From: Pseudoalteromonas sp. XMcav2-N
Lineage (GTDB): Bacteria > Pseudomonadota > Gammaproteobacteria > Enterobacterales > Alteromonadaceae
Assembly (NCBI RefSeq): GCF_024124545.1
Contig: NZ_JAMXSF010000008.1
Coordinates: 186,001 to 250,000, forward strand
Direction of reading: 5' to 3'
Length of the DNA stretch: 64,000 nucleotides
Every line of letters begins with the position of its first letter. Position 1 is the stretch's first letter. A program made the translations under genes and the position numbers. Under the pieces are notes generated by a model. That model made no database searches. It was not told the DNA's origin and worked only from the letters and a program-made list of their open reading frames with translations. Shown piece after piece: positions 1 through 64,000 of the stretch.

Positions 1-795
1 CCATTTACCGACTTCGGAGTTGGCCCGGCGTAATGACAAGATCCAAACCGAGGCACCACGGGGTTCCGGGCGCGAGAAGGCGTCTGCGTGGATAGACACA
101 AAAAAGTCGGCCTGACGCTCTCTGGCCCGCGCGGTACGGGTGTTGAGTTTAATATAGTAATCACCCGTGCGGGTCAGGCGTGCCTGCATGCCCGGCTCTT
201 TATCAATTAAGCGTGCAAGCCGTTTAGCAATCGGCAGTGTGATGTTCTTTTCGTATGTCCCCGAAGGCCCAATTGAGCCAGGGTCTTCCCCACCGTGGCC
301 TGCATCGATGGCAACGATGATGTCTCTGTCTTTGACCAGTTCACGCTTTTTGCTTTGTTTAGATTTACTGGCATAAAGGCTTTTTTGCTGCCCATATAAG
401 TCGACCACCAGACGATCTTTGTATGGCCCGGTCGGCGCAAGCGCGAAAATCACCGGCTTAGCAGTGCGGCTCAGTTCCATGACCACCCGGGTGCTGTTGC
501 GACTCTTGGCCTGACTGTAGCGGAGCTTTTCAACGATTTTGTGCTCTTTGGGCAAGGAGGGAAGTTGCTTGAGTTTGCTGGTATTTTCCAGATCGATCAC
601 CAGCCGTAACGGGTTTTTCAGCATAAAGTAGCTGTATTCAGGCTTTTCAGACAGGTCAAATACCACGCGTGTGCTTTCTGGTGAAGGCCACACACGTACA
701 CCGTTGATTTTATTTTTTGCCTGCGCAGCGCTGGCGAGCAGTAACACACTCAGCGCAAACAGGGTAAAACTAATTTTTATTATCGCACTACGCAT
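1..795 (-). CDS. amiB: N-acetylmuramoyl-L-alanine amidase AmiB (partial, C-terminus off the window)
   Basis: Periplasmic zinc amidase that cuts the amide bond between MurNAc and L-Ala to split septal peptidoglycan during cell separation. The reading frame is open from an ATG at 795 to the left edge, so about 265 codons are seen and no stop. It begins with a hydrophobic signal peptide ending near AAQA. An AMIN-like beta domain follows, then the amidase_3 catalytic domain with [14 protein letters not shown] (zinc His) and the later FVSIHADAF motif. The start overlaps the end of tsaE by 8 bases, so the two are translationally coupled, and amiB next to tsaE is a common gammaproteobacterial order. 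AmiC is the alternative paralogue; the tsaE neighbour favours AmiB. Confidence 0.9.
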
Positions 796-1264
796 ATCGA
801 CTTATAGCCTGAGCAAGCTGCCTGCCTCGTTCTGTGTGTGGCCTTAAAACAGCACGGCGCCCTTCACCATGATAGGCCAGATCAATATCCATATCTGCAG
901 TTGGGATCACACCCGCCCCTTTCTCTGGCCATTCGACAATACAGACGGCATGCGGCGCAAAATAATCCCGGATCCCCATAAACTCAAGTTCTTCCGGGTC
1001 GCCTAAACGATACAAATCAAAGTGATAAATACAGACATCCTCCAACTCATATGGCTCAACTAAGGTATAGGTCGGGCTTTTCACATTTCCCAGATGACCC
1101 AGCCCTTGTACAATACCGCGTGTCAGAGTCGTTTTACCGGCGCCCAAATCACCATGCAAATAGAATACCGCCCCTGAATCAATCAACTTGGCAAGTTTAT
1201 TTCCCAAAGTAATGGTTGCGGCTTCATCAGCCAGCTCAATTTCTAATGTCGCATCGACACTCAT
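788..1264 (-). CDS. tsaE: tRNA threonylcarbamoyladenosine biosynthesis ATPase TsaE
   Basis: Small cytoplasmic P-loop ATPase that works with TsaB and TsaD to make t6A37 in ANN-decoding tRNAs. The 158-residue length is normal. The Walker A motif GDLGAGKTT lies near residues 38-46, followed by the family sequences KSPTYTLV and FDLYRL. It overlaps nnr by 4 bases upstream (ATGA type) and amiB by 8 bases downstream, giving a compact nnr-tsaE-amiB operon on the minus strand. Confidence 0.95.
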
Positions 1265-2760
1265 CCGATAATACCTCTAATATGGACAAATAAATCACTT
1301 GCCAGCAACCCATGTGCGCCGTCATGTGCCGCTTTTTCAGCCGCAAGACCATGAATATACACCGCCAACATAGCCGCATCAAATTTACTCATGCCCTGCG
1401 CCAACAAAGCGGCAATTATACCAGATAATACATCGCCCATCCCAGCACTGGCCATGGCGGCACATCCTGAGCGGTTGATATTTAACCGCTGTGCCTGCTG
1501 AATCAATGTACCCGGCCCCTTTAACACCACACAGGCCTGAAAATACTGTGCCAGCGCATCGCACATTTCGAACCTGGAACTGCGCTCAGGTAAGGTCGCA
1601 ATAGCAGTACCGAGGCGCTTTGCCTCTCCCCAATGTGGGGTCAAAATAGCATTCTGCCACTGCCTGGGTTGTCTCGCCAGCAAATTCAGCCCATCGGCGT
1701 CAATAACCATTGGGAGAGAACAATGCATCACCTTATCAAACAGTGATCTTGCCCACGCTGATTGTCCTAAACCGGGGCCTATGACTAAGGTATCAGCCTT
1801 GTGCAGCAAAGGGGTCAGTTCATCAGGTCCTGTCACACCATGCACCATTAGTTCATAGCGCCCCTGCAGAACCACAGCCTGATTATCTGGATGAGTTGCT
1901 ACGCTGACCAAACCAGCACCAGCGCGTAAACAGGCTTCAGCTGCCAGGCGTATCGCGCCCGCCATGCCAGGGCCTCCACCAATTAACAGCACATGGCCAC
2001 AGCGGTTTTTATAGGTGTCAGCTGGGCGCACAGGACGCTTTCCCAGCAAAGCCTCTGCTGACAAGTAGTGACTTGAGGGAGATACCAGTTGTGCAAGTTC
2101 GGCCCCAACGCCCAGTTCTGCCAGATAGACAGTCCCGCTATGGTGTCTGGCTGAACCGGTAAGCAGGCCTTGCTTGAGCGCAATAAACGTGATGGTCACG
2201 TCTGCAACAAAGGCATCCCGGGCAACTTCACTGGTCGAGCCATTCACACCACTGGGAATATCAACCGCAAGCCGATGTGACGCGCACTGAACAAGCTGTC
2301 TAAAAACCGCTGCGACATGTTCTGGCAAATGGCCACGAAAGCCGCTACCAAACACGGCATCCACGATTAAAGCGGGTGCTGACTCCTGCCAGTTAACACA
2401 ATCACGTGACACCTTGCCACCGCCGCCCTGATATTGATGATAAGCCGCGCGTGCATCGCCCTGAAGTTGCTCCGGGTCGAACAACGCAAGTACTTCAACA
2501 ACAATACCAGCCTGATGACACAGATGTGCCAGCACGTAGCCATCTCCCCCATTGTTTCCCTTACCAGCAAGGATCAGTACAGGACCGCTAAGTGTCAGAC
2601 TACTGACATACTCGAACAGTGCACCTGCGGCACGTTGCATTAATGCACTTAACGTGGTTCCAGCCAGGCGCGCCGCTTTGCCTTCATTGACTTGTACCGC
2701 TTGGGCCGTATAGGCAACTTGTGGTAAATTAGTCAGGTATTTTGCTTGTGATATAGACAT
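1261..2760 (-). CDS. nnr: Bifunctional NAD(P)HX epimerase / ADP-dependent NAD(P)HX dehydratase
   Basis: Repairs hydrated NAD(P)H. The N-terminal YjeF_N epimerase (about residues 10-215, with [11 protein letters not shown]) interconverts R and S forms. The C-terminal ribokinase-like YjeF_C dehydratase (about 225-495, with [11 protein letters not shown] and [15 protein letters not shown]) restores NAD(P)H using ADP. I chose the ATG at 2760 (MSISQAK), giving 499 residues. The frame stays open upstream, but that stretch runs into queG on the other strand and has no family similarity. Only 3 bases separate this start from that of queG, so each promoter must lie inside the neighbouring gene or the two transcripts overlap. 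Confidence 0.93.
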
Positions 2761-2763
2761 GCC

Positions 2764-3912
2764 GTGACAACCACTACTCATTCTTCTGTTGATATTAACT
2801 ATACTGAACTTGCGCAAAAAATTAAGCTCTGGGGCAAAGAACTTGGCTTTGCTGAAGTTGGTATCACCGACATAGACCTCAGCGAACACGAAGCGCAATT
2901 ACAGCGCTGGCTTGATAATGGCTACCATGGTGAAATGGACTACATGGCTGCCCATGGTATGAAACGTGCCCGCCCCGCTGAACTGGTGCCCGGTACTCAA
3001 AGGGTGATCTCAGTCAAAATGAACTACCTGCCACCTGATGCCAGTTTCGCCCGTGCGCTTAAAAATAAGCAAACGGCCTATATCAGCCGTTACGCTCTGG
3101 GCCGAGACTATCACAAGGTTATCCGTAATCGGTTAAAAAAACTTGGACAACGCATAGCACAGGAAGTCGGACAGTTTGGTTTTCGCCCATTCGTTGATTC
3201 GGCGCCGGTGCTGGAACGCCAGCTTGCCGAAAAGGCCGGACTGGGCTGGCGAGGCAAAAACAGCTTGCTGATCCACAAGCAAGCCGGCTCCTGGTTTTTT
3301 CTTGGCGAGTTGTTTGTTGACCTGCCTTTGCCCACAGATGATCAGCCACAAGAAGAAGGCTGTGGCAAATGTAATGCCTGTATCACGCTTTGTCCCACCG
3401 GCGCAATTGTGGAGCCCTATGTGGTGGATGCCCGCAAGTGTATTTCTTATCTGACCATTGAATTACAAGGCCCGATCCCCGAGCAGCATCGCTCATTACT
3501 GGGCAATCGAGTCTATGGTTGCGACGACTGCCAACTGGTTTGCCCATGGAATCGCTATGGCCAGCTCACTGACGAACAAGACTTCCACCCCCGCCAGCAG
3601 CTCAAAGATCAAGAGCTGGTTACCCTGTTCAACTGGGATGAACCCACGTTTTTGAAAAATACAGAAGGCAGTCCTATTCGCCGTATTGGTCATGAACGCT
3701 GGCTGCGTAATTTGGCCGTTGGACTGGGTAATGCCGACCCCGACCCCGGCATTATCAGGGTACTTGAGGCACGTCTTGAGTCGGCCTCCGAGCTGGTCCA
3801 GGAACATATTGTCTGGGCACTGGAACAGCAACGCACCAAACAAGCTCAGCAACAACGAAAAAGCGCCAGATTGCTCCGTATAATCGAGAAAGGCCTGCCG
3901 CGAGATGCTTGA
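2764..3912 (+). CDS. queG: Epoxyqueuosine reductase QueG
   Basis: Cobalamin-dependent iron-sulfur enzyme that reduces epoxyqueuosine to queuosine in tRNA, the last step of that modification. It has 382 residues, close to the usual 380. Two 4Fe-4S clusters are marked by CGKCNACITLCPTGA (about residues 200-214) and CDDCQLVCPWNR (about 257-268). The active-site region VDSAPVLERQLAEKAG carries the conserved Asp. The start is a GTG 3 bases from the divergent nnr start. C-terminal helices rich in Gln and Arg follow the HEAT-like tail. Confidence 0.95.
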   Translation: MTTTTHSSVDINYTELAQKIKLWGKELGFAEVGITDIDLSEHEAQLQRWLDNGYHGEMDYMAAHGMKRARPAELVPGTQRVISVKMNYLPPDASFARALKNKQTAYISRYALGRDYHKVIRNRLKKLGQRIAQEVGQFGFRPFVDSAPVLERQLAEKAGLGWRGKNSLLIHKQAGSWFFLGELFVDLPLPTDDQPQEEGCGKCNACITLCPTGAIVEPYVVDARKCISYLTIELQGPIPEQHRSLLGNRVYGCDDCQLVCPWNRYGQLTDEQDFHPRQQLKDQELVTLFNWDEPTFLKNTEGSPIRRIGHERWLRNLAVGLGNADPDPGIIRVLEARLESASELVQEHIVWALEQQRTKQAQQQRKSARLLRIIEKGLPRDA

Positions 3913-4060
3913 TAAAATCATTATATTTCAATAATTTAAATCACTTTAACATCGAGCTGCAAACTACACCGCTATGGTGAGCAAAATACGCCTCACCTGG
4001 GGTCACCTGGAATATTCGGCTGTGTTGTTACAGCGGCACTTCAAAGCTCACTCTTCTTTG

Positions 4061-5203
4061 TTACTGTGATTGCTTTCCCGTCGAACTGAGCAAGGACAAA
4101 TCACTTTCGATTTCAGTGAAGGCTTCACGCACCTGCATAATGGCTTCTTCCCGGGCAATTGAACCCTGAATGGCTTCGTCGACATGCTGATAAATGAATA
4201 CTTCCTGATCCTCATCCAACCCCATGGTTGGGATCCGCTGCTCAAACACTTCCTGAAGGCGGCGAAAAATGGATTCATTCTGAGAGCGGTTGTTGTTGAG
4301 TAAAGCCAGCAATCCGGTGAACTTACTGTGGATCATAGAAATGGCATCATTGAGCTCCGCTTGCTGAGACAACAGCTGTTTGCGCGTTAAAATCGCCAGC
4401 AATTGCTGCTCGGTGACACTGGCAATAAAACAAATATGATCTCTGAGTCGACCATGCTTGTCCGCGTCTTCTGAGGGCATATTCAGGATCAGTACACTCA
4501 CCAGATTGTAGTTCACCAAAATCCGGCTGGTAAACTCATGCAAACGACCCTTCGAACGTAATATTTCAAACAACTCCAGTACAATTGGAGAACACAGTCC
4601 CGCAGTGGCAAAATGATGGCGCTGCTCATCGACCCGAAATTCAATATTGCAGCTTAGCCCTAAATTACTGAGGCACTGGATCAAGGCCTTGGCTAACGCC
4701 TGAATGTCATCAATGACCCCTATCTGTTCAATGTAACTGACGATAAATCCCATTTCACTGCTGGTCGCCATGGCATTGAACGCAGTGGAAGTTGCGTCTT
4801 CGACCTGCTGCTCCAGGATGTCGCGCTCCAGCAACATCTGTCCTAAATTAAGCAATTTAGCTTTCAGTTCACTATGGCCAAAAGGCTTAACGATGTAATC
4901 CTCCGCGCCAACCGCATAGCCTTCCATACGCTCTTCAACCGAGCCGCGTGCCGACACAAACATCACGATGATATTCTGTGTCTCCAGGTTGGCTTTGATC
5001 TTTTTACACACTTCATACCCATTCATCTGCGGCATGCTAACATCCAGCAAGACAACCTGAGGCGCGAAATCCTCAATAACATCCAGGCATTGCTGCCCGC
5101 TGGTTACAGTCAGGAGTTCAAAGTCAAGGTCTTCAAGTATTTCTTCAATGATTTCGAGGTTGAAAGGTTCGTCATCCACCGCCAGGATTCGTTGCAATGC
5201 CAT
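4061..5203 (-). CDS. Response regulator with REC domain and unrecognised C-terminal sensor-like region
   Basis: Cytoplasmic signalling protein of 380 residues. The N-terminal receiver (about 1-120) is complete: acidic pair DDE near residue 11, phosphoacceptor Asp in VVLLDVSM, then the Ser of FVSARG and the Lys of IVKPFG. A coiled segment follows (LLERDILEQQVEDA). The rest is a region of about 230 residues that may be GAF-like, with a helical end. It has no HTH, GGDEF, EAL, HD-GYP or PP2C motif, so the output is unknown. It lies 129 bases downstream of the hybrid kinase on the same strand and is probably its partner. Confidence 0.75.
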   Translation of the reverse strand: MALQRILAVDDEPFNLEIIEEILEDLDFELLTVTSGQQCLDVIEDFAPQVVLLDVSMPQMNGYEVCKKIKANLETQNIIVMFVSARGSVEERMEGYAVGAEDYIVKPFGHSELKAKLLNLGQMLLERDILEQQVEDATSTAFNAMATSSEMGFIVSYIEQIGVIDDIQALAKALIQCLSNLGLSCNIEFRVDEQRHHFATAGLCSPIVLELFEILRSKGRLHEFTSRILVNYNLVSVLILNMPSEDADKHGRLRDHICFIASVTEQQLLAILTRKQLLSQQAELNDAISMIHSKFTGLLALLNNNRSQNESIFRRLQEVFEQRIPTMGLDEDQEVFIYQHVDEAIQGSIAREEAIMQVREAFTEIESDLSLLSSTGKQSQ

Positions 5204-5332
5204 TTCTCAGTTCCTTTTCCGTTGCCAAAGCACCATCATCTGCAAACACATCTTCAAACGTGAGAAATGCCCCCGCAATGACAGCTTTCATTTAGTTATA
5301 GACAGGGATCCCCCATGGCGCTAGTCATCCCT

Positions 5333-7276
5333 CTAAATTGGCAGCTCAATATGAATACAAGTACCCTGTTCCGGGTTGTTTTCGGCATAAATGCAGCCTT
5401 TATGCAGCAATACAAATTCTTTGCAAATGGCCAATCCTAACCCGGTTCCGCCAGCCCCGCTGTTGGTTTTGCTACTTTGGGCAAACTTATCGAATATATG
5501 CTCCAGTTCATCCTCGGGTATACCCACCCCCTTGTCCCGCACCAAAATATGGACATATCCCGCGTTAAGCGTAACAGAGACGGTCACTTCGCTGTGCTCG
5601 GGGCTGAACTTCAGCGCATTACCCAACAAGTTTCTCATTACCTGAGTCAGTTGCTCAGCATCACAACACAGCACAATATTGTCCTCTTGTGCTTGCAACT
5701 CGATATGAATATGCCGCGCCATCGCCAGGCCCGACACATCTTCTTTTGCGGTATGTATTAACGTCAGTAAATTGTGCGATGCCGGATTAAAGGGAAAACG
5801 GCCAGCATCCAATTTGGACAAGTCGAGCAGATTGTTCAGCAGTAACAGCAGGCGTTCTCCACTGGTCTCAATGCGTGATAAATATTTCTCCAGTTTGTTC
5901 ACCGGTATCTCACCACACGCCAACTTATCAATCCCAAAGCGCGCGAAACTCAAAATGGAGTGCATGGGAGTTCTGAGTTCATGGGACATATTGGCAAGAA
6001 ACTCAGATTTACTGATATTCGCGGCTTCTGCGGCCTCTTTAGCTGCCTGAAGTTGTGCCGTGCGCGCCTGAACCTCGACTTCCAGCACCTCCTTGGCTTC
6101 TTCCAATAACTGCTGTTTACGCTTTAGCTGAGCAACGTTCTTAAAAATCGCTGCTACCGCAATTTCGCCATGATGATCAATTTCGATAAAAGTGCCCATC
6201 AGGGGAATGCTGGGTCCTTCTTCCTGTGGCAACACCAGCTCACAGTTAAAATGGCGCAAGATACCGCCATTATTAATCGCTTCTTTCAGTGCTGCGACTG
6301 ATGAGGGTTCAAACAAATTGAATATCGAATGCTGCTGAAGCTGATCGCTGGGCAGGCGCAACAAGGTCGTGCAACCATCGTTTGCCTCAATCACATAGCC
6401 ATCCAGATTAAACAACATGATGGGGTCCGGCGTATGCTTATAAATCACCCGCAGTAAGCTATCCCTTTCAATCAACGCATCGACCGTATCCTGTAAACGC
6501 TCAACCAGTTCCTGATTGTGTCGACGCAGCAACTCGCTCTGCCACAGTTTATGCAGAGATTGCAGCAGCGCCCCTTCATCGATGGGCTTAGTTAGCACAT
6601 CTTCCACCCCCTGACGGATGGCTTCCATCATATCAACCTGATCTTGTCGCGAAGTCATCAACAAACAGCGCGTATCACGGTGAACTTGCCGCACCTTCTT
6701 AAAAACATCCAGCCCGCTTCCCTGTTCCAGGTTGAAATCACAAATCAACAAATCGACATCATGGCTACTTGCCTGTTGCATAGCCTCAGCAATACAGTGC
6801 GCTGTTACCACCGTAAGTTGTGCGCCACGCAGACTGGCCGCCAGACGGGCAAGGCGCTCCTCTCTGTGATCAACCAATAAAATTTTGGGCAGCTCAAGAC
6901 GGTCATGATCGCCCGTTTCAAGCACTCGTTCCAGCAAGCTAGTGATTTCTTTATTACCAAAAAAAGGGTAAATCACGATGGCATTGCACAGCATCCGGTT
7001 TAAGCGACTGAATGCCTCGACATGTTCCGAATTTTCTGGTTTGGGAGCTAATAAAATCAGGCGGTCATGGTCTTTAAGCGCAGACAGAGCGTCGAACGTA
7101 GTATCAGGCAGTCCATGGGCAATAGCGACAACATGGTAGGCAAAAAAGTCCTGAACTTTGTGCAACACCTGAAAGTGCAGATGTACCACTTCACAACCCA
7201 GTAACTCAAATAACACCTTCAGTCTCATAGCCAGCACACTGCTGCTATCGATAATCAATACCTTGTTGTTTTCCAT
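5333..7276 (-). CDS. Hybrid sensor histidine kinase (degenerate REC - REC - PAS - HisKA - HATPase)
   Basis: Soluble multidomain kinase of 647 residues with no membrane segment visible. Residues about 4-118 fold-match a receiver but lack the phosphorylatable Asp (the strand reads VVAIAHGLP). A second receiver (about 130-250) keeps the Asp in LLICDFNL and the Lys in VLTKPID. A PAS domain (about 268-385) is followed by a coiled coil, then HisKA with EFLANMSHELRTPMHS (His near 435). An HATPase domain with NALKFSP, GVGIPEDELEHIFDKF and GGTGLGLAI ends the protein. The N-terminal receivers suggest it takes phosphoryl groups from another kinase or acts as a response-regulator kinase. It sits upstream of the response regulator at 4061-5203. 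Confidence 0.88.
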   Translation of the reverse strand: MENNKVLIIDSSSVLAMRLKVLFELLGCEVVHLHFQVLHKVQDFFAYHVVAIAHGLPDTTFDALSALKDHDRLILLAPKPENSEHVEAFSRLNRMLCNAIVIYPFFGNKEITSLLERVLETGDHDRLELPKILLVDHREERLARLAASLRGAQLTVVTAHCIAEAMQQASSHDVDLLICDFNLEQGSGLDVFKKVRQVHRDTRCLLMTSRQDQVDMMEAIRQGVEDVLTKPIDEGALLQSLHKLWQSELLRRHNQELVERLQDTVDALIERDSLLRVIYKHTPDPIMLFNLDGYVIEANDGCTTLLRLPSDQLQQHSIFNLFEPSSVAALKEAINNGGILRHFNCELVLPQEEGPSIPLMGTFIEIDHHGEIAVAAIFKNVAQLKRKQQLLEEAKEVLEVEVQARTAQLQAAKEAAEAANISKSEFLANMSHELRTPMHSILSFARFGIDKLACGEIPVNKLEKYLSRIETSGERLLLLLNNLLDLSKLDAGRFPFNPASHNLLTLIHTAKEDVSGLAMARHIHIELQAQEDNIVLCCDAEQLTQVMRNLLGNALKFSPEHSEVTVSVTLNAGYVHILVRDKGVGIPEDELEHIFDKFAQSSKTNSGAGGTGLGLAICKEFVLLHKGCIYAENNPEQGTCIHIELPI

Positions 7277-7470
7277 AACTAAACCCTGTTGTGGTAAGCC
7301 AAATTACCAGAATATTCTTCTCAATCATTGCATTCAGTTTAGTCAAGAATTGCCGAGACGATACTCAGTGCGGTTGAATCATGCTGTTTAAGAGGTAAAC
7401 TGTGAACTGAATACCATCACGTCGCGTATACTCAGGCATTGAATTTAAAACAGTTTCAGGGAGCTCCCCA

Positions 7471-8037
7471 ATGATAAAACCGCTACTGATTTCATTAGCA
7501 CTGCTCACCAGCGCCAGCATTCAGGCCAGTGATACCCCGAACTTCTCAAAGAGCACAGCATGTGATGACTTCACGGGCTACGAATTCCGAAAGCTGAGAT
7601 CAAAAGACACCGTTGACTTGTGTGCTTTCAAAGGCAAACCCTTATTGGTGGTCAATACCGCCAGTAATTGCGGCTTTACCGGTCAGTTCGATGGCCTCGA
7701 AAAGCTGCACAAAGCCTATGCAGATAAAGGCTTGGTCGTGCTGGGGTTTCCGTCTGATGACTTTTTCCAGGAAGAGAACGACGAGAAAGATACCGCTGAA
7801 GTGTGCTTTATTAACTATGGCGTCACCTTCACTATGATGGCAACCGGCGCGGTCCGAGGCAGCGATGCAAACCCGCTCTTTCACCATCTGGGCGAGCAGA
7901 GTGGGGCACCAATGTGGAACTTTTACAAGTATCTGATCTCTGCCGATCGTAAGACCATACAGCAGTTCAACAGTAGAACTAAGCCCATGTCTGAGCCACT
8001 GATCGCTGCGATTGAAAAAGAACTTGATCTTAAATAA
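7471..8037 (+). CDS. Secreted glutathione peroxidase family protein
   Basis: Thiol peroxidase of the GPx family, 188 residues, that reduces peroxides with thioredoxin- or glutathione-type donors. A signal peptide (about 1-19, ending SIQAS) places it in the periplasm. The peroxidatic site is NTASNCGFTGQFDGLEKL, with Cys in place of selenocysteine. The second motif reads GFPSDDF instead of GFPCNQF. The likely resolving Cys is in EVCFINYGVTF, and the WNFYKYL motif is kept. A Shine-Dalgarno AGGGAG lies 8 bases before the ATG. It appears to be transcribed alone. Confidence 0.88.
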   Translation: MIKPLLISLALLTSASIQASDTPNFSKSTACDDFTGYEFRKLRSKDTVDLCAFKGKPLLVVNTASNCGFTGQFDGLEKLHKAYADKGLVVLGFPSDDFFQEENDEKDTAEVCFINYGVTFTMMATGAVRGSDANPLFHHLGEQSGAPMWNFYKYLISADRKTIQQFNSRTKPMSEPLIAAIEKELDLK

Positions 8038-8101
8038 TGCGCTTTAAATCTAAGTATATTAGAATAATGTATGAGCATTAATTAACCACCATGGAGAGAT
8101 A

Positions 8102-8383
8102 ATGACACTAGCCAGCGCAAGACATATTTTAGTCGATAACGAAGCCCAATGCCTGGAACTTAAGCAACGTATTGCATCAGGCGAAGACTTTGCCGACATT
8201 GCCAAACAGTATTCAAGTTGTCCGTCCGGTCAGGATGGAGGAGAACTGGGCGAGTTTGGACCGGGTATGATGGTCCCCGAGTTCGACAAAGTGGTTTTTT
8301 CTGCACCGATCAATGAAGTACAAGGGCCAGTTCAGACTCAGTTCGGATACCACCTGCTTGAAGTGACAAGCCGGGTCGACTAA
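8102..8383 (+). CDS. Parvulin-type peptidyl-prolyl cis-trans isomerase (PpiC-like)
   Basis: A stand-alone rotamase domain of 93 residues, the size of PpiC. It speeds cis-trans turnover of X-Pro bonds in the cytoplasm. Family marks are SARHILVDNEAQCLELK, FADIAKQYSSCPSGQDGGELGEF, MVPEFDKVVF and VQTQFGYHLLEV. No signal peptide is present. A GGAGA ribosome site precedes the ATG. Confidence 0.92.
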   Translation: MTLASARHILVDNEAQCLELKQRIASGEDFADIAKQYSSCPSGQDGGELGEFGPGMMVPEFDKVVFSAPINEVQGPVQTQFGYHLLEVTSRVD

Positions 8384-8528
8384 TCGGCTCGTGCCCATTT
8401 GCTACTGGTAGCTTACTGCTGCTGGTAGCTCTACGTGATATTTCTTAAATATATCCTGCCCTGTTTATACCCACATAAAAGTAGTGCTATAGTCATTGCG
8501 CATCCAACTAAAACATAAGGATTGAGTG

Positions 8529-9107
8529 ATGATCTTATACGGCTCGGACACATCTCCGTACGTCAGGCGCATCCGCATCTACTGCCTTCGCCATGACATT
8601 ACCCTGGACTATCGAAAACTGGACATCTTCAGTGATGAAGGCAGAGCAACGCTTAACCGATACAATCCGGCACGAAAACTGCCTTTTCTGTTAGCTGACG
8701 ATCAGCCTGTACTCGACTCAAACGTCATTGCCCGTTATTTACAACAGAAATTTTCTCTTCCCCACCTCAACTGGGCGCAGGAAAATCTCTTAACGATCCT
8801 TAATGCCTGTAACGATTCCCTGGTAGAGCTTTTACTGTGTCAGCGCTCAGAGTTTGACACCAACGAAGACAAGCTATTTTTCAACCTTCAACGTGGCCGA
8901 ATAGCTGAAACCTTAAAAGTATTAGAGCAGCGTTGTCAGGAAAACGTATTTTTAAACTGCGAGTATCTTCAGATCAGTTTATACTGCCTGCTGGATTGGA
9001 TCCGCTTCAGAGGCTTGTTCGACTTAACTGCGTTCAGTGCTCTGGGGCAGTTTTATGACCAATGGCAGTCTCTTGATGAGGCACGTCTTACAGATCCCAG
9101 AGCATAA
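8529..9107 (+). CDS. Glutathione S-transferase-like protein
   Basis: A protein of 192 residues with an N-terminal thioredoxin-fold GST domain (about 1-78). It shows LYGSDTSPYVRRIRIYC, NPARKLPFLL with the cis-Pro, and the glutathione-contact loop VLDSNVIARYL. The C-terminal part is all-helical. GTG at 8526 directly precedes ATG at 8529. I use the ATG because AAGGA at 8517-8521 lies 7 bases before it. Substrate is not predictable. A StpA/SspA-like or glutaredoxin-2-like role is less likely because no CxxC is present. Confidence 0.8.
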   Translation: MILYGSDTSPYVRRIRIYCLRHDITLDYRKLDIFSDEGRATLNRYNPARKLPFLLADDQPVLDSNVIARYLQQKFSLPHLNWAQENLLTILNACNDSLVELLLCQRSEFDTNEDKLFFNLQRGRIAETLKVLEQRCQENVFLNCEYLQISLYCLLDWIRFRGLFDLTAFSALGQFYDQWQSLDEARLTDPRA

Positions 9108-9131
9108 GCTCGTTAACTTTGGAAATACACC

Positions 9132-9482
9132 ATGAGTGACATCGAAATAGAATCGGAAGTAGTCAGTTTTGTCGTTGCAGCGAAAAAACAGGAGCAAGTT
9201 TGGGCACTGGGCTCAGAGGATGGCGGCCTGGTTGTCGTTGACTCTAACCAGTTTGAAGAATCAGACGTGCTACTGCTGTGGGATAACGAAGACAATGCAA
9301 AAGCACAATGTCGTGATGAGTGGGCTGATTTTAAACCTATCGCCATCGCACTGGATGAGCTGCTTGACGAATGGATTGAAGATTTACGCGACGATAACGC
9401 GCTGCTCGGCCTTAACTGGAACGATGACAACGTCTGTACAGAAATCGAGCCAGTCGGCCTTGCCCGGGCACTGTCTGAATAG
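9132..9482 (+). CDS. DUF2750 domain protein
   Basis: A small acidic cytoplasmic protein of 116 residues that fits the DUF2750 pattern: FVVAAKKQEQVWAL near the start, a central WDNEDNAKAQCRDEW segment, then LDELLDEWIEDL and LLGLNWN. The family has no known function. It starts 24 bases after the GST-like gene, so the two may share a transcript. Confidence 0.8.
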   Translation: MSDIEIESEVVSFVVAAKKQEQVWALGSEDGGLVVVDSNQFEESDVLLLWDNEDNAKAQCRDEWADFKPIAIALDELLDEWIEDLRDDNALLGLNWNDDNVCTEIEPVGLARALSE

Positions 9483-9488
9483 CCCCGC

Positions 9489-9872
9489 TTAGTCGGCGCA
9501 CACTAAGGCAACCAGGGTGCCTTCTATAGAGCGCACATAAGCCTGTGTGTGCTCTCCTTTTTGGCAAGGTGGTGACAAAGGCTCTGCCCCCGCAGCAACC
9601 GCCCTGTCGTAGCTTTTTGCAACATTCTCACAGCCTAATGTCAATTCAAACCCCAGCGCAGGCTGCTTAGGCTGGCTACGAATATAGCTTTGTTTAAACT
9701 GTGCCTGAGCGACTGGGTGTGTGGCGAATGCCAGCAGCACTTCTCCGGTATCCAGCTCTCCATAATCCCCATCCTCGCTGAGACCACAGGCACTCAGGCC
9801 AAATGCCTGATAGTAAAAATCCAGTACCTCTTCGACACTATCAACGTAGATCACGGTTTTCAGAAACTGCAT
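9489..9872 (-). CDS. VOC (glyoxalase/bleomycin-resistance) fold protein
   Basis: A protein of 127 residues with two beta-alpha-beta-beta-beta units typical of the vicinal oxygen chelate fold (KTVIYVDSVEEVLDFYYQAFGL, later ENVAKSYDRAVAAGAE). The ATG at 9872 (MQFLKTV) is the sensible start; the frame upstream has no family character. It is convergent with the DUF2750 gene, 6 bases apart. Enzymatic activity cannot be read from the sequence. Confidence 0.8.
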   Translation of the reverse strand: MQFLKTVIYVDSVEEVLDFYYQAFGLSACGLSEDGDYGELDTGEVLLAFATHPVAQAQFKQSYIRSQPKQPALGFELTLGCENVAKSYDRAVAAGAEPLSPPCQKGEHTQAYVRSIEGTLVALVCAD

Positions 9873-9964
9873 GGCTAATATTCGGGCTAAATAAATATAA
9901 ATAAAGCATATTTTTCGTTCAGCGTAAACCGATTTAGGATCCGGACAGCAATGACGCAGACAGT

Positions 9965-9986
9965 AAAAAGGGCGCCATTGGCGCCC
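9965..9986 (-). terminator. Rho-independent terminator of the der operon
   Basis: GGGCGCC and GGCGCCC arms with a 3-base loop, followed on the minus strand by five T. It lies 14 bases after the der stop codon. Confidence 0.9.
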
Positions 9987-9999
9987 TGTTATCAAGCAA

Positions 10000-11472
10000 T
10001 TACTGCTTATTCTTTTGCTCTTTCGTAAATGCCCTGAGTTTACGCTTCTGCGACAGGGTCATTTTATTGGTGCGACCGGAATACGGGTTATCCCCTTCAC
10101 GGAACTCGATCTTAATCGGCGTGCCCATGATATTCAGTGCTTTACGATAGTAATTCATCAGGTAACGCTTATAACTGTCAGGCAAGTCATGCACCTGATT
10201 ACCATGGATCACGATGCGCGGCGGGTTATACCCCCCGGCGTGCGCATATTTCAGCTTAACCCGGCGACCACGTACCAGAGGTGGCTGGTGATCGGCCTGA
10301 GCCATGTCCATGATACGTCTAAGCATTGCGGTGCTAACACGCTTGGTTGCCGATTCATAGGCTTCTTCAACCGATTCAAACAGGTGACCCACTCCAGTCC
10401 CGTGTAATGCCGAAATAAAATGCAGGCGAGCAAAATCAATAAAGCCAAGACGACGATCCAGTTCAGACTTAATACGCTCTTTCACGTAATCATCCAGACC
10501 ATCCCATTTATTTACCGCAATTACCAAAGAACGGCCCGCATTCAGGGCAAAGCCCAGCAGACTGAGATCCTGGTCAGAGATACCATCACGGGCATCGATC
10601 ACCAATAAAATAACGTTGGCGTCTTCAATCGCTTTTAGAGTTTTGATAACCGAGAACTTTTCGACCACATCACTGACTTTCTTACGCTTGCGGACACCGG
10701 CGGTGTCTATCAGTACATAGTCGCGCTCATTACGGGTCATCGGAATGTAGATGGAATCCCGTGTGGTGCCTGGCATATCATACACAATGACCCGCTCTTC
10801 ACCGAGAATACGGTTAGTAAGCGTCGATTTGCCCACATTTGGTCGACCAATAATCGCCAGCTTAATGGGTTTGTCTTCAAAGCCGGTTTTCCCCTCTTCC
10901 GGGGCTTCTTCTCCTTCCAGATAAAGCTCTGTCAGCAGCTCATCGTCCTGCTCAATCTCATCTTCTTCTGCAGCCAGTTCGGCAATTACCGGACCCAGCG
11001 TGGCTTCAAGGAGTTGCGTCACGCCTCGACCATGCGCTGCGGCAATATGATATACCTCACCCAGTGCCAGCTGATAAAACTCAGCACAGTTAGAATCAGC
11101 ATCAATACCGTCTGTTTTATTGGCAACAACAAAGCTCTTTTTCTGTTGCCTACGCAAATGCTGCGCAATGGCTTGGTCAGCCGCGGTCATGCCGGCACGG
11201 GCATCAACCAGAAAGAGCACCACATCGGCTTCTTCAATGGCCAGCAAGGATTGCTCTGCCATTTCCGTTTCGATACCTTCTTCACTGCCATCAATACCGC
11301 CGGTATCGACCACGATAAATTCATAGCCATCATAGTTTGCCTGGCCATATTTACGGTCACGTGTCAGGCCCGGAAAGTCCGCCACCAACGCATCACGCGT
11401 GCGGGTCAGACGGTTAAATAAAGTGGATTTACCCACATTGGGTCGCCCGACGAGAGCGATCACAGGAAGCAT
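10000..11472 (-). CDS. der: Ribosome biogenesis GTPase Der (EngA)
   Basis: Essential tandem GTPase for 50S assembly, 490 residues. First G domain: [14 protein letters not shown] near residues 8-21, DTGG near 57, and NKTD near 118. Second G domain: [15 protein letters not shown] near 209, DTAG and NKWD. A C-terminal KH-like domain (about 385-480) follows. An acidic linker (about 165-200) separates the G domains. It is the last gene of the rlmN-to-der cluster and is followed by a strong terminator. Confidence 0.97.
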
Positions 11473-11495
11473 AGACTACCTCTTTTAAAAACAAC

Positions 11496-11520
11496 AAAAG
11501 GCTTCGCACCGCGAAGCCTT
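11496..11520 (-). terminator. Stem-loop terminator between bamB and der
   Basis: Perfect 10-bp arms AAGGCTTCGC / GCGAAGCCTT with a 3-base loop, followed on the minus strand by a T-rich stretch. It sits 27 bases after the bamB stop and should end or attenuate transcription before der. Confidence 0.85.
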
Positions 11521-11546
11521 ACTTCTATTTATACCGTGTAAAGTGA

Positions 11547-12722
11547 TTACGGAATTTTTACCGCACTGACTTCACCATCACGGGTGTACAGGATCAGTTT
11601 GTCATCTACCACGATTGGCTCGACAAAAAAGCCCGAACTATCAAATTCTTCGCGAGACACCAGAGCACCAGTTTGTTTATCCAGCCAGTGCAAGTTTCCT
11701 TCCTGATCTCCGACTACCAGATAATCTCCCGCTACTGCCGGGGTAGTCAGATACCAGCCGCGTAATGCCGACTGACTCCAGCGTTCGATACCTGATTCTC
11801 TATCTAGAGCATAGAGTACGCCCTCGCTATCTACCAAATAAATGGTATTCAGTTCAATGCTCAGGTCTCGGTAACTGCTGTATTCACGGTCCCAGATCAC
11901 ATTACCATTGCGCACATCCAACGCCGCTAGTTTACCATTATACGCTATGGTATACACGGTACTGCCAATCACAACAGGCTTAGTATCTACATCAACCAGG
12001 CGCTCAAACTCAGAAGCACCTTTTGCCAGGGCAATATCTGTGCTCCAAGCCATAAAGCCATTTTCCGCAATCAATACCGACAGCTTACCGCTTTCTTCAC
12101 CGATCAGTACGCCGCCATTTGCTGACGTGGGAGAACTCAAGCCACGCAAGGTCAGTGCCGGAACTTCTTGTTCAAACTGCCAACGCTCTTCACCCGTATC
12201 AGGGTGCAGCGCCAACAACTTACCTGAACCCAGATTCACATACACCAGACCATCTCCGGCAGCAGGTGTAGAAAGGGCCTCTCCCGGGACTGACTTGCGC
12301 CAAACCACCTCACCGGTTTCACGATCCAGAGCAACAACTTCGCCATGCTCTGAGCCGATATATAACTTGCCATAGGCCTGCAAAACGCCACCCGACAACT
12401 TTGCACTATCATCGTCTTCCCAGGGCCAAAAAGCAGGGTTCTCACGGGTATCGACTTCCCACAGCGTATCACCACTGCCAACATCCAACGCAGCAACGAG
12501 ACCGTTTCGCTCAGCAACATAAACGGTGTTCTGATAGAAGGTTGGGGTCAAACGAGAAAAGTAATGCTCAACGCCGTCACCCACAGACTCCTGCCAAACC
12601 ACATTCGTTTCGAACTGATTCACAATCTCAGGTAACACCAACTCTTGCTCATCATCACTTGAGGAACACCCCAGTAATGACGCCATACACAGCGCCAGAG
12701 AGGCCATAGTCAACTTCTTCAT
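11547..12722 (-). CDS. bamB: Outer membrane protein assembly factor BamB
   Basis: Lipoprotein of the BAM complex that helps insert beta-barrel proteins into the outer membrane. It has 391 residues, and the lipobox SLLGC places the lipidated Cys near residue 19. The remainder is an eight-bladed PQQ-type propeller with repeated blade motifs such as VAALDVGSGDTLWEV, VVALDRETGEVVWR and LLALHPDTGEERW. It lies 9 bases after yfgM, in the standard order. Confidence 0.96.
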   Translation of the reverse strand: MKKLTMASLALCMASLLGCSSSDDEQELVLPEIVNQFETNVVWQESVGDGVEHYFSRLTPTFYQNTVYVAERNGLVAALDVGSGDTLWEVDTRENPAFWPWEDDDSAKLSGGVLQAYGKLYIGSEHGEVVALDRETGEVVWRKSVPGEALSTPAAGDGLVYVNLGSGKLLALHPDTGEERWQFEQEVPALTLRGLSSPTSANGGVLIGEESGKLSVLIAENGFMAWSTDIALAKGASEFERLVDVDTKPVVIGSTVYTIAYNGKLAALDVRNGNVIWDREYSSYRDLSIELNTIYLVDSEGVLYALDRESGIERWSQSALRGWYLTTPAVAGDYLVVGDQEGNLHWLDKQTGALVSREEFDSSGFFVEPIVVDDKLILYTRDGEVSAVKIP

Positions 12723-12731
12723 GGCTACTCC

Positions 12732-13349
12732 TTAAAGTGCTGCTGTGCCAGCCAGGTCGTCCAGTTTGATTTGCAACAGTGGGTTATTGTCGCTGCCACC
12801 GGCTGTCACTGCCTTTTGATATTCATCACGCGCGGCGTCTTTTTTACCTTGCGCCAAAAGAATATCACCTTTGACTTCAGCAAGCTGGGCTGCAAAGCTT
12901 TCAGGCATTTGATTGCCTAACGTGGCCATTGCCGCACTATAATCTTCTTGTGCCGCCTGAACACGTGCTAAACGCAGATAAGCCGTGGCTTTTAGCTCTG
13001 GCGCTTTCACCGTACTTGCTGCGAAGCTCAGCTTCTCCTGGGCAACATCTAACTTGCCTTGCTCCACCGCTTCTTTGGCAGCAACAAAGGCTGCCAGGAC
13101 TGCGTAGCTGGACTCGCCGTTATTCGTTAAAAATTCATCGCTTTTGGTCAGAACGTCACCACTATCAACCAGCTGGTTGTAGGCTTCAGAACCTGCTTCT
13201 GCGCTATCGATTTGATGCTGATTGTAAGCTTTCCAACCATACAGACCACCCAGGCCCAGCACCGCGCCGATAATCAAAGATGTTCCATTTTCACGGAAAA
13301 ATCGTTTTATTGCTTCGGCTTGTTGTTCTTCTGTTGAATAAATTTCCAT
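12732..13349 (-). CDS. yfgM: YfgM family tetratricopeptide inner-membrane protein
   Basis: Inner-membrane ancillary SecYEG translocon protein that interacts with periplasmic chaperones. It has 205 residues: a cytoplasmic N-terminus (TEEQQAEAIKRFF), one membrane helix (about 22-40) and a periplasmic TPR-like helical domain. The family is also called DUF2133/TPR_21. It lies between hisS and bamB as in other gammaproteobacteria. A GTAAAGCC / GGCTTTAC inverted repeat sits in the gap after hisS. Confidence 0.93.
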   Translation of the reverse strand: MEIYSTEEQQAEAIKRFFRENGTSLIIGAVLGLGGLYGWKAYNQHQIDSAEAGSEAYNQLVDSGDVLTKSDEFLTNNGESSYAVLAAFVAAKEAVEQGKLDVAQEKLSFAASTVKAPELKATAYLRLARVQAAQEDYSAAMATLGNQMPESFAAQLAEVKGDILLAQGKKDAARDEYQKAVTAGGSDNNPLLQIKLDDLAGTAAL

Positions 13350-13422
13350 TCTGACCTCTTTATTAATAGCGTAAAGCCAGTACCCAACTTTTGAGTAACC
13401 CGGCTTTACTGCGCATCAGCGC

Positions 13423-14700
13423 TTATTCCACCAACGTTGACAACAGGCTCTTTGCCTCTGCCAGTGTCAGGGTAACTTGTTCTTTATGTTCGCGGAGATA
13501 CTTAACAGTCACCTTACCTTCGGCCAATTCATCTTCGCCAAAAATCAGGGCAACCAAGGCATCGCTTTTGTCCGCACGTTTTAATTGTTTCTTGAAGTTG
13601 CCACCACCGGCGTTAACCAGTACACGCAGGCCAGGGATTTCACTGCGTAGTTGTTGCGCAATGACCGGCGCCTGAATGCCAGCCTGCTCGCCCATCGCTG
13701 CAACGAACACATCTGCATTACGGCGTAATGTGCCGATACGCTCAAGCTCTTGTAACATCAGTACAAGACGCTCCATACCCATGGCAAAGCCCACGGCCGG
13801 AGTCGCTTTACCACCGACCTGCTCTACCAAGCCATCATAACGGCCACCGGCACACACGGTACCCTGTGCGCCTAAACTATCCGTTACCCATTCAAATACG
13901 GTGCGATTATAATAGTCCAGGCCGCGTACCAGTTTTTCATTAACCTGGTATTCGACGCCCGCAGCGTCCAAACGTTCACATAAATTTGCAAAATGTTGAC
14001 GAGACTCTTCGTCCAGATATTCAGACAGTTTTGGTGCATTCACCAAAATGGCCTGAACGTCTGGGTTTTTGCTATCCAAAACGCGCAATGGATTGCTGTG
14101 CATACGACGTTTTGAGTCTTCGTCGAGTTGTGACTCGTGCTGCTCAAGGAACGCGATAAGCGCATCACGATAAGTTGCACGCGCTTCGTTTGAGCCCAGT
14201 GAGTTCAGTTCCAGACGAACAAACTCGCTGATCCCAAACTGTTGCCATAAACGCGCAGTCATCAGGATCACTTCCGCGTCCATATCGGCACTGGCTACGC
14301 CAAAGGTTTCCACACCAAACTGGTGGAACTGGCGGTAACGGCCTTTTTGCGGACGCTCGTGACGAAACATTGGCCCCATGTACCACAAACGCTGTTCCTG
14401 ATTGTACAGTAAGCCGTTCTGATTACCGGCCCGCACACAAACCGCGGTGCCTTCAGGACGCAAGGTCAGGAAATCGCCATTGCGATCTTCGAAGGTATAC
14501 ATTTCTTTTTCAACGATATCGGTGACTTCACCAATCGAGCGCTTAAAAAGCTCGGTGGATTCTACGATAGGGAAGCGGATCTCCTGATATCCAAAAGATG
14601 CCACTGTGTCACGTAAGATAGATTCTACCTTCTGCCAGACTTGCGTATCACCCGGCAGACAATCGTTCATACCTCGAATTGCCTGAATTTGTTTTGCCAC
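13423..14700 (-). CDS. hisS: Histidyl-tRNA synthetase
   Basis: Class II aminoacyl-tRNA synthetase that charges tRNA-His, 425 residues. Motif 2 is visible as [18 protein letters not shown]. The histidine-specific motifs [15 protein letters not shown] and [14 protein letters not shown] follow, then motif 3 [14 protein letters not shown]-terminal anticodon-binding domain (about 330-420) ends the protein. Start [13 protein letters not shown] matches the family. Confidence 0.98.
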
Positions 14701-14738
14701 TGAAAATCCTAGTAATCTAATTTTTTTACACGAAATGG

Positions 14739-14764
14739 CTGGCTAAGCCCGATGACTTAGCCAG
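14739..14764 (-). terminator. Stem-loop between ispG and hisS
   Basis: Perfect 9-bp arms CTGGCTAAG / CTTAGCCAG with an 8-base loop in the 134-base gap. There is no strong T run, so it may act as an attenuator or mRNA-stability hairpin rather than a full terminator. Confidence 0.5.
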
Positions 14765-14834
14765 ATCTGATAAACCCGCTATTATACCCAGCTAGGCTAA
14801 AACGTAAACGCTTAGTTTGCCTAGTCTGTACCGG

Positions 14835-15953
14835 TTATTCGACTATCTTGACATCGATTTTGGGTTCATTCTGCTGTTTTTCAACATAGCTGCGCACCTG
14901 CTCTTCCAGCTGTTCGACAATATGGTCATTGTCGATACGCAGTTTCTGGCGTTCACCATTGATGTACAAACCCGAACGACGATTCGCGCCAGCCAGTCCC
15001 AAATCACTTACCAGCGCTTCACCTGGACCGTTCACCACGCAACCAATCACAGAAACAGAGATGGGTGCGGTAATATCCTCAAGGCGCTCTTCCAGCTGGT
15101 TCATCGTATTAACTACATCGAACTCCTGCCGTGAACAGCTTGGACAAGCAATAAAGTTGATACCGCGTGAGCGGATCCGCAAAGACTTCAGGATATCAAA
15201 GCCCACTTTGACTTCCTGAACCGGATCGGCTGCTAAAGATACGCGCAGCGTATCACCAATCCCCTCAGCCAATAGCATCCCCAGGCCCACAGCAGATTTC
15301 ACCGAGCCCGCGCGCATCCCACCGGCTTCGGTGATCCCCAGGTGCAGAGGCTGATCAATTTCTTTTGCCAGCAGGCGATAGGCACCCACAGCTAAAAATA
15401 CATCTGAGGCTTTAACTGAGACTTTAAACTGGTCAAAGTCGAGTCGCTGAAGTATTTCGACATGGCGCATAGCCGATTCAAGCAAAGCTTCTGGCGTCGG
15501 TTCACCATACTTTTCCTGTAAATCACGCTCCAGTGACCCACCGTTGACGCCGATCCGAATGGGAATATTTTTATCCCGGGCGGCATCAACTACAGCACGA
15601 ATACGCTCTTCGTTACCAATGTTCCCTGGGTTGATGCGCAGGCAATCCACACCATATTCAGCTACTTTCAGGGCAATACGGTAATCGAAGTGGATATCTG
15701 CGACTAACGGAATTTCGGACTGCTCTTTGATACTCTTAAACGCTTCTGCGGCTTCCATGGTTGGCACGGATACTCGCACAATGTCTGCGCCGGCATCGGC
15801 AATCGCCCGGATCTGAGCCACAGTGGCATCTACGTCCAGGGTATTGGTGTTGGTCATCGACTGCACGGCGATCGGTGCGCCATCCCCGATTGGGACATTA
15901 CCCACATTGATGCGTGTGGATTTTCTACGTTTGATCGGTGATTCTGAAAACAT
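14835..15953 (-). CDS. ispG: 4-hydroxy-3-methylbut-2-enyl diphosphate synthase (GcpE)
   Basis: 4Fe-4S enzyme of the MEP isoprenoid pathway that reductively opens MEcPP to HMBPP. It has 372 residues, the usual short bacterial form. The TIM-barrel half carries [20 protein letters not shown] and [13 protein letters not shown]. The cluster ligands are in [11 protein letters not shown] and [10 protein letters not shown]. It starts 5 bases after rodZ ends. Confidence 0.98.
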
Positions 15954-15958
15954 GACGA

Positions 15959-16951
15959 TTACTCTGCTAACGGTAAATTAAATTTGGCTAAACGGTTACG
16001 TGGCAGCCCGGAAATATCCACGGCTTCGCCATCCAGTGTGATGCTCACAGCACGATGTTTGCCCAGTACGACTGAAAACGGGGCAACACCACTGACGGTC
16101 ATGGTATACCCTGCTTTTTTAACACCAAACGCAACCCGTTCCTGGCTGGCGTCAAAGATCTCAACCCAGCTGTCCTCTTTGAACACCATCACTATGGTGC
16201 TCTGTGAAAATTCGCTTTGTGTATTGCCGGGCTCTGGGGCTGGGGCAGTTACCGCCGGAGACGACAATTCAGTAGCCACAGTATTCTGTGGTACTTCAGT
16301 GCTCACCTGTGTAGCCTCGCTCTCAGACGTCGCCGACACTAATTGAGGTCGCGCTTCGCTCACATCATCTGACTGCACAGCAGGCTCTGTGGTGGTGTTC
16401 AACTCACCACTATCGATCGTGTTCTCAGCTGGCGTATTCTCTTGTTCCATCTCGTTTGGTACCTCATTTGGCACACCGGTGACTGGCGCACTGACCTGAG
16501 GAATATCCCGGGCATCCCCTGGCGTGATCTCGTTTTGTGTGCTGATAGTTTGCCAGAACCAAATTGCTGAGCTACCGATCACCAGCGCCAGAACAGCGTA
16601 ACTAAACCACATCAGACGATTATCATGCGCTTCTTTTTCGGTTCGACGCGAAAAGCTCTTCATCTTACCTTTTTGCTCAGGTACGACTGGGGACTGATAT
16701 AACCGTAAGGTTTCCTGTGCATCCAGGCCCAGTAAGCCACAGTAGCTTTTGATGTATCCTTTCACAAAGGTCTCAGGGCCCAGCTTGTGATAGTCGTCCT
16801 GTTCCAGCTTGTTAATTTGAGATTCACTGAGCTTCAGCCGTGCGGTGATCTCCTCAAAACCGACGCCTTTGTCGTGTCTGGCTTTTGCCAGTGTTTGTCC
16901 GAGCGACAGTACGTCGCTGCCGGTATTTGTGTCTAATTCTGCTTCGTTCAT
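15959..16951 (-). CDS. rodZ: Cytoskeleton protein RodZ
   Basis: Bitopic membrane protein that links MreB to the cell-wall elongation machinery. It has 330 residues: an N-terminal helix-turn-helix (about 14-85, [19 protein letters not shown]), a basic juxtamembrane stretch, and one membrane helix (about 112-132). A long Thr/Glu/Pro-rich periplasmic linker and a C-terminal DUF4115 beta domain (about 250-328) follow. It overlaps the upstream TPR gene by 4 bases. Confidence 0.94.
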
Positions 16952-18579
16952 AAAGTATAGTTATCTGGATCCACGATTAAGAGATGTCGCCCCGGTTGTA
17001 AGACGATACCCGGTGTCAATTTGTTCCACCGCATCAGGTCGTCAATCTGTAAATTATATTCCATTGCAATGTCGAACAATGACTGGCCTTCGCCAATGGT
17101 GTGAACGATTTTAGGGTCATTTAAATACACCACCTGACCAATCGACAGCTTGTCCGACTCGCGTAAATTATTCCATGCCATCAGTTTTTCTAACTTTAGG
17201 TTGTACTTCACTGACACACTAAACAGGTTTTCTCCCAGCCTGACGGTGTGCTGAGGGATGCTGGGAAGCATAATATCTGTGTTCAATAAGCCACCCACTG
17301 CGCGATTTGATGTCCGAACAGAAGCAGGTTCAGCTGGCAGTTGTACCAACCAACTATCTGTAGGCTCAGCGCTTGGTCGGGATGAAGACACTGAAAATGA
17401 AATATCCTCAGGGTCAGGCTCATAAAACACCACTTTCCCTTGTTGCGTTGAAATCACAGGTTTAACCACAGCTGAAGTCGCCTTTTGTGGTTTTGTCGCG
17501 GCGCTCACTGTATCCTGTGCAGGTGAATTCTGGGTGAATTGCTGAGTACGCAACGAACGTGCGGGCGCTTTTATCTGTGACTGTTGAGACACAACAGGAG
17601 ATAGCGCTGGCGCCTCAACGCGAGTACTGGCAGCCTCTACTTTCCGACGAACCTTGATCTTAGGCTCTGCCACTATATGGGTCGGCGATTTATGAGTAAT
17701 CTTAGTTAACTGGGCTTGACGGTATTGCTCCTTCAGGCGTTCAAATTCGCTGTCCTTCAAACGCTGCTGGATCACCAGCACAGCCTGAGGAGACTCAGGG
17801 TAAGTTTGCAATAACAAAGTGGCTGTTTCTTCAGCTTGTTGCAAATGACCTTTGCGTAACTCCAGTAAGTGAGACAGCAATAATCCACGTGCCGAGACAA
17901 AGCCACGATCACCATACACCTTAAGGACTTCTTCTGCTCTATGCAGTTCACTCTTTGCATAGTGTAAACCAGCCATTAATAACAGGGTCGACTGACGCTG
18001 ACCGTTGTGCTTCTCAGCACTGCCCAAGTATTCCAATGCCAGTTCAAAATTATCCTGACGCAGTGCACACAGGGCTAAATTTTCATAACTCTGTGCAACG
18101 CGAATATAGCTTGGGATCTCTATGGCTTTAAACAGCTGCTCTGTCGCTTCATCATATTTGCCGATGCGACATAAAAAGGTGCCGTAGTTATTGAGCGTAT
18201 TGGGATCTTTGGGTGCCAGTGCCAATGCTTTTTGATAAGCCTGTTCGGCACGGGCATTTTCGCCCACCTGCTCGTAGTAATACGCCTGAGAATAGTGTGC
18301 TTCGGGGAGTTGTGGCGCCAAAGTCAGTGCCCGCTCCAGGTTGTACTTGGCCTGCGTGTTATTGCCGTTCGCCAGATATTGCAATGCCAGCGAAATACGG
18401 GTTTTAGCCGCGTCTTCGCGACTTGCTTTGCTTTGCACAACCGGTTTGTCACTGTTGGCATAACGTGTTTCGGTCACACAGCCACTCAGTACCACGCCCA
18501 ATATCATCAGCAACCCTGTTCGGGCAGCCACAGTGCGCTTTGAGACCTCAAAGGAGAAACTTTTTACCAATGAAAACAT
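16948..18579 (-). CDS. PilF/PilW-type TPR lipoprotein fused to two LysM domains
   Basis: It occupies the place of the type IV pilus biogenesis lipoprotein PilF/PilW. A lipoprotein signal (LLMILGVVLSGC) is followed by about five TPR units (roughly residues 55-260, e.g. AQLPEAHYSQAYYYEQ and DPNTLNNYGTFLCRIG). A Ser/Thr/Pro-rich linker leads to two C-terminal LysM repeats that begin HTVRLGENLFSV and HTIGEGQSLFDI. At over 500 residues it is about twice the usual PilF length; the extra part is the linker and LysM pair. The start is uncertain: ATG at 18579 or GTG at 18531, the latter giving a tighter signal peptide. The LysM pair suggests binding to peptidoglycan. Confidence 0.85.
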   Translation of the reverse strand: MFSLVKSFSFEVSKRTVAARTGLLMILGVVLSGCVTETRYANSDKPVVQSKASREDAAKTRISLALQYLANGNNTQAKYNLERALTLAPQLPEAHYSQAYYYEQVGENARAEQAYQKALALAPKDPNTLNNYGTFLCRIGKYDEATEQLFKAIEIPSYIRVAQSYENLALCALRQDNFELALEYLGSAEKHNGQRQSTLLLMAGLHYAKSELHRAEEVLKVYGDRGFVSARGLLLSHLLELRKGHLQQAEETATLLLQTYPESPQAVLVIQQRLKDSEFERLKEQYRQAQLTKITHKSPTHIVAEPKIKVRRKVEAASTRVEAPALSPVVSQQSQIKAPARSLRTQQFTQNSPAQDTVSAATKPQKATSAVVKPVISTQQGKVVFYEPDPEDISFSVSSSRPSAEPTDSWLVQLPAEPASVRTSNRAVGGLLNTDIMLPSIPQHTVRLGENLFSVSVKYNLKLEKLMAWNNLRESDKLSIGQVVYLNDPKIVHTIGEGQSLFDIAMEYNLQIDDLMRWNKLTPGIVLQPGRHLLIVDPDNYTL

Positions 18580-18714
18580 AGCTAAACTAAACACTTTAGT
18601 TAAAAGCGCGCACTGACAGGTGACAATCGGCGCAAGGCCGCAGGCATAGCTCACCAGAGCGCTGTTGATCTATGCCCATATATTACCCGAATGCGGTCGA
18701 GTTTCACCCTTTTT

Positions 18715-19845
18715 TTAGCCAACCTTCACCGCTATCGCGTTGTCTTCCAGCTGCTTTTTCTTGGCAAGACGCTTGGTTCTGTCGACCACGTCTCCTACCA
18801 GCTGACCACAGGCGGCATCAATATCATCACCTCGGGTGCGACGCACGATACAGGTTAACCCGGCTGCCTGAAGTACTTTAGAGAAACGGTCGATACGACT
18901 GTTGCTCGAACGCCCATACTCGTTACCCGGGAACGGGTTGAATGGGATCAAGTTGATTTTAGACGGTGTGCCTTTTAATACCTGAACCAATTCATGGGCA
19001 TGGTCGGTGCTGTCGTTCACGCCCTGTAGCATCACATATTCAATGGTTACATCTTTATTGGCCTTCGAACCATCGATATAACGACGACAAGCCGCTAAGA
19101 ATTCTTCAATGGGGTACTTTTTATTAATAGGCACCAGCTCATCACGCAGCGGATTGTTTGGCGCATGCAAGGAAATCGCCAGTGCGACGTCAATTTTTTC
19201 TTTCAGGATATCCAATGCCGGTACCACGCCCGAGGTACTCAAAGTAACACGACGCTTAGACAGACCGAATGCCCAGTCATCCATCATCAGTTCCATGGCA
19301 GGCACTACGTTATTGATGTTAAGCAACGGCTCACCCATGCCCATCATCACCACGTTAGTGATCGGGCGCTTGGTGCTGTCGCCATCATGCAAGCCAATGT
19401 CTTTGGCTACCCGCCACACCTGGCCGATGATCTCGCTGACTTTCAGGTTACGGTTAAAACCCTGCTGGGCTGTTGAGCAAAAAGTACATTCCAGCGCACA
19501 GCCAACCTGAGAAGACACACACAAAGTGGCGCGGTCTTTTTCGGGGATCCACACGGTCTCCACTTCTTGTCCGCCATCCAGCACAAGGGCGTACTTGATG
19601 GTGCCATCGCTGGCCTGCTGGCGTACCGAGATTTCCGGTGCACGGATCTCACACTCCGCCTGCAACTTAGCGCGTAGCTTTTTATTGATGTTGCTCATAT
19701 CATCGAAGTTATCGATGCCGAAGTGGTAAATCCATTTCATGACCTGATCGGCGCGAAACGGCTTTTCACCGTATGATGCAAACAACTCGCGCATCCCCTC
19801 GCGATTTAAATCAAGTAAGTTAATTTTTTTCTCAGTCGTAGTCAT
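18715..19845 (-). CDS. rlmN: Dual-specificity 23S rRNA/tRNA adenine-C2 methyltransferase RlmN
   Basis: Radical SAM enzyme that methylates C2 of A2503 in 23S rRNA and A37 in some tRNAs. It has 376 residues. The cluster motif is [18 protein letters not shown] (CxxxCxxC). The conserved C-terminal Cys is in [11 protein letters not shown], and MGMGEPLLN and SLHAPNN are family marks. It heads the cluster running to der. Confidence 0.97.
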
Positions 19846-19989
19846 GAAACAACCCCAGATCAGATGACGGCCAGTGCAAATTTAATAAAACGCCGAATTG
19901 TACAAAATTTAATCAACGCTTTCAAATCTGAATACTTTGCTAAGCCTGCTGTCTGTCGCATTCAGGCTTAGCAAAGTACATCAGGGACG

Positions 19990-20012
19990 AAAAAAGGGCG
20001 CTAAGGCCCTTC
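19990..20012 (-). terminator. Terminator downstream of ndk
   Basis: AAGGGC / GCCCTT arms with a 6-base loop, followed on the minus strand by a run of T, 22 bases after the ndk stop. Confidence 0.75.
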
Positions 20013-20033
20013 TTTCCTGTCACCGCGCTCGAA

Positions 20034-20465
20034 TTAACGAGTACGTGCGCACAGCTCTTCTTCAGTGAAGAAGTAAGCGATTTCACGTGCAGCAGACTCT
20101 GGAGCGTCTGAACCGTGTACCGCGTTTTCGTCGATGCTGTCAGCGTAGTCAGCACGTAGCGTACCCGCTAGCGCTTCAGCTGGGTTAGTTGCACCCATGA
20201 TTTCACGGTTTTTACGGATTGCATCTTCACCTTCAAGAACCTGAACCATTACCGGGCCAGATGTCATGAACTCAACCAAAGCACCGAAGAAAGGACGCTC
20301 TTTGTGCTCTGCGTAGAAACCTTCCGCTTTCTCTTGAGAAAGGTGGATCATTTTAGCTGCAACGATCTTCAGACCAGCAGACTCGAAACGGTTGTAGATT
20401 GCACCGATGTGGTTTTTAGCGACCGCATCAGGCTTAACGATTGAAAAAGTACGCTCTAAAGCCAT
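20034..20465 (-). CDS. ndk: Nucleoside diphosphate kinase
   Basis: Transfers the gamma phosphate of ATP to NDPs and dNDPs through a phospho-His intermediate. It has 143 residues. Start [15 protein letters not shown], catalytic His in [16 protein letters not shown] (about residue 117) and ending EEELCARTR are all canonical. It is transcribed alone, with its own terminator. Confidence 0.98.
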
Positions 20466-20780
20466 CTTTTTTGCTCCAAAATGAAATTAATGAATTTATA
20501 CGGGCGCGAATTATACGCGTTTTAGATGTAAAAACCTACTATTTCCGTCCCGTGATGATTTTGTGTGAAACGCAACCTGCCATTACAGCATCTGATTCAG
20601 CTATCCCGCAGATCCGGGAAAACCTGATCCAGGTCAAATCATTCTGATAAACCTTGCCCTATACTGCGCCGCTTTTTGATTTAACCCAATCGTCCGGCCC
20701 ACTGCGATGCGAGGCGCACAGGCGATTGATTTACCCCAACAGCTGACCCGTAATCAGTTCAATGTATGAGGTTTTTTGAG
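20466..20780. promoter_or_regulatory. Divergent control region between ndk and trhP
   Basis: A 315-base gap between divergent genes with no plausible gene inside. Both promoters must lie here. A TATACT-like hexamer is present near 20660 on the plus strand, but I could not assign a convincing -35 partner. Confidence 0.4.
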
Positions 20781-22139
20781 ATGTTTGTACCTGAGCTCCT
20801 TTCACCCGCCGGTAGTTTAAAGAATATGCGTTACGCTTTTGCGTACGGTGCCGATGCCGTGTACGCCGGCCAACCGCGCTACAGCCTGCGCGTGCGCAAC
20901 AATGAATTCGACCTGGCCAACCTCGAAATTGGCATTAACGAAGCCCACCAGCAAAATAAAAAGCTGTATGTGGTCTCTAACATTGCGCCGCACAACGGCA
21001 AGGTCAAAACTTACCTGCGCGATATTGAGCCGGTTATTACCATGCAACCGGACGCGCTGATCATGTCCGACCCGGGCCTAATCATGCTGGTACGTGAAAA
21101 GTGGCCCGATATGCCCATTCACCTGTCCGTTCAGGCCAACGCCGTCAACTATGCCGCCGTACAATTCTGGGCAAAACAGGGGATCGAGCGGGTGATCCTG
21201 TCGCGGGAGCTGTCGCTGGAAGAAATTGCCGAGATCCGCACTTTGTGCCCGGATACCGAGCTGGAAGTGTTCGTGCATGGTGCGCTGTGTATGGCCTACT
21301 CAGGGCGCTGTCTGCTCTCTGGCTACATCAATAAGCGCGACCCGAACCAGGGCACCTGTACCAATGCCTGTCGCTGGAGCTACGACGTTAAGCCGGGAGA
21401 AGAAAATGCCACAGGCGATGTGGTGCACAAAATTGACCCGCAACAGGTGATCCCAACGCTCGGCGACGGACAACCGACCGATCAGGTGTTTATGCTTGAA
21501 GAACAAGGCCGCCCGGGTGAGTATATGCCGGCCTTTGAAGATGAGCATGGCACTTACATTATGAATTCCAAAGACCTGCGTGCCGTACAATACGTGGATC
21601 AGATAACCAAAATGGGCGTGCACAGCCTGAAAATTGAAGGCCGGACTAAGTCTTTTTACTATGTTGCCAGAACCGCGCAGGTTTATCGCCGTGCTATTGA
21701 CGATGCCGTCGCCGGTAAACCGTTCGACCCGTCACTGATGCGAACGCTGGAAAATCTGGCGCACCGAGGCTACACCGAAGGCTTCCTCAAGCGCCATGCC
21801 CATCAGGAATACCAGAACTACGACTATGGCCACTCAGTGTCTGATCAGCAGCAGTTTGTTGGCGAGATCCTGGGACGCCACGACAATGGTTTGGTGGAAA
21901 TTGACGTTAAAAACAAGTTCTGTACTGGTCACAGCCTGGAGCTGATGACCCCACAGGGCAATATCAGCTTTACCCTTGAGCACATGGAAAACAAAAAAGG
22001 CGAGCAGATCAGCGATGCAAAGGGCTCGGGCCATATTGTGAAGATCCCACTGCCCGAAGACATTGACCTGAGCCACGCTATTTTGATGCGTAACCTGGGT
22101 GCACAGGAAGACACCCGTAATCCGTTTAAAAAAGCCTGA
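20781..22139 (+). CDS. trhP: tRNA 5-hydroxyuridine synthase TrhP (YegQ), U32-type peptidase family
   Basis: Prephenate-dependent tRNA U34 hydroxylase of the U32 family (formerly called a collagenase-like protease). It has 452 residues, matching E. coli YegQ. Visible blocks include ELLSPAGSLKNMRYAFAYGA, MSDPGLIMLVREKW, HLSVQANAVNYAA, the Cys-rich CMAYSGRCLLSGY and GTCTNACRWSY. I chose ATG 20781 (MFVPELL), which has GAGG 9 bases upstream, over the ATG at 20766. The YfhL-type ferredoxin gene follows after 24 bases. Confidence 0.95.
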   Translation: MFVPELLSPAGSLKNMRYAFAYGADAVYAGQPRYSLRVRNNEFDLANLEIGINEAHQQNKKLYVVSNIAPHNGKVKTYLRDIEPVITMQPDALIMSDPGLIMLVREKWPDMPIHLSVQANAVNYAAVQFWAKQGIERVILSRELSLEEIAEIRTLCPDTELEVFVHGALCMAYSGRCLLSGYINKRDPNQGTCTNACRWSYDVKPGEENATGDVVHKIDPQQVIPTLGDGQPTDQVFMLEEQGRPGEYMPAFEDEHGTYIMNSKDLRAVQYVDQITKMGVHSLKIEGRTKSFYYVARTAQVYRRAIDDAVAGKPFDPSLMRTLENLAHRGYTEGFLKRHAHQEYQNYDYGHSVSDQQQFVGEILGRHDNGLVEIDVKNKFCTGHSLELMTPQGNISFTLEHMENKKGEQISDAKGSGHIVKIPLPEDIDLSHAILMRNLGAQEDTRNPFKKA

Positions 22140-22163
22140 ACCGGCCAGAGCGGAGCTTAAACC

Positions 22164-22415
22164 ATGGCGTTACTGATCAACAGTAAATGTATTAACTGCG
22201 ATATGTGCGACCCGGAATGCCCCAACCAGGCAATCTATATGGGTGAGAAAATCTATGAGATAGACCCGGATAAATGCACAGAATGTGTCGGACACTACGA
22301 CCAGCCGACCTGTGTCAGTGTCTGTCCGATTGACTGTATTAAACCGGACCCTGCACACCGCGAGAGCCTGGATACGCTGGCCGAAAAGTTTCTCAAACTC
22401 ACAGGCCAAAGCTAG
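22164..22415 (+). CDS. yfhL: YfhL-family 4Fe-4S dicluster ferredoxin
   Basis: Small electron carrier of 83 residues with two cluster motifs: CINCDMCDPECPNQAI and CTECVGHYDQPTCVSVCP, the second with the longer spacing typical of Alvin-type ferredoxins. It directly follows trhP, which suggests a shared transcript and possibly electron supply to tRNA hydroxylation (inference). Confidence 0.92.
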   Translation: MALLINSKCINCDMCDPECPNQAIYMGEKIYEIDPDKCTECVGHYDQPTCVSVCPIDCIKPDPAHRESLDTLAEKFLKLTGQS

Positions 22416-22424
22416 TCTCTGTTT

Positions 22425-22450
22425 AAAGCGCCCACGGGCGCTTTTTCTTT
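22425..22450 (+). terminator. Terminator after the trhP-yfhL pair
   Basis: AAAGCGCC / GGCGCTTT arms with a 4-base loop, then T5CT5, located 10 bases after the ferredoxin stop. Confidence 0.9.
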
Positions 22451-22550
22451 TTATTATTATTCTGATACCAGCCCAGCAAAGTAAATCCAGACTCAGCCCC
22501 TCAACGCATCATTTCCTTGTAAACCTGCACACTGTTCGATTGCAAAACCC

Positions 22551-23264
22551 ATAGGCTGTGCCAGACTTGTTAAGGCGGCTAAATTTTGAACAGGGAGTCT
22601 CTATGCCTATGAAGCACTAGTCAGAGGCACACAGGGGCAGTCGGCAGGGCAAGTACTCGCTCAGGTCACAGAAGACAGCAAATATTATTTCGACCAGTTG
22701 TGCCGTACTACTGCCATTGAGATGATGGCTGGTCTCAGCGACTCAGCCAAGCTCTCCATCAACTTTTTACCCAACGCCATTTATGACCCCCAAACCTGCT
22801 TGCGCAAAACCCTCGAAGCCGCCGATAATTTCAACCTGGCAAAGGAACGTATTATTTTTGAGGTCTCTGAACAGAGAACACCTCACTGACCATGAAAAGC
22901 TCATCGATATCGCCAATACGTATAACAAAAACGGCTTCAAGGTTGCATTGGACGATTTTGGCGCAGGCTATGCGGCATTGAAGTACTGCACCGCTTTCAG
23001 CCCAATATCATCAAGCTCGATATTTCACTGGTTAGCGGCATTGCAAAGGACCCGGTCAAACAAGCCATCGTGGATGGCATATGCCTGATGGCTCGCCGAC
23101 TAAATATCGACCTGGTGGTCGAAGGCGTCGAAACTCTGGCGGACTACCAGTGCCTGTGCGATTTAGGGGTGTATCTGATGCAGGGCTATTTATTCGCCAA
23201 ACCCGTGATTGCAACTTTGCCGACCCCCAGCTTTCCCACGGAGCTAGCAGAGCACGCCGAGTAA
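22551..23264 (+). pseudogene. Decayed EAL-domain (c-di-GMP phosphodiesterase) gene
   Basis: Reading three frame segments together gives an EAL domain of the BlrP1/YcgF type. The parts are YAYEALVRG near 22602, LSINFLPNAIYDP, IIFEVSE, then after a shift REHLTDHEKL and VALDDFGAGYAALKY. After a second shift come NIIKLDISLV, LVVEGVETL and LMQGYLFAKPV. The breaks are one-base indels near 22872 and 22995. An in-frame TGA at 22587 follows CARLVKAAKF, and the usual FQPIV segment and start codon are absent. No continuous protein can be made. It lies directly upstream of a second broken c-di-GMP gene. Confidence 0.85.
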
Positions 23265-23273
23265 GGACCCCCC

Positions 23274-24619
23274 ATGGAATCCAACAGTTTTGAGTCATTT
23301 TTTCATGATGCCTATATGCCACACGGGCACTGTTATTTATGGCAACCCCACCTGCTGTGGGGCAATGTTATTTCGGATTTACTCATTGCCACCGCTTACT
23401 TCTCTATCCCCATTGCCATTATGATATTTGCCAAAAACGGCCTGATGTTGGCGGACACTGGCTGTTTGTGTTGTTTTCAAGCTTTATCTTGCTGTGTGGA
23501 CTGACTCATTTGGTAGGGATTTACACAGTCTGGCAAGGTGCCTATGGCTTGCATGCTCTGGCCAAAATGGCCACCGCTCTGGTCTCTATCACCACAGCGG
23601 TGTACATGTTCCGCCTTATTCCCAGCGCCATTGCCATTCCCACCCCAAATCAATTTCAGGGGGTGTCCCGCAAGCTCGACAAGGTCACACAAGAAAAACA
23701 TCAGCTGGACTCAAAACTGGCTGAGCATGAGTTAACCCACTTTATTCTCAACAGCCTGCCTGCCAGTATCGTGGTTCTCGATGAAACCTTTAAAATCACT
23801 CAGTGTAACCCGCACTTTCTTAAGGCCTTAGATCTTTGTGACACCCAACTCAATAGTCAGCCTCTGAGCGAGTGGATTGAATTTAGCGACCCCTTTACCA
23901 CCATAGATACGCTGGCCCATAAGCTGAGCAATGCAGAATCAGCGGAGCTGTCAACTTTATGCCATGTTACGACACAAGCTAAGTCCACCATTCCAATGGA
24001 AATGAAGCTGGTTAAGGCCCAGTTTGAAGGACAAAGTGTGGTGCTAGCGCTGTTTAATAACCTGAGCACGCTTAAAAACACCGAACGAGCACTCAAAGAG
24101 TCTGATAAAAAAATGCGCCGGGCCATCAATGCCACCGCTGATGGCATCTGGGAGTGGAATGTTGTCACTGGTGAGGTCAGTTACTCGCCTCGCCTGATGG
24201 CAATGATAGGCAAAGCCAATATAGAGCATCCTGGCTATGAGGACTGGTTTGAACATATTCACCCTGAGCACCGCCAGCTGCTTGCGTCTAAACTCAAAAT
24301 GTACAAACGCAGCTCAGATTTTGTGGCGCGCTATGGCGGCGATGAATTTGTGGTGATTGCCCCCAACATAGACAACCCGGGCCAGCTGGAACTATTTACC
24401 CGTTACAAGCATAACCTGCTGACCGACAATTACTGCCTGCAAGATCAGCAAGGCAATATGCGCGAAGTCACACTGGATCTCAGTATCGGTGCCGTGCTGT
24501 TTCCGGATCATGGTGATGGACCAACTGAATTATTGAGTTGTGCAGATAAAACTATGTACCAGGCCAAAACTCAGTCATTGCCCTTTCTGTTGGCCGAGCC
24601 AAAGCGTAACTCAGCGTAA
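23274..24619 (+). pseudogene. Broken membrane sensor - PAS - PAS - GGDEF gene
   Basis: It starts at ATG 23274 with a three-helix membrane domain like the ethylene-receptor N-terminus (GHCYLWQPHLLWGN, then after a shift LLCGLTHLVGIYTVW). The frame breaks in an A run at about 23431-23436; losing one A explains it, so a base-calling error is possible. Downstream are a PAS domain, a PAS_3-type domain (ADGIWEWNVVTGEVSYSP), and then an abrupt join to the middle of a GGDEF domain (DFVARYGGDEFVVIAP). The first half of GGDEF, including the usual DxFKxxND region, is missing. The internal deletion makes cyclase activity unlikely even if the frameshift is an artefact. Confidence 0.8.
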
Positions 24620-24625
24620 TCTCAG

Positions 24626-24653
24626 GGCCTGATGGCCAGTGCCCCATCAGGCC
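24626..24653 (+). terminator. Stem-loop after the broken GGDEF gene
   Basis: Perfect 10-bp arms GGCCTGATGG / CCATCAGGCC with an 8-base loop, 6 bases after the stop. No T run follows, so termination strength is unclear. Confidence 0.5.
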
Positions 24654-24699
24654 TGTCTGCAATCATATTACTGTACTTATTAGCCCTTCTGAAACACCA

Positions 24700-24732
24700 G
24701 ACGTTCGCCCGGTTTAAACCCGGTTCAACGTC
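24700..24732. repeat. 33-bp imperfect palindrome
   Basis: Arms begin GACGTT and end AACGTC around a CCGGTTTAAACCCGG centre; one arm has one extra base. It lies in the 274-base gap before the LasA-like gene. It may be an operator or a hairpin terminator. The rest of the gap is A-rich with no gene seen. Confidence 0.5.
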
Positions 24733-24893
24733 CTTTGTTGTGATACCAGTCGTCAGCCTAATTGCAAACTAAAATGAAACAAAAATGTAAACATTAAGAA
24801 ACAAAAACAAATTACAGAGTAAAAACTCAAATTATACATTTATTCAACAAAAGGATATACCTGATCATGAACTCACCTTAATGAGGATACAAC

Positions 24894-26066
24894 ATGAAAA
24901 CACTACACTACGCCGCGCTGGCACTAGGGCTCAGCGGCACGCAGATACATGCACAGGGCCAGCACCATGATGCCGCGGCTTATCAGCTACCTGAAGATAC
25001 ACTGACGCAACATGCGATTTCTCTGCTGCTCAACATTGACCCACAACACTTTCTGTTCAGTAACCCACTACAACAAACAGACTGGGAATCCCTGCTTGCA
25101 AGTCATGCTGCCCACCTGTTACCTCAGCTTGAAACCCTGCTGCACTGGGCTGGCCATGCCAGCATTAACCCTAAGCTGTTATTAGCGCTGATGGAACAAC
25201 AGAGTCAGCTACTCACCGCGCCCTCAGCCAAAGCGTTCGAACAGCCATTTGGCTCGCTGGTGTCACAATCAGGATTTTCGGCGCAACTGGCAGCAATCAC
25301 CACAGCCCTGTCGCAACGCTATTACGCTTTTGAACAGCAGCAGGGTCAGCAGTCAGACGTGTTACATCACACACTCAGCCATGCCCGCTCAGTCAGCCCG
25401 GCAACGTTTGCCCTGCACACACTACTGGGCGATCAAGGTAACGTTGCCAAAGTAGCCAGACACTTCCAGCAGCTGTTCGGCGATGCTCTCCTTAACCCAC
25501 AAGCACACTTACAGACCTCCAATACAGAGTCCGTGACGATTAAGAACAATTTTTATCTTAACTTTCCCTGGCCCTCTGGCTATGCCTGGTACAGTGGTGG
25601 CGCACACTCTAATACCGGCTCTGGTTACCCCTATTCATCGCTGGACTTTAATAACAACTCAGGCGGTTGGGGGTCGAATACGCCCTGGGTCCAGGCAGCC
25701 CACGGCGGAACCGTAACCCGCTACTCACGCTGTAATATCCGCGTTACACATCCCAGCGGTTACGCTACTCAGTATTATCATATGGACGCCTTGCAATATC
25801 AGACAGGGGACGTGATTGATGCAGGTGCCTGGCTGGGTCGCTATGCCAATGACTACAACACAGCGCTGTGTCAGGGTGGCCAATCCAGTGGGCCACACCT
25901 GCATTTTTCATTGCTTTATAATGGTCGTTTCGTGTCTCTTCACAATACTTATATCAGCGGCTACCGGGTGGATGTGGGTAACTATAATTACGACGACAAC
26001 TGCAATCGCTTTTACTTTGAACGCAATGGCTATCGCACCTGTGCATGGCGAGCTCTCTACCGATAA
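24894..26066 (+). CDS. Secreted LasA-type (M23A) zinc endopeptidase
   Basis: Extracellular metallopeptidase of 390 residues resembling P. aeruginosa LasA (staphylolysin), which cuts glycine-rich peptides and bacterial cell-wall bridges. A signal peptide (about 1-20) and a pro-region to about 208 precede the mature domain. Its zinc ligands are His238 (GGAHSNTGSG), Asp251 (YPYSSLDF) and His337 (GPHLHFSLLYNG). His296 (YYHMD) and His335 are the catalytic candidates. Cys280/326 and Cys370/383 match the two LasA disulfides. It lies between decayed c-di-GMP genes and csgD, as its own unit. Likely a predatory or competition enzyme. Confidence 0.93.
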   Translation: MKTLHYAALALGLSGTQIHAQGQHHDAAAYQLPEDTLTQHAISLLLNIDPQHFLFSNPLQQTDWESLLASHAAHLLPQLETLLHWAGHASINPKLLLALMEQQSQLLTAPSAKAFEQPFGSLVSQSGFSAQLAAITTALSQRYYAFEQQQGQQSDVLHHTLSHARSVSPATFALHTLLGDQGNVAKVARHFQQLFGDALLNPQAHLQTSNTESVTIKNNFYLNFPWPSGYAWYSGGAHSNTGSGYPYSSLDFNNNSGGWGSNTPWVQAAHGGTVTRYSRCNIRVTHPSGYATQYYHMDALQYQTGDVIDAGAWLGRYANDYNTALCQGGQSSGPHLHFSLLYNGRFVSLHNTYISGYRVDVGNYNYDDNCNRFYFERNGYRTCAWRALYR

Positions 26067-26081
26067 ATATCCTACCAACCG

Positions 26082-26110
26082 AGGTGGTCAGGCCAGCAAC
26101 CTGGCCACCT
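26082..26110 (+). terminator. Stem-loop after the LasA-like gene
   Basis: AGGTGGTCAGG pairs with CCTGGCCACCT (one G-U pair) around a 7-base loop, 16 bases after the stop. No T tract follows. Confidence 0.5.
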
Positions 26111-26324
26111 GCTTACGACTCCCCTGTGAGTAACAGCTAATGCAGCAGGTCCAGCTCTTACGCACTACCTGACCAATTCTCCGTCACCTTACCTGCGATC
26201 AGGTGGAATGTTCCAATACAAGATACGGCTCCGGTCAGTTCCAAAAATTGAAAATAAGTACTAAACATCCTGTAAAAAATATGTATATTTAAGTTAATGG
26301 AACAACAAAAGGACAGTCGAGAAA

Positions 26325-27023
26325 ATGATGTATTCAGACAACCAAACGCGTGGTGCTCTGTTCGTCCTGACAGACCAAAAGACCAACACGCTAAGTCAGG
26401 ATTTCCTCATGTTTGTCAAAATGCTTGAGGCTTGCGGTAACAATATCAAGGTCGATACCCGCCTGCCCGTCACTGAGCAACGATCACAATACCAGCTGTT
26501 TCTGGTCGATGTCAGTCATCGCGAATGTCGCGATTTACTCAGCGCACAGCTCAGGGCGTTGGCACAACATCACAGCGTCTTGTTATTCAATGCCTGCCCG
26601 GATACTCTGAACGAACAAACCGCCCTACTCGCCAATGTTAAAGGTGTACTCTATCAGGGCGCTTCTCCCGAAAGTCAGTTTAAGGGCATCCAGCGCGTAC
26701 TCGGTGGTGAACTCTGGTTCGGCAGAGGCGCGATTTCACTGGCATTCAGCGCTCTGATGCAGCGCCTGCCGCAAACTTTGCCAGCACTGTCGGACGAGCA
26801 GCGTGATATTACCCTGGCCTCGCTCACCAAACGCGAAAAATCCGTGATCCGGCTACTGGCCGATGGTGCCAAAAACGACGACATTGCCGACTCTCTGAAT
26901 ATCAGCAGTCACACTGTTAAAACCCACATATACAGCGCGTTTAAAAAGACCAACTCACGCAACCGAATTGAGCTGGCCAACTGGGCCCAGCAACATATTC
27001 CATTTGGCGGGCTGGCCAATTAA
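26325..27023 (+). CDS. csgD: LuxR/FixJ-family transcriptional regulator CsgD (curli activator)
   Basis: A protein of 232 residues. The N-terminal half is receiver-like but atypical, as in CsgD. The C-terminal LuxR HTH (about 163-225) reads LTKREKSVIRLLADGAKNDDIA and SSHTVKTHIYSAFKKT. The family activates curli operons and matrix genes. Tandem ATGs at 26325 and 26328 are both usable. The 3' end overlaps the convergent csgG stop by 4 bases, which supports the assignment. An AT-rich region of about 100 bases upstream probably holds the promoter. Confidence 0.88.
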   Translation: MMYSDNQTRGALFVLTDQKTNTLSQDFLMFVKMLEACGNNIKVDTRLPVTEQRSQYQLFLVDVSHRECRDLLSAQLRALAQHHSVLLFNACPDTLNEQTALLANVKGVLYQGASPESQFKGIQRVLGGELWFGRGAISLAFSALMQRLPQTLPALSDEQRDITLASLTKREKSVIRLLADGAKNDDIADSLNISSHTVKTHIYSAFKKTNSRNRIELANWAQQHIPFGGLAN

Positions 27024-27805
27024 CCAGCCTGCGGCTGTGTGGATTTTGCCGCCCAGACCCCTTTTTCGAGGCCCTGATGGACCAGCAACGTCAGGGCTTT
27101 TTCTATCGCCTGGGTAACACATATGTGCATAGGCTCATTTTCACTGTATCCGGCTTCTGCCTCTGCGAGCCGTTTATAACTCACGTAGCGGAAAAACCCC
27201 GCACGCATTTCTTTAGACAATACTTTTTTACTGGTGGCGACCGACAATAAGACTTGTCCGGTACGAACATCGACCGCGCGCAGATAAATACTGATGGTGT
27301 CCTCACGGTACAATTCGGAGGCGCCAATACCGAAGTATTCCATTCCCATCCCACCCGTTTTTATATTGGCGTCGTAGCTGATGATCCCCCCTTCAAAGAT
27401 CAGCTTGGCGTGGGTTAACGGCGGCAGACTGTTGGCGTTATCTTTATCCTGCATCGCGGCCCGGGTGATCTTACGCTCGGTCAGCAGGTTTTGCAGTCCC
27501 TCACGCTCAATAGGAATAAACCAGTCGGTTTCGTGCAGCGCCTGCATCAGGATCGAGTTGGCTCCCTGGGTCACCGCCGTCGAAAACGAACTGACATTTT
27601 CCTGAGGCTTATATTGCCCTGTTTGGTCACGAAACGAATACACAGAAACCGGGATAGGTCCGCGCGGCGCTGGCAATGCCTTCAATTCACTGAACACCTC
27701 AGTGGCTGCCAGCGGCTCGGCCTTTACTGTGGGCGGAGGCAGTACGGGCAGAGCGCTACAGGCGCTCAGCAGTAATATCACACAGGTAATACTCAAATAC
27801 TTCAT
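27020..27805 (-). CDS. csgG: Curli secretion channel lipoprotein CsgG
   Basis: Outer-membrane nonameric pore that exports curlin subunits. It has 261 residues, and the lipobox LLLSAC places the lipid Cys at residue 16. Family marks are IPVSVYSFRDQTGQYKP, ALHETDWFIPIEREGLQNLL, FEGGIISYDANIKTGG and YLRAVDVRTGQVL. The start overlaps the csgF stop by one base (TAATG). Confidence 0.96.
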   Translation of the reverse strand: MKYLSITCVILLLSACSALPVLPPPTVKAEPLAATEVFSELKALPAPRGPIPVSVYSFRDQTGQYKPQENVSSFSTAVTQGANSILMQALHETDWFIPIEREGLQNLLTERKITRAAMQDKDNANSLPPLTHAKLIFEGGIISYDANIKTGGMGMEYFGIGASELYREDTISIYLRAVDVRTGQVLLSVATSKKVLSKEMRAGFFRYVSYKRLAEAEAGYSENEPMHICVTQAIEKALTLLVHQGLEKGVWAAKSTQPQAG

Positions 27806-28221
27806 TAACCAAACCTCGGTACTTCCAGCGTCGTAATATCTCCCGTAAGGGTGTTTGTGATCTGCACCGTAATGGAATCCGGTGTGCTGGTGATCACCTG
27901 TATTTCGTAATCACCACTCATAAAGGTCGAGTCTTTATCAAAAATACTGTCCTCGACCTCATCGCCAAATGCGGTGGATGTGATTTCCCGCACCATGCGA
28001 TTCAGGTAGGTCCGCTCCAGCGATTCCTGAAAGCGGTCGCCGTAGGACTTTTCAATCACAGGTGCGCGATGCTTATTTTGTGCCTGTGCTTTGTTTAGCA
28101 GCATATTGGCATTGAGAGGGTTACCGCCAAATGACGGATTAATGGGCTTGTAAACCAATTCAGTGGCATGCAGTGACAAACTGCATAACGCCCCAAAGCA
28201 GCATATTATTGTTGTTTTCAT
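27805..28221 (-). CDS. csgF: Curli assembly factor CsgF
   Basis: Secreted accessory factor that binds CsgG and couples secretion to fibre nucleation. It has 138 residues from the ATG at 28221, the same length as E. coli CsgF. A signal peptide (to about residue 18) is followed by the signature ELVYKPINPSFGGNPLN, which plugs into the CsgG channel. A GTG three codons upstream is possible but would overlap csgE. Confidence 0.95.
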   Translation of the reverse strand: MKTTIICCFGALCSLSLHATELVYKPINPSFGGNPLNANMLLNKAQAQNKHRAPVIEKSYGDRFQESLERTYLNRMVREITSTAFGDEVEDSIFDKDSTFMSGDYEIQVITSTPDSITVQITNTLTGDITTLEVPRFG

Positions 28222-28223
28222 TG

Positions 28224-28616
28224 TTACCACCCGCTTGTTGCTAAATCTGGAGAGTGTTGCTGATGCTGTGCACTGGCCATGGCGTCCATAATGGCAAACA
28301 AAGCTGCCTCAACGCGCGACTTAAGTGGCCCACCACGACGCCCCATGGCTGTGGCATACACCAGCTGGTTGTTCATAAATACCTGTAACCGGGTGCCAGC
28401 GCGCGGCAGTACGGTTTCTTTAATGGTGATATTCACACCTGCTGTCGCCGGTACATCGCGCCACAGCTGTGAAAAATCAAAATAAAACTGATAGCCAAAA
28501 CGGCTAATACTCTGATCAATGACCAGCCCGCCCAGTTCGACCTCTTCGTCGGCTCCCTGGCTATACGGGGTAAAGCTCAAAAGCCAGACACCCAAAATAA
28601 ATAGGTAAATCTTCAT
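28224..28616 (-). CDS. csgE: Curli secretion specificity factor CsgE
   Basis: Periplasmic cap of the CsgG channel that selects curlin subunits. It has 130 residues from the ATG at 28616. A signal peptide is followed by ELGGLVIDQSISRFGYQFYFDFSQLW and a conserved tail motif VYATAMGRRGG. csgF begins 2 bases after its stop. Confidence 0.93.
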   Translation of the reverse strand: MKIYLFILGVWLLSFTPYSQGADEEVELGGLVIDQSISRFGYQFYFDFSQLWRDVPATAGVNITIKETVLPRAGTRLQVFMNNQLVYATAMGRRGGPLKSRVEAALFAIMDAMASAQHQQHSPDLATSGW

Positions 28617-28663
28617 GGTGTTAAACCTGGTCACAAAGCCATCCGGCTTTGTGACCAATTTGC

Positions 28664-30184
28664 TTACTGCTGAGTCACAGTCGCGACATTGTAGTCACCG
28701 ACCTGCGTGATGTTGATAGTCTGGCCACTGCCATTAACCCCACCCTCAACCAGGTTGCCAAAGCCGTCCTGATTAATCTGGATGTTGTTATCGCTGCCAT
28801 TCACAACGAATGCACCAGAACCCACACCAGCAACAAAGTTAGCGCCGCCGGTTTGTTCAATCGCAATGTCGTTACCATTTCCTTCAAGCATCAAATCGAT
28901 AGCATTGAGCTCGCCATTTTGGACCAGATCAAGCTGATTTAACCCACTTTCAGTCACAGACGCCAGCGTAACTGACACGCCATTGCTGTCACCTGTTTGC
29001 GCAACATTTAGCATATTATTATTGCTGGTCAGTGAGTTATCAGGATGCGATGACTGCAGCACAACCTCATTGTTATCACCATTTTGGATAACACCGACTT
29101 CACTGCCATTGCTATTAAATTTCGCAATGTGTAGCTGGTTGTTGTCACCTAGTTGCAAGGTGCTGTATTCATTGTCATTGCCCGCAGCGCCCAGATATGC
29201 CTGGTTATCGTTACCACGCTGCTGCGCGTCAAAGTCGTTGTCATTGCCAACCACATCGAACGTTGTCTGGTTGTTGTCACCCAGCTGTGCCACCGTGACA
29301 TAGTTACTATCACCGCCAAACAGGGTCGACGTCATGCGGTTATCATTGCCTTCCTGCTCCAGATCAATGCGGTTACTTTCACCTTGCAGTTCGGCCATTT
29401 CAACTCGGTTACCATCACCAGCGCTTTGTTCTGCCTGTAACTCGTTATCATTGCCGGCTAGCGTATCAATGGTAAACTTGTTGTAGTTACCTTCCTGAGA
29501 CAAGCTCAGATCGTTGTCGTTGCCCTGCAGACTCGCCAGATTTAGTTCGTTGTAGGTTCCGTTCTGGTCAACCTCGATGCTGTTCTGATCGCCCTGTACA
29601 CGGTCAATATTCACTTCACCCCAGGTCCCTTGCTGAACAGCCGTCACCTGGTTATTGTTACCCTGCATGTCGGTATTATAGAACCAATGACCGCCACTGC
29701 TTTGTTCAACATGAATACGGTTACCGTCACCATTTATGGTATTGGTGACTTCGTTGTTGATCCCCAGGTAACCAACGCCACGCTGAGTGATGTTCAGGTT
29801 GTTATCGTTACCATTGAGCTCAGTCAGTGCACCATTTTGTTCACCATCTTGGCTGTATTCCTGCGTATTGCCATCGCCCGCAGCGGTTACTTTGGTCAGA
29901 TTGCCTGTACCAGCTTGCGCAACCGTGGTGATATTGCCATCCCCCGCAATTGACACTTCGCTGACGTTCGACTCACCTTCTTGTGAACTGGTGAGTACAT
30001 TGCCCGCACCATTATCAGAACGCTGGGTTACCGTCAGCGTATTTCCCGTATTATCAATCTGGATCAGCTGTGCCAACTCAGACGTTGAAGCTGCTTTTGC
30101 CTCTGTGTCGGCAGCCTGTGCAACGCTGACACCAGATAATGCCAATGCAATTGCACAGCAGGTCAGTGATTTTGAAAATTTCAC
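28664..30184 (-). CDS. Giant curlin subunit (CsgA/CsgB-like) with about 18-19 repeats
   Basis: Secreted amyloid subunit of curli-like fibres. It has 506 residues from a GTG at 30184, which has GGAG 6 bases upstream; the longer frame has no signal-like start. The signal peptide ends near VAQAAD. The rest is an unbroken series of curlin units of about 22 residues, each with a QxGxxN strand and a GxxN turn (e.g. SQEGNYN, AQLGDNN, QRGNDNQ, TQVGDYN). I count about 18-19 units by eye, against 5 in E. coli CsgA. Some Gln are replaced or spaced irregularly. It is Asn/Asp/Gly rich, ends VATVTQQ, and is the only curlin gene visible. It is the first gene of the minus-strand csg operon. Confidence 0.93.
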   Translation of the reverse strand: MKFSKSLTCCAIALALSGVSVAQAADTEAKAASTSELAQLIQIDNTGNTLTVTQRSDNGAGNVLTSSQEGESNVSEVSIAGDGNITTVAQAGTGNLTKVTAAGDGNTQEYSQDGEQNGALTELNGNDNNLNITQRGVGYLGINNEVTNTINGDGNRIHVEQSSGGHWFYNTDMQGNNNQVTAVQQGTWGEVNIDRVQGDQNSIEVDQNGTYNELNLASLQGNDNDLSLSQEGNYNKFTIDTLAGNDNELQAEQSAGDGNRVEMAELQGESNRIDLEQEGNDNRMTSTLFGGDSNYVTVAQLGDNNQTTFDVVGNDNDFDAQQRGNDNQAYLGAAGNDNEYSTLQLGDNNQLHIAKFNSNGSEVGVIQNGDNNEVVLQSSHPDNSLTSNNNMLNVAQTGDSNGVSVTLASVTESGLNQLDLVQNGELNAIDLMLEGNGNDIAIEQTGGANFVAGVGSGAFVVNGSDNNIQINQDGFGNLVEGGVNGSGQTINITQVGDYNVATVTQQ

Positions 30185-30895
30185 CTGGTTCTCCTTAGAG
30201 TTATTAATCGTTATTTTGCAATTTCCTTCAACTCGCATTGCTTGCCTGTTGGTTTAGAACGTATCGTCTTAACGGAGGTTGCCGGCTCCTAACGTACGCT
30301 GAAACAGACGCAATACACTGTTAACCCGGGTTATCTTCAGCTTCGCTCACAAAGACCGTCGTCCGTCACCGGATACCGTCAATGAGCGGGGCCGCGTTCA
30401 TACTCGCTTAGTCATCAAAGCCTGAGTCCGGTGCTCAGCGTCTGGCTGAGCAGTGTTTGCACGTTTTTTCGAACTCATGTAGCCACTCTAGAGTGCTGTG
30501 TTAGTAAGGGAAATTAGAAATAATTTGGATTCTATTAATTATATAAAATTCATGTAGTTAAAATAAAAACCGCCAATTTACCTATATTAGTACGAGACAA
30601 TCTCACAAAATAGTATGAGTCAAAGAATAATCAGTTCAGGACCGCAAAGCTCACAAAAAAGCATGAATAATACCCTATCAAAACCAGCTAAATGCCAAAA
30701 AAGCAGTATTTTAACGACTTTTTTACATATTGAAATTGCATCCGTAATTCAGGCTGTTTTAGCGTGAGCTGAGTTGCCAAACCGAGTTATCGACCGTCGG
30801 CCTGAGGGCTTGGCGGATCACACATCATGCCCACTTAGTCGAGCACACACCATGACGTCATGGTTAACAAACCAACTTACTATCTAGGACAAATG
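30185..30895. promoter_or_regulatory. Divergent control region between curlin and subtilisin genes
   Basis: About 710 bases with no convincing gene. The curlin side (to about 30480) is mixed in composition and would be a long mRNA leader. The stretch 30500-30740 is AT-rich and probably contains promoters for both directions and the CsgD-responsive element (inference). No exact binding-site consensus was recognised. Confidence 0.5.
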
Positions 30896-33397
30896 ATGAA
30901 ATTAAAATTTTCTGCCTTAACACTGGCATTACTGCCACTTTTCAGCGGTGCAGCTCAAGCTGCGCTACAGATCACAGCAACAGAAAAAACCAATGACAAC
31001 AGCGTCATCGTGGTATTCAAAAAAGAGGCATCCAGTGCGTTGCGAGCTCAGGCTCGTAGCCTGGTAAAAGCGCGTATCTCAGATAACAACGCCGACGAAG
31101 TAGATGATCGTTATAAGCATGTCCTGTCAGGCCGTCTTGCCAACTTCAAACTGGATGGGATCAGCAGCAAAGAGGCCATTGCCAAACTGGCTAAACACCC
31201 GGCAGTAGAATATGTCGAGCCAGACTATCAGGTAAAAGCACTGGGTATTCCTGACGATGCGCGTTTTGGCGAGCTATGGGGTTTGCATAACACAGGACAA
31301 ACTGGCGGTGTGGACGATGCCGACATCGATGCACCTGAAGCCTGGGATATCAGCATCGGGTCACGAGATGTGATTGTCGGGGTTATCGACACCGGTGTGG
31401 ACTACACGCACCCGGACCTGGTGGCAAACATGTGGCAAAACCCGGGTGAGATCGCAGGCGATGGCATCGACAATGATAACAACGGTTTTGTTGATGATGT
31501 TTACGGTGTCAATACCATCACAGGGTCAGGCGATCCTATGGATGATCAGGGCCATGGTACGCACGTATCGGGCACTATAGGCGCAACGGGTAACGATGCC
31601 ACCGGTGTAGTGGGCGTAAACCATGAAGTATCGATTGTGGGCTGTAAGTTCTTAGACTCTTCAGGTAGTGGTTCAACCGCAGACGCCATCGAGTGTATTG
31701 ATTACATGGTATCTCTGAAACAGGCTGGCCATAACGTTCGCGTTCTGAATAACAGCTGGGGGGGCGGCGGTTTCAGCCAGGCGCTATCGGATGCAATCAC
31801 AGCCAGTGAAAATGCAGACATCCTGTTTGTGGCAGCAGCCGGTAACGGCGCGGTCGACAACGACAGCAACCCACACTACCCTTCAAGCTATGAGCATGAC
31901 AGCGTATTCTCTATCGCCTCAACCACAGACAATGACACTATGTCGTCTTTCTCGCAATGGGGTCTGACTTCTGTTGACATGGGTGCACCGGGTAGCGCGA
32001 TTCTGTCAACTGTGCCGGGCGGTGGCTACAGTAGCTTCTCTGGTACTTCGATGGCAACTCCGCACGTCGCAGGTGCCGCGGCGCTGGTATTGTCGATTGA
32101 CCCTACACTGGATACTCTGTCGCTGAAAAACCTGCTGATGCAAAGTGGTGATGCAAATGCAGACCTGGACGGCAAAACCGTTGCAGGCACACGTCTGAAT
32201 GCACATCAGGCGCTACTTGATGCCGATCCGACACCGGGCTTCAGAGTCGGTGTCACACCTGGTACCCAAGAGATCACAGCGGGCGATACGGCCAGCTATG
32301 AGTTCAATTTCACCTCAGTTGCTGACTGGCAGGGTGACATCGCGCTGACGCTAGACAGCGCATTGCCGGGTGCTGTTCTGTCACAAAGCACAGTTACTCC
32401 GGGTAACACTGTGACTCTGACTGTCCCCACTACAGCAGATACTCAGTGGGGCGATTACAGCTTCACCGTCAACGCCACATCTGGCGATTTGGCTGAAAGT
32501 AAAACGGTTAGCCTGTCTGTATTGCCGCAGGGCCTGAGCGACTTCAGCTATGACAACACAACGGCTGTGGATATTCCTGATAACGACGCTAATGGCATCA
32601 GCTCAGTAATCACCGTTGCTGATGACATCACGATTTTCGGCAGCAGCACGCTGGTGGACATTACTCACACCTATATTGGCGATCTGCTGGTCACCCTGAC
32701 ATCTCCGGCAGGTACCTCAGTGACGCTACATAACCGTGCTGGTGGCAGCGCTGATAACCTGGTTGATACATTCAACTCTGCGGCCTTCAATGGTGAAACG
32801 GCACGTGGTGACTGGACGCTAAACGTGTCTGATAACGCGGGTGTGGATACCGGTACACTGAATAACTGGACCCTGACACTCACAGGCCTTGGCGAAGTTT
32901 CTGCGCAGCCTCCGGTCGCAGGCTTCAGCTTCGAAAAAGACGGTCTGAGCGTGGTCTTTACTGACAGCAGTACCGATGCCAATAACGATATCGTCAGCTG
33001 GCAATGGGACTTCGGAGATGGTAACAGCAGCAGCGAAGCGAGCCCGACACATGTCTATACCGCGTCTGGTACTTACTCTGCTACCCTCACTGTGACTGAC
33101 AGTGAAGGCAACAGCAACAGTACGACGCAGGAAGTGACTGTCAGCTCTGATGATATTGCGCTGGAAGTGGTACGCACTAACAAGTCACGCCTTGGCTTCT
33201 ACCGCGTGTCATTGTCATGGTCTGGAAGCAGCGCTGACCAGGTCGATATTTACCGCGACGGTGCACTACTTCGTACCGTGAACAACTCAGGTCAGTTCCG
33301 TGATTTCGGCCGTGACCCGGCGGTTACCGGCTTCACCTACAAGATCTGTCAGGCAAGTGACATCTGTTCGAACGAAGTGAGTGTGAGTTTTGATTAA
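30896..33397 (+). CDS. Secreted S8 subtilisin-like serine protease with I9, P and PKD domains
   Basis: Extracellular protease of 833 residues. In order: signal peptide (1-22), I9 inhibitor pro-domain (about 25-115, ending VEYVEPDYQV), and the catalytic domain. The triad is Asp165 (VGVIDTGVDY), His220 (GHGTHVSG) and Ser385 (FSGTSMATPH), with Asn317 in AAAGNG. A beta domain follows, then a proprotein-convertase P domain (about 555-670, YIGDLLVTLTSPAG and NNWTLTLTG). A PKD domain (about 680-760, WQWDFGDGN and YSATLTVTD) and a C-terminal Fn3-like domain end the protein. ATG 30896 has AGGA 6 bases upstream; ATG 30893 is an alternative. It diverges from the curlin operon. Confidence 0.94.
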   Translation: MKLKFSALTLALLPLFSGAAQAALQITATEKTNDNSVIVVFKKEASSALRAQARSLVKARISDNNADEVDDRYKHVLSGRLANFKLDGISSKEAIAKLAKHPAVEYVEPDYQVKALGIPDDARFGELWGLHNTGQTGGVDDADIDAPEAWDISIGSRDVIVGVIDTGVDYTHPDLVANMWQNPGEIAGDGIDNDNNGFVDDVYGVNTITGSGDPMDDQGHGTHVSGTIGATGNDATGVVGVNHEVSIVGCKFLDSSGSGSTADAIECIDYMVSLKQAGHNVRVLNNSWGGGGFSQALSDAITASENADILFVAAAGNGAVDNDSNPHYPSSYEHDSVFSIASTTDNDTMSSFSQWGLTSVDMGAPGSAILSTVPGGGYSSFSGTSMATPHVAGAAALVLSIDPTLDTLSLKNLLMQSGDANADLDGKTVAGTRLNAHQALLDADPTPGFRVGVTPGTQEITAGDTASYEFNFTSVADWQGDIALTLDSALPGAVLSQSTVTPGNTVTLTVPTTADTQWGDYSFTVNATSGDLAESKTVSLSVLPQGLSDFSYDNTTAVDIPDNDANGISSVITVADDITIFGSSTLVDITHTYIGDLLVTLTSPAGTSVTLHNRAGGSADNLVDTFNSAAFNGETARGDWTLNVSDNAGVDTGTLNNWTLTLTGLGEVSAQPPVAGFSFEKDGLSVVFTDSSTDANNDIVSWQWDFGDGNSSSEASPTHVYTASGTYSATLTVTDSEGNSNSTTQEVTVSSDDIALEVVRTNKSRLGFYRVSLSWSGSSADQVDIYRDGALLRTVNNSGQFRDFGRDPAVTGFTYKICQASDICSNEVSVSFD

Positions 33398-33460
33398 CTT
33401 CATTCCAGTAACCTGGTTTGATTAATCTCGCTTGATAAACGTCATTCGAGTAAATCACGA

Positions 33461-33490
33461 CAGGGCCGCATATTAATGCGGCCCTGTTTA
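33461..33490 (+). terminator. Terminator after the subtilisin gene
   Basis: Perfect 11-bp arms CAGGGCCGCAT / ATGCGGCCCTG with a 4-base loop, followed by TTTAT. It sits between convergent genes. Confidence 0.85.
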
Positions 33491-33495
33491 TATTG

Positions 33496-33783
33496 TTATT
33501 GTCTGCAGGTTTGTTTGATGATGTTTATTTGTCTGGCAATTTCTTTGTCGTTTTTATCGCCTTTGGCCACCGCCAGATCAACCTTTGCATTGTTGCATTT
33601 ATCTCTGAGCTCCTTATCCATCAGGTATACCTGATCCTGTTGTGCCTGAGCCAGGCCATCGACCCCATTGTATTCCTGACGCTCCTCGGGAGCCTTGTCT
33701 TTCTCATACGGCGCGGGCTGAGATACCTGACAACCGCCCAGTGCCAGCAAGCACAGCCCTAAGAATACACTTTGTTTTTTCAT
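33496..33783 (-). CDS. Small putative lipoprotein of unknown function
   Basis: A protein of 95 residues. The signal ends in a lipobox ALGGC, putting the lipid Cys at 18. The mature part is charged and helical (AQAQQDQVYLMDKELRDKCN, EIARQINIIKQTC) with two Cys that could pair. I do not recognise the family. It is a single gene, convergent with the protease. Confidence 0.7.
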   Translation of the reverse strand: MKKQSVFLGLCLLALGGCQVSQPAPYEKDKAPEERQEYNGVDGLAQAQQDQVYLMDKELRDKCNNAKVDLAVAKGDKNDKEIARQINIIKQTCRQ

Positions 33784-33881
33784 ATTATTACTTCCTGATA
33801 TGACGAGATCCCGATGGTATCATACGGATTTAAAAAAGGAACAATCTGATACTCAGCGTCTCGTCACGCATTCGCATTTTA

Positions 33882-34283
33882 CTAATCCGGCATTTCATAT
33901 AGTTCCAGGGGTAAGCCATCAGGATCAGCAAAAAAGCAAAACCGTTGCTGGGTATAGGGATCAACCCGGATAGATTCACAGCTCACCTCTTGAGCAAGCA
34001 ACGCATTGCGTGCCGCCTCTATGTCGGTGACTGACAACGCAAGATGACGCAATCCCTGAGCTTCAGGGTAACTGGGCCGCGCAGGTGCAGAGGCAAAGTG
34101 AAACAATTCAATCTGAGTGCCGTCGGGCAGTGACAGATCCAGCTTATAACTCTCACGTCCTGGCTGATAATGTTCGGCGACGACTCGACAGCCAATAATA
34201 TCGGTATAAAAAGCTTTAGATGTCTCATAATCTGAGCAAATAATCGCGACATGGTGAACACGCGTAATAAAATTAGCAAGCAT
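33882..34283 (-). CDS. gloA2: GloA2/YaeR-type VOC family protein
   Basis: VOC-fold protein of 133 residues closely resembling E. coli YaeR (GloA2). Shared blocks are VHHVAIICSDYETSKAFYTD, IELFHFASAPARPSYPEA, GLRHLALSVTDIEAA, RVDPYTQQRFCFF and DPDGLPLELYE. Metal ligands fit His, Glu, His and Glu of the fold. The enzymatic substrate is not established for this family. Confidence 0.88.
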   Translation of the reverse strand: MLANFITRVHHVAIICSDYETSKAFYTDIIGCRVVAEHYQPGRESYKLDLSLPDGTQIELFHFASAPARPSYPEAQGLRHLALSVTDIEAARNALLAQEVSCESIRVDPYTQQRFCFFADPDGLPLELYEMPD

Positions 34284-34356
34284 AGGTGATTACAGTAATC
34301 AGAAAACCCCTACTGTGCCTTAACCCTATTAGGGTGTCCACCACATATCTTCACAC

Positions 34357-36867
34357 TTAACTCTGTCGTAATGCCTGTGCAGGCGGCGCTTTAACCTGCT
34401 GTGAGGCTGGCAATAGAGTGGCCAGCAGTACCAGCAAAACGATAAAAGCAGGGATCCCAAGCAGTGCCCATACATAACTGTGAGGATCGATGTTCATGGC
34501 ACCTGTGAGCTGTCCACTGATCCACAATGCGCTAAGCCCTCCCACGATCAATCCCACTGCCAGCTGCACAAGCGCCTGCCTGACAAACAAACCAACCACT
34601 TGTTTATCTGGTGCGCCAAGGGCACGCCGGGTGGCAATCTCCTGACTGCGCAAAGTAATACTGTTCGCAGACATTGCATATATGCCACTGGCCGCTAAAA
34701 ACAAGGCGACCAGCCCGCCGACTAAGAACACCTGATTGAGTGATTCCATCAAAAGCAGAGGCTGTTTAATTAAACTCTGATAACTCTGGATCTGGTGTAC
34801 CGTTGCATCCGCATCCAGGTCAATCATAATCTGCTGCAACGCTGCAATGGCCTCTGACTCATCGCCACTATAATGCACAACTATATTCATCCACCACGAC
34901 CGCAGATCCATCAGGCCATAACCGGTATACGCAGTACTGGTGGCATTCAGTGTCGGGCCATGAATGCTATCAGACACCACACCGACTATGGTCCGCCATT
35001 CCGTATGCCAGCCTTCTCCATCCAGAGTACGAATACGCTGCCCCACAGCACTTCCTTGTGGAAACAACTCCCGTGCCATCGCCGCATTAATAATGACCGG
35101 TGATCCACTGTTACGCAGTTCACGGCTATCAATGGCCAGATCTGTCAGGTTAAAATCGCGCCCTTCAAGCAGCTGCATACCAACCGTTCGCCACGCATCC
35201 CGACTGACTACTTCAAAGTTCCACATTGGGTTGTCACTAAAAACCTCTGCCGCCTGTCCCTGGATCTCAAAGTGTGAGGTGCCTCCGCCAGTCCCCGGCA
35301 GACTACTGAAATAGGCAACACTACGCACGTTTGGAAGCTGTTCCAGCTTTTCTTTAAGCCCGTAGTAAAAATCATTGCGCTTTTTTCGCGCTTGTGGCTC
35401 CCCCCCATTCCAACGATAACTCCCCCACGCCAAACGCACCGACGCTGTCAGACGCTGCTCGGTTTGTACACCATAATCCGCCTGTTGCGCAGCCAAACTA
35501 CTCCCCAGGAGCATTGCTGCAATGACCAATACAACACAGGACAAAGCGATTTCGGTAATCACCAACACTTGATTCACTCTGCCCGCACGTTTACTGACAG
35601 CGCCCCGGGTACCGTCACGTAAAATGCCATTCATACCTCCTTGCAAAGCGCGCCACGCCGGAATTAAACCGGTGATGAGTATCATCATTAAAACAGCGCC
35701 AAGTAACATCCAGACTGAGTCCTGCGATAAACTGATCGTCCACCAGAAAGGGCGCGCGCCGTTCAATGCAAAGATCTCGTCTAATGCCTGATTGGTCAGT
35801 GTCATCCCCCATTGTGCCAGCCCCAATGCCAATATTCCGCCAAAACAACAAATCAACGTGCTTTCCCACAGCATCTGCAAAATTAAACGCCGCTGTGGCA
35901 CACCCAACGCAACCCGAATAGCCACATCACGGATCTGCTCATTCACCCGGGCCAGCAGTAAATTACCCACATTGATACAGGTCAGTAGTAAGATCAGTAA
36001 CACCACCAACATCATGGCCACCAGCACAGAATAGTGCTGATACAACACATCGACGCTGAGTTTAAATGGCACCGCCTGCAGGTAGCCACCCGGCACATCA
36101 GAACGCCAGGCAAACTCCTGTGGCAGGGTCTGGATCTGGCGCTGCAACAAAGTGGCCAGCTCATGTTGAAACTGTGCCAGAGTAACATCAGGCTTAAGCC
36201 TGGCTATTGCCTGCAACCCTCCCCGATTCGACGGGTTGGCAGGCGATAGCCGGGTCTGAGTCATAACTTGCCAAACCTGAGCCCGAGTTGGAAAAGCAAA
36301 CCCAGGCGGCATGACACCTATCACTTGTACAGGGATAGCCTCAACCTGAACCACCTGACCAATAATATCTTCATTGCCATCGAAGACCCGTTGCCAGATA
36401 TCATGGCTCAGCACCACCGCCGACTGTGTTTCATTTTGCTGATCAGCTGGGCCAAAGCTGCGGCCAAGCAAAGGTTGCACACCTGCTACCTCAAATATAT
36501 CCCACTGTACGTAGGTCAGATGCACTTTTTGCGACATGGCTTCATTACCCAGCCTGCCCACAGTGCGCACTGCCGATTGATACAGACTCATACTCTGTAA
36601 TAACGTACTGTGCGCCTGAATTCGATTCAGATGATAGGGATCAACACGCTGGCGGGCACCATGGGCAGCCTTAAACTCACCTGCAATGGCGATAAGCTGC
36701 GTATCCTGACCTAAAGTCAGGGGCTTAAACACCAGCTGCTGCATCAGCGTATAGGTGTACAAAGTCAGTGCCAGTCCCACCGTCACAATGGCAGTGGTGG
36801 TCAGGGTAAACAGGGGCTTTTTTAGCAGCAGCCGAACTGCATATCGGATATCTATCCAGGCAGGCAT
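34357..36867 (-). CDS. FtsX/MacB-type ABC transporter permease (module 1)
   Basis: Inner-membrane permease of 836 residues with two FtsX-like halves. An N-terminal helix (about 18-40, PLFTLTTTAIVTVGLALTL) is followed by a large MacB periplasmic domain and a first three-helix block (about 275-430). A second helix and periplasmic domain (about 465-700) lead to the last three-helix block. Motifs include VAIRVALGVPQRRLILQML and IATRRALGAPDKQVVGLFV. I chose ATG 36867, which has GAGGA upstream. It is the last gene of the HlyD-ATPase-permease operon. MacB-like systems export peptides, lipoproteins or antibiotics, or sense them; the substrate here is unknown. Confidence 0.9.
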   Translation of the reverse strand: MPAWIDIRYAVRLLLKKPLFTLTTTAIVTVGLALTLYTYTLMQQLVFKPLTLGQDTQLIAIAGEFKAAHGARQRVDPYHLNRIQAHSTLLQSMSLYQSAVRTVGRLGNEAMSQKVHLTYVQWDIFEVAGVQPLLGRSFGPADQQNETQSAVVLSHDIWQRVFDGNEDIIGQVVQVEAIPVQVIGVMPPGFAFPTRAQVWQVMTQTRLSPANPSNRGGLQAIARLKPDVTLAQFQHELATLLQRQIQTLPQEFAWRSDVPGGYLQAVPFKLSVDVLYQHYSVLVAMMLVVLLILLLTCINVGNLLLARVNEQIRDVAIRVALGVPQRRLILQMLWESTLICCFGGILALGLAQWGMTLTNQALDEIFALNGARPFWWTISLSQDSVWMLLGAVLMMILITGLIPAWRALQGGMNGILRDGTRGAVSKRAGRVNQVLVITEIALSCVVLVIAAMLLGSSLAAQQADYGVQTEQRLTASVRLAWGSYRWNGGEPQARKKRNDFYYGLKEKLEQLPNVRSVAYFSSLPGTGGGTSHFEIQGQAAEVFSDNPMWNFEVVSRDAWRTVGMQLLEGRDFNLTDLAIDSRELRNSGSPVIINAAMARELFPQGSAVGQRIRTLDGEGWHTEWRTIVGVVSDSIHGPTLNATSTAYTGYGLMDLRSWWMNIVVHYSGDESEAIAALQQIMIDLDADATVHQIQSYQSLIKQPLLLMESLNQVFLVGGLVALFLAASGIYAMSANSITLRSQEIATRRALGAPDKQVVGLFVRQALVQLAVGLIVGGLSALWISGQLTGAMNIDPHSYVWALLGIPAFIVLLVLLATLLPASQQVKAPPAQALRQS

Positions 36868-36895
36868 ACTCAATTCCTCTTCAGCAAATTGCCAC

Positions 36896-37627
36896 TTACA
36901 CTGCAATGGCAGAACGGGCAGACGTGGGACTGTCCGACACAATTGCGCCGTCTTTCATTTCAATGATCCGCCCGGTACGTAATGCCGACGACATATCGTG
37001 AGTTACCATGCAAATCGTCGCGCCGTTATGGTGCAGGGTATCTAGCAGTGCCATCACAGCTGCGGCATTTTTGGAATCCAGGTTGCCCGTTGGTTCATCC
37101 GCTAAAATAATTGCAGGCTCCCCAGCAATGGCTCTTGCGATGGCTACCCGTTGCTGTTGCCCCCCAGATAACTGAGCAGGAAAATGACTGGCGCGATGGA
37201 CCATCTCTACCTGCTCAAGTGCCGCCGCGACACGTGCACGTCGCTGCTCCCGGCTCAGGTCCTGGCGATATGTCAGTGGTAAAGCCACGTTATCCTCAAC
37301 ATTCAAGTCACTGATCAAGTTAAATGCCTGAAAAATGAACCCTATTTCCTTATTTCGGATCCGTGCGCGTTCATTTTTATCTATCTGTTCGGCATCATGC
37401 CCTGCCAGCCAGTAGGTACCATTGGTCGGGGTATCCAACAACCCAAGCTGAGCCAGCAAGGTCGACTTACCACAGCCGGATGGCCCTGTGATGGCAAGGT
37501 ACTCCCCTTTTGAGATCCGTAAATTGATGTTGTTCAGCGCCCAGGTTTCGACATCATCGCTGACAAAGACTTTATTTAACTGGTTTAGCTCAACCAGCAT
37601 TTCATGGTTTGGATATTGAGTTGACAT
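36896..37627 (-). CDS. MacB/LolD-type ABC transporter ATPase (module 1)
   Basis: ATPase subunit of 243 residues: Walker [10 protein letters not shown] (about 43-51), signature [14 protein letters not shown], Walker [13 protein letters not shown] and switch His in MVTHD. ATG 37627 is preceded by AGGAG; the longer frame overlaps the adaptor gene without family similarity. The permease start follows 28 bases after its stop. Confidence 0.94.
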
Positions 37628-37652
37628 ACTCGGTGCTCCTGTAGAGTGGGGG

Positions 37653-38930
37653 CTAATACTGCGCAGAAAACGGCTGACTAAAGCGCACGTTGCTGTGCTG
37701 CCAGTGTGACGTGTCCGACAAAACAATGCGGGTGCCGACCGTCGCACCATGTTCAATTTCAATGTACTGGCTGGACATATGACCAAATGTCAGAGGCTGC
37801 CGACTGGCCTGCTCGCCAGACTGATCCAGCAGATAAAGACTGGCCTGACTAAATCCACTGGCCATGACCGGGCGTTTAACAAATAAGGTATCAGCAAGCG
37901 TTGCTATCTCTATGACCCCATCCACACTCAAGGCCGGACGGACTTCTTTGGGCAGCGCTCCACTGAGCGCCACTTCCACCAGCACCGCGCTATCGCTGAC
38001 GGCCGGATCAATGCGCTGTACTGCGCCCTTGATCTGGCTTGCCCTGGTATCCAGCACGACAGCCTGACCAATCTGTACATCTTTGATCTGGTTTTCCGGT
38101 ACACGCAGCTGGGCAACAAACTGATCATTTCTGGCCAGCATAGCCAGGTTACTCCCGGCACTGATCTGCTGGCCAGGCTCCAGTGGCATGGCCTGGACAA
38201 TACTATCCATGGTGGCTATCACTGTAAGCCCATTCACCTGTTGTTCAATACGCTCGACCTGCTTGCGTAAACTGTTGAGTCTTGCGTTACCGGCGCGTAA
38301 CTGCGCTGCCAGGTTTTCGCGCCGTTTATCAAGACGCTGCTGCTCTAGTAAAAAACGCTGGCGAAACTGGGCGACATTGATTTTAACTTCTTCAAAATCA
38401 ATCTTAGAGACGGCAACGATCCCCTGCGCCAGCAGTTTTTCCTGTGCAGCCAGGGTCAGTTCGGCGCGTTCCAGATTTAGCTTTTCATCAACCACCGCAA
38501 TTTCCTGATCGAGCAAAGCAGACTCCAGCGTCACCTGCTCCGCATGGGTCTGTGCCTCCAGTGCCTGTAACTGCCAACGAGCCTGATCAAGCGACTCTTT
38601 TAGTTCAGGGTTACTCAGTTGCAGCAGTACATCCCCCTGCTTTACCTGCGCCCCGGCTTTCTTAAAAACCTGTTCCACCCGGCCATCTACCGGGGTCGTT
38701 ATCCAGCGGATCTGAGCGGGTACCAGCACGCCGCTGCCTCGTACCGTGACTTTTAGCTCCCCCCGGCGAACGGTATCAATCAACAACGGGGCTTTATCTA
38801 CCAGGTTGGTCGCGCTAGTATGACGGTTAAAAAACACAGCCAGGCAGGTCATCACAACCAAGCCCAGTGCACTCATCGCTTTGCCTTTATGTCTTAGCAG
38901 GGGGCTTTTTTTCGTTCTCACTATATCCAT
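37653..38930 (-). CDS. HlyD/MacA-type periplasmic adaptor (module 1)
   Basis: Membrane-fusion protein of 425 residues with an N-terminal membrane helix (about 18-36). The first lipoyl half is at GELKVTVRGSGVLVP, and a long coiled-coil hairpin spans about 110-225. A second lipoyl half (VIATMDSIVQAMPLEPGQQI) and beta-barrel parts follow. It spans the periplasm between the permease complex and an outer-membrane channel. It is the first gene of the module-1 operon and is divergent from the OmpR-type regulator. Confidence 0.9.
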   Translation of the reverse strand: MDIVRTKKSPLLRHKGKAMSALGLVVMTCLAVFFNRHTSATNLVDKAPLLIDTVRRGELKVTVRGSGVLVPAQIRWITTPVDGRVEQVFKKAGAQVKQGDVLLQLSNPELKESLDQARWQLQALEAQTHAEQVTLESALLDQEIAVVDEKLNLERAELTLAAQEKLLAQGIVAVSKIDFEEVKINVAQFRQRFLLEQQRLDKRRENLAAQLRAGNARLNSLRKQVERIEQQVNGLTVIATMDSIVQAMPLEPGQQISAGSNLAMLARNDQFVAQLRVPENQIKDVQIGQAVVLDTRASQIKGAVQRIDPAVSDSAVLVEVALSGALPKEVRPALSVDGVIEIATLADTLFVKRPVMASGFSQASLYLLDQSGEQASRQPLTFGHMSSQYIEIEHGATVGTRIVLSDTSHWQHSNVRFSQPFSAQY

Positions 38931-39020
38931 GGTGACTTCTCCAACGGGACGATGCAGTCTACTTTAGAGGGCGTATGGGCGTGACAACAGGCAAGCTATG
39001 TAAAATAAAACGGCGCAGGT

Positions 39021-39035
39021 TTTACAAAAGTTTAC
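39021..39035. promoter_or_regulatory. Candidate response-regulator box (direct repeat)
   Basis: Two TTTAC direct repeats start exactly 10 bases apart (39021 and 39031) in the 176-base gap between the divergent module-1 adaptor gene and its OmpR-type regulator. OmpR/PhoB regulators bind tandem repeats of about this spacing. Assignment is by inference. Confidence 0.4.
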
Positions 39036-39106
39036 GTGTACTTTGGCGCCGGGCCAGCTAGATTTTTCACATCACTGGCCGCGAATAAAAAGGGAATAAC
39101 AACAAG

Positions 39107-39796
39107 ATGAAACCCACCCTGCTGATCGTAGAAGATGAACCAGCCATTCTGCGTGGTCTGACCGATTTATTTGTTTTTCATGGCTATGACGTCGACAGTG
39201 AAATGGACGGTGCACAAGGTCTTAAACGAGCACAACAGAACGACTATGCCTGTATTTTGTTGGATGTCATGTTGCCATCAATGAGCGGCTTTGAGATCTG
39301 CGAAGCACTCAGACAAACCTCTGCAACTCAACCCATTATGATGTTGACGGCCAAAAGCACCGAGCAGGACATTATCAATGGCCTGAGCCTCGGAGCCGAT
39401 GACTATGTGGCCAAACCCTTTTCAACCTCGGAACTGGTATTGCGCGTCAATGCGCTGGTGCGCCGCTCGGGCTGGAGCCAGCATGAAGAAAAGCTGCTCC
39501 TGAGCAAAGACGTCTGTGTTTGTCCGCACACACTGACCGGAACGTCTTATCAGCAGCCCGTCAAATACACGCGTCGCGAGGTCAGTTTATTAAGTTACCT
39601 GCTACGTCAGAACAAACCCGTCAGTCGTGATGAGCTATTGCATCAGGTTTGGGGCTATAAAACCGTGGGGGACATAGATACGCGTACGGTCGATATTCAT
39701 ATTGCCAAGTTGCGCAAAAAAATAGAGCAGGATCCTAAGTCACCACGCCATCTGGTCACCCATCGTGGTGAAGGCTATCAGTTGTACACTCAGTAA
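39107..39796 (+). CDS. OmpR/PhoB-family response regulator
   Basis: A protein of 229 residues. The receiver (1-115) has EDEP, phospho-Asp in CILLDVML, Thr in MLTAKS and Lys in YVAKPF. A C-terminal winged helix (about 130-227) contains TRREVSLLSYLL and DTRTVDIHIAKLRKKIE. It is 10 bases upstream of the kinase gene and probably controls the divergent ABC operon and itself. Confidence 0.94.
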   Translation: MKPTLLIVEDEPAILRGLTDLFVFHGYDVDSEMDGAQGLKRAQQNDYACILLDVMLPSMSGFEICEALRQTSATQPIMMLTAKSTEQDIINGLSLGADDYVAKPFSTSELVLRVNALVRRSGWSQHEEKLLLSKDVCVCPHTLTGTSYQQPVKYTRREVSLLSYLLRQNKPVSRDELLHQVWGYKTVGDIDTRTVDIHIAKLRKKIEQDPKSPRHLVTHRGEGYQLYTQ

Positions 39797-39806
39797 CGGC
39801 ATCGCT

Positions 39807-41654
39807 ATGTGGTTTAAAGACACTCAACTAATGAGCTATGCACAGCGCAAACAGCGACTGCGTTGGCTGGCCGGCACCTTTTTACTGTGCCTGTTAATAC
39901 CACTGGGTATTTTGCTTTACTTTGGTTTTGCACAGCTTAAACAGAACCAACTGAACACCTATCAGGAACAGGCTCGTCACCTGATATTACAAATTGACCG
40001 CAAGATGTTTAAACGCCGGCTACTTACCGATGCGCTGCCAGTCAACGCATTTGACTACTATCAGGCGGTGTATAACCCTCTCACCGACGAAACCCTGCAG
40101 ATGCCCTCAGTACTGTCACATCTGGATCCTGCCAGACCAACGGCCACCCGCCCTATTCAGGGGCTGGTCGGTTATTTTCAGTTTGATGCACAGGGTCGGT
40201 TCAACAGTCCAATCTGGCCAGAGCCCCTGTCGGATAAGGACATTGTAAATCCAGGTTCAGAGCTAAAGAAAGCCTCACCCGAGTTACAACAACGTTACGA
40301 ACAGGCAAGATTCATATACCAGATCCTGTCTAAATCCGAGGCATTGCAGAGCAAGCTGTCGCAGGGATTAAGCAAAGAAAGCGGCCTGTACCAGCTGTGG
40401 TTTGATGTGCCTGGCTACTTTATTTTCTACCGTCTGCCCAAAGTTGGCGCGCAGCGAAAGTTGCAAGGTTATCTGGTCAGGCGAGACCCGTATTTACTGA
40501 GCCTTGTCAGTGAGTACCTGAGCCAAAGTCAGTTTGACCTCCCGGTTTTACTGACGCTGGATGCAGATAGTTCAAGCGGCTCCAATGAATTGTATAATGC
40601 AATGACATCTCAGCCGGAGCCAGTGCATTTTTTACTTACCCATTCACAGTCGCCTGCACGTCGCCTGGCACAAGCCGACATTCCCACTGACCTGAGTGAG
40701 CAACTCTTATATAGCGACACCCTGCGCTGGCCATTTAACAACTACACATTACACTTTACGACCCATACTCTGCCCATGAGTCAGACCATGTTGTACAGCA
40801 GTGTATTTGCCCTGTTGCTTATACTGACAATTCTGGGTGCCTGCTACGGATTTTATCGGCTGAGTGTTAAACAGCTGGCGCTTGCAGAGCAGAGAATGAA
40901 TTTTGTGTCTTCGGTCAGCCATGAGCTCAAAACACCGCTTACCGCCATTCGTATGTATGCCGAAATGCTGCGCTCAGGTACTGTGGTATCGACGGATGCC
41001 CGGCAAGACTATTACGGCTTTATTCACAGTGAAAGTGAGCGGCTAAGCCGTCTGATCGACAATATCCTGCTCCTGACACGGTTGAATCATCATGATCAGG
41101 ACGGACTGAGCCAGGTCAATCCCGAATACGTGCCAGTCACTATGCTGGCCGATATTATTCGTTCAAAGACATCAACCTTGCTAGATAAACACGCCTTTAC
41201 CCTGAATATGGCCATTGAGCCTCCTTTGTCTGAAGAGGCCGCCGTGTTAGTCGATCAGGATGCGTTTGCGCAGGTGGTGATTAACATTACCGAAAACACC
41301 GTCAAGTTCTTCGTTGCCGAGGGCATCACCGACCCGGCACGCAGACAGCTCGACATTACCTTTAGACGCAACGACCACAATCGAGACAAACTGGAGCTGG
41401 AGATCCGCGATTACGGTCCCGGTGTGTCGCAACAACAATGCGATAAGCTATTTGAGTTATTTTATCGGGGAGGCAGTGAACTAACCCGCACGACTCAGGG
41501 AACCGGGATTGGACTTGCGTTGGTCGCACAACTGGTCAGTGCTCAGCAAGGACAGATAACAGCCCACCGGATGACACCAGGCCTGGCGCTAAGGCTGACC
41601 TTACATACTCAACATCTTAACCTTATGATGCCCGAGTCGGTGACTCAGGCATAG
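39807..41654 (+). CDS. Membrane sensor histidine kinase
   Basis: A protein of 615 residues from ATG 39807 (MWFKDTQ), placed 10 bases after the regulator stop. One membrane helix lies near 20-40 and another near 325-347, enclosing a sensor region of about 285 residues with no recognised fold. HisKA carries FVSSVSHELKTPLTAIRMYAEM. HATPase carries NITENTVKF (N box), RDYGPGVSQQQ and GTGIGLALV. It pairs with the OmpR-type regulator. The ligand is unknown. Confidence 0.92.
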   Translation: MWFKDTQLMSYAQRKQRLRWLAGTFLLCLLIPLGILLYFGFAQLKQNQLNTYQEQARHLILQIDRKMFKRRLLTDALPVNAFDYYQAVYNPLTDETLQMPSVLSHLDPARPTATRPIQGLVGYFQFDAQGRFNSPIWPEPLSDKDIVNPGSELKKASPELQQRYEQARFIYQILSKSEALQSKLSQGLSKESGLYQLWFDVPGYFIFYRLPKVGAQRKLQGYLVRRDPYLLSLVSEYLSQSQFDLPVLLTLDADSSSGSNELYNAMTSQPEPVHFLLTHSQSPARRLAQADIPTDLSEQLLYSDTLRWPFNNYTLHFTTHTLPMSQTMLYSSVFALLLILTILGACYGFYRLSVKQLALAEQRMNFVSSVSHELKTPLTAIRMYAEMLRSGTVVSTDARQDYYGFIHSESERLSRLIDNILLLTRLNHHDQDGLSQVNPEYVPVTMLADIIRSKTSTLLDKHAFTLNMAIEPPLSEEAAVLVDQDAFAQVVINITENTVKFFVAEGITDPARRQLDITFRRNDHNRDKLELEIRDYGPGVSQQQCDKLFELFYRGGSELTRTTQGTGIGLALVAQLVSAQQGQITAHRMTPGLALRLTLHTQHLNLMMPESVTQA

Positions 41655-41667
41655 ATGTGTTGCGCCG

Positions 41668-41835
41668 TTATGCGGTCCAGCAGTAGGTTTTTGTCCAGCA
41701 CACCGGGTAACTGTGGCAAACAATGGGGTTACTGGCACTGGGCCCATTACCAGCGGCGATAGCCTGAGTATTGTGCGTGTCCAGTGTTTTGTGGCTGAGG
41801 TTTTTGACTGGTGATTTTTTGAGTTTGAGTTGCAT
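41668..41835 (-). CDS. Candidate RiPP/bacteriocin-like precursor peptide (55 aa)
   Basis: A short gene below usual length cut-offs. ATG at 41835 is preceded by AAGGA with an ideal 6-base gap, and TAA ends at 41668. The product has a basic, leader-like N-terminus (MQLKLKKSPVKNLS, then KTLD and TQAIAAGNG). The tail of roughly 24 residues is rich in Cys, Trp, Tyr and Thr, with CHSYPVCW and TYCWTA; the triplet CWT occurs twice. The AAG-NG junction resembles a double-glycine-type export/processing site. Leaders of this shape are typical of GG-leader natural-product peptides of Pseudoalteromonas and Bacteroidota (from memory of the family). No LanB/LanC, YcaO, radical SAM or C39 protease gene is in the window, so any modification is unproven. 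It is convergent with the kinase gene and divergent from a TonB receptor. Confidence 0.6.
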   Translation of the reverse strand: MQLKLKKSPVKNLSHKTLDTHNTQAIAAGNGPSASNPIVCHSYPVCWTKTYCWTA

Positions 41836-41920
41836 AGCTTGTCCTTACATGTGTTTTTGAGTGAGTCAGTGCCTTACTCCAGCACCAACAGAGTACACAC
41901 TCAGAAAACAGCATCTGAGC

Positions 41921-41943
41921 GTGTGGTCAAAATTCAACCACAC
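41921..41943. promoter_or_regulatory. Palindrome GTGTGGT-N9-ACCACAC in the divergent peptide/TonB region
   Basis: Perfect 7-bp inverted arms spaced by 9 bases, lying in the 214-base gap between the peptide gene (minus) and the TonB receptor (plus). The layout suits an operator acting on one or both promoters. The gap holds no other gene that I can see. Confidence 0.4.
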
Positions 41944-42049
41944 CTTTAGCAATAGTCAATCTCATTTCCTTCAACTTAGCCTGCTTTACGGACGAACCGA
42001 CCATACTGAACTACACTAAGTAAACACAAGATTAATAACATGATTCTGA

Positions 42050-44242
42050 ATGATAAAAATGAAGCTGCGTGGTGCCAGTCAGCCCCTTTTGTTACTCTGT
42101 GCATGGCCATTTGCTGCCAGCATACAGGCTGTTGAAAGCGTCGACCTGTTTGAAATGAGCCTGGATGAGCTACTTAACGTGAACCTGACAGGCTCCGCAG
42201 TGCGTGATCTGAATCTGGAAACCACCCCTGCCAGTGCGAACCCATTCAACCTGAAAGCACTGCATTTACCCTTCAGCATAGATGTGATTGAGCGTAAAAC
42301 CATGCGTGCACGCGGCCTGACCTCAGTGACCGGTGCTGTCGAGAATCTGGTGGGAGTCATATCGGGTGAGTCACCCGCTGAACCTTCCAGCTTTGCTATG
42401 CGAGGCTTTATTCGCGACTCCGTTTCGGTTTTACGGGACGGCATTAAACTGGGCCCGGCTTCCATGACGATGCGGCCACACAACACCTTTAACCTGCAAC
42501 AAATAGATGTCATCAAAGGACCCGCCACATTACAATATGGTCAGGGAACGGCGTCTGGCGCCATCAATATGGTGACCAGAAAGCCGCAACTGGACGCCCC
42601 CACCAGCACAGAAGCCTTTGTCTCTCAGTCTCGCTTCGATACCCGGGAATGGGGCATAGGCATTAACCTTCCCTTTTCAGCACAAAGCGCAGCGCGGGTC
42701 GACATTAATAAAGCGCAGTCAGACGGCTGGGTTGACCAAACGCATTCCCACTCTTTAAATGCAACCACTTCCCTGCTCTGGCAATCTTCCCCTGACCTGA
42801 GCTGGTTGCTCAGTTTTGATTATCTGGAAGATGACCTGCCGGCTTATTGGGGCACGCCTTTTATTCCTGTGCAGTTTGCGCAGCAACCAATGGACGACAT
42901 AGTCGCTACCAACGACAGCCGGGTGCTGGATCAGCATACCCGCTATCTAAACTATAATGTTGAAGACAGCCGTTCAGACTCGGAACATTTATGGTCTCGC
43001 CTGAACATAAACTGGCAGCCAACAGACACACTCTCGCTGACCAATACCTTGTTTCACTTCAAAGCGGACCGCGCCTGGAAAAACGCAGAAAGCTATGTAT
43101 TTAATCCCGCAACAGGCTTAGTCGACCGGGACCGCTTTTTTGTCTTCCACGAGCACACCTTTTACGGCAACCAGTTCGAAGGGGTTTATCGCCACAAGAT
43201 TGGCAAGATGCAGCATCAGTTAGCCTTTGGCGCTGAGTTTAAAGTCACCGACTTCAGCCGGGAGCGAGGATTTCCCGCAGGAGACAGCGTCTCGTTATTT
43301 GAGCCTGTGGCTGGTCAGTTCGGCGCTTTGGACAAACACCTCAGTCCAACCGACATCCAGCAATGGGGCGTGTATGTTAATAATACGCTGTCGGTAACCC
43401 CGAGTTTGCGCCTGTTTGGCGGGCTGCGGCGCGACCACATTAAACTGGACAGAGACAACTATGATGATTCAGGAACCTTTCTTGTAGATGAAAGTTTTGA
43501 GCGTACTTTTACCCCGCTTGCATATCAGATAGGTGCGACGTATCAGCTCAACGAGTCACTCAGCCTGTATACGCACTGGAGCACCGGGCACGATCCGGTC
43601 GGATCCAATATTTATCTGGTCAACGCCAGTGAAAACTTCGATTTTACAGATATACGCCAGTACGAAGCGGGAATGAAAGCCATACTGCCGGCCTGGCACA
43701 GTGAATTGACCGCGGCCTGGTATAATATAGCTCGCCGTAACATCCTGCTACTGACATCTCATGATACGGTAGGTAACTCGGGGACCCATGTTGCGCGGGG
43801 GCTAGAACTGGCGATCACCAGTCAGCCAACGCCCCATTTTCGTGTCGGTGGCAATATCGCCTACACTAATGCGAGTTATGAGTCTTTTGTCGACCCGGAT
43901 TTTGGCGTGAATGCCAGTGGCCATACCCCGCCTAATGTGCCTGAAATTGTCGCCAATGCTTGGTTTAGCTGGGATCAGGTCCTGTCATTACCGCTGGAAA
44001 TTGGTGGGGGTATACGTCATGTCAGTGACCGCTACGCCAATTTTCAAAATTCGGTTACCTTCAAACGCTATGAGACGCTGACCCTGTTTGCTGCCTATCA
44101 GTTTGAGCATACCCGCTTTAATCTCAGCGTACGCAATCTACTGAACGAAGAATATGTACCATGGGCGGATATTTTCTATCCCGCTCAGGCTGCTATTGCC
44201 GCACCCAGAACGGTCGAGTTGAGTGTGCATATTAGTTACTGA
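42050..44242 (+). CDS. TonB-dependent outer-membrane receptor (siderophore-type)
   Basis: A protein of 730 residues. A signal peptide (to about 27) is followed by a short N-terminal segment and the plug domain (about 75-190). Plug motifs include MRGFIRDSVSVLRDGIKLGP, IDVIKGPATLQYGQGTASGA and INMVTRKPQ. A 22-stranded barrel follows, ending TVELSVHISY with the terminal aromatic residue. The pattern matches ferric-siderophore receptors such as FhuE/FpvA/FoxA types. No TonB-box signalling extension is evident. ATG 42059 is an alternative start. Confidence 0.88.
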   Translation: MIKMKLRGASQPLLLLCAWPFAASIQAVESVDLFEMSLDELLNVNLTGSAVRDLNLETTPASANPFNLKALHLPFSIDVIERKTMRARGLTSVTGAVENLVGVISGESPAEPSSFAMRGFIRDSVSVLRDGIKLGPASMTMRPHNTFNLQQIDVIKGPATLQYGQGTASGAINMVTRKPQLDAPTSTEAFVSQSRFDTREWGIGINLPFSAQSAARVDINKAQSDGWVDQTHSHSLNATTSLLWQSSPDLSWLLSFDYLEDDLPAYWGTPFIPVQFAQQPMDDIVATNDSRVLDQHTRYLNYNVEDSRSDSEHLWSRLNINWQPTDTLSLTNTLFHFKADRAWKNAESYVFNPATGLVDRDRFFVFHEHTFYGNQFEGVYRHKIGKMQHQLAFGAEFKVTDFSRERGFPAGDSVSLFEPVAGQFGALDKHLSPTDIQQWGVYVNNTLSVTPSLRLFGGLRRDHIKLDRDNYDDSGTFLVDESFERTFTPLAYQIGATYQLNESLSLYTHWSTGHDPVGSNIYLVNASENFDFTDIRQYEAGMKAILPAWHSELTAAWYNIARRNILLLTSHDTVGNSGTHVARGLELAITSQPTPHFRVGGNIAYTNASYESFVDPDFGVNASGHTPPNVPEIVANAWFSWDQVLSLPLEIGGGIRHVSDRYANFQNSVTFKRYETLTLFAAYQFEHTRFNLSVRNLLNEEYVPWADIFYPAQAAIAAPRTVELSVHISY

Positions 44243-44780
44243 ACAGTTACTAACCCTTTATGTACCGACAGCTTAAAGTGGCATAAACAGTACCCGAGCT
44301 TTCCTCTTTATGTGTCAGCGCCCACCTGCTGCACAGGCCCACCGCCTTAAAAACACAGCGTGCATATCCGTTTGCAAATTTTTCTTATTTTTTATCAGTG
44401 CATTTTTCACACTATTCAACTTCCTCCCTATCTGGTGGTTACATATGGTTAATTCATTCACCTTTTCACAATCAGCACCGTACGCGCACTGTGTCGTAAT
44501 CTGGTTTCAAAGCAATTCAAATGGCTTTAAAAATATCTCCTTTTTTACCAATGGGTAAAAAACATCACTTATTATTTTGAGAACATATTTCAGCACGATA
44601 TTGAACTCACACTCAGACGAATTTGGTCTTTTGTTAAGTAAACACTCACCAAAAGGCAATAATTTACAAAACAAAAACAGTAAAGAATTATGAAACAAAA
44701 CACGCTGTTGATCTTTTAGTAACAAATAAATACATTACCAGCTCCTAAAAAAGGACCACAAAGACAACAGGAAAATAACA
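44243..44780. other. AT-rich intergenic region before the hydrolase gene
   Basis: 538 bases. Open frames here are short, low in Gly/Ala and without a ribosome site, so I regard them as chance. A 9-bp A/T-rich hairpin (TTTTTTACC / GGTAAAAAA, 44541-44562) is present. The promoter of the hydrolase gene should lie in the last 150 bases, which are very A-rich. Confidence 0.5.
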
Positions 44781-46229
44781 ATGAAAATTAAAACGCTCTC
44801 TATGGCCATACTGGCCTTCTCGGCGCATACGGCACTGGCACAAAGTCAGCAGGTGGATGAATATGGTCTGATAATCGACGCATCTCATACCATTTCACTG
44901 TTTGGCAGCGAGCACAGTAACAACAAAACAACCGCTGAACGCCTGGTGACTCCATTTAAGCCTGGCGTTGCCCAAAATCTGGCTACAACAAGCAGTAGCT
45001 ACGGTAACACCTGGTACGTGCAATCTCTTGAAACTTATCGCGTTTGTGAATGGTGGGATGGCGAGGATCCACGCGGTGTTGACCTGCCAGAAACCATGGG
45101 CAACGAAGCACAGGCCCTAAACGCTCAGCCCGTTGCGGAAGAATTTGTCGTCGCACCGCAGCGCACCTGCCGTTTGTGGACTGAATACCCAAGATATTTC
45201 TATGGTACCGCTGATGTCTATATGGGTAATGACAATGTGCTGGATAAGCCGGTCGTCGTCGTTCAGCCTTACCATGTAGATGTAGAGGGCTCAGCTTACA
45301 CCAAACAAGCATTTTACGACGACGTAAACCAGGGTGGCCTGATGAGCAGTCTCAGAAGACAAGGTTATGACGTGATCTTGTATCGCTATAAAAATCAGGA
45401 CAATGGTATCGAGTTTAATGCTGATGGTGTGAAAAGATTACTGGACATTATCAACGCTAAACCCGGTATCTCTTCAACCTCTTTCGTAGGTCTGTCTATG
45501 GGTGGAGTTGTTACTCGCTTTGCACTGCGTGAAATCGAAAAAACAGGGTCTCTGAATAAGGTTGCGACCTTTATTTCATTCGATGCTCCTCACTATGGCG
45601 CAAACTTCCCTCGCTCCATATTAGACAACACAAACCGTTTACTCGATAAAGTCGACGTTGTCGCCTGTGGTGAAATACCCAAGTGCAGCTCTGCACGTAA
45701 AAAGCTCAGAGCCATTAAGGACCGACTGGAAACCAAAACCTTTAAAGAGCTGATTATCAACACGCCATCAGGCTCAAGTGACAGAAGTGCATTACTATCC
45801 AAGCTGGCAAGCTTAGGGCACGTTCAGACAGTACCCACTCTGGCTATCACGAATGGCGCGCAAAGCAGAACACAAGGTGCACCAAGTTCAAAAATGACCT
45901 CACACTTTAAACTGCACCGCCCATGGTATCTGGGTGGCAGCAAATACTTCAAAGTCTATACTCAGCCAAGTGTCGACAATGTGGCGGGGGGCTATGCTGA
46001 TTTCTACCAGGTATTCTCTGATCTCATCGAAGATCAGCCACACCCAATCACTTCCTATGTGACACTGGGACAGCAGCACTCGTTTGTTTCAACCCATTCG
46101 GCACTTGCTGGCAGTGCGAACAACTGGGATGAAATTGCGGCTTACCCAAGCTACAACGAGCAACATATGACTCTGACCTACACCAAAGCCCGGAAAATCC
46201 TGGATTGGTTAAACAGATACCAGAACTAA
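44781..46229 (+). CDS. Secreted alpha/beta-hydrolase (lipase-like)
   Basis: A protein of 482 residues with a signal peptide (1-20, ALA-Q). The catalytic nucleophile elbow is GLSMGG at 237-242 (Ser239). An Asp in SFDAPHYGANFP (269-) is typical of PGAP1/lipase-like hydrolases. The His is probably in the C-terminal QQHSFVSTHSAL. An insert of about 130 residues with three Cys precedes the core. It is likely an extracellular esterase or lipase; the substrate is unknown. It ends against the convergent NtrY-type kinase. Confidence 0.8.
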   Translation: MKIKTLSMAILAFSAHTALAQSQQVDEYGLIIDASHTISLFGSEHSNNKTTAERLVTPFKPGVAQNLATTSSSYGNTWYVQSLETYRVCEWWDGEDPRGVDLPETMGNEAQALNAQPVAEEFVVAPQRTCRLWTEYPRYFYGTADVYMGNDNVLDKPVVVVQPYHVDVEGSAYTKQAFYDDVNQGGLMSSLRRQGYDVILYRYKNQDNGIEFNADGVKRLLDIINAKPGISSTSFVGLSMGGVVTRFALREIEKTGSLNKVATFISFDAPHYGANFPRSILDNTNRLLDKVDVVACGEIPKCSSARKKLRAIKDRLETKTFKELIINTPSGSSDRSALLSKLASLGHVQTVPTLAITNGAQSRTQGAPSSKMTSHFKLHRPWYLGGSKYFKVYTQPSVDNVAGGYADFYQVFSDLIEDQPHPITSYVTLGQQHSFVSTHSALAGSANNWDEIAAYPSYNEQHMTLTYTKARKILDWLNRYQN

Positions 46230-46250
46230 CCGGGGGTTCTGGTAACCACG

Positions 46251-46277
46251 TTGCGAGCCAGAGATTTCTGCTCGCAA
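46251..46277. terminator. Bidirectional stem-loop between convergent genes
   Basis: TTGCGAG / CTCGCAA outer arms and CAGA / TCTG inner arms around a 4-base loop, between the hydrolase stop and the kinase stop. Confidence 0.7.
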
Positions 46278-46291
46278 TTACCCGCTGACAG

Positions 46292-47623
46292 TCATCCAAA
46301 CACACAGCGAAAGCACGCGCCCTGAGGCTTGCGGATATAAATAAGATCGCCGCCATGGCTGACCATGATCTGCCGCGACAGACTGAGACCGATTCCAGAT
46401 CCCTGCTGCTTGGTCGTAAAGAAAGGCACAAACATCATGTCAATGACGTGAGGCTCAACGCCTGGCCCGTTATCCTGGATCTCAACATACACTTGCTGCG
46501 CCTCGTTTTGCGCCAGTGTGAGCACGATAACCGGCGCTTCAATACTGTGTGGTTGCAATGCCAGAGTTTGCTCAATCGCCTGGATTGCATTGGTAAACAG
46601 GTTGATCAGCACCTGTTCCACCTGACCGGCATCCAGCATCACCAGCAGATGAGTTGAGACCTTAAGCTCACACCGGATCCCTGCCTGCTCCAACTGGCTC
46701 TGGTGTAGTGTCACTAACCGCTCTAATATCGGCGCCAGTGCGGTGGCATTCAGACTGGGCCGTGGCAGGCTCGTGATTGCCCTGAAGCGGGTAATAAATT
46801 CACCCAGATGCTCGGTGCGTGCAGCCAGCGTATCCAGCGCCAAAAGCAGATCGCCTTTGTCATCTTCATCATCAAAACACAAACTCTCCGGTAATAATCC
46901 CCGGCAAGACTGCGCAATCGACGATAAAGGCGTGATGGAATTCGCGACTTCATGAGTCAACACCTGAGTCAGGCGTTTGTAAGCCTGCTGTTCTTTATTG
47001 ATCAAAGCATTGTGAATCGACGTCAGGGTGATCACTTTACGGATCTGCCCCTGGATCTGTGCCACGCTTATCTGTACTGACAGCGTATCCTGCTGCTCGC
47101 CGTGCTGCCAGGGCGCACTGCTTTTCAGGTGCGTGTCACAGCTTAAGATCAGCTCGCCAAGATGCTCAAGCTCACTCACAGTACTAATTGGCTTGCCCAG
47201 CAAACGCGACACCGCCGGGTTAGACTCGATCACCTGACCTTCACTGTCACAGACCAGTACAGCCAGATCAATATGCAGTAACAAGGCCTGAAAAAACTGC
47301 GCCTGTTGCTCTGCTTTAAAGCGTGCCGCCTGCAGGGTATGGCGGATCTCGTCATATTCCTGGTGTAACGGATGACTGGGACTCAGCCGCAATGAGCTGT
47401 CTCCATTGACCAATGCCCGGATCACCGCGGTGCTTTGCTTTTGCTGCTGTACAAACAAGGAAAATACCGCACCACCACACACCGCACTTATCAGCACCAG
47501 TAACAACCAGGTAGCGCTGATCCCGCTTTGCAGATAATGTCTGGTTGCAACACTGGCCAGCATACACAACACACCCAGCTGTAAAGCGAGCAACCAGCGC
47601 GGGTGACGTTTCAGATAAGACAT
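46292..47623 (-). CDS. NtrY-like sensor histidine kinase
   Basis: A protein of 443 residues with two close membrane helices (about 10-28 and 36-58) and almost no periplasmic loop. A HAMP-like linker and a PAS domain (about 110-215) follow. HisKA carries VLTHEVANSITPLSSIA. HATPase shows NLFTNAIQAIE, DNGPGV and GSGIGLSLSRQI. It senses from within the membrane or cytoplasm. It lies 9 bases downstream of the NtrC-type regulator gene and forms a pair with it. Confidence 0.92.
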   Translation of the reverse strand: MSYLKRHPRWLLALQLGVLCMLASVATRHYLQSGISATWLLLVLISAVCGGAVFSLFVQQQKQSTAVIRALVNGDSSLRLSPSHPLHQEYDEIRHTLQAARFKAEQQAQFFQALLLHIDLAVLVCDSEGQVIESNPAVSRLLGKPISTVSELEHLGELILSCDTHLKSSAPWQHGEQQDTLSVQISVAQIQGQIRKVITLTSIHNALINKEQQAYKRLTQVLTHEVANSITPLSSIAQSCRGLLPESLCFDDEDDKGDLLLALDTLAARTEHLGEFITRFRAITSLPRPSLNATALAPILERLVTLHQSQLEQAGIRCELKVSTHLLVMLDAGQVEQVLINLFTNAIQAIEQTLALQPHSIEAPVIVLTLAQNEAQQVYVEIQDNGPGVEPHVIDMMFVPFFTTKQQGSGIGLSLSRQIMVSHGGDLIYIRKPQGACFRCVFG

Positions 47624-47632
47624 AGCCGCTCC

Positions 47633-49045
47633 CTACAGCCCATATTTTTCCAGCCGCCGATACATGGCTCCCCGGGTCAGCCCCAATGCTTTGGCCGCAT
47701 GACTGACGTTACCCCGATAGTGTTTCAGGGCGGCACGGATCGCTCTTTGCTCCAGTACTTCCAGGTCAAAAGTATCGTAACTGGCACAGATCCCCTCGCC
47801 TGTATTTCCCTCAGGTGCAACCGCCTGCGCGGTGGTGCCAACGACGGAGCTGACATCCAGCATGTCACCGTCAGATAAAATCACGGCGCGCTCTATGGCA
47901 TGGGCCAGTTCCCGGACATTACCGGGCCAATGGTAGGCACACAAAGCGACCATATCTTGCTGTGCAATATCCAGCGAGCGCTTATATCTTTGCGCAAAAT
48001 GCGTCAGATAATAGTTCACCAGCAAAGGAATATCCTCGCTGCGCTCACGCAATGGCGGTAAACGGATCTCCACCGTATTAATGCGGTACAATAAATCCTG
48101 TCTGAAACGCCCTTCATTGACTGCCTGTTGCAGGTTGTCATTGGTTGCACAGATCAGGCGAATATCCACCTCCACCGGTTTGGTGCCGCCCACCGGAGTA
48201 ATACAGCGATTTTGCAGCGCCGCCAGCAGCGTTGCCTGATGCGTTAACGGCAAATTACCCAGCTCATCAAGAAACAGCGACCCGCCACTGGCCAGCTCAA
48301 AGCGTCCAATCTTATCGGTTTTCGCATCGGTAAAAGCCCCTTTCTTATGACCAAACAGCTCACTTTCGAACAGGCTTTCGGAAATCGCCCCCATATCCAG
48401 GCTGATCATAGGCTGGGCTGCGCGCAAACTTGCACGGTGAATGGCATGCGCTGCCAGCTCTTTACCTGTACCACTTTCCCCGGTGATCAATATATTGGCA
48501 TCAGACTGAGCTGCTTTGTCTATGGTAGCGAACACCTGCTGCATGGCCTCGCTCTGGCCCAGAAAGTCAAAAGCAGGACCCGTGGATGACTCACTCAAAG
48601 CCTGATTAAGCCCTTGTGTCTGACGGGTCAGCTTACCAAGCTGCTGTTTGTCTTTGGCATGGGCAAACGCCGCTGCGACCGCCCCTAACAGTTGCTCGTT
48701 TTGCCAGGGTTTGGCAATGAAATCTGCAGCCCCGGCCTTAATGGCATCCACCGCCAGCTGAATGTCGCCATAGGCAGTCATCAGCAGCACCACCATACTG
48801 GGATCCTGACTGATGATTTTCTTCAGCCAGTAAAACCCTTCCTGACCACTGATGGCATCGCGGTTAAAATTCATATCCAGCAGGATCACTTCAATGCCGT
48901 GGGCTTTGACTATGTCTTCGATATCAAACGGGTTATCGGTGGTTTTAACCAGCTGATAGTGTTGTTTGAGCAGCAACCGCGCTGCAATCAGAATATCCGG
49001 ATTGTCATCCACCACTAAAATGGCCCCGGGCTGTTTTGCGCTCAC
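47633..49045 (-). CDS. Sigma-54-dependent NtrC-family response regulator
   Basis: A protein of 470 residues. The receiver (about 5-125) has DDNP and phospho-Asp in VILLDMNF, and Lys in FIAKPW. The AAA+ domain (about 165-390) has Walker A GESGTGKE. The sigma-54 contact loop reads GAFTDA rather than GAFTGA, and Walker B is GGSLFLDELGNL. A Fis-type HTH (about 425-470) reads GNVSHAAKALGLTRGAMYRRLE. It is divergent from ABC module 2, whose promoter region holds matching activator sites and a sigma-54 promoter. Confidence 0.95.
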   Translation of the reverse strand: MSAKQPGAILVVDDNPDILIAARLLLKQHYQLVKTTDNPFDIEDIVKAHGIEVILLDMNFNRDAISGQEGFYWLKKIISQDPSMVVLLMTAYGDIQLAVDAIKAGAADFIAKPWQNEQLLGAVAAAFAHAKDKQQLGKLTRQTQGLNQALSESSTGPAFDFLGQSEAMQQVFATIDKAAQSDANILITGESGTGKELAAHAIHRASLRAAQPMISLDMGAISESLFESELFGHKKGAFTDAKTDKIGRFELASGGSLFLDELGNLPLTHQATLLAALQNRCITPVGGTKPVEVDIRLICATNDNLQQAVNEGRFRQDLLYRINTVEIRLPPLRERSEDIPLLVNYYLTHFAQRYKRSLDIAQQDMVALCAYHWPGNVRELAHAIERAVILSDGDMLDVSSVVGTTAQAVAPEGNTGEGICASYDTFDLEVLEQRAIRAALKHYRGNVSHAAKALGLTRGAMYRRLEKYGL

Positions 49046-49103
49046 TGTCTGTCCCTGTTTTATTTTTTATGGGTGTACTAGCTTAGCTTACTTCGCAAGG
49101 ATG

Positions 49104-49119
49104 TGTCCATTTATGGGCA
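49104..49119. promoter_or_regulatory. Upstream activator site 1
   Basis: TGTCCATTTATGGGCA, a near-perfect 16-bp palindrome (TGYCCAT-NN-ATGGRCA), lies 97 bases upstream of the sigma-54 -12 element start region. It probably binds the divergent NtrC-type regulator. Confidence 0.5.
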
Positions 49120-49135
49120 GTTGCCCTGCTCACAC

Positions 49136-49152
49136 TGTGCTATAAGCGGACA
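49136..49152. promoter_or_regulatory. Upstream activator site 2
   Basis: TGTGCTATAAGCGGACA shares the TGT / GGACA ends of site 1. The two centres are about 32-33 bases (three helical turns) apart, as expected for cooperative NtrC-type binding. Confidence 0.45.
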
Positions 49153-49215
49153 CTTCCTCCCACTACACCAGTACAAAAACACACTAAGCAACTGTATTTA
49201 TTAAACTTTAATTTT

Positions 49216-49231
49216 TGGCATGATGATTGAT
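49216..49231 (+). promoter_or_regulatory. Sigma-54 (RpoN) promoter of ABC module 2
   Basis: TGGCATGATGATTGAT fits the consensus TGGCAYRNNNNTTGCW with one mismatch (A for C in the -12 element). It lies 61 bases before the adaptor start codon, downstream of two palindromic sites. Confidence 0.7.
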
Positions 49232-49291
49232 TTATTTAGCGCATCAGCCAACACAACATGGCTCAACACAGTTTGACAACGGGAGTTGCAC

Positions 49292-50536
49292 ATGGATAAA
49301 AAAATCGAACGCTCAGGACTAAAGAAGCACTTTAAAGCAGGCGTGGTTGCCGCTGTGTTAGCAACGACCTTGGCGTATGCCTTTACTCATCAAGGCAGTA
49401 ACGGACGCAGCCAGAATGTGCCACTGGACAGCCTGACCATCAGCACAGTAACACAGGGTCCGTTTATTGATGCATTGAGCCTGCGTGGTCAGGTGGTGCC
49501 AAAAACCACCATTTATCTGGATACCGTCTCTGGTGGCCGGGTCGAAGAGCGGCTGGTTGAACAGGGGGAGTATGTCGAGAAAGGCCAGCCTCTGGTGCGC
49601 CTGAGCAATACCAACCTGCAACTGGATGTGATGAGCCGCGAGGCCCAGGTGACTGAACAACTCAACTTTTTACGTAACACACAAATGAACATGGAAACCA
49701 GCCGCCTGAATCTGCGCCGCGACCTGCTGGAAATTGAACGTCAGATCACCCATCTGCACAGGCGTTACAAGCAGTCTGTGCTGCTTGCCAAAAAAGGCGT
49801 GCTGGCGCAGGACACACTCGATGAAATCAAAGATGATCTGGCCTACTACAAAGCACGCAAAGCGCTGACAAAGGAGCGCCAGAAGCAGGAAAATACCATT
49901 CGTGAAGTGCAGGTTGCCCAGCTGGAAGACAGCGCCGACATGCTGCAAAAAAACCTGCAATTTGCCCGTCATAATCTGGACAATCTGCTCGTCAAAGCCC
50001 CGGTTTCTGGCTATCTGAGTGAGCTGGATGTTGAAATGGGTGAATCCAAAGAGCGTGGCGCACGACTGGGCCAGATAGATATGCCCAATGAATTCAAACT
50101 CATCGTCCGGCTGGATGAGTTTTATCTGAACCAGGTGCACACAGGTATGGCGGTGCAGGTATCACTGGGAACTGAGCAAGTCAGCGCAGAGGTCAGCAAA
50201 ATCGACAGCCGGGTTACCAACGCGCAATTTCAGGTTGAGGTGGCACTGCCCGCCGGACTGCAAGAGATAAAACGAGGTCAGAACCTGGATGTGGCACTGC
50301 TGCTGGGAGACAGCAAAAATAACGCCCTGTTGATCAACCGCGGTGCCTTTTACACCAGCAGTGGCGGCAACTGGGTCTATGTGGTCTCAGGCGACACTGC
50401 CGTGCGCAAAAATATCGTGCTGGGTAAGAAAAACCGTGACTACTTTGAAGTATTAGACGGACTGGCGCCTGGCGATCAGGTGATCACCTCTGGCTACAGC
50501 CACTTTGATAAAGCACAGATATTACAACTGAATTAG
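49292..50536 (+). CDS. HlyD/MacA-type periplasmic adaptor (module 2)
   Basis: A protein of 414 residues from ATG 49292 (GGGAG 6 bases upstream); the TTG two codons earlier is less likely. A membrane helix lies near 17-34. Lipoyl halves flank a coiled-coil hairpin (about 110-225), with VEERLVEQGEYVEKGQPLVRL and VKAPVSGYLSELDVEMGES. The C-terminal part holds a beta-barrel and a membrane-proximal domain. It is the first gene of the module-2 operon, under the sigma-54 promoter. Confidence 0.92.
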   Translation: MDKKIERSGLKKHFKAGVVAAVLATTLAYAFTHQGSNGRSQNVPLDSLTISTVTQGPFIDALSLRGQVVPKTTIYLDTVSGGRVEERLVEQGEYVEKGQPLVRLSNTNLQLDVMSREAQVTEQLNFLRNTQMNMETSRLNLRRDLLEIERQITHLHRRYKQSVLLAKKGVLAQDTLDEIKDDLAYYKARKALTKERQKQENTIREVQVAQLEDSADMLQKNLQFARHNLDNLLVKAPVSGYLSELDVEMGESKERGARLGQIDMPNEFKLIVRLDEFYLNQVHTGMAVQVSLGTEQVSAEVSKIDSRVTNAQFQVEVALPAGLQEIKRGQNLDVALLLGDSKNNALLINRGAFYTSSGGNWVYVVSGDTAVRKNIVLGKKNRDYFEVLDGLAPGDQVITSGYSHFDKAQILQLN

Positions 50537-50578
50537 CCCAAAAGCACAGAACAGAACAACCGAATTGAGGAAGCAAAG

Positions 50579-51271
50579 ATGATTAAACTGACGAACCTAA
50601 GCCGTGTATTTCGTACCGAAGATGTAGAAACCATCGCGCTGAACGAGATTGACCTACAGGTTAATGAAGGCGATTTTCTGGCCATTATGGGCCCCTCCGG
50701 CTGCGGTAAATCAACCCTGCTTTCTATTCTGGGCATGCTCGACTCACCAACCTCCGGCGGCTTTGAATTCTCAGGTACAGACATAGCCGGATACAGTGAA
50801 AAACGTCTCGCTGAACTGCGCAAAGCCTCCATCGGCTTTGTATTTCAGAGCTTTAACCTGATTGACGAACTCACGGTTTTTGAAAATGTAGAACTGCCTC
50901 TGCAATACCAGAGCATCTCTAAAGCAGAGCGTAAACAACGGGTTGAGGCAATTTTAAAACGGGTTGCCATTGACCATCGCGCCGACCATCTGCCACAGCA
51001 ATTATCGGGCGGTCAGCAACAACGGGTGGCGGTTGCCAGAGCGCTGGTGATCAATCCCAAACTGATCCTGGCGGATGAGCCAACGGGTAATCTCGACTCC
51101 AGAAACGGCGAAGAGGTGATGGCCATGCTACGCGAGCTAAACCGCGAAGGCACCACGGTCATTGTGGTGACTCACTCGGAAAAAGAAGGTGCTTATGCCG
51201 ATCGTCTGGTGCGCCTGCTGGATGGTCAGATCATGCTGGATAAAGCCAACAGCGTGTCGCCAGCGGCTTAA
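50579..51271 (+). CDS. MacB/LolD-type ABC transporter ATPase (module 2)
   Basis: A protein of 230 residues: Walker [10 protein letters not shown] (about 39-47), Q-loop VFQSFNL, signature [14 protein letters not shown], Walker [13 protein letters not shown] and switch VVTHS. The usual His after Walker B is followed by Ser. It follows the adaptor by 42 bases. Confidence 0.95.
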
Positions 51272-51317
51272 ACGAGTCCGCCTCGTAACACCCGGAATTT
51301 AGAAGGAAGTACCCGTT

Positions 51318-53729
51318 ATGATAGTGAATTATTTTAAAACCACACTCAGGGCCATGCAAAACGACCCCCGTCATTTTGCCCTTAATCTGACTGGCTTTAG
51401 TATCGGTCTGGCGGCGGCCATTATGGTGGCCTTGTTCGCAGCGTATGAATTGTCTTTTGACAAACAGCACCCCAACGCCGAGCGCGTTTACCGTGTTCAT
51501 ACCGATTACCGGGCATGGGGTCTGCAACTGATCGCCGCGTCAGATTCACAAAACGCGCTGAATATGCAAAGCCATGCTCAGGTTGAGGATATCATGATGC
51601 TGGTCTCGACCGACAATCTGGCCTACTCTGCCGAGCCAATGGCACTGGATGTCAGCGTGGCCGGGCAGCAAGTCCGCCTGAGCAAAGTGTACCTGGCCAC
51701 AGCCAATCTGCCGGATTTCATCACAATAACGGTACTGCACGGCGACCTCAACCGAGCTTTGAGCCGCCCGGGCCTGCTGGCCATCAGTCGTGCCCAGTCA
51801 TTACGCCTGTTTGGCAGCGAGCAAACCGTCGGCAAGACCTTATCGTATGAGCAGGGCCAATACGAAATAGCCGCCGTGTTTGAAGATCTACCGGACAACA
51901 CCCACTTTGTGTTTGAAACCTTAACCGCTTTGCCCAAAGCCACCAAGATGCCATTCATTGGCTATGTGTATATGCGCCTGACTGAGGGTGCGGATGCCGC
52001 ACTGCTGGCACAGCAGATGACGGATACCATGCGAGAGCAATCGACCGGCCGCCGCAAACTTCGTGCGCTGGAATTAAGTCGTCTGTCGGATCTTCACTTT
52101 AACAGCAGTGGTCCGTTTGAAATGAAACAAGGCGGCTCGCGTCTGGTGATGCAGGTCTGTATTGCACTGACCGTATTGTTGCTGGTGATCGCCAGTGTGA
52201 ACTTTATCAACCTCAACATTGCCGGTGCGGCAAAACGCGCCAAAGAAGTGGGTGTGCGCAAGGCGCTGGGTGCCAGTAAACCTCAGCTTATCACCCAGTT
52301 TTTAACCGAGTCTTTATTTATTGTTATGATTGCGGCACTGATTGCACTGGCCCTCGTAGAAATGATGATCCCCTACGCTAATCAGCTGCTGGAGCGCAGC
52401 CTGTCTTTGAGCTTCTCACCGATGTTTTTGGTTGCTGTGATGGCAGTGGTTGCGCTGATCGGGGTGATATCAGGTTTATACCCGGCACTGTTTATTGCTT
52501 CTTTCAGTGCCAAACGCGTACTCAGTGGCGATCTGCAGCGGGGTAAAACCGCCATCTGGGTACGTAAACTCACGCTGGGCCTGCAAGGTGCCCTGTCTGT
52601 GGCGCTGATTGTCGCGGCGGCTGTGGTCTACAAACAAATGGCCTTGATCAATGATCTGCCCGTAGGGTATGCCAAGAATGACCGACTGATCATCAAAAAC
52701 CTGCCTGCAGAAGCCATTTACCAGCAAGCCGAGCCTCACGTATTGCGGCGCCTGAAATCATTACAAGGGGTCGCTCAGGTCACTCAGTCAGACACTTTAC
52801 TGACCAATGATATGACTTCAGAGCTGTTTTTGGTGTTCCCGAACGGAGAGCGCCTTGAAGGCACGCAACCTACCATAGCCGCCGGCTTCCATGCCGTTGA
52901 GACGCTTGGGCTGGAGCTGGTCGCGGGGCGTGATTTTTCTCCTCAGTTTGCCGGAGACTGGATCCAAGTCAGCGATGACAACATCCGATCATTTTCCGTG
53001 TTGCTGTCACAAAGTCTGGCAAGACAAGCCGGATATGACGACCCCAGCGTGCTGCTTGGCCAGACCCTGAGCTCACATGATGGTAGCGCCCGTGCCACTG
53101 TGATCGGCATTGTTAAAGACATAAAAATCGGCTCAGCGCGTCAGCAACAATTGCCTGTTTTACTCACCGCAGGCGATATCAACGTGGCGATAGGCACTTT
53201 GGTCATGAAGCTGCATCCGGGGGCAAATAAAGCGCAAGTGATGCGCCAGGCCGAGCAAATCATTCAAAATGAACTGGCCATGCCTGAGGTCGAGAGCAGT
53301 CTGATTGAAGACGATTATCAGCGTGCCCATATCAACGAGTTCAGAATGCAGCAGCTGGTGTTGTTATTCAGTACGCTGTCCATTGTGTTGACCTGTATGG
53401 GGATTTTAGGACTGGCCTCGTTCGCCACTATTCGCCGCCAAAAAGAAGTAGCCGTACGCAAGGTGCTGGGCGCCTCACGTATCAGCATAGTGACGATTTT
53501 ATCCAGGGAATTCATCACCATTGTAGGTTCAGGCTCCCTGCTGGCGATCCCTGTGAGTTACTGGCTCATGAACCTCTGGCTGAACAACTTCAATGACCGT
53601 ATTGAGCAAGCGACCTGGATGTATGCTGCTGCCACACTGGGGGTGCTGGCTATTACCTGGCTGACCGTCGCTTGTCTGGCCTTTAAAGCGGCTAGCACCC
53701 GTCCTTCGCTGATACTCAGATATGAGTAA
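51318..53729 (+). CDS. FtsX/MacB-type ABC transporter permease (module 2)
   Basis: A protein of 803 residues with two FtsX repeats. The first helix is near 19-40, with a MacB periplasmic domain after it and three helices near 275-420 (VGVRKALGASKPQLITQFL precedes the second of them). The second half has a helix near 425-445, a periplasmic domain, and the final three helices with VAVRKVLGASRISIVTIL. It completes module 2. Such modules export or sense peptides, lipids or antibiotics; the substrate is unknown. A strong terminator follows. Confidence 0.93.
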   Translation: MIVNYFKTTLRAMQNDPRHFALNLTGFSIGLAAAIMVALFAAYELSFDKQHPNAERVYRVHTDYRAWGLQLIAASDSQNALNMQSHAQVEDIMMLVSTDNLAYSAEPMALDVSVAGQQVRLSKVYLATANLPDFITITVLHGDLNRALSRPGLLAISRAQSLRLFGSEQTVGKTLSYEQGQYEIAAVFEDLPDNTHFVFETLTALPKATKMPFIGYVYMRLTEGADAALLAQQMTDTMREQSTGRRKLRALELSRLSDLHFNSSGPFEMKQGGSRLVMQVCIALTVLLLVIASVNFINLNIAGAAKRAKEVGVRKALGASKPQLITQFLTESLFIVMIAALIALALVEMMIPYANQLLERSLSLSFSPMFLVAVMAVVALIGVISGLYPALFIASFSAKRVLSGDLQRGKTAIWVRKLTLGLQGALSVALIVAAAVVYKQMALINDLPVGYAKNDRLIIKNLPAEAIYQQAEPHVLRRLKSLQGVAQVTQSDTLLTNDMTSELFLVFPNGERLEGTQPTIAAGFHAVETLGLELVAGRDFSPQFAGDWIQVSDDNIRSFSVLLSQSLARQAGYDDPSVLLGQTLSSHDGSARATVIGIVKDIKIGSARQQQLPVLLTAGDINVAIGTLVMKLHPGANKAQVMRQAEQIIQNELAMPEVESSLIEDDYQRAHINEFRMQQLVLLFSTLSIVLTCMGILGLASFATIRRQKEVAVRKVLGASRISIVTILSREFITIVGSGSLLAIPVSYWLMNLWLNNFNDRIEQATWMYAAATLGVLAITWLTVACLAFKAASTRPSLILRYE

Positions 53730-53753
53730 CCGCGCCCGTTAGCCACAACCAGG

Positions 53754-53785
53754 CGGCACCCTGTGTATTGCGGGTGCCGTTTTTT
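53754..53785 (+). terminator. Terminator of ABC module 2
   Basis: CGGCACCC / GGGTGCCG arms with a 10-base loop, followed by six T. Confidence 0.92.
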
Positions 53786-53786
53786 C

Positions 53787-55418
53787 TTATTGTGATGCAA
53801 ACAAGCGCTTCAATAACACTGCCCGTGCTGTGCGAGGCATTGCCATAGCTCGATCGATGTCGGCCTGTGTCAACACCCGGCCATGATGCGAAGACACATA
53901 CTGAGCGACTTTTATGCCCTGCTGCGTGAGCCTGTCTACCAGAGCGTCGAGACGATAGTAGGTGTCGAGATCCGGCCAGCGAGCAGGCGAGTGCAGCGCA
54001 TGCTCAAAGCTGCTGCCGAACATATCCTCCGTCAGCAGGATTTGCGATTCTGGCAGATACACTACCAGGTTGTGCGCAGCATGGCTGTTGGGTACATCCA
54101 GCAGGCGAATTTTCCCCCCGGCGAGGGTGTAAGACGTGGGGATCGGCTCAATCTTAACCTGTGTGCCCAGTTCATCGGCGACCGCACTTCTGTCTGCCGG
54201 ATGCACCAGTAAAGTGGTATGTTCCGCTACCGTGTCTGCCAGTCCTCTCAGATGGTCGGTATGATGATGCGTGACAATATGGTATTTCACGGGTTTATCC
54301 AGCGATTTGCTTTGCCTTAATTCTGCCAGTGCTTTTGCCCAGGCTCCGGCCTGCTGGTTCACCTGCCAGGTCCCCGCCGACACCAGATACTCACCCGCAT
54401 CAATTAATAATGTATATCCCCAGCCTTGCCCCACAAAGTACACGCCGTCTGCCAGTGTGCGTACTGCCAGCTTGGAGACATCATAAGGCCTGAGCTCAGG
54501 TGCTCGCTGATAACCGGCTGGAATATGAAACGACTGCTCGGCAGGTCGCGCCACCTTAATGGTGCGCGATTTACTGTGATACTGCGGCCCCTGTGCCGTG
54601 CTGACCAACACCTCAGACGCCCAGCGCACAGCCTGTGTGGTACGGTGCACCATAAAATCATAAAAGCGCTTTTGACCTTGCTGCTCAGTCATCATACGGC
54701 TTAATAAACCACTATGCTGATTCAGATAAAGCGTGTGCTTTGTCTCCGGGTTATTATCCAAAGGGGCAGTGATCACATCATGAGGCACACCCGCAATGTA
54801 TGCCTCTCCCTGCCACTGGCTGGCTTGTTTATGCTGCGCCAGCTTACGCACGACCAGAGTGTCCAGCATGGCTTCAAACCCCAAAGTGGTATTGTCAAAA
54901 GTGATCCGTGAACCGGGCTGATAGCGCTTAAGAGCATGGTCCACGCTTGTCCCCTGGTCACTGATATACAGACGATGGAGCACTTCGGGCACATCGCTGC
55001 CATGACTGCCCACCCGCCTCGAGTTTGCCTGCTTAAAGACCTTGCGCTTACCCGCAAAATCGATGCGGTAGTCGTTTTGCAGTTCACTCAGATAAGTGAC
55101 CATAGAGCCCTGGCGAGCATCACCACTGAGCCACTGTGAATAGTGAGAGAAGCGTTCATTGACCATCAGCCCGGGCATAGTTAGCAAGTGCTCACCACCA
55201 TAAGCCTGAACCGAACGCTCTATAATCTGAGCTTCGCGCGATTGCGCATGAGACAATGGACATACCCCCAACATGGCAATGGCAGATATCAGCACCAAAA
55301 TGAATGGCCGCCTGACTAACAGGTTCAACCCTGGCTTAACGTGGTTAGCTACACTGGCGAAATGATTGAAGACATATCCCAAAAGATAAGTAAAGCGTTT
55401 GTTATTGTCATAGAACAT
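53787..55418 (-). CDS. Secreted MBL-fold metallo-hydrolase with N-terminal extension
   Basis: A protein of 543 residues. A hydrophobic signal (RPFILVLISAIAMLGVCPLSHAQ) begins only about 37 residues in, so the true start may be later than ATG 55418. The N-terminal half (about 60-310) is beta-rich, like LolA-fold lipoprotein-interacting domains (weak assignment). The C-terminal metallo-beta-lactamase domain holds HHHTDH, the zinc site, near residue 385, then NSHAAHNLVVY and LLTEDMFG. The substrate is unknown. It is convergent with ABC module 2 and separated from it by a terminator. Confidence 0.8.
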   Translation of the reverse strand: MFYDNNKRFTYLLGYVFNHFASVANHVKPGLNLLVRRPFILVLISAIAMLGVCPLSHAQSREAQIIERSVQAYGGEHLLTMPGLMVNERFSHYSQWLSGDARQGSMVTYLSELQNDYRIDFAGKRKVFKQANSRRVGSHGSDVPEVLHRLYISDQGTSVDHALKRYQPGSRITFDNTTLGFEAMLDTLVVRKLAQHKQASQWQGEAYIAGVPHDVITAPLDNNPETKHTLYLNQHSGLLSRMMTEQQGQKRFYDFMVHRTTQAVRWASEVLVSTAQGPQYHSKSRTIKVARPAEQSFHIPAGYQRAPELRPYDVSKLAVRTLADGVYFVGQGWGYTLLIDAGEYLVSAGTWQVNQQAGAWAKALAELRQSKSLDKPVKYHIVTHHHTDHLRGLADTVAEHTTLLVHPADRSAVADELGTQVKIEPIPTSYTLAGGKIRLLDVPNSHAAHNLVVYLPESQILLTEDMFGSSFEHALHSPARWPDLDTYYRLDALVDRLTQQGIKVAQYVSSHHGRVLTQADIDRAMAMPRTARAVLLKRLFASQ

Positions 55419-55604
55419 AGGCTTAGCGCTCTGTTGTTTTTACTTGGCGCCATTGAACGTAAACACGCAAAACAAGGCCACAAAGCCACCCTAATGAAAA
55501 GCTGATGAATTACTGAGGGCTGCAAATTACCGTCTGGATTTTTGGTGAATATAAATAAGAAACTGAATTTATTAGATATATTTTAAATCCACCGTTTTCC
55601 CAAA

Positions 55605-55735
55605 ACCCATTCTCCCGCCCTTTTCTCCGCTATTCTGTCCCCCTTTCCCCACTATCCCGTGTCCCTTTCCCCGCTATTCTGTCTCCCTTTTCTGCTATTC
55701 GATGCCTCTTTCTCCGTCATCCCGGCCTCCGAGCC
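55605..55735. repeat. Pyrimidine-rich degenerate tandem repeat
   Basis: Four to five imperfect copies of a unit of about 22 bases resembling TTTCCCCGCTATTCTGTC, running into the first REP-like hairpin. One further partial copy stands before the second inverted element near 56150-56170. Confidence 0.65.
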
Positions 55736-55768
55736 GGGAGCTACTCACCAGTTACACAAAAGGTGAGT
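55711..55768. repeat. Inverted REP-like element, copy A
   Basis: A hairpin CCCGGC/GCCGGG preceded by CCGTCATCCCGG; the reverse complement of the CCCGG...CCGGGATGAC hairpins in the 167-bp units. It ends in CACAAAAGGTGAG. An almost identical copy lies exactly 457 bases downstream. Confidence 0.8.
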
Positions 55769-55935
55769 TCACTCAGATACATACAGCCTCATATTACTCT
55801 CCTCAGCAGTTGAGCCGTGTTTTGGATGGTTCCCGGCTCGGGGGCCGGGATGACAAAGGGGGCGCAGGCCGGGATGAAGCGGCATAGCTGACAAAGGGAG
55901 CGCTGGTCAGGGAGAGGCGGCACAGCCAGGTTATT
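55769..55935. repeat. 167-bp repeat unit 1
   Basis: Begins TCACTCAGATACATACAGCC. It contains a CCCGGC-TCGGGG-GCCGGG hairpin near 55832-55849 and ends in GGCGGCACAGCCAGG plus TTATT. Neither strand carries a credible gene. Confidence 0.85.
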
Positions 55936-56045
55936 TCACTCAGATACATACAGCCTCATACTACTTTCCTTAGCACTTATGCCGTGCTTTGGGTGGTTCC
56001 CGGCTCGCAGGCCGGGATGACAGGGGCGCTGGTCGGGATGACGAC
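55936..56045. repeat. 167-bp repeat unit 2 (truncated and diverged)
   Basis: Same start as unit 1, diverged in the middle (GCACTTATGCCGTGC). It loses similarity after the hairpin near 56000-56030. Confidence 0.8.
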
Positions 56046-56167
56046 TAAAAGGGGCATTCGGCGCAGAGCCGATGAGCCAAAACCACAGAATCGAGGAATA
56101 TTTCCCACCTCCTTGTACGCCAATTACAGCCATTTATTGACCAAAAACCGCTATTCCGTGTCCCCTT

Positions 56168-56225
56168 TCTCCGTCATCCCGGCCTCCGAGCCGGGAGCTA
56201 CTCACCAGCTACACAAAAGGTGAGT
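56168..56225. repeat. Inverted REP-like element, copy B
   Basis: Near-identical to copy A (one base differs in ACCAGCTACAC). Together with unit 3 it duplicates the copy A plus unit 1 block at a distance of 457 bases. Confidence 0.8.
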
Positions 56226-56392
56226 TCATTCAGACGCATACAGCCTCATATTACTTTCCTTAGCAGTTGAGCCGTGTTTTGGATGGTTCCCGGCTCGGGG
56301 GCCGGGATGACAAAGGGGGCGCAGGCCGGGATGAAGCGGCATAGCTGACAAAGGGAGCGCTGGTCAGGGAGAGGCGGCACAGCCAGGTTATT
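56226..56392. repeat. 167-bp repeat unit 3
   Basis: Nearly identical to unit 1 across the hairpin and the GGCGCAGGCCGGGATGAAGC segment. Confidence 0.85.
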
Positions 56393-56558
56393 TCACTCTG
56401 GCACATACAGCCTCATATTACTTTCCTTAGCAGTTGAGCCGTGTTTTGGATGGTTCCCGGCTCGCAGGCCGGGATGACAGGGGGGCACTGGCCGGAATGA
56501 AGCGGCATAGCTGACAAAGGGAGCGCTGGTCAGGGAGAGGCGGCACAGCCAGGTTATT
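56393..56558. repeat. 167-bp repeat unit 4
   Basis: Starts TCACTCTGGCACATACAGCC. The hairpin loop is the TCGCAG variant, and the tail matches units 1 and 3. Confidence 0.85.
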
Positions 56559-56706
56559 TCACTCAGATACATACAGCCTCATATTACTCTCCTCAGCAGT
56601 TGAGCCGTATTTTGGATGGTTCCCGGCTCGCAGGCCGGGATGACAGGGGCACTGGCCGGAATGAAGCGGCATAGCTAACAAAGGGGCCGGGATGAGGCGG
56701 CACAGC
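56559..56706. repeat. 167-bp repeat unit 5 (shortened)
   Basis: Same start as unit 1, TCGCAG hairpin variant. It ends early with GGGGCCGGGATGAGGCGGCA about 150 bases before the next gene. Confidence 0.8.
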
Positions 56707-56859
56707 AAAAAAGCGTTACTCAGTCGTATACCTCATCACATAACTGTCTGCTGCAAAACAATGTCACAAATTACAGGCCAGCGTCTGCTGCTGTACACCT
56801 CGACAGTGATGGCATTGCACCGTACACTCAATGCCGGATTCAGGCAGTAGCGAGTTGCA

Positions 56860-58956
56860 ATGACACAGACACGATTCTTTATAAACGCGTATGAAATTGA
56901 TTTGTCGCGCTCTGTGGTGATCCTGGATAGCCAGCAAACCCATGTAGAACCAAAAGTGTTGCAGGTCTTGCTGCTACTCGCACAACGTCAGCGTGAGCAT
57001 GGCGAACAGGTGGTCACCCATCAGGAGATAATGAGTCAGGTCTGGCAAGGTGCTGAAGTGGTGCCCAACGCCCTGCAACGCTGCATTGCCATTTTGCGCA
57101 AAGTACTGGGAGACGATGCCAAAAACCCCACCATTATCGCCACCCATCCAAAAATAGGGTATCGCCTGATTGCTCCAGTGCGCTGGCCGGAGCCCTCGAT
57201 TGAGCCGGCAACCAGAATAACTAATAACCCATATTTTAAAGCATCAACACTGGTAGTAAGCACTCTCTTACTATTTTCTTTATTGTATCTGCTCTGGCCC
57301 GATAATCGACGCCCTGAATACACTCGCCTGACCCCAGTAACCCACACGGATGCTCATGAATCGCATGTTATTTTTAGTCCCGATGGCGACTATCTGATCT
57401 TTAATCGCTATGCCGGTAGTTGCAGTAACCACCTGTGGGCCAGACATATTAGCAGTCACAAAGAGTATCAGCTCAGTCACACACCCGGACAATTTGGTGC
57501 TGCGAGTTTTACCCCCGACGGTCGAGAGCTGGTATTTGCCGCCAAAGCAGATTGCAACCTGGAGCGCGATAAGGTCGACACCCAGCCCTGCTGGACGCTG
57601 GCTTCACTGGACTTTGCGCAGGCACTTGGTCAGCCGCAATCCATTAAATCACGTTATCTGTGCAACCATACTCAACCTCATTTTCCCAGAGCACTGCCCA
57701 ATCACGTTTACGCCTTCTTACAACACGAAGCGGGTCAAAGTCAGGTGGTTCAGTACAACGACTTAACTAAGAGTATCAATACCTTATTCTCCACCAAAAA
57801 CGAACACCTTTACCACTTTGATTATCATGCGCCCAGTCAGCGCTTTGCCTTGCTAAGCCAGGACAAACAGCTCAATCACATACTGAGGATTGTGGATAAA
57901 GAGGCGCAGATCTTACACCGCAATCAAATCACTCTGCTGCCACATATGGACCCTAACACCTATTTGCCGGGTCGGTTTACACCCGACGGTAACACTTTGC
58001 TGGCAGTCAGCAACGGTCAGCTGTACACCCTGAGCCTCGGGGGTAAGGTAAGCAAGATCTCGACTCCGGCCAGTCATCTTCTCTTTGCAGACAAACATCC
58101 AATTGATCACACTCTGGCAGCCATTCACGGTGGTAAAGACATCGATATTGCGCACCTGCTGCTTAGCAACTCCCCTTCAGCCGACACAGCGGCAGGCATA
58201 AGCCACGAATTAAACGCCCGTGCCCTGCCCTATACCAGCCTGTCGCGCACACAGGCACAGGAGCGACAGGCACACTTTTCACCCGACGGCCAGCACATTG
58301 CTTTTGTGTCCAATCGTAACGGTACTGATCAACTCTGGGTTTGGCAGAGCAATAAGGCAACTGCGCTGAGCGATGCCAGTGTAACGCATCCAATCCACGG
58401 GTTTGTGTGGTCACCTGATGCAAAACAATTGCTCTGGGCACAGGGTGGCACACTTTATATCTCGGATTTGTCTGGCCGACAGCAGAGCCTGAGTACAACC
58501 TTACCGATTCATTCCGTTCAGACATGGGGTAACCAGGAGCACTTGCTGGTACTGATCAACGACCCCGTGCCCGGCGGTTTGTATCTATATGATTTAGTAA
58601 GTAACCAGCTGAAAAAATTGGGGGTAAACGGCGTACACCGCGCATGGCAGGCTAATAAGCAGGTCTACTACAGTGACGCTCTGGGTAAAGTAAAACGCTT
58701 CACACTAGGTGAAAACCCTGCTCACGCCACAGCGCTTTCATCTCTGAATGGGCGCGCAATGGTGATCAAAGGCGGGCATATCTTCAGCGTTGACCAGAGT
58801 AGCCTGACGCTGAACCAGTTCGACTTAAACGGCACTCTGATTAAACCACTTCGTACACTCAAACCCACCGCCTGGAAAATAAGTGACGTGCATCAGGACC
58901 AGCTGTTGCTGGAGCAGTTTATTGGTATAGACCAGGAGCTGATTCTCATAGAGTAA
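56860..58956 (+). CDS. CadC/ToxR-like winged-helix membrane regulator with beta-propeller sensor
   Basis: A protein of 698 residues. An N-terminal OmpR-type winged helix (about 1-105, VEPKVLQVLLLLAQRQREH and VVPNALQRCIAILRKVLGD) is followed by a single membrane helix (about 128-145, LVVSTLLLFSLLYLLW). A periplasmic WD40/PD40 TolB-like propeller follows, with repeated HVIFSPDGDYLIF, AASFTPDGRELVF and QAHFSPDGQHIAFVSN. This layout is that of membrane-bound one-component regulators. Its target is unknown, and no obvious partner operon is adjacent. Confidence 0.9.
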   Translation: MTQTRFFINAYEIDLSRSVVILDSQQTHVEPKVLQVLLLLAQRQREHGEQVVTHQEIMSQVWQGAEVVPNALQRCIAILRKVLGDDAKNPTIIATHPKIGYRLIAPVRWPEPSIEPATRITNNPYFKASTLVVSTLLLFSLLYLLWPDNRRPEYTRLTPVTHTDAHESHVIFSPDGDYLIFNRYAGSCSNHLWARHISSHKEYQLSHTPGQFGAASFTPDGRELVFAAKADCNLERDKVDTQPCWTLASLDFAQALGQPQSIKSRYLCNHTQPHFPRALPNHVYAFLQHEAGQSQVVQYNDLTKSINTLFSTKNEHLYHFDYHAPSQRFALLSQDKQLNHILRIVDKEAQILHRNQITLLPHMDPNTYLPGRFTPDGNTLLAVSNGQLYTLSLGGKVSKISTPASHLLFADKHPIDHTLAAIHGGKDIDIAHLLLSNSPSADTAAGISHELNARALPYTSLSRTQAQERQAHFSPDGQHIAFVSNRNGTDQLWVWQSNKATALSDASVTHPIHGFVWSPDAKQLLWAQGGTLYISDLSGRQQSLSTTLPIHSVQTWGNQEHLLVLINDPVPGGLYLYDLVSNQLKKLGVNGVHRAWQANKQVYYSDALGKVKRFTLGENPAHATALSSLNGRAMVIKGGHIFSVDQSSLTLNQFDLNGTLIKPLRTLKPTAWKISDVHQDQLLLEQFIGIDQELILIE

Positions 58957-58970
58957 CGTTTTTAAGGATC

Positions 58971-58999
58971 AAAAAAGGCATACCTGTCAGCATGCCTTT
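58971..58999 (-). terminator. Terminator shared by convergent genes
   Basis: AAAGGCAT / ATGCCTTT arms with a 10-base loop. A run of six T lies on the minus-strand side, suiting the gene at 59047-59529. Confidence 0.8.
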
Positions 59000-59046
59000 G
59001 CTGGCTCATAACGCGTGAATAACCGTGCAAAACTCAGCGAAATAGA

Positions 59047-59529
59047 TTATCTGTAGCTATAAACAACGTGTGTAAAGCCACCTACTGGTGCCGAGTACTG
59101 ACGACTTCCCATAGGGTAATAACACTTGCCATGATCCTTCACATAGTAACCCATGATCACTCTTGACCCATCCAGCTTCGGTGAATTGGGTGAACATGCA
59201 GAATGTCCGGCACTGAACAACTGAACGCCTCTGATCAAATCAAGCGTTCTGAAGTACTTTTTACCATCTTCAACCAGCACATGATAATCTGGTGCGACAT
59301 AGCTTTTGCTATGCCAGCCAACATGACAGATTTCTGCATTGCGATAGAAAGTCCCAAACAAGCCGTTCTGGTCCTTACACAGGCCAACTTCCGACCCGAT
59401 CCCACCAAACATGACAACATGGTTATAGTAATTGTATTTGTAGTAATCGGCTTTGCTCACAAAGCCCGCACTGGCAGCACCACTCACAGATAATAACGCC
59501 GCAGTCAAAAAAAGTGATTTAAGTTTCAT
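59047..59529 (-). CDS. Small secreted protein, possibly DM9/DUF3421-like
   Basis: A protein of 160 residues with a clear signal peptide (1-21, GAASA-G). The mature part holds four to five Cys and two roughly similar segments ending in a hydrophobic strand: ICHVGWHSK with YHVLVE, and KCYYPMGSRQYSAP with FTHVVYS. These recall DM9 (DUF3421) repeats, but the match is only by eye. It is transcribed alone. Confidence 0.65.
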   Translation of the reverse strand: MKLKSLFLTAALLSVSGAASAGFVSKADYYKYNYYNHVVMFGGIGSEVGLCKDQNGLFGTFYRNAEICHVGWHSKSYVAPDYHVLVEDGKKYFRTLDLIRGVQLFSAGHSACSPNSPKLDGSRVIMGYYVKDHGKCYYPMGSRQYSAPVGGFTHVVYSYR

Positions 59530-59740
59530 GTTTTTTCCCTGTTGATTGTTTTATCGTTTTAAATGCACTCAGACAGGTACAGCGCGGATTAAACGTGCAC
59601 TAGGTTGGCCTGAACACATGCAACTAATGTATCCATCAATTACAGGGCATGTTACTCCCCAGGCGGGGAAGAACCATCACCATATTGGGGGGTGACAATA
59701 AGTTAAGGGGTGGGAAAACTGTGGGCTTGGACTGAATGGA

Positions 59741-59770
59741 ATAAAGGGATCAGTCGACTGACCCCTTTAT
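59741..59770 (-). terminator. Inverted repeat after the His-rich TonB receptor
   Basis: AAAGGG and CCCTTT arms enclose the palindrome TCAGTCGACTGA (one G-U pair on the minus strand), 5 bases after the stop. No long T tract follows, so strength is unclear. The 205 bases to the next gene contain nothing else recognisable. Confidence 0.55.
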
Positions 59771-59774
59771 TCAG

Positions 59775-61883
59775 TTAATGACCAAACTTAATACGCACAC
59801 CGGCATTGACAATAAAACCATCGTTGCGCGACCAGATATCCGTCGTCCACTGACCACTGACTGCCTGCTGTGGTAACAACAGCGGATGCTCGTCGGTTTG
59901 TTTTACATCCAGCAGGTTTTCAAAGTTAATAAACCAGCTGTAACGCCCGGTGGTGATCTCCCCCATCAGGCCCAGGTGCCAGTATGGGTCGGACTCAGTG
60001 ACAAACGGGTTAGCATTCAGGCGCTGCGGCCCGGTGTAGTAGGCTTCGAAGCCAGCGCGGAAGTTACCGTGCTGCTCCCACATGGCCACAAATCCGGCCG
60101 AGTGTTTGGGCGTTAGCGCAATCTCTGTACGCGTCTGACCATCCACACTTTGGGTTGCATCCAGGTATAAATAACTGGCAGTCAGTTTTACGTCTCGCCA
60201 GTAATAACGCAGTAGCACTTCTGAGCCACGGATCTGGCTCTCGCCCAGCGCATTGATCAGCCGTACCTGGGTCGGCGGCGTGCCATCCGATGTTGGCACC
60301 ACCTCCAGCTCGGTTACGTTATCCACGTTCGAGCCAAACAGGGTCAGACTGGTTTCAACCGAATCAAACGTGTAGGTAAAGTCCAGCGAGGCCGTTTCGG
60401 CTTCCTCTGCCTGCAACTCACCTATCGGTGCTAAGCGCGATAAGCCCGCCGCTTCGATGTCTTCCACAAAAGGCGTTGGTGCAAAATAGCCCTGTGCATA
60501 GGAGCCGCGTACCGTCAGCTCGCCCGGACGATACAACAAGGTCACTCGCGGACTGAACTGAGTACCATATTCATTGTGATCATCCACCCGGGCACTCACC
60601 GAGGCGGTCAATGTATCGCTCAGGGTGTGATCCAGCTGCGCAAACAGGCCTGGCACTTCATAGCGATAATCAAAGCTCGGAAACGTCTCGGACTCAAACA
60701 CATCCGACTGATAGGCCATGCCCACTAGCCAGTCGGTTTTGTCGTTATACCCACTGATACTGGTTTCAAACAAATAGCTTTCGTGCTTGTCTTCTTCCAG
60801 TACCAGACCAAAGCCGTGCTCATGGTTTTGTATCATGGCCGATGAGCGTGCATGCAACGTCAGCGTGTCGGACATCGGCTGGCTATACACAAACCCACCA
60901 TCGAGACGCTCTGAGTCCTGCGTTTGTACATACGGGTTGCCATCCGCCATGGTAAAGCCGCGCTTGGTTCCCCCGTTGCGCTGCTCTGTCATGGCTCCGG
61001 CCGTGACATACAGAGTTTCACCCAGCTCTCCTTCCCAGAACAAACGCGGCCGTGCAGTGTAGCGCTCATACCCGGCCAAATCGAACCAGCCATCGTTGTC
61101 TATGTCTTCGGACTTCTGATGGTGTGCACCCAGCGTTAGCGAGCCTTTCAGGTCATCAGTCAGCGGGCTTTCAATGTAAGACGTCAGGTCCTGACCATCG
61201 CGGGTAGTCAGATTCAACAGCATCTCGCCCCTGAATTCGTCGCCCGGCTTACGGGAGATCAGGTTGATCACCCCGCCAAGTGCTGAGCCACCATATAAAG
61301 ACGACGCCGAGCCTTTGATGATCTCAACCCGGCCCAGATCCGTTGGTGGAATTTGTAACAGGCCAATCGATGCTGCCTGATTACCATACAGCGGCAAACC
61401 ATCGGCCAGCAGCTGAGTATAACGACCATACAAACCCTGCAATCGAATATTGGCGCTGCCCAATGCTGGCGAGGTAGTTTGCATACGCACACCGCCGGTT
61501 TCGGCCACCAGCATGGAGATGTTACCCGGACGCATCGCTGCCTTTTCTTCGATTTCTTCGCGGTTGATCAGCTCCACCCGCACCGGCTGCTCATCGGCAA
61601 TCCGGCCAGAGCGCGTCGCCTGGATAACGATCTTTTCCATTTCATGGCCGTGGCCGTGCTCATCATGGTGCTCACCTTCTGCGTGTGCATCATGGTCTCC
61701 GTCTTCATGCCCTTTTTCTTCAGCATGGGACTCATGTTCATGATGCTCAGGCCCTGGCGCAACCAGCGCAGCACTCACAGCAGTGGCCAGCGGACTCAGC
61801 GGCGCGGCCACACTCACCGACATCCCCAGCGATAAACAACTTAATGACAAAACCAAACCGGCAGAACGAAACGTATCAGACAT
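59775..61883 (-). CDS. His-rich TonB-dependent receptor, ZnuD-like (probable metal uptake)
   Basis: A protein of 702 residues. A signal peptide (to about 27) is followed by a His/Glu/Asp-rich segment (about 47-85, with HHEHESHAEEK and EHHDEHGHGHEMEK). The plug domain (about 90-200) has MLVAETGGVRMQTTS, LLADGLPLYGNQ and IEIIKGSASSLYGGSALGG-type motifs. A barrel ends in GVRIKFGH. The His-rich start resembles the zinc receptor ZnuD. It diverges from a ZntR/CueR-like merR and has a MerR-type promoter, so metal-controlled expression is likely (inference). Confidence 0.88.
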   Translation of the reverse strand: MSDTFRSAGLVLSLSCLSLGMSVSVAAPLSPLATAVSAALVAPGPEHHEHESHAEEKGHEDGDHDAHAEGEHHDEHGHGHEMEKIVIQATRSGRIADEQPVRVELINREEIEEKAAMRPGNISMLVAETGGVRMQTTSPALGSANIRLQGLYGRYTQLLADGLPLYGNQAASIGLLQIPPTDLGRVEIIKGSASSLYGGSALGGVINLISRKPGDEFRGEMLLNLTTRDGQDLTSYIESPLTDDLKGSLTLGAHHQKSEDIDNDGWFDLAGYERYTARPRLFWEGELGETLYVTAGAMTEQRNGGTKRGFTMADGNPYVQTQDSERLDGGFVYSQPMSDTLTLHARSSAMIQNHEHGFGLVLEEDKHESYLFETSISGYNDKTDWLVGMAYQSDVFESETFPSFDYRYEVPGLFAQLDHTLSDTLTASVSARVDDHNEYGTQFSPRVTLLYRPGELTVRGSYAQGYFAPTPFVEDIEAAGLSRLAPIGELQAEEAETASLDFTYTFDSVETSLTLFGSNVDNVTELEVVPTSDGTPPTQVRLINALGESQIRGSEVLLRYYWRDVKLTASYLYLDATQSVDGQTRTEIALTPKHSAGFVAMWEQHGNFRAGFEAYYTGPQRLNANPFVTESDPYWHLGLMGEITTGRYSWFINFENLLDVKQTDEHPLLLPQQAVSGQWTTDIWSRNDGFIVNAGVRIKFGH

Positions 61884-61927
61884 AACTATTTACTTGACCC
61901 TCAGGACGGGAATAAATGATACTGCCG

Positions 61928-61958
61928 ATGCTAAAGGTTACAGCGACTGGAAGGTCAA
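61928..61958 (-). promoter_or_regulatory. MerR-type promoter/operator for the TonB receptor
   Basis: On the minus strand TTGACC (-35) and TAGCAT (-10) are separated by exactly 19 bases, the overlong spacer that MerR activators untwist. The spacer begins TTCCAGTCGCTG, similar to CueR/HmrR-class operators, with a degenerate second half. The -35 lies 1 base from the merR start codon, so the regulator would also sit on its own translation start. Confidence 0.7.
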
Positions 61959-61959
61959 T

Positions 61960-62349
61960 ATGAAAATAAGCGAACTTGCGACGAAATCCCAGATAAATGC
62001 GAAAACCATCCGCTATTATGAACAAGTTGGTTTAATCAGCGCACCACAACGCGCCAGCAACGGCTACCGCCACTACCAACCGGGCGACGTAGACACCCTG
62101 ATCTTTATCCGCCGCTGCCGCGAGCTCAACATCCCGCTGGACGACATCAAACGCCTGGTAGAAGTACAAGCCGACCCCAACGCCTCCTGCGCCGTGGTCG
62201 ATAAAATCATCGCCGAACAACTCAAGCAGGTACAACGCGCCCAGCGCGAACTCGCACTACTAGAACAATCCCTGCAAACCCTCGCCTCATGCAGTGGTGA
62301 GCAGGTTGACCAGTGCACCATTTTGCATAAGTTGAAGGCGCGGGAATAA
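61960..62349 (+). CDS. MerR-family metal-responsive regulator (ZntR/PbrR/CueR-like)
   Basis: A protein of 129 residues. An N-terminal winged HTH (MKISELATKSQINAKTIRYYEQVGLI) is followed by a dimerisation coil and the metal-binding end. Cys are placed as in ZntR/PbrR: one in DPNASCAVVD at the start of the coil, and SCSG plus QCTIL at the C-terminus. This favours a zinc, cadmium or lead sensor over a redox sensor. I chose ATG 61960 with GGAAGG 5 bases upstream; the longer frame overlaps the TonB gene. It diverges from the His-rich TonB receptor. Confidence 0.9.
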   Translation: MKISELATKSQINAKTIRYYEQVGLISAPQRASNGYRHYQPGDVDTLIFIRRCRELNIPLDDIKRLVEVQADPNASCAVVDKIIAEQLKQVQRAQRELALLEQSLQTLASCSGEQVDQCTILHKLKARE

Positions 62350-62418
62350 GCTGAAATATAACAGAAAGTGTTATAACCTAAAGTTATACACGCCTGATAA
62401 AATAAGAAAAACCTATTG

Positions 62419-63603
62419 ATGCCACGACTTTCGACTTGCCTGCTGCTCGGCCTATTTTGCCTGCTAACGACACAACCACTATTTGCGCAGTTCAGTATTG
62501 ACCACACTGAAAATACACTTATTCTGCCGTTGGCACACCCGGTTGGCACGCATTATATGCATTTTGAGGACTCAAACCGTCACAGCCACAGGACACAACC
62601 AAACGCGCCCAGGCAACTTGGTGTGCGATTTTTTTACCCTACCAAGCTAACCGCCAGCCCCCGGAGATTACCGCTGTTAGACAATCAGTTTTCGCGCTCG
62701 CACAGGCTGATTTATGATACAGACGCAGATATGACACATATCGCTCCGCTGAGCGCAATGACATGGAACATTGCCGCAGAGAATGAAATACATCTGTCAC
62801 ACGACGCTTTACCCCTGATCATTTTTTCCCACGGTTATTACCTGAATCCCGAGTTGTTTACCATCATGGCTGCACATATCGCCAGCCAGGGATACCTGGT
62901 CGCTTCCATCAATCACAGTTTTGGCTCGGATTATTATCAGCCGCCCAATTCAAAAGCGATAAAAACAACAGAGCTGCCATCAGATGATCTGGGCATTGAT
63001 TTACCCATGTGGTCTGCAGATCAGCGGTTTGTACTGACTAAAATAAAACAAATGGATCACGACCCGCAAAGCCCGTTTTTCAATACACTCAATGGCCAGG
63101 TAGGTATTCTGGGTCATTCTTACGGTGGTGCAGCGGCGTTTTATACCGCGGCAAAAACCCCCGAAGTAACGGCTATTGTTAATATGGATGGCACTGTATT
63201 TGGCTGGCAAGATATCACCATCGCACAACCTTTTATGTACGTGCAGGCAGACGAAGAATACTTTAGCGAAATCTTTATCAACGTACACAACAAAGGTTAT
63301 TTAGCGTTGTTTGAATCGCTCAATCACGTCAGTTTTTCTGACATTGTGGTACTAAAAGACTGGCTAAAAAGCGGGCTGAGAGAGACACCTCAAGTTAACG
63401 CTATCCTGGACGTTGCCAGGCTAAATGCCGCTTTTTTTGAGCACCACTTTCATCACACCGAATCCACGTTTGTGCCAGCAATCAAAAGCACCACCCCATT
63501 TTCCTTCAAACTCTCTGACTGCAACCCCAAACATAACGACTCAGAAACGCCATTGCGCTGCCTGATGCATCGAATTAAGCACTGGAAACAACAGTTATTT
63601 TAG
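62419..63603 (+). CDS. Secreted alpha/beta-hydrolase, PAF-acetylhydrolase-like
   Basis: A protein of 394 residues from ATG 62419; a TTG directly before it is less likely. A signal peptide (to about 23, LFAQ) is followed by a hydrolase core with FSHGYYLNPELF (oxyanion region). The nucleophile elbow is GHSYGGAAAFY, the Asp lies near VQADEEYF, and a His is in LNHVSFSD. Two late Cys may pair. It resembles platelet-activating-factor acetylhydrolase/dienelactone hydrolase-like esterases. The substrate is unknown. Confidence 0.8.
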   Translation: MPRLSTCLLLGLFCLLTTQPLFAQFSIDHTENTLILPLAHPVGTHYMHFEDSNRHSHRTQPNAPRQLGVRFFYPTKLTASPRRLPLLDNQFSRSHRLIYDTDADMTHIAPLSAMTWNIAAENEIHLSHDALPLIIFSHGYYLNPELFTIMAAHIASQGYLVASINHSFGSDYYQPPNSKAIKTTELPSDDLGIDLPMWSADQRFVLTKIKQMDHDPQSPFFNTLNGQVGILGHSYGGAAAFYTAAKTPEVTAIVNMDGTVFGWQDITIAQPFMYVQADEEYFSEIFINVHNKGYLALFESLNHVSFSDIVVLKDWLKSGLRETPQVNAILDVARLNAAFFEHHFHHTESTFVPAIKSTTPFSFKLSDCNPKHNDSETPLRCLMHRIKHWKQQLF

Positions 63604-63631
63604 TTTGGAGGGGAAACGAACAGGTGCATGT

Positions 63632-64000
63632 TTAGCGCGTCGGGGGCGCTTTTTCAACATCTTCACGTACCATAGCGTCAATCATACTGGCTATGGTGCC
63701 ATCATTTACCATGCCAGCAAGCATACGTTCGATCTCCTCATGCCGTTCGAGCAGCTTAGACGCACGCGATACAGCCAGATAACCTTGTGTGCCTTTAAAG
63801 TAAAATGGTGCCTTGTGGATATATTGGCCTAGATTGTGGGTTTTTAAATAATGATCAGAGCGCACATCCACACTCAGTGCAGCGTCAATACGCTTTTTCA
63901 TCAGCAGGCTAAATAGCTTGTCTGTATCTACCGCTGCGAATTTTGTGAGACCGGTATCTTCATCGAATTGGGGGTCATTTTTATGGCCCAGTGTCACGCC
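63632..64000 (-). CDS. Periplasmic substrate-binding protein, SBP_bac_3 type (partial)
   Basis: Only the C-terminal 122 or so residues lie inside the window; the gene continues past the right edge. The visible part fits family 3 solute-binding proteins: LMKKRIDAALSVDVRSDHYL, an AFYFKGTQGYLAVSRAS-like strand, a helix ELLERHEEIERML-like and GTIASMIDAMV near the end. A stand-alone sensor or amino-acid-binding role cannot be decided. Confidence 0.7.
   Translation of the reverse strand, partial: GVTLGHKNDPQFDEDTGLTKFAAVDTDKLFSLLMKKRIDAALSVDVRSDHYLKTHNLGQYIHKAPFYFKGTQGYLAVSRASKLLERHEEIERMLAGMVNDGTIASMIDAMVREDVEKAPPTR

What the first reader, a model, noticed from the sequence alone, without database searches (positions are those of the whole stretch)
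41668..41835. Hidden 55-aa candidate RiPP/bacteriocin precursor between two peptide-export-like modules
Seen directly: a minus-strand ORF with an ideal AAGGA-N6-ATG start, a basic leader-like N-terminus (KKSPVKNLS), a TQAIAAGNG junction and a Cys/Trp/Tyr/Thr-rich tail with CWT twice. Known: GG-leader natural-product peptides of marine gammaproteobacteria and Bacteroidota have this architecture and are processed at Gly-Gly or Ala-Gly sites. Inference: it is exported by one of the nearby adaptor/ATPase/FtsX systems and sensed by a neighbouring two-component system. No modifying enzyme is in the window, so it may be unmodified, modified in trans, or disulfide-bonded.
Basis: partly seen in the sequence, partly recalled or inferred. 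Interest (0 to 1): 0.85.

Follow-up and report, generated by a model that had tools for sequence, protein, structure and literature searches.

The report
Dispersed class I lanthipeptide precursor gene
The hidden 55-residue gene is real and is one of about sixty scattered genes in this marine bacterium that share a leader but carry different tails, apparently all turned into ring-bearing peptides by one enzyme set encoded elsewhere in the genome.

Summary
The ORF at 41668-41835(-) is real and under purifying selection: all 8 nucleotide differences from its closest ortholog are silent. It belongs to a large family with a conserved leader ending in a GG-like site and a hypervariable Cys-rich core. 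The own genome (probably Pseudoalteromonas rubra) has 64 matches on 20 contigs and one LanB, beside LanC, a C39-peptidase ABC exporter and an HlyD adaptor, on another contig without precursors. All 51 of 108 genus genomes with LanB have 2 or more precursors; the 57 without have none better than E 0.0078. In the own-genome cores 183 of 192 Cys can be given their own Ser/Thr 3-8 residues N-terminal, against 132.8 +/- 5.2 in shuffles, as lanthionine rings would need.

So: a class I lanthipeptide precursor, probably modified and exported in trans, in a prochlorosin-like arrangement. The adjacent FtsX exporter and two-component system are probably unrelated: the permease ortholog is missing from genome G062, where the peptide is intact. 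Class I lanthipeptides of this genus are known; I found no description of the dispersed repertoire in the papers searched. Modification and function are untested.

The parts
41668..41835 (-). precursor peptide gene (55 aa, stop codon included)
   Evidence: orthologs and family; divergence from closest ortholog all synonymous
41749..41835 (-). leader peptide, residues 1-29 (MQLKLKKSPVKNLSHKTLDTHNTQAIAAG)
   Evidence: conserved leader pattern in 62 own-genome paralogs; orthologs in G054/G062 read AGG at its end. Boundary is inferred.
41671..41748 (-). core peptide, residues 30-55 (NGPSASNPIVCHSYPVCWTKTYCWTA)
   Evidence: 3 of 3 Cys can be given a distinct Ser/Thr 3-8 residues N-terminal. Ring assignment is inferred.
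41842..41846 (-). ribosome-binding site AAGGA, 6 nt before ATG
   Evidence: read directly; kept in the three orthologs
34357..38930 (-). MacB/FtsX permease, ABC ATPase, HlyD adaptor: neighbour, probably not part of the system
   Evidence: Pfam; no match around the ortholog in G062, permease ortholog absent from G062
39107..41654 (+). response regulator and histidine kinase: neighbour, probably not part of the system
   Evidence: Pfam; in G062 only kinase residues 435-629 match at this locus and no regulator
42050..44242 (+). TonB-dependent receptor: neighbour of unknown relevance
   Evidence: Pfam; within 4 kb of the orthologs in G053, G054, G062; in a sample of 41 relatives without those three, only the own genome has it at E <= 1e-50

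Best explanation
The gene encodes a class I lanthipeptide precursor. Its 29-residue leader is recognised by one enzyme set encoded elsewhere: LanB dehydrates Ser/Thr in the core using glutamyl-tRNA, LanC adds each Cys to a dehydrated residue N-terminal of it, giving about three (methyl)lanthionine rings in a row, and the C39-peptidase ABC transporter with its HlyD adaptor cuts after the GG-like site and exports the product. The same machinery serves about sixty other precursors scattered over the genome, so the bacterium makes a library of ringed peptides, as cyanobacteria do with prochlorosins but with a LanB/LanC pair instead of LanM. Shown: the gene family, selection on the frame, the enzymes, co-occurrence, dispersal, Ser/Thr-Cys spacing. 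Inferred: substrate-enzyme pairing, ring pattern, cleavage site, export, and biological role (probably secreted effectors in competition or signalling).
For: Own genome: LanB (Lant_dehydr_N E 3.6e-133, Lant_dehydr_C E 2.9e-61), LanC, C39-ABC and HlyD in one row, same strand, on G000:C5; the single LanB match is there. LanC carries WCYG and CHG aligned to solved LanC-like proteins; LanB matches NisB, E about 5e-26; the transporter matches C39-type bacteriocin transporters with aligned Cys, His, Asp. LanB in 51 of 108 genus genomes, all 51 with 2 or more precursors; of 57 without LanB, 5 have one weak match each (E 0.0078-0.067) and 52 none. Order sample of 394: the 5 genomes with precursors are the 5 with strong LanB (E below 1e-50). 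64 own-genome matches on 20 contigs, none on C5; 62 recovered as ORFs in 48 loci. In G062 (2 contigs) 67 precursors on both, none within 10 kb of the LanB-to-HlyD row. 183 of 192 Cys matched to their own N-terminal Ser/Thr, z 9.6; C-terminal control z -0.5; three other residue classes z -0.4 to -1.6. Other genomes 135 of 139, shuffles 97.8 +/- 4.4. Cys: 192 in cores, 3 in leaders. G053 has the identical peptide and only one LanC-family match, the free-standing one. Five of 43 members weakly match NCBIfam class I lanthipeptide leader NF038158.
Against: No expression or mass data. The window peptide has no Pfam, NCBIfam or PHROG match. Its own junction is AAG, not GG. G001 has LanB and 3 precursors but no LanC match. 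A class III LanKC is also in the genome and could use some members; in G062 it lies within 5 kb of the LanB row and 9 of 67 precursors lie within 50 kb of that row, so dispersal is not total. 25 of 36 named LanB loci do have a local precursor. 3 of 62 cores have no Cys and 9 of 192 Cys find no partner. Per-offset counts of Asn/Gln/Asp/Glu in other genomes also deviate (z 3.3 at -5, 3.9 at -2). Genomes are related, so 51 of 51 are not independent events. The distance range 3-8 was chosen after seeing the own-genome spacing.
Confidence: 0.85

Rival explanations
1. An unmodified or disulfide-bonded double-glycine peptide (class II bacteriocin or microcin) that only uses the C39 exporter.
For: GG-like leader; C39-ABC transporter present; 2-7 Cys in 55 of 62 cores.
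Against: The one-sided Ser/Thr spacing (183 of 192 N-terminal, z 9.6; C-terminal z -0.5) is not expected for disulfides; co-occurrence with LanB.
Confidence: 0.07
2. Precursor for the class III LanKC at G000:C25 rather than for LanB/LanC.
For: LanKC (RamC_N, kinase, LanC-like) with ABC, HlyD and FtsX genes exists in the own genome; four recovered family members lie on the same contig.
Against: G053 holds an identical precursor but only one LanC-family match, the free-standing one (G053 is a draft). LanC-family matches in long frames (890-931 aa) occur in 10 of 108 genomes, against 51 with precursors and LanB; only the own-genome one was checked with Pfam.
Confidence: 0.05
3. A signal peptide exported by the adjacent FtsX system and sensed by the adjacent two-component system.
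For: Physical neighbourhood.
Against: These genes are absent or truncated around the 98% identical ortholog in G062 and the permease ortholog is not elsewhere in G062; no general neighbour across 40 contexts.
Confidence: 0.03

Closest known systems
Pseudorosins A-C (P. flavipulchra S16, dehydratase PsfB) and the pci cluster of P. citrea (class I lanthipeptides)
   Same: Same genus and class; family members with the same leader lie beside the lanB locus in P. flavipulchra contig L206. That these are the pseudorosin precursors is inferred: Wang et al. 2023 is not held; I saw one introduction sentence about it in PMC12819058 and its citation in PMC10885120 and PMC10727000. PMC9993889 (pci) was read in passages.
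   Different: pci is drawn there as one gene cluster; here LanB has no precursor beside it and about sixty elsewhere. Whether Wang et al. noted distant precursors is unknown to me.
Prochlorosins (marine picocyanobacteria)
   Same: One promiscuous synthetase, many precursors, many of them far from it (passages of PMC7268733 and PMC12328550; abstract start of PMC10783134 in the listing).
   Different: Prochlorosins use class II LanM and Nif11 leaders; here class I LanB plus LanC and a short, unrelated leader.
Class I lanthipeptide leaders NF038158 and NF038153 of NCBIfam (Bacteroidota origin recalled)
   Same: Weak similarity in 5 and 1 of 43 members.
   Different: Best E 0.0056; no match for the window peptide.
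Thalassomonasins A and B (Thalassomonas actiniarum)
   Same: Nearest MIBiG cluster reported for a class I locus of P. viridis with C39, HlyD-type and nucleotidyltransferase genes (passages of PMC11015633).
   Different: Not compared by sequence here.

Membership tests
class I lanthipeptide (LanA) | full-length LanB (both domains) encoded in the genome | tested here: met
   PF04738 and PF14028 on the 1049-aa protein
class I lanthipeptide (LanA) | free-standing LanC cyclase | tested here: met
   PF05147; WCYG and CHG aligned (zinc role recalled)
class I lanthipeptide (LanA) | leader followed by core with Ser/Thr and Cys able to pair | tested here: met
   window core 3 of 3 Cys
class I lanthipeptide (LanA) | lanthionine in the product, made by LanB and LanC | not testable with these tools
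   needs mass spectrometry or reconstitution
class I lanthipeptide (LanA) | usual but not defining: precursor gene next to lanB/lanC | tested here: not met
   no match on contig C5; none in L097 or in P. rubra L184, L195, L208 at E <= 1e-4. C5 ends about 3 kb past the row; by comparison with G062 the next contig is C25, whose first precursor would be about 15 kb away
prochlorosins | class II LanM synthetase | tested here: not met
   only two LanC-family matches in own genome: free LanC and a RamC_N/kinase class III protein
prochlorosins | Nif11-type leader | tested here: not met
   no match for the window peptide, none listed for 43 members
prochlorosins (works like) | many dispersed precursors for one synthetase | tested here: met
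   number and dispersal met; that one synthetase modifies them was not testable
C39-exported double-glycine peptides | GG/GA-like junction and a C39-ABC transporter | tested here: met
   the window peptide has AAG; cleavage itself not tested

The most novel reading that the evidence does not exclude
Pseudoalteromonas runs a genome-wide natural combinatorial library: one tRNA-dependent LanB/LanC pair and one C39 exporter serve sixty or more hypervariable precursors per genome, many from their own promoters, the class I counterpart of prochlorosins. It arose by spread of precursor genes away from an ancestral compact cluster of the kind seen in Colwellia and P. flavipulchra.
Probability: 0.75. 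Interest if true: 0.82.

Novelty: new variant of a known kind. Interest (0 to 1): 0.72.

Why it matters
Cluster-based mining looks near the enzymes (one pipeline: within seven genes of LanC, PMC7268733) and would miss nearly all of these genes in P. rubra. If the pairing is right, class I dehydratases, which need glutamyl-tRNA, can be as promiscuous as ProcM, with 60 or more natural substrates to learn the rules from, and the genus holds a large store of ringed peptides. It also makes testable why a bacterium keeps so many different ones.

Tried and rejected
Family libraries gave nothing for the single peptide. A shared-neighbour search over 666 genes of 40 contexts gave no general partner; the widest cluster reached 8 of 40 loci, and most of the recurrent ones come from sets of orthologous loci. 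The link to the adjacent FtsX exporter and two-component system was tested by synteny and set aside. Class III LanKC was considered and kept as a rival. In upstream regions of 77 members 67 have an AGGA/GGAG/AAGG core, and TTGACA-like words are enriched (TTGACA in 16, 4.3 expected), which suggests separate promoters for some; no family-specific operator was established. Papers looked at in passages without use for the question: PMC10456417, PMC10880069, PMC9576775. One search failed on strand handling and was redone. Not tested: radical SAM, YcaO and other RiPP enzymes in the own genome; no structure was predicted; no tree was built.

Rows dropped: 2 of the 64 matches (C9:101010, C3:146989) were not recovered as ORFs. 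One search left out 4 of 62 non-own sequences with no clear junction and reduced 58 to 43 by similarity. In one search at most 58 candidates per genome were scored, so counts for 8 genomes are lower bounds; at most 15 were scored.

Full report
Observation. The ORF is present as described: 55 aa, AAGGA-N6-ATG, leader-like start, AAG junction, two CWT. It lies between the end of a histidine kinase gene (41654) and the start of a TonB-dependent receptor gene (42050). Orthologs: G053 identical, G054 and G062 98%. G000 vs G053: 8 nucleotide differences, all synonymous third positions. G000 vs G054 or G062: 10 each, 9 synonymous and 1 Ala-to-Gly change that turns AAG into AGG. Selection acts on this frame.

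Family. A single-sequence search matched 57 of 108 genus genomes at E <= 1, many with several paralogs; its weakest single matches are probably chance. A profile of 43 members (A1) gave 64 matches at E <= 0.006 in the own genome, the next being 0.11. 62 of the 64 were recovered as ORFs, on 20 contigs and in 48 loci after merging members within 3 kb. Leader: K at position 7 in 56 of 62, K11 in 54, L13 in 54, G at -2 in 58, G or A at -1 in 62; the first twelve core columns are highly variable, entropy 3.6-4.0 bits. Cys: 3 of 1885 leader residues, 192 of 1723 core residues. No library names the window peptide; 5 of 43 members match NCBIfam NF038158 (class I lanthipeptide leader) weakly, best E 0.0056; 4 match TIGR04149 (rSAM-modified RiPP), best E 0.0014; 4 match Pfam Bacteroid_pep, best E 0.0055.

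Machinery. No neighbour is shared generally across 40 contexts; the widest gene cluster reaches 8. LanC family: 51 of 108 genomes. In the own genome, contig C5 holds, on one strand, an HlyD adaptor, a C39-peptidase ABC transporter, LanC and a full LanB, beside a glmU-like gene (name recalled from the protein). Comparison with solved structures agrees. A class III LanKC with ABC, HlyD and FtsX genes is on C25.

Co-occurrence. LanB: 51 of 108. Precursors: 56 of 108 at E <= 0.1. All 51 LanB genomes have 2 to at least 58 precursors (median 23); the 5 precursor-only genomes have one match each, E 0.0078-0.067; 52 genomes have neither. If genomes were independent the chance would be about 5e-32, but they are related, so this is only an indication. 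LanC is missing in one LanB genome (G001) and weakly present in one genome without LanB (G017). In 394 genomes of the order, precursors at E <= 0.01 occur in 5, the same 5 that have a LanB match below 1e-50; 3 genomes with weaker LanB-like matches (two over the family cut-off) have none, with at most 15 candidates scored per genome. Named LanB relatives are P. rubra (92-97%), P. luteoviolacea, P. flavipulchra, P. piscicida and others, two Colwellia MAGs (53-59%) and a Psychrobium fragment. The own species is inferred from the 97% LanB matches to P. rubra strains.

Dispersal. No own-genome precursor lies on C5, but C5 ends about 3 kb beyond the enzyme row, and in G062 the LanKC locus that opens C25 follows the row directly, so C25 with its four recovered precursors is probably next to it. 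In G062, in 2 contigs, 67 precursors lie on both (47 and 20); the nearest is 15 kb from the row, none is within 10 kb, 9 are within 50 kb. Among 36 named LanB loci 25 have a precursor within the fetched stretch at E <= 1e-4 and 11 do not; P. rubra has none, P. flavipulchra and P. piscicida have local members, the two Colwellia MAGs have 1 and 3. This suggests a compact ancestor and later spread; no tree was built.

Ring signature. Around Cys in own-genome cores, Ser/Thr are enriched at -3 to -7 (z 2.7 to 4.5) and +2 (66 vs 33.7, z 6.5), depleted at -2, +1 and +5 to +7 (z -2.3 to -4.3). With Cys fixed and the other residues shuffled, 183 of 192 Cys can each be given a distinct Ser/Thr 3-8 residues N-terminal (mean 132.8, sd 5.2, maximum 147 of 200 shuffles); C-terminal 96 of 192 (mean 98.5); Asn/Gln/Asp/Glu, Gly/Ala/Pro and aromatic/His controls z -1.1, -1.6, -0.4. 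In 43 dereplicated cores of other genomes 135 of 139 (mean 97.8, sd 4.4). Against this: in the per-offset table of those other genomes Asn/Gln/Asp/Glu also deviate (z 3.3 at -5, 3.9 at -2, -2.4 at -4), and the range 3-8 was chosen after the first spacing table. The window core scores 3 of 3.

Neighbourhood. The window has a MacB/FtsX module on the left, an HlyD protein on the right, a two-component system, a TonB-dependent receptor and a second, sigma-54 type system. In G062 the left exporter genes and the regulator give no match around the 98% identical peptide and only kinase residues 435-629 remain; the permease ortholog, 94-96% identical in G053 and G054, has no match above 31% anywhere in G062. 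In G053 the receptor lies about 3.5 kb further away, with a second pair of two-component-like matches between. So these genes are probably chance neighbours. The receptor stays within 4 kb in all four genomes, so a role for it is not excluded.

Known work. Class I lanthipeptides of this genus: pseudorosins A-C (PMC12819058, introduction passage; original not held) and pci of P. citrea expressed in E. coli (PMC9993889, passages). P. viridis genome mining reports a class I locus with nucleotidyltransferase, C39 and HlyD-type genes; the passages seen do not mention dispersed precursors (PMC11015633). Dispersed precursors are known for prochlorosins; the lanthipeptide survey PMC7268733 looked only within seven genes of LanC. 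In the rows listed by my ten searches (several lists were cut) I saw no paper on a dispersed class I repertoire. Subscription journals are mostly not held, so one may exist.

Verdict. A real gene and, on the evidence, a member of a known class, in an arrangement that looks new for that class.

Noticed in passing
L098:401-9306 (G000:C25): Class III LanKC followed by an ABC exporter and an HlyD/ABC/FtsX module like those in the window; four precursor-family members further along the same contig.
   Followed up: partly
L101, L114, L116, L190, L192, L194, L199: Family members with no Cys and N-T-D-T type cores, some repeated or in tandem copies: same leader but unable to form lanthionine.
   Followed up: no
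L104:3530-6418 (G077:C38): Second LanB/LanC pair of that genome with a divergent-leader precursor and a radical-SAM-like protein nearby (name from its CxxxCxxC start, recalled).
   Followed up: no
L187, L188, L202, L212: Three or four tandem precursors with Cys-free SSDTSVT cores about 7 kb before lanB in P. luteoviolacea and a relative; one copy of L188 is shorter.
   Followed up: no
L048:8736-10398 and L072:9577-10586: Groups of four precursors beside an exporter-like ABC protein and an NRPS-like protein (protein names by eye).
   Followed up: no
L097:5918-6490: A 190-aa protein directly after LanB with no Pfam match; proteins of 170-210 aa follow LanB at several other loci.
   Followed up: no
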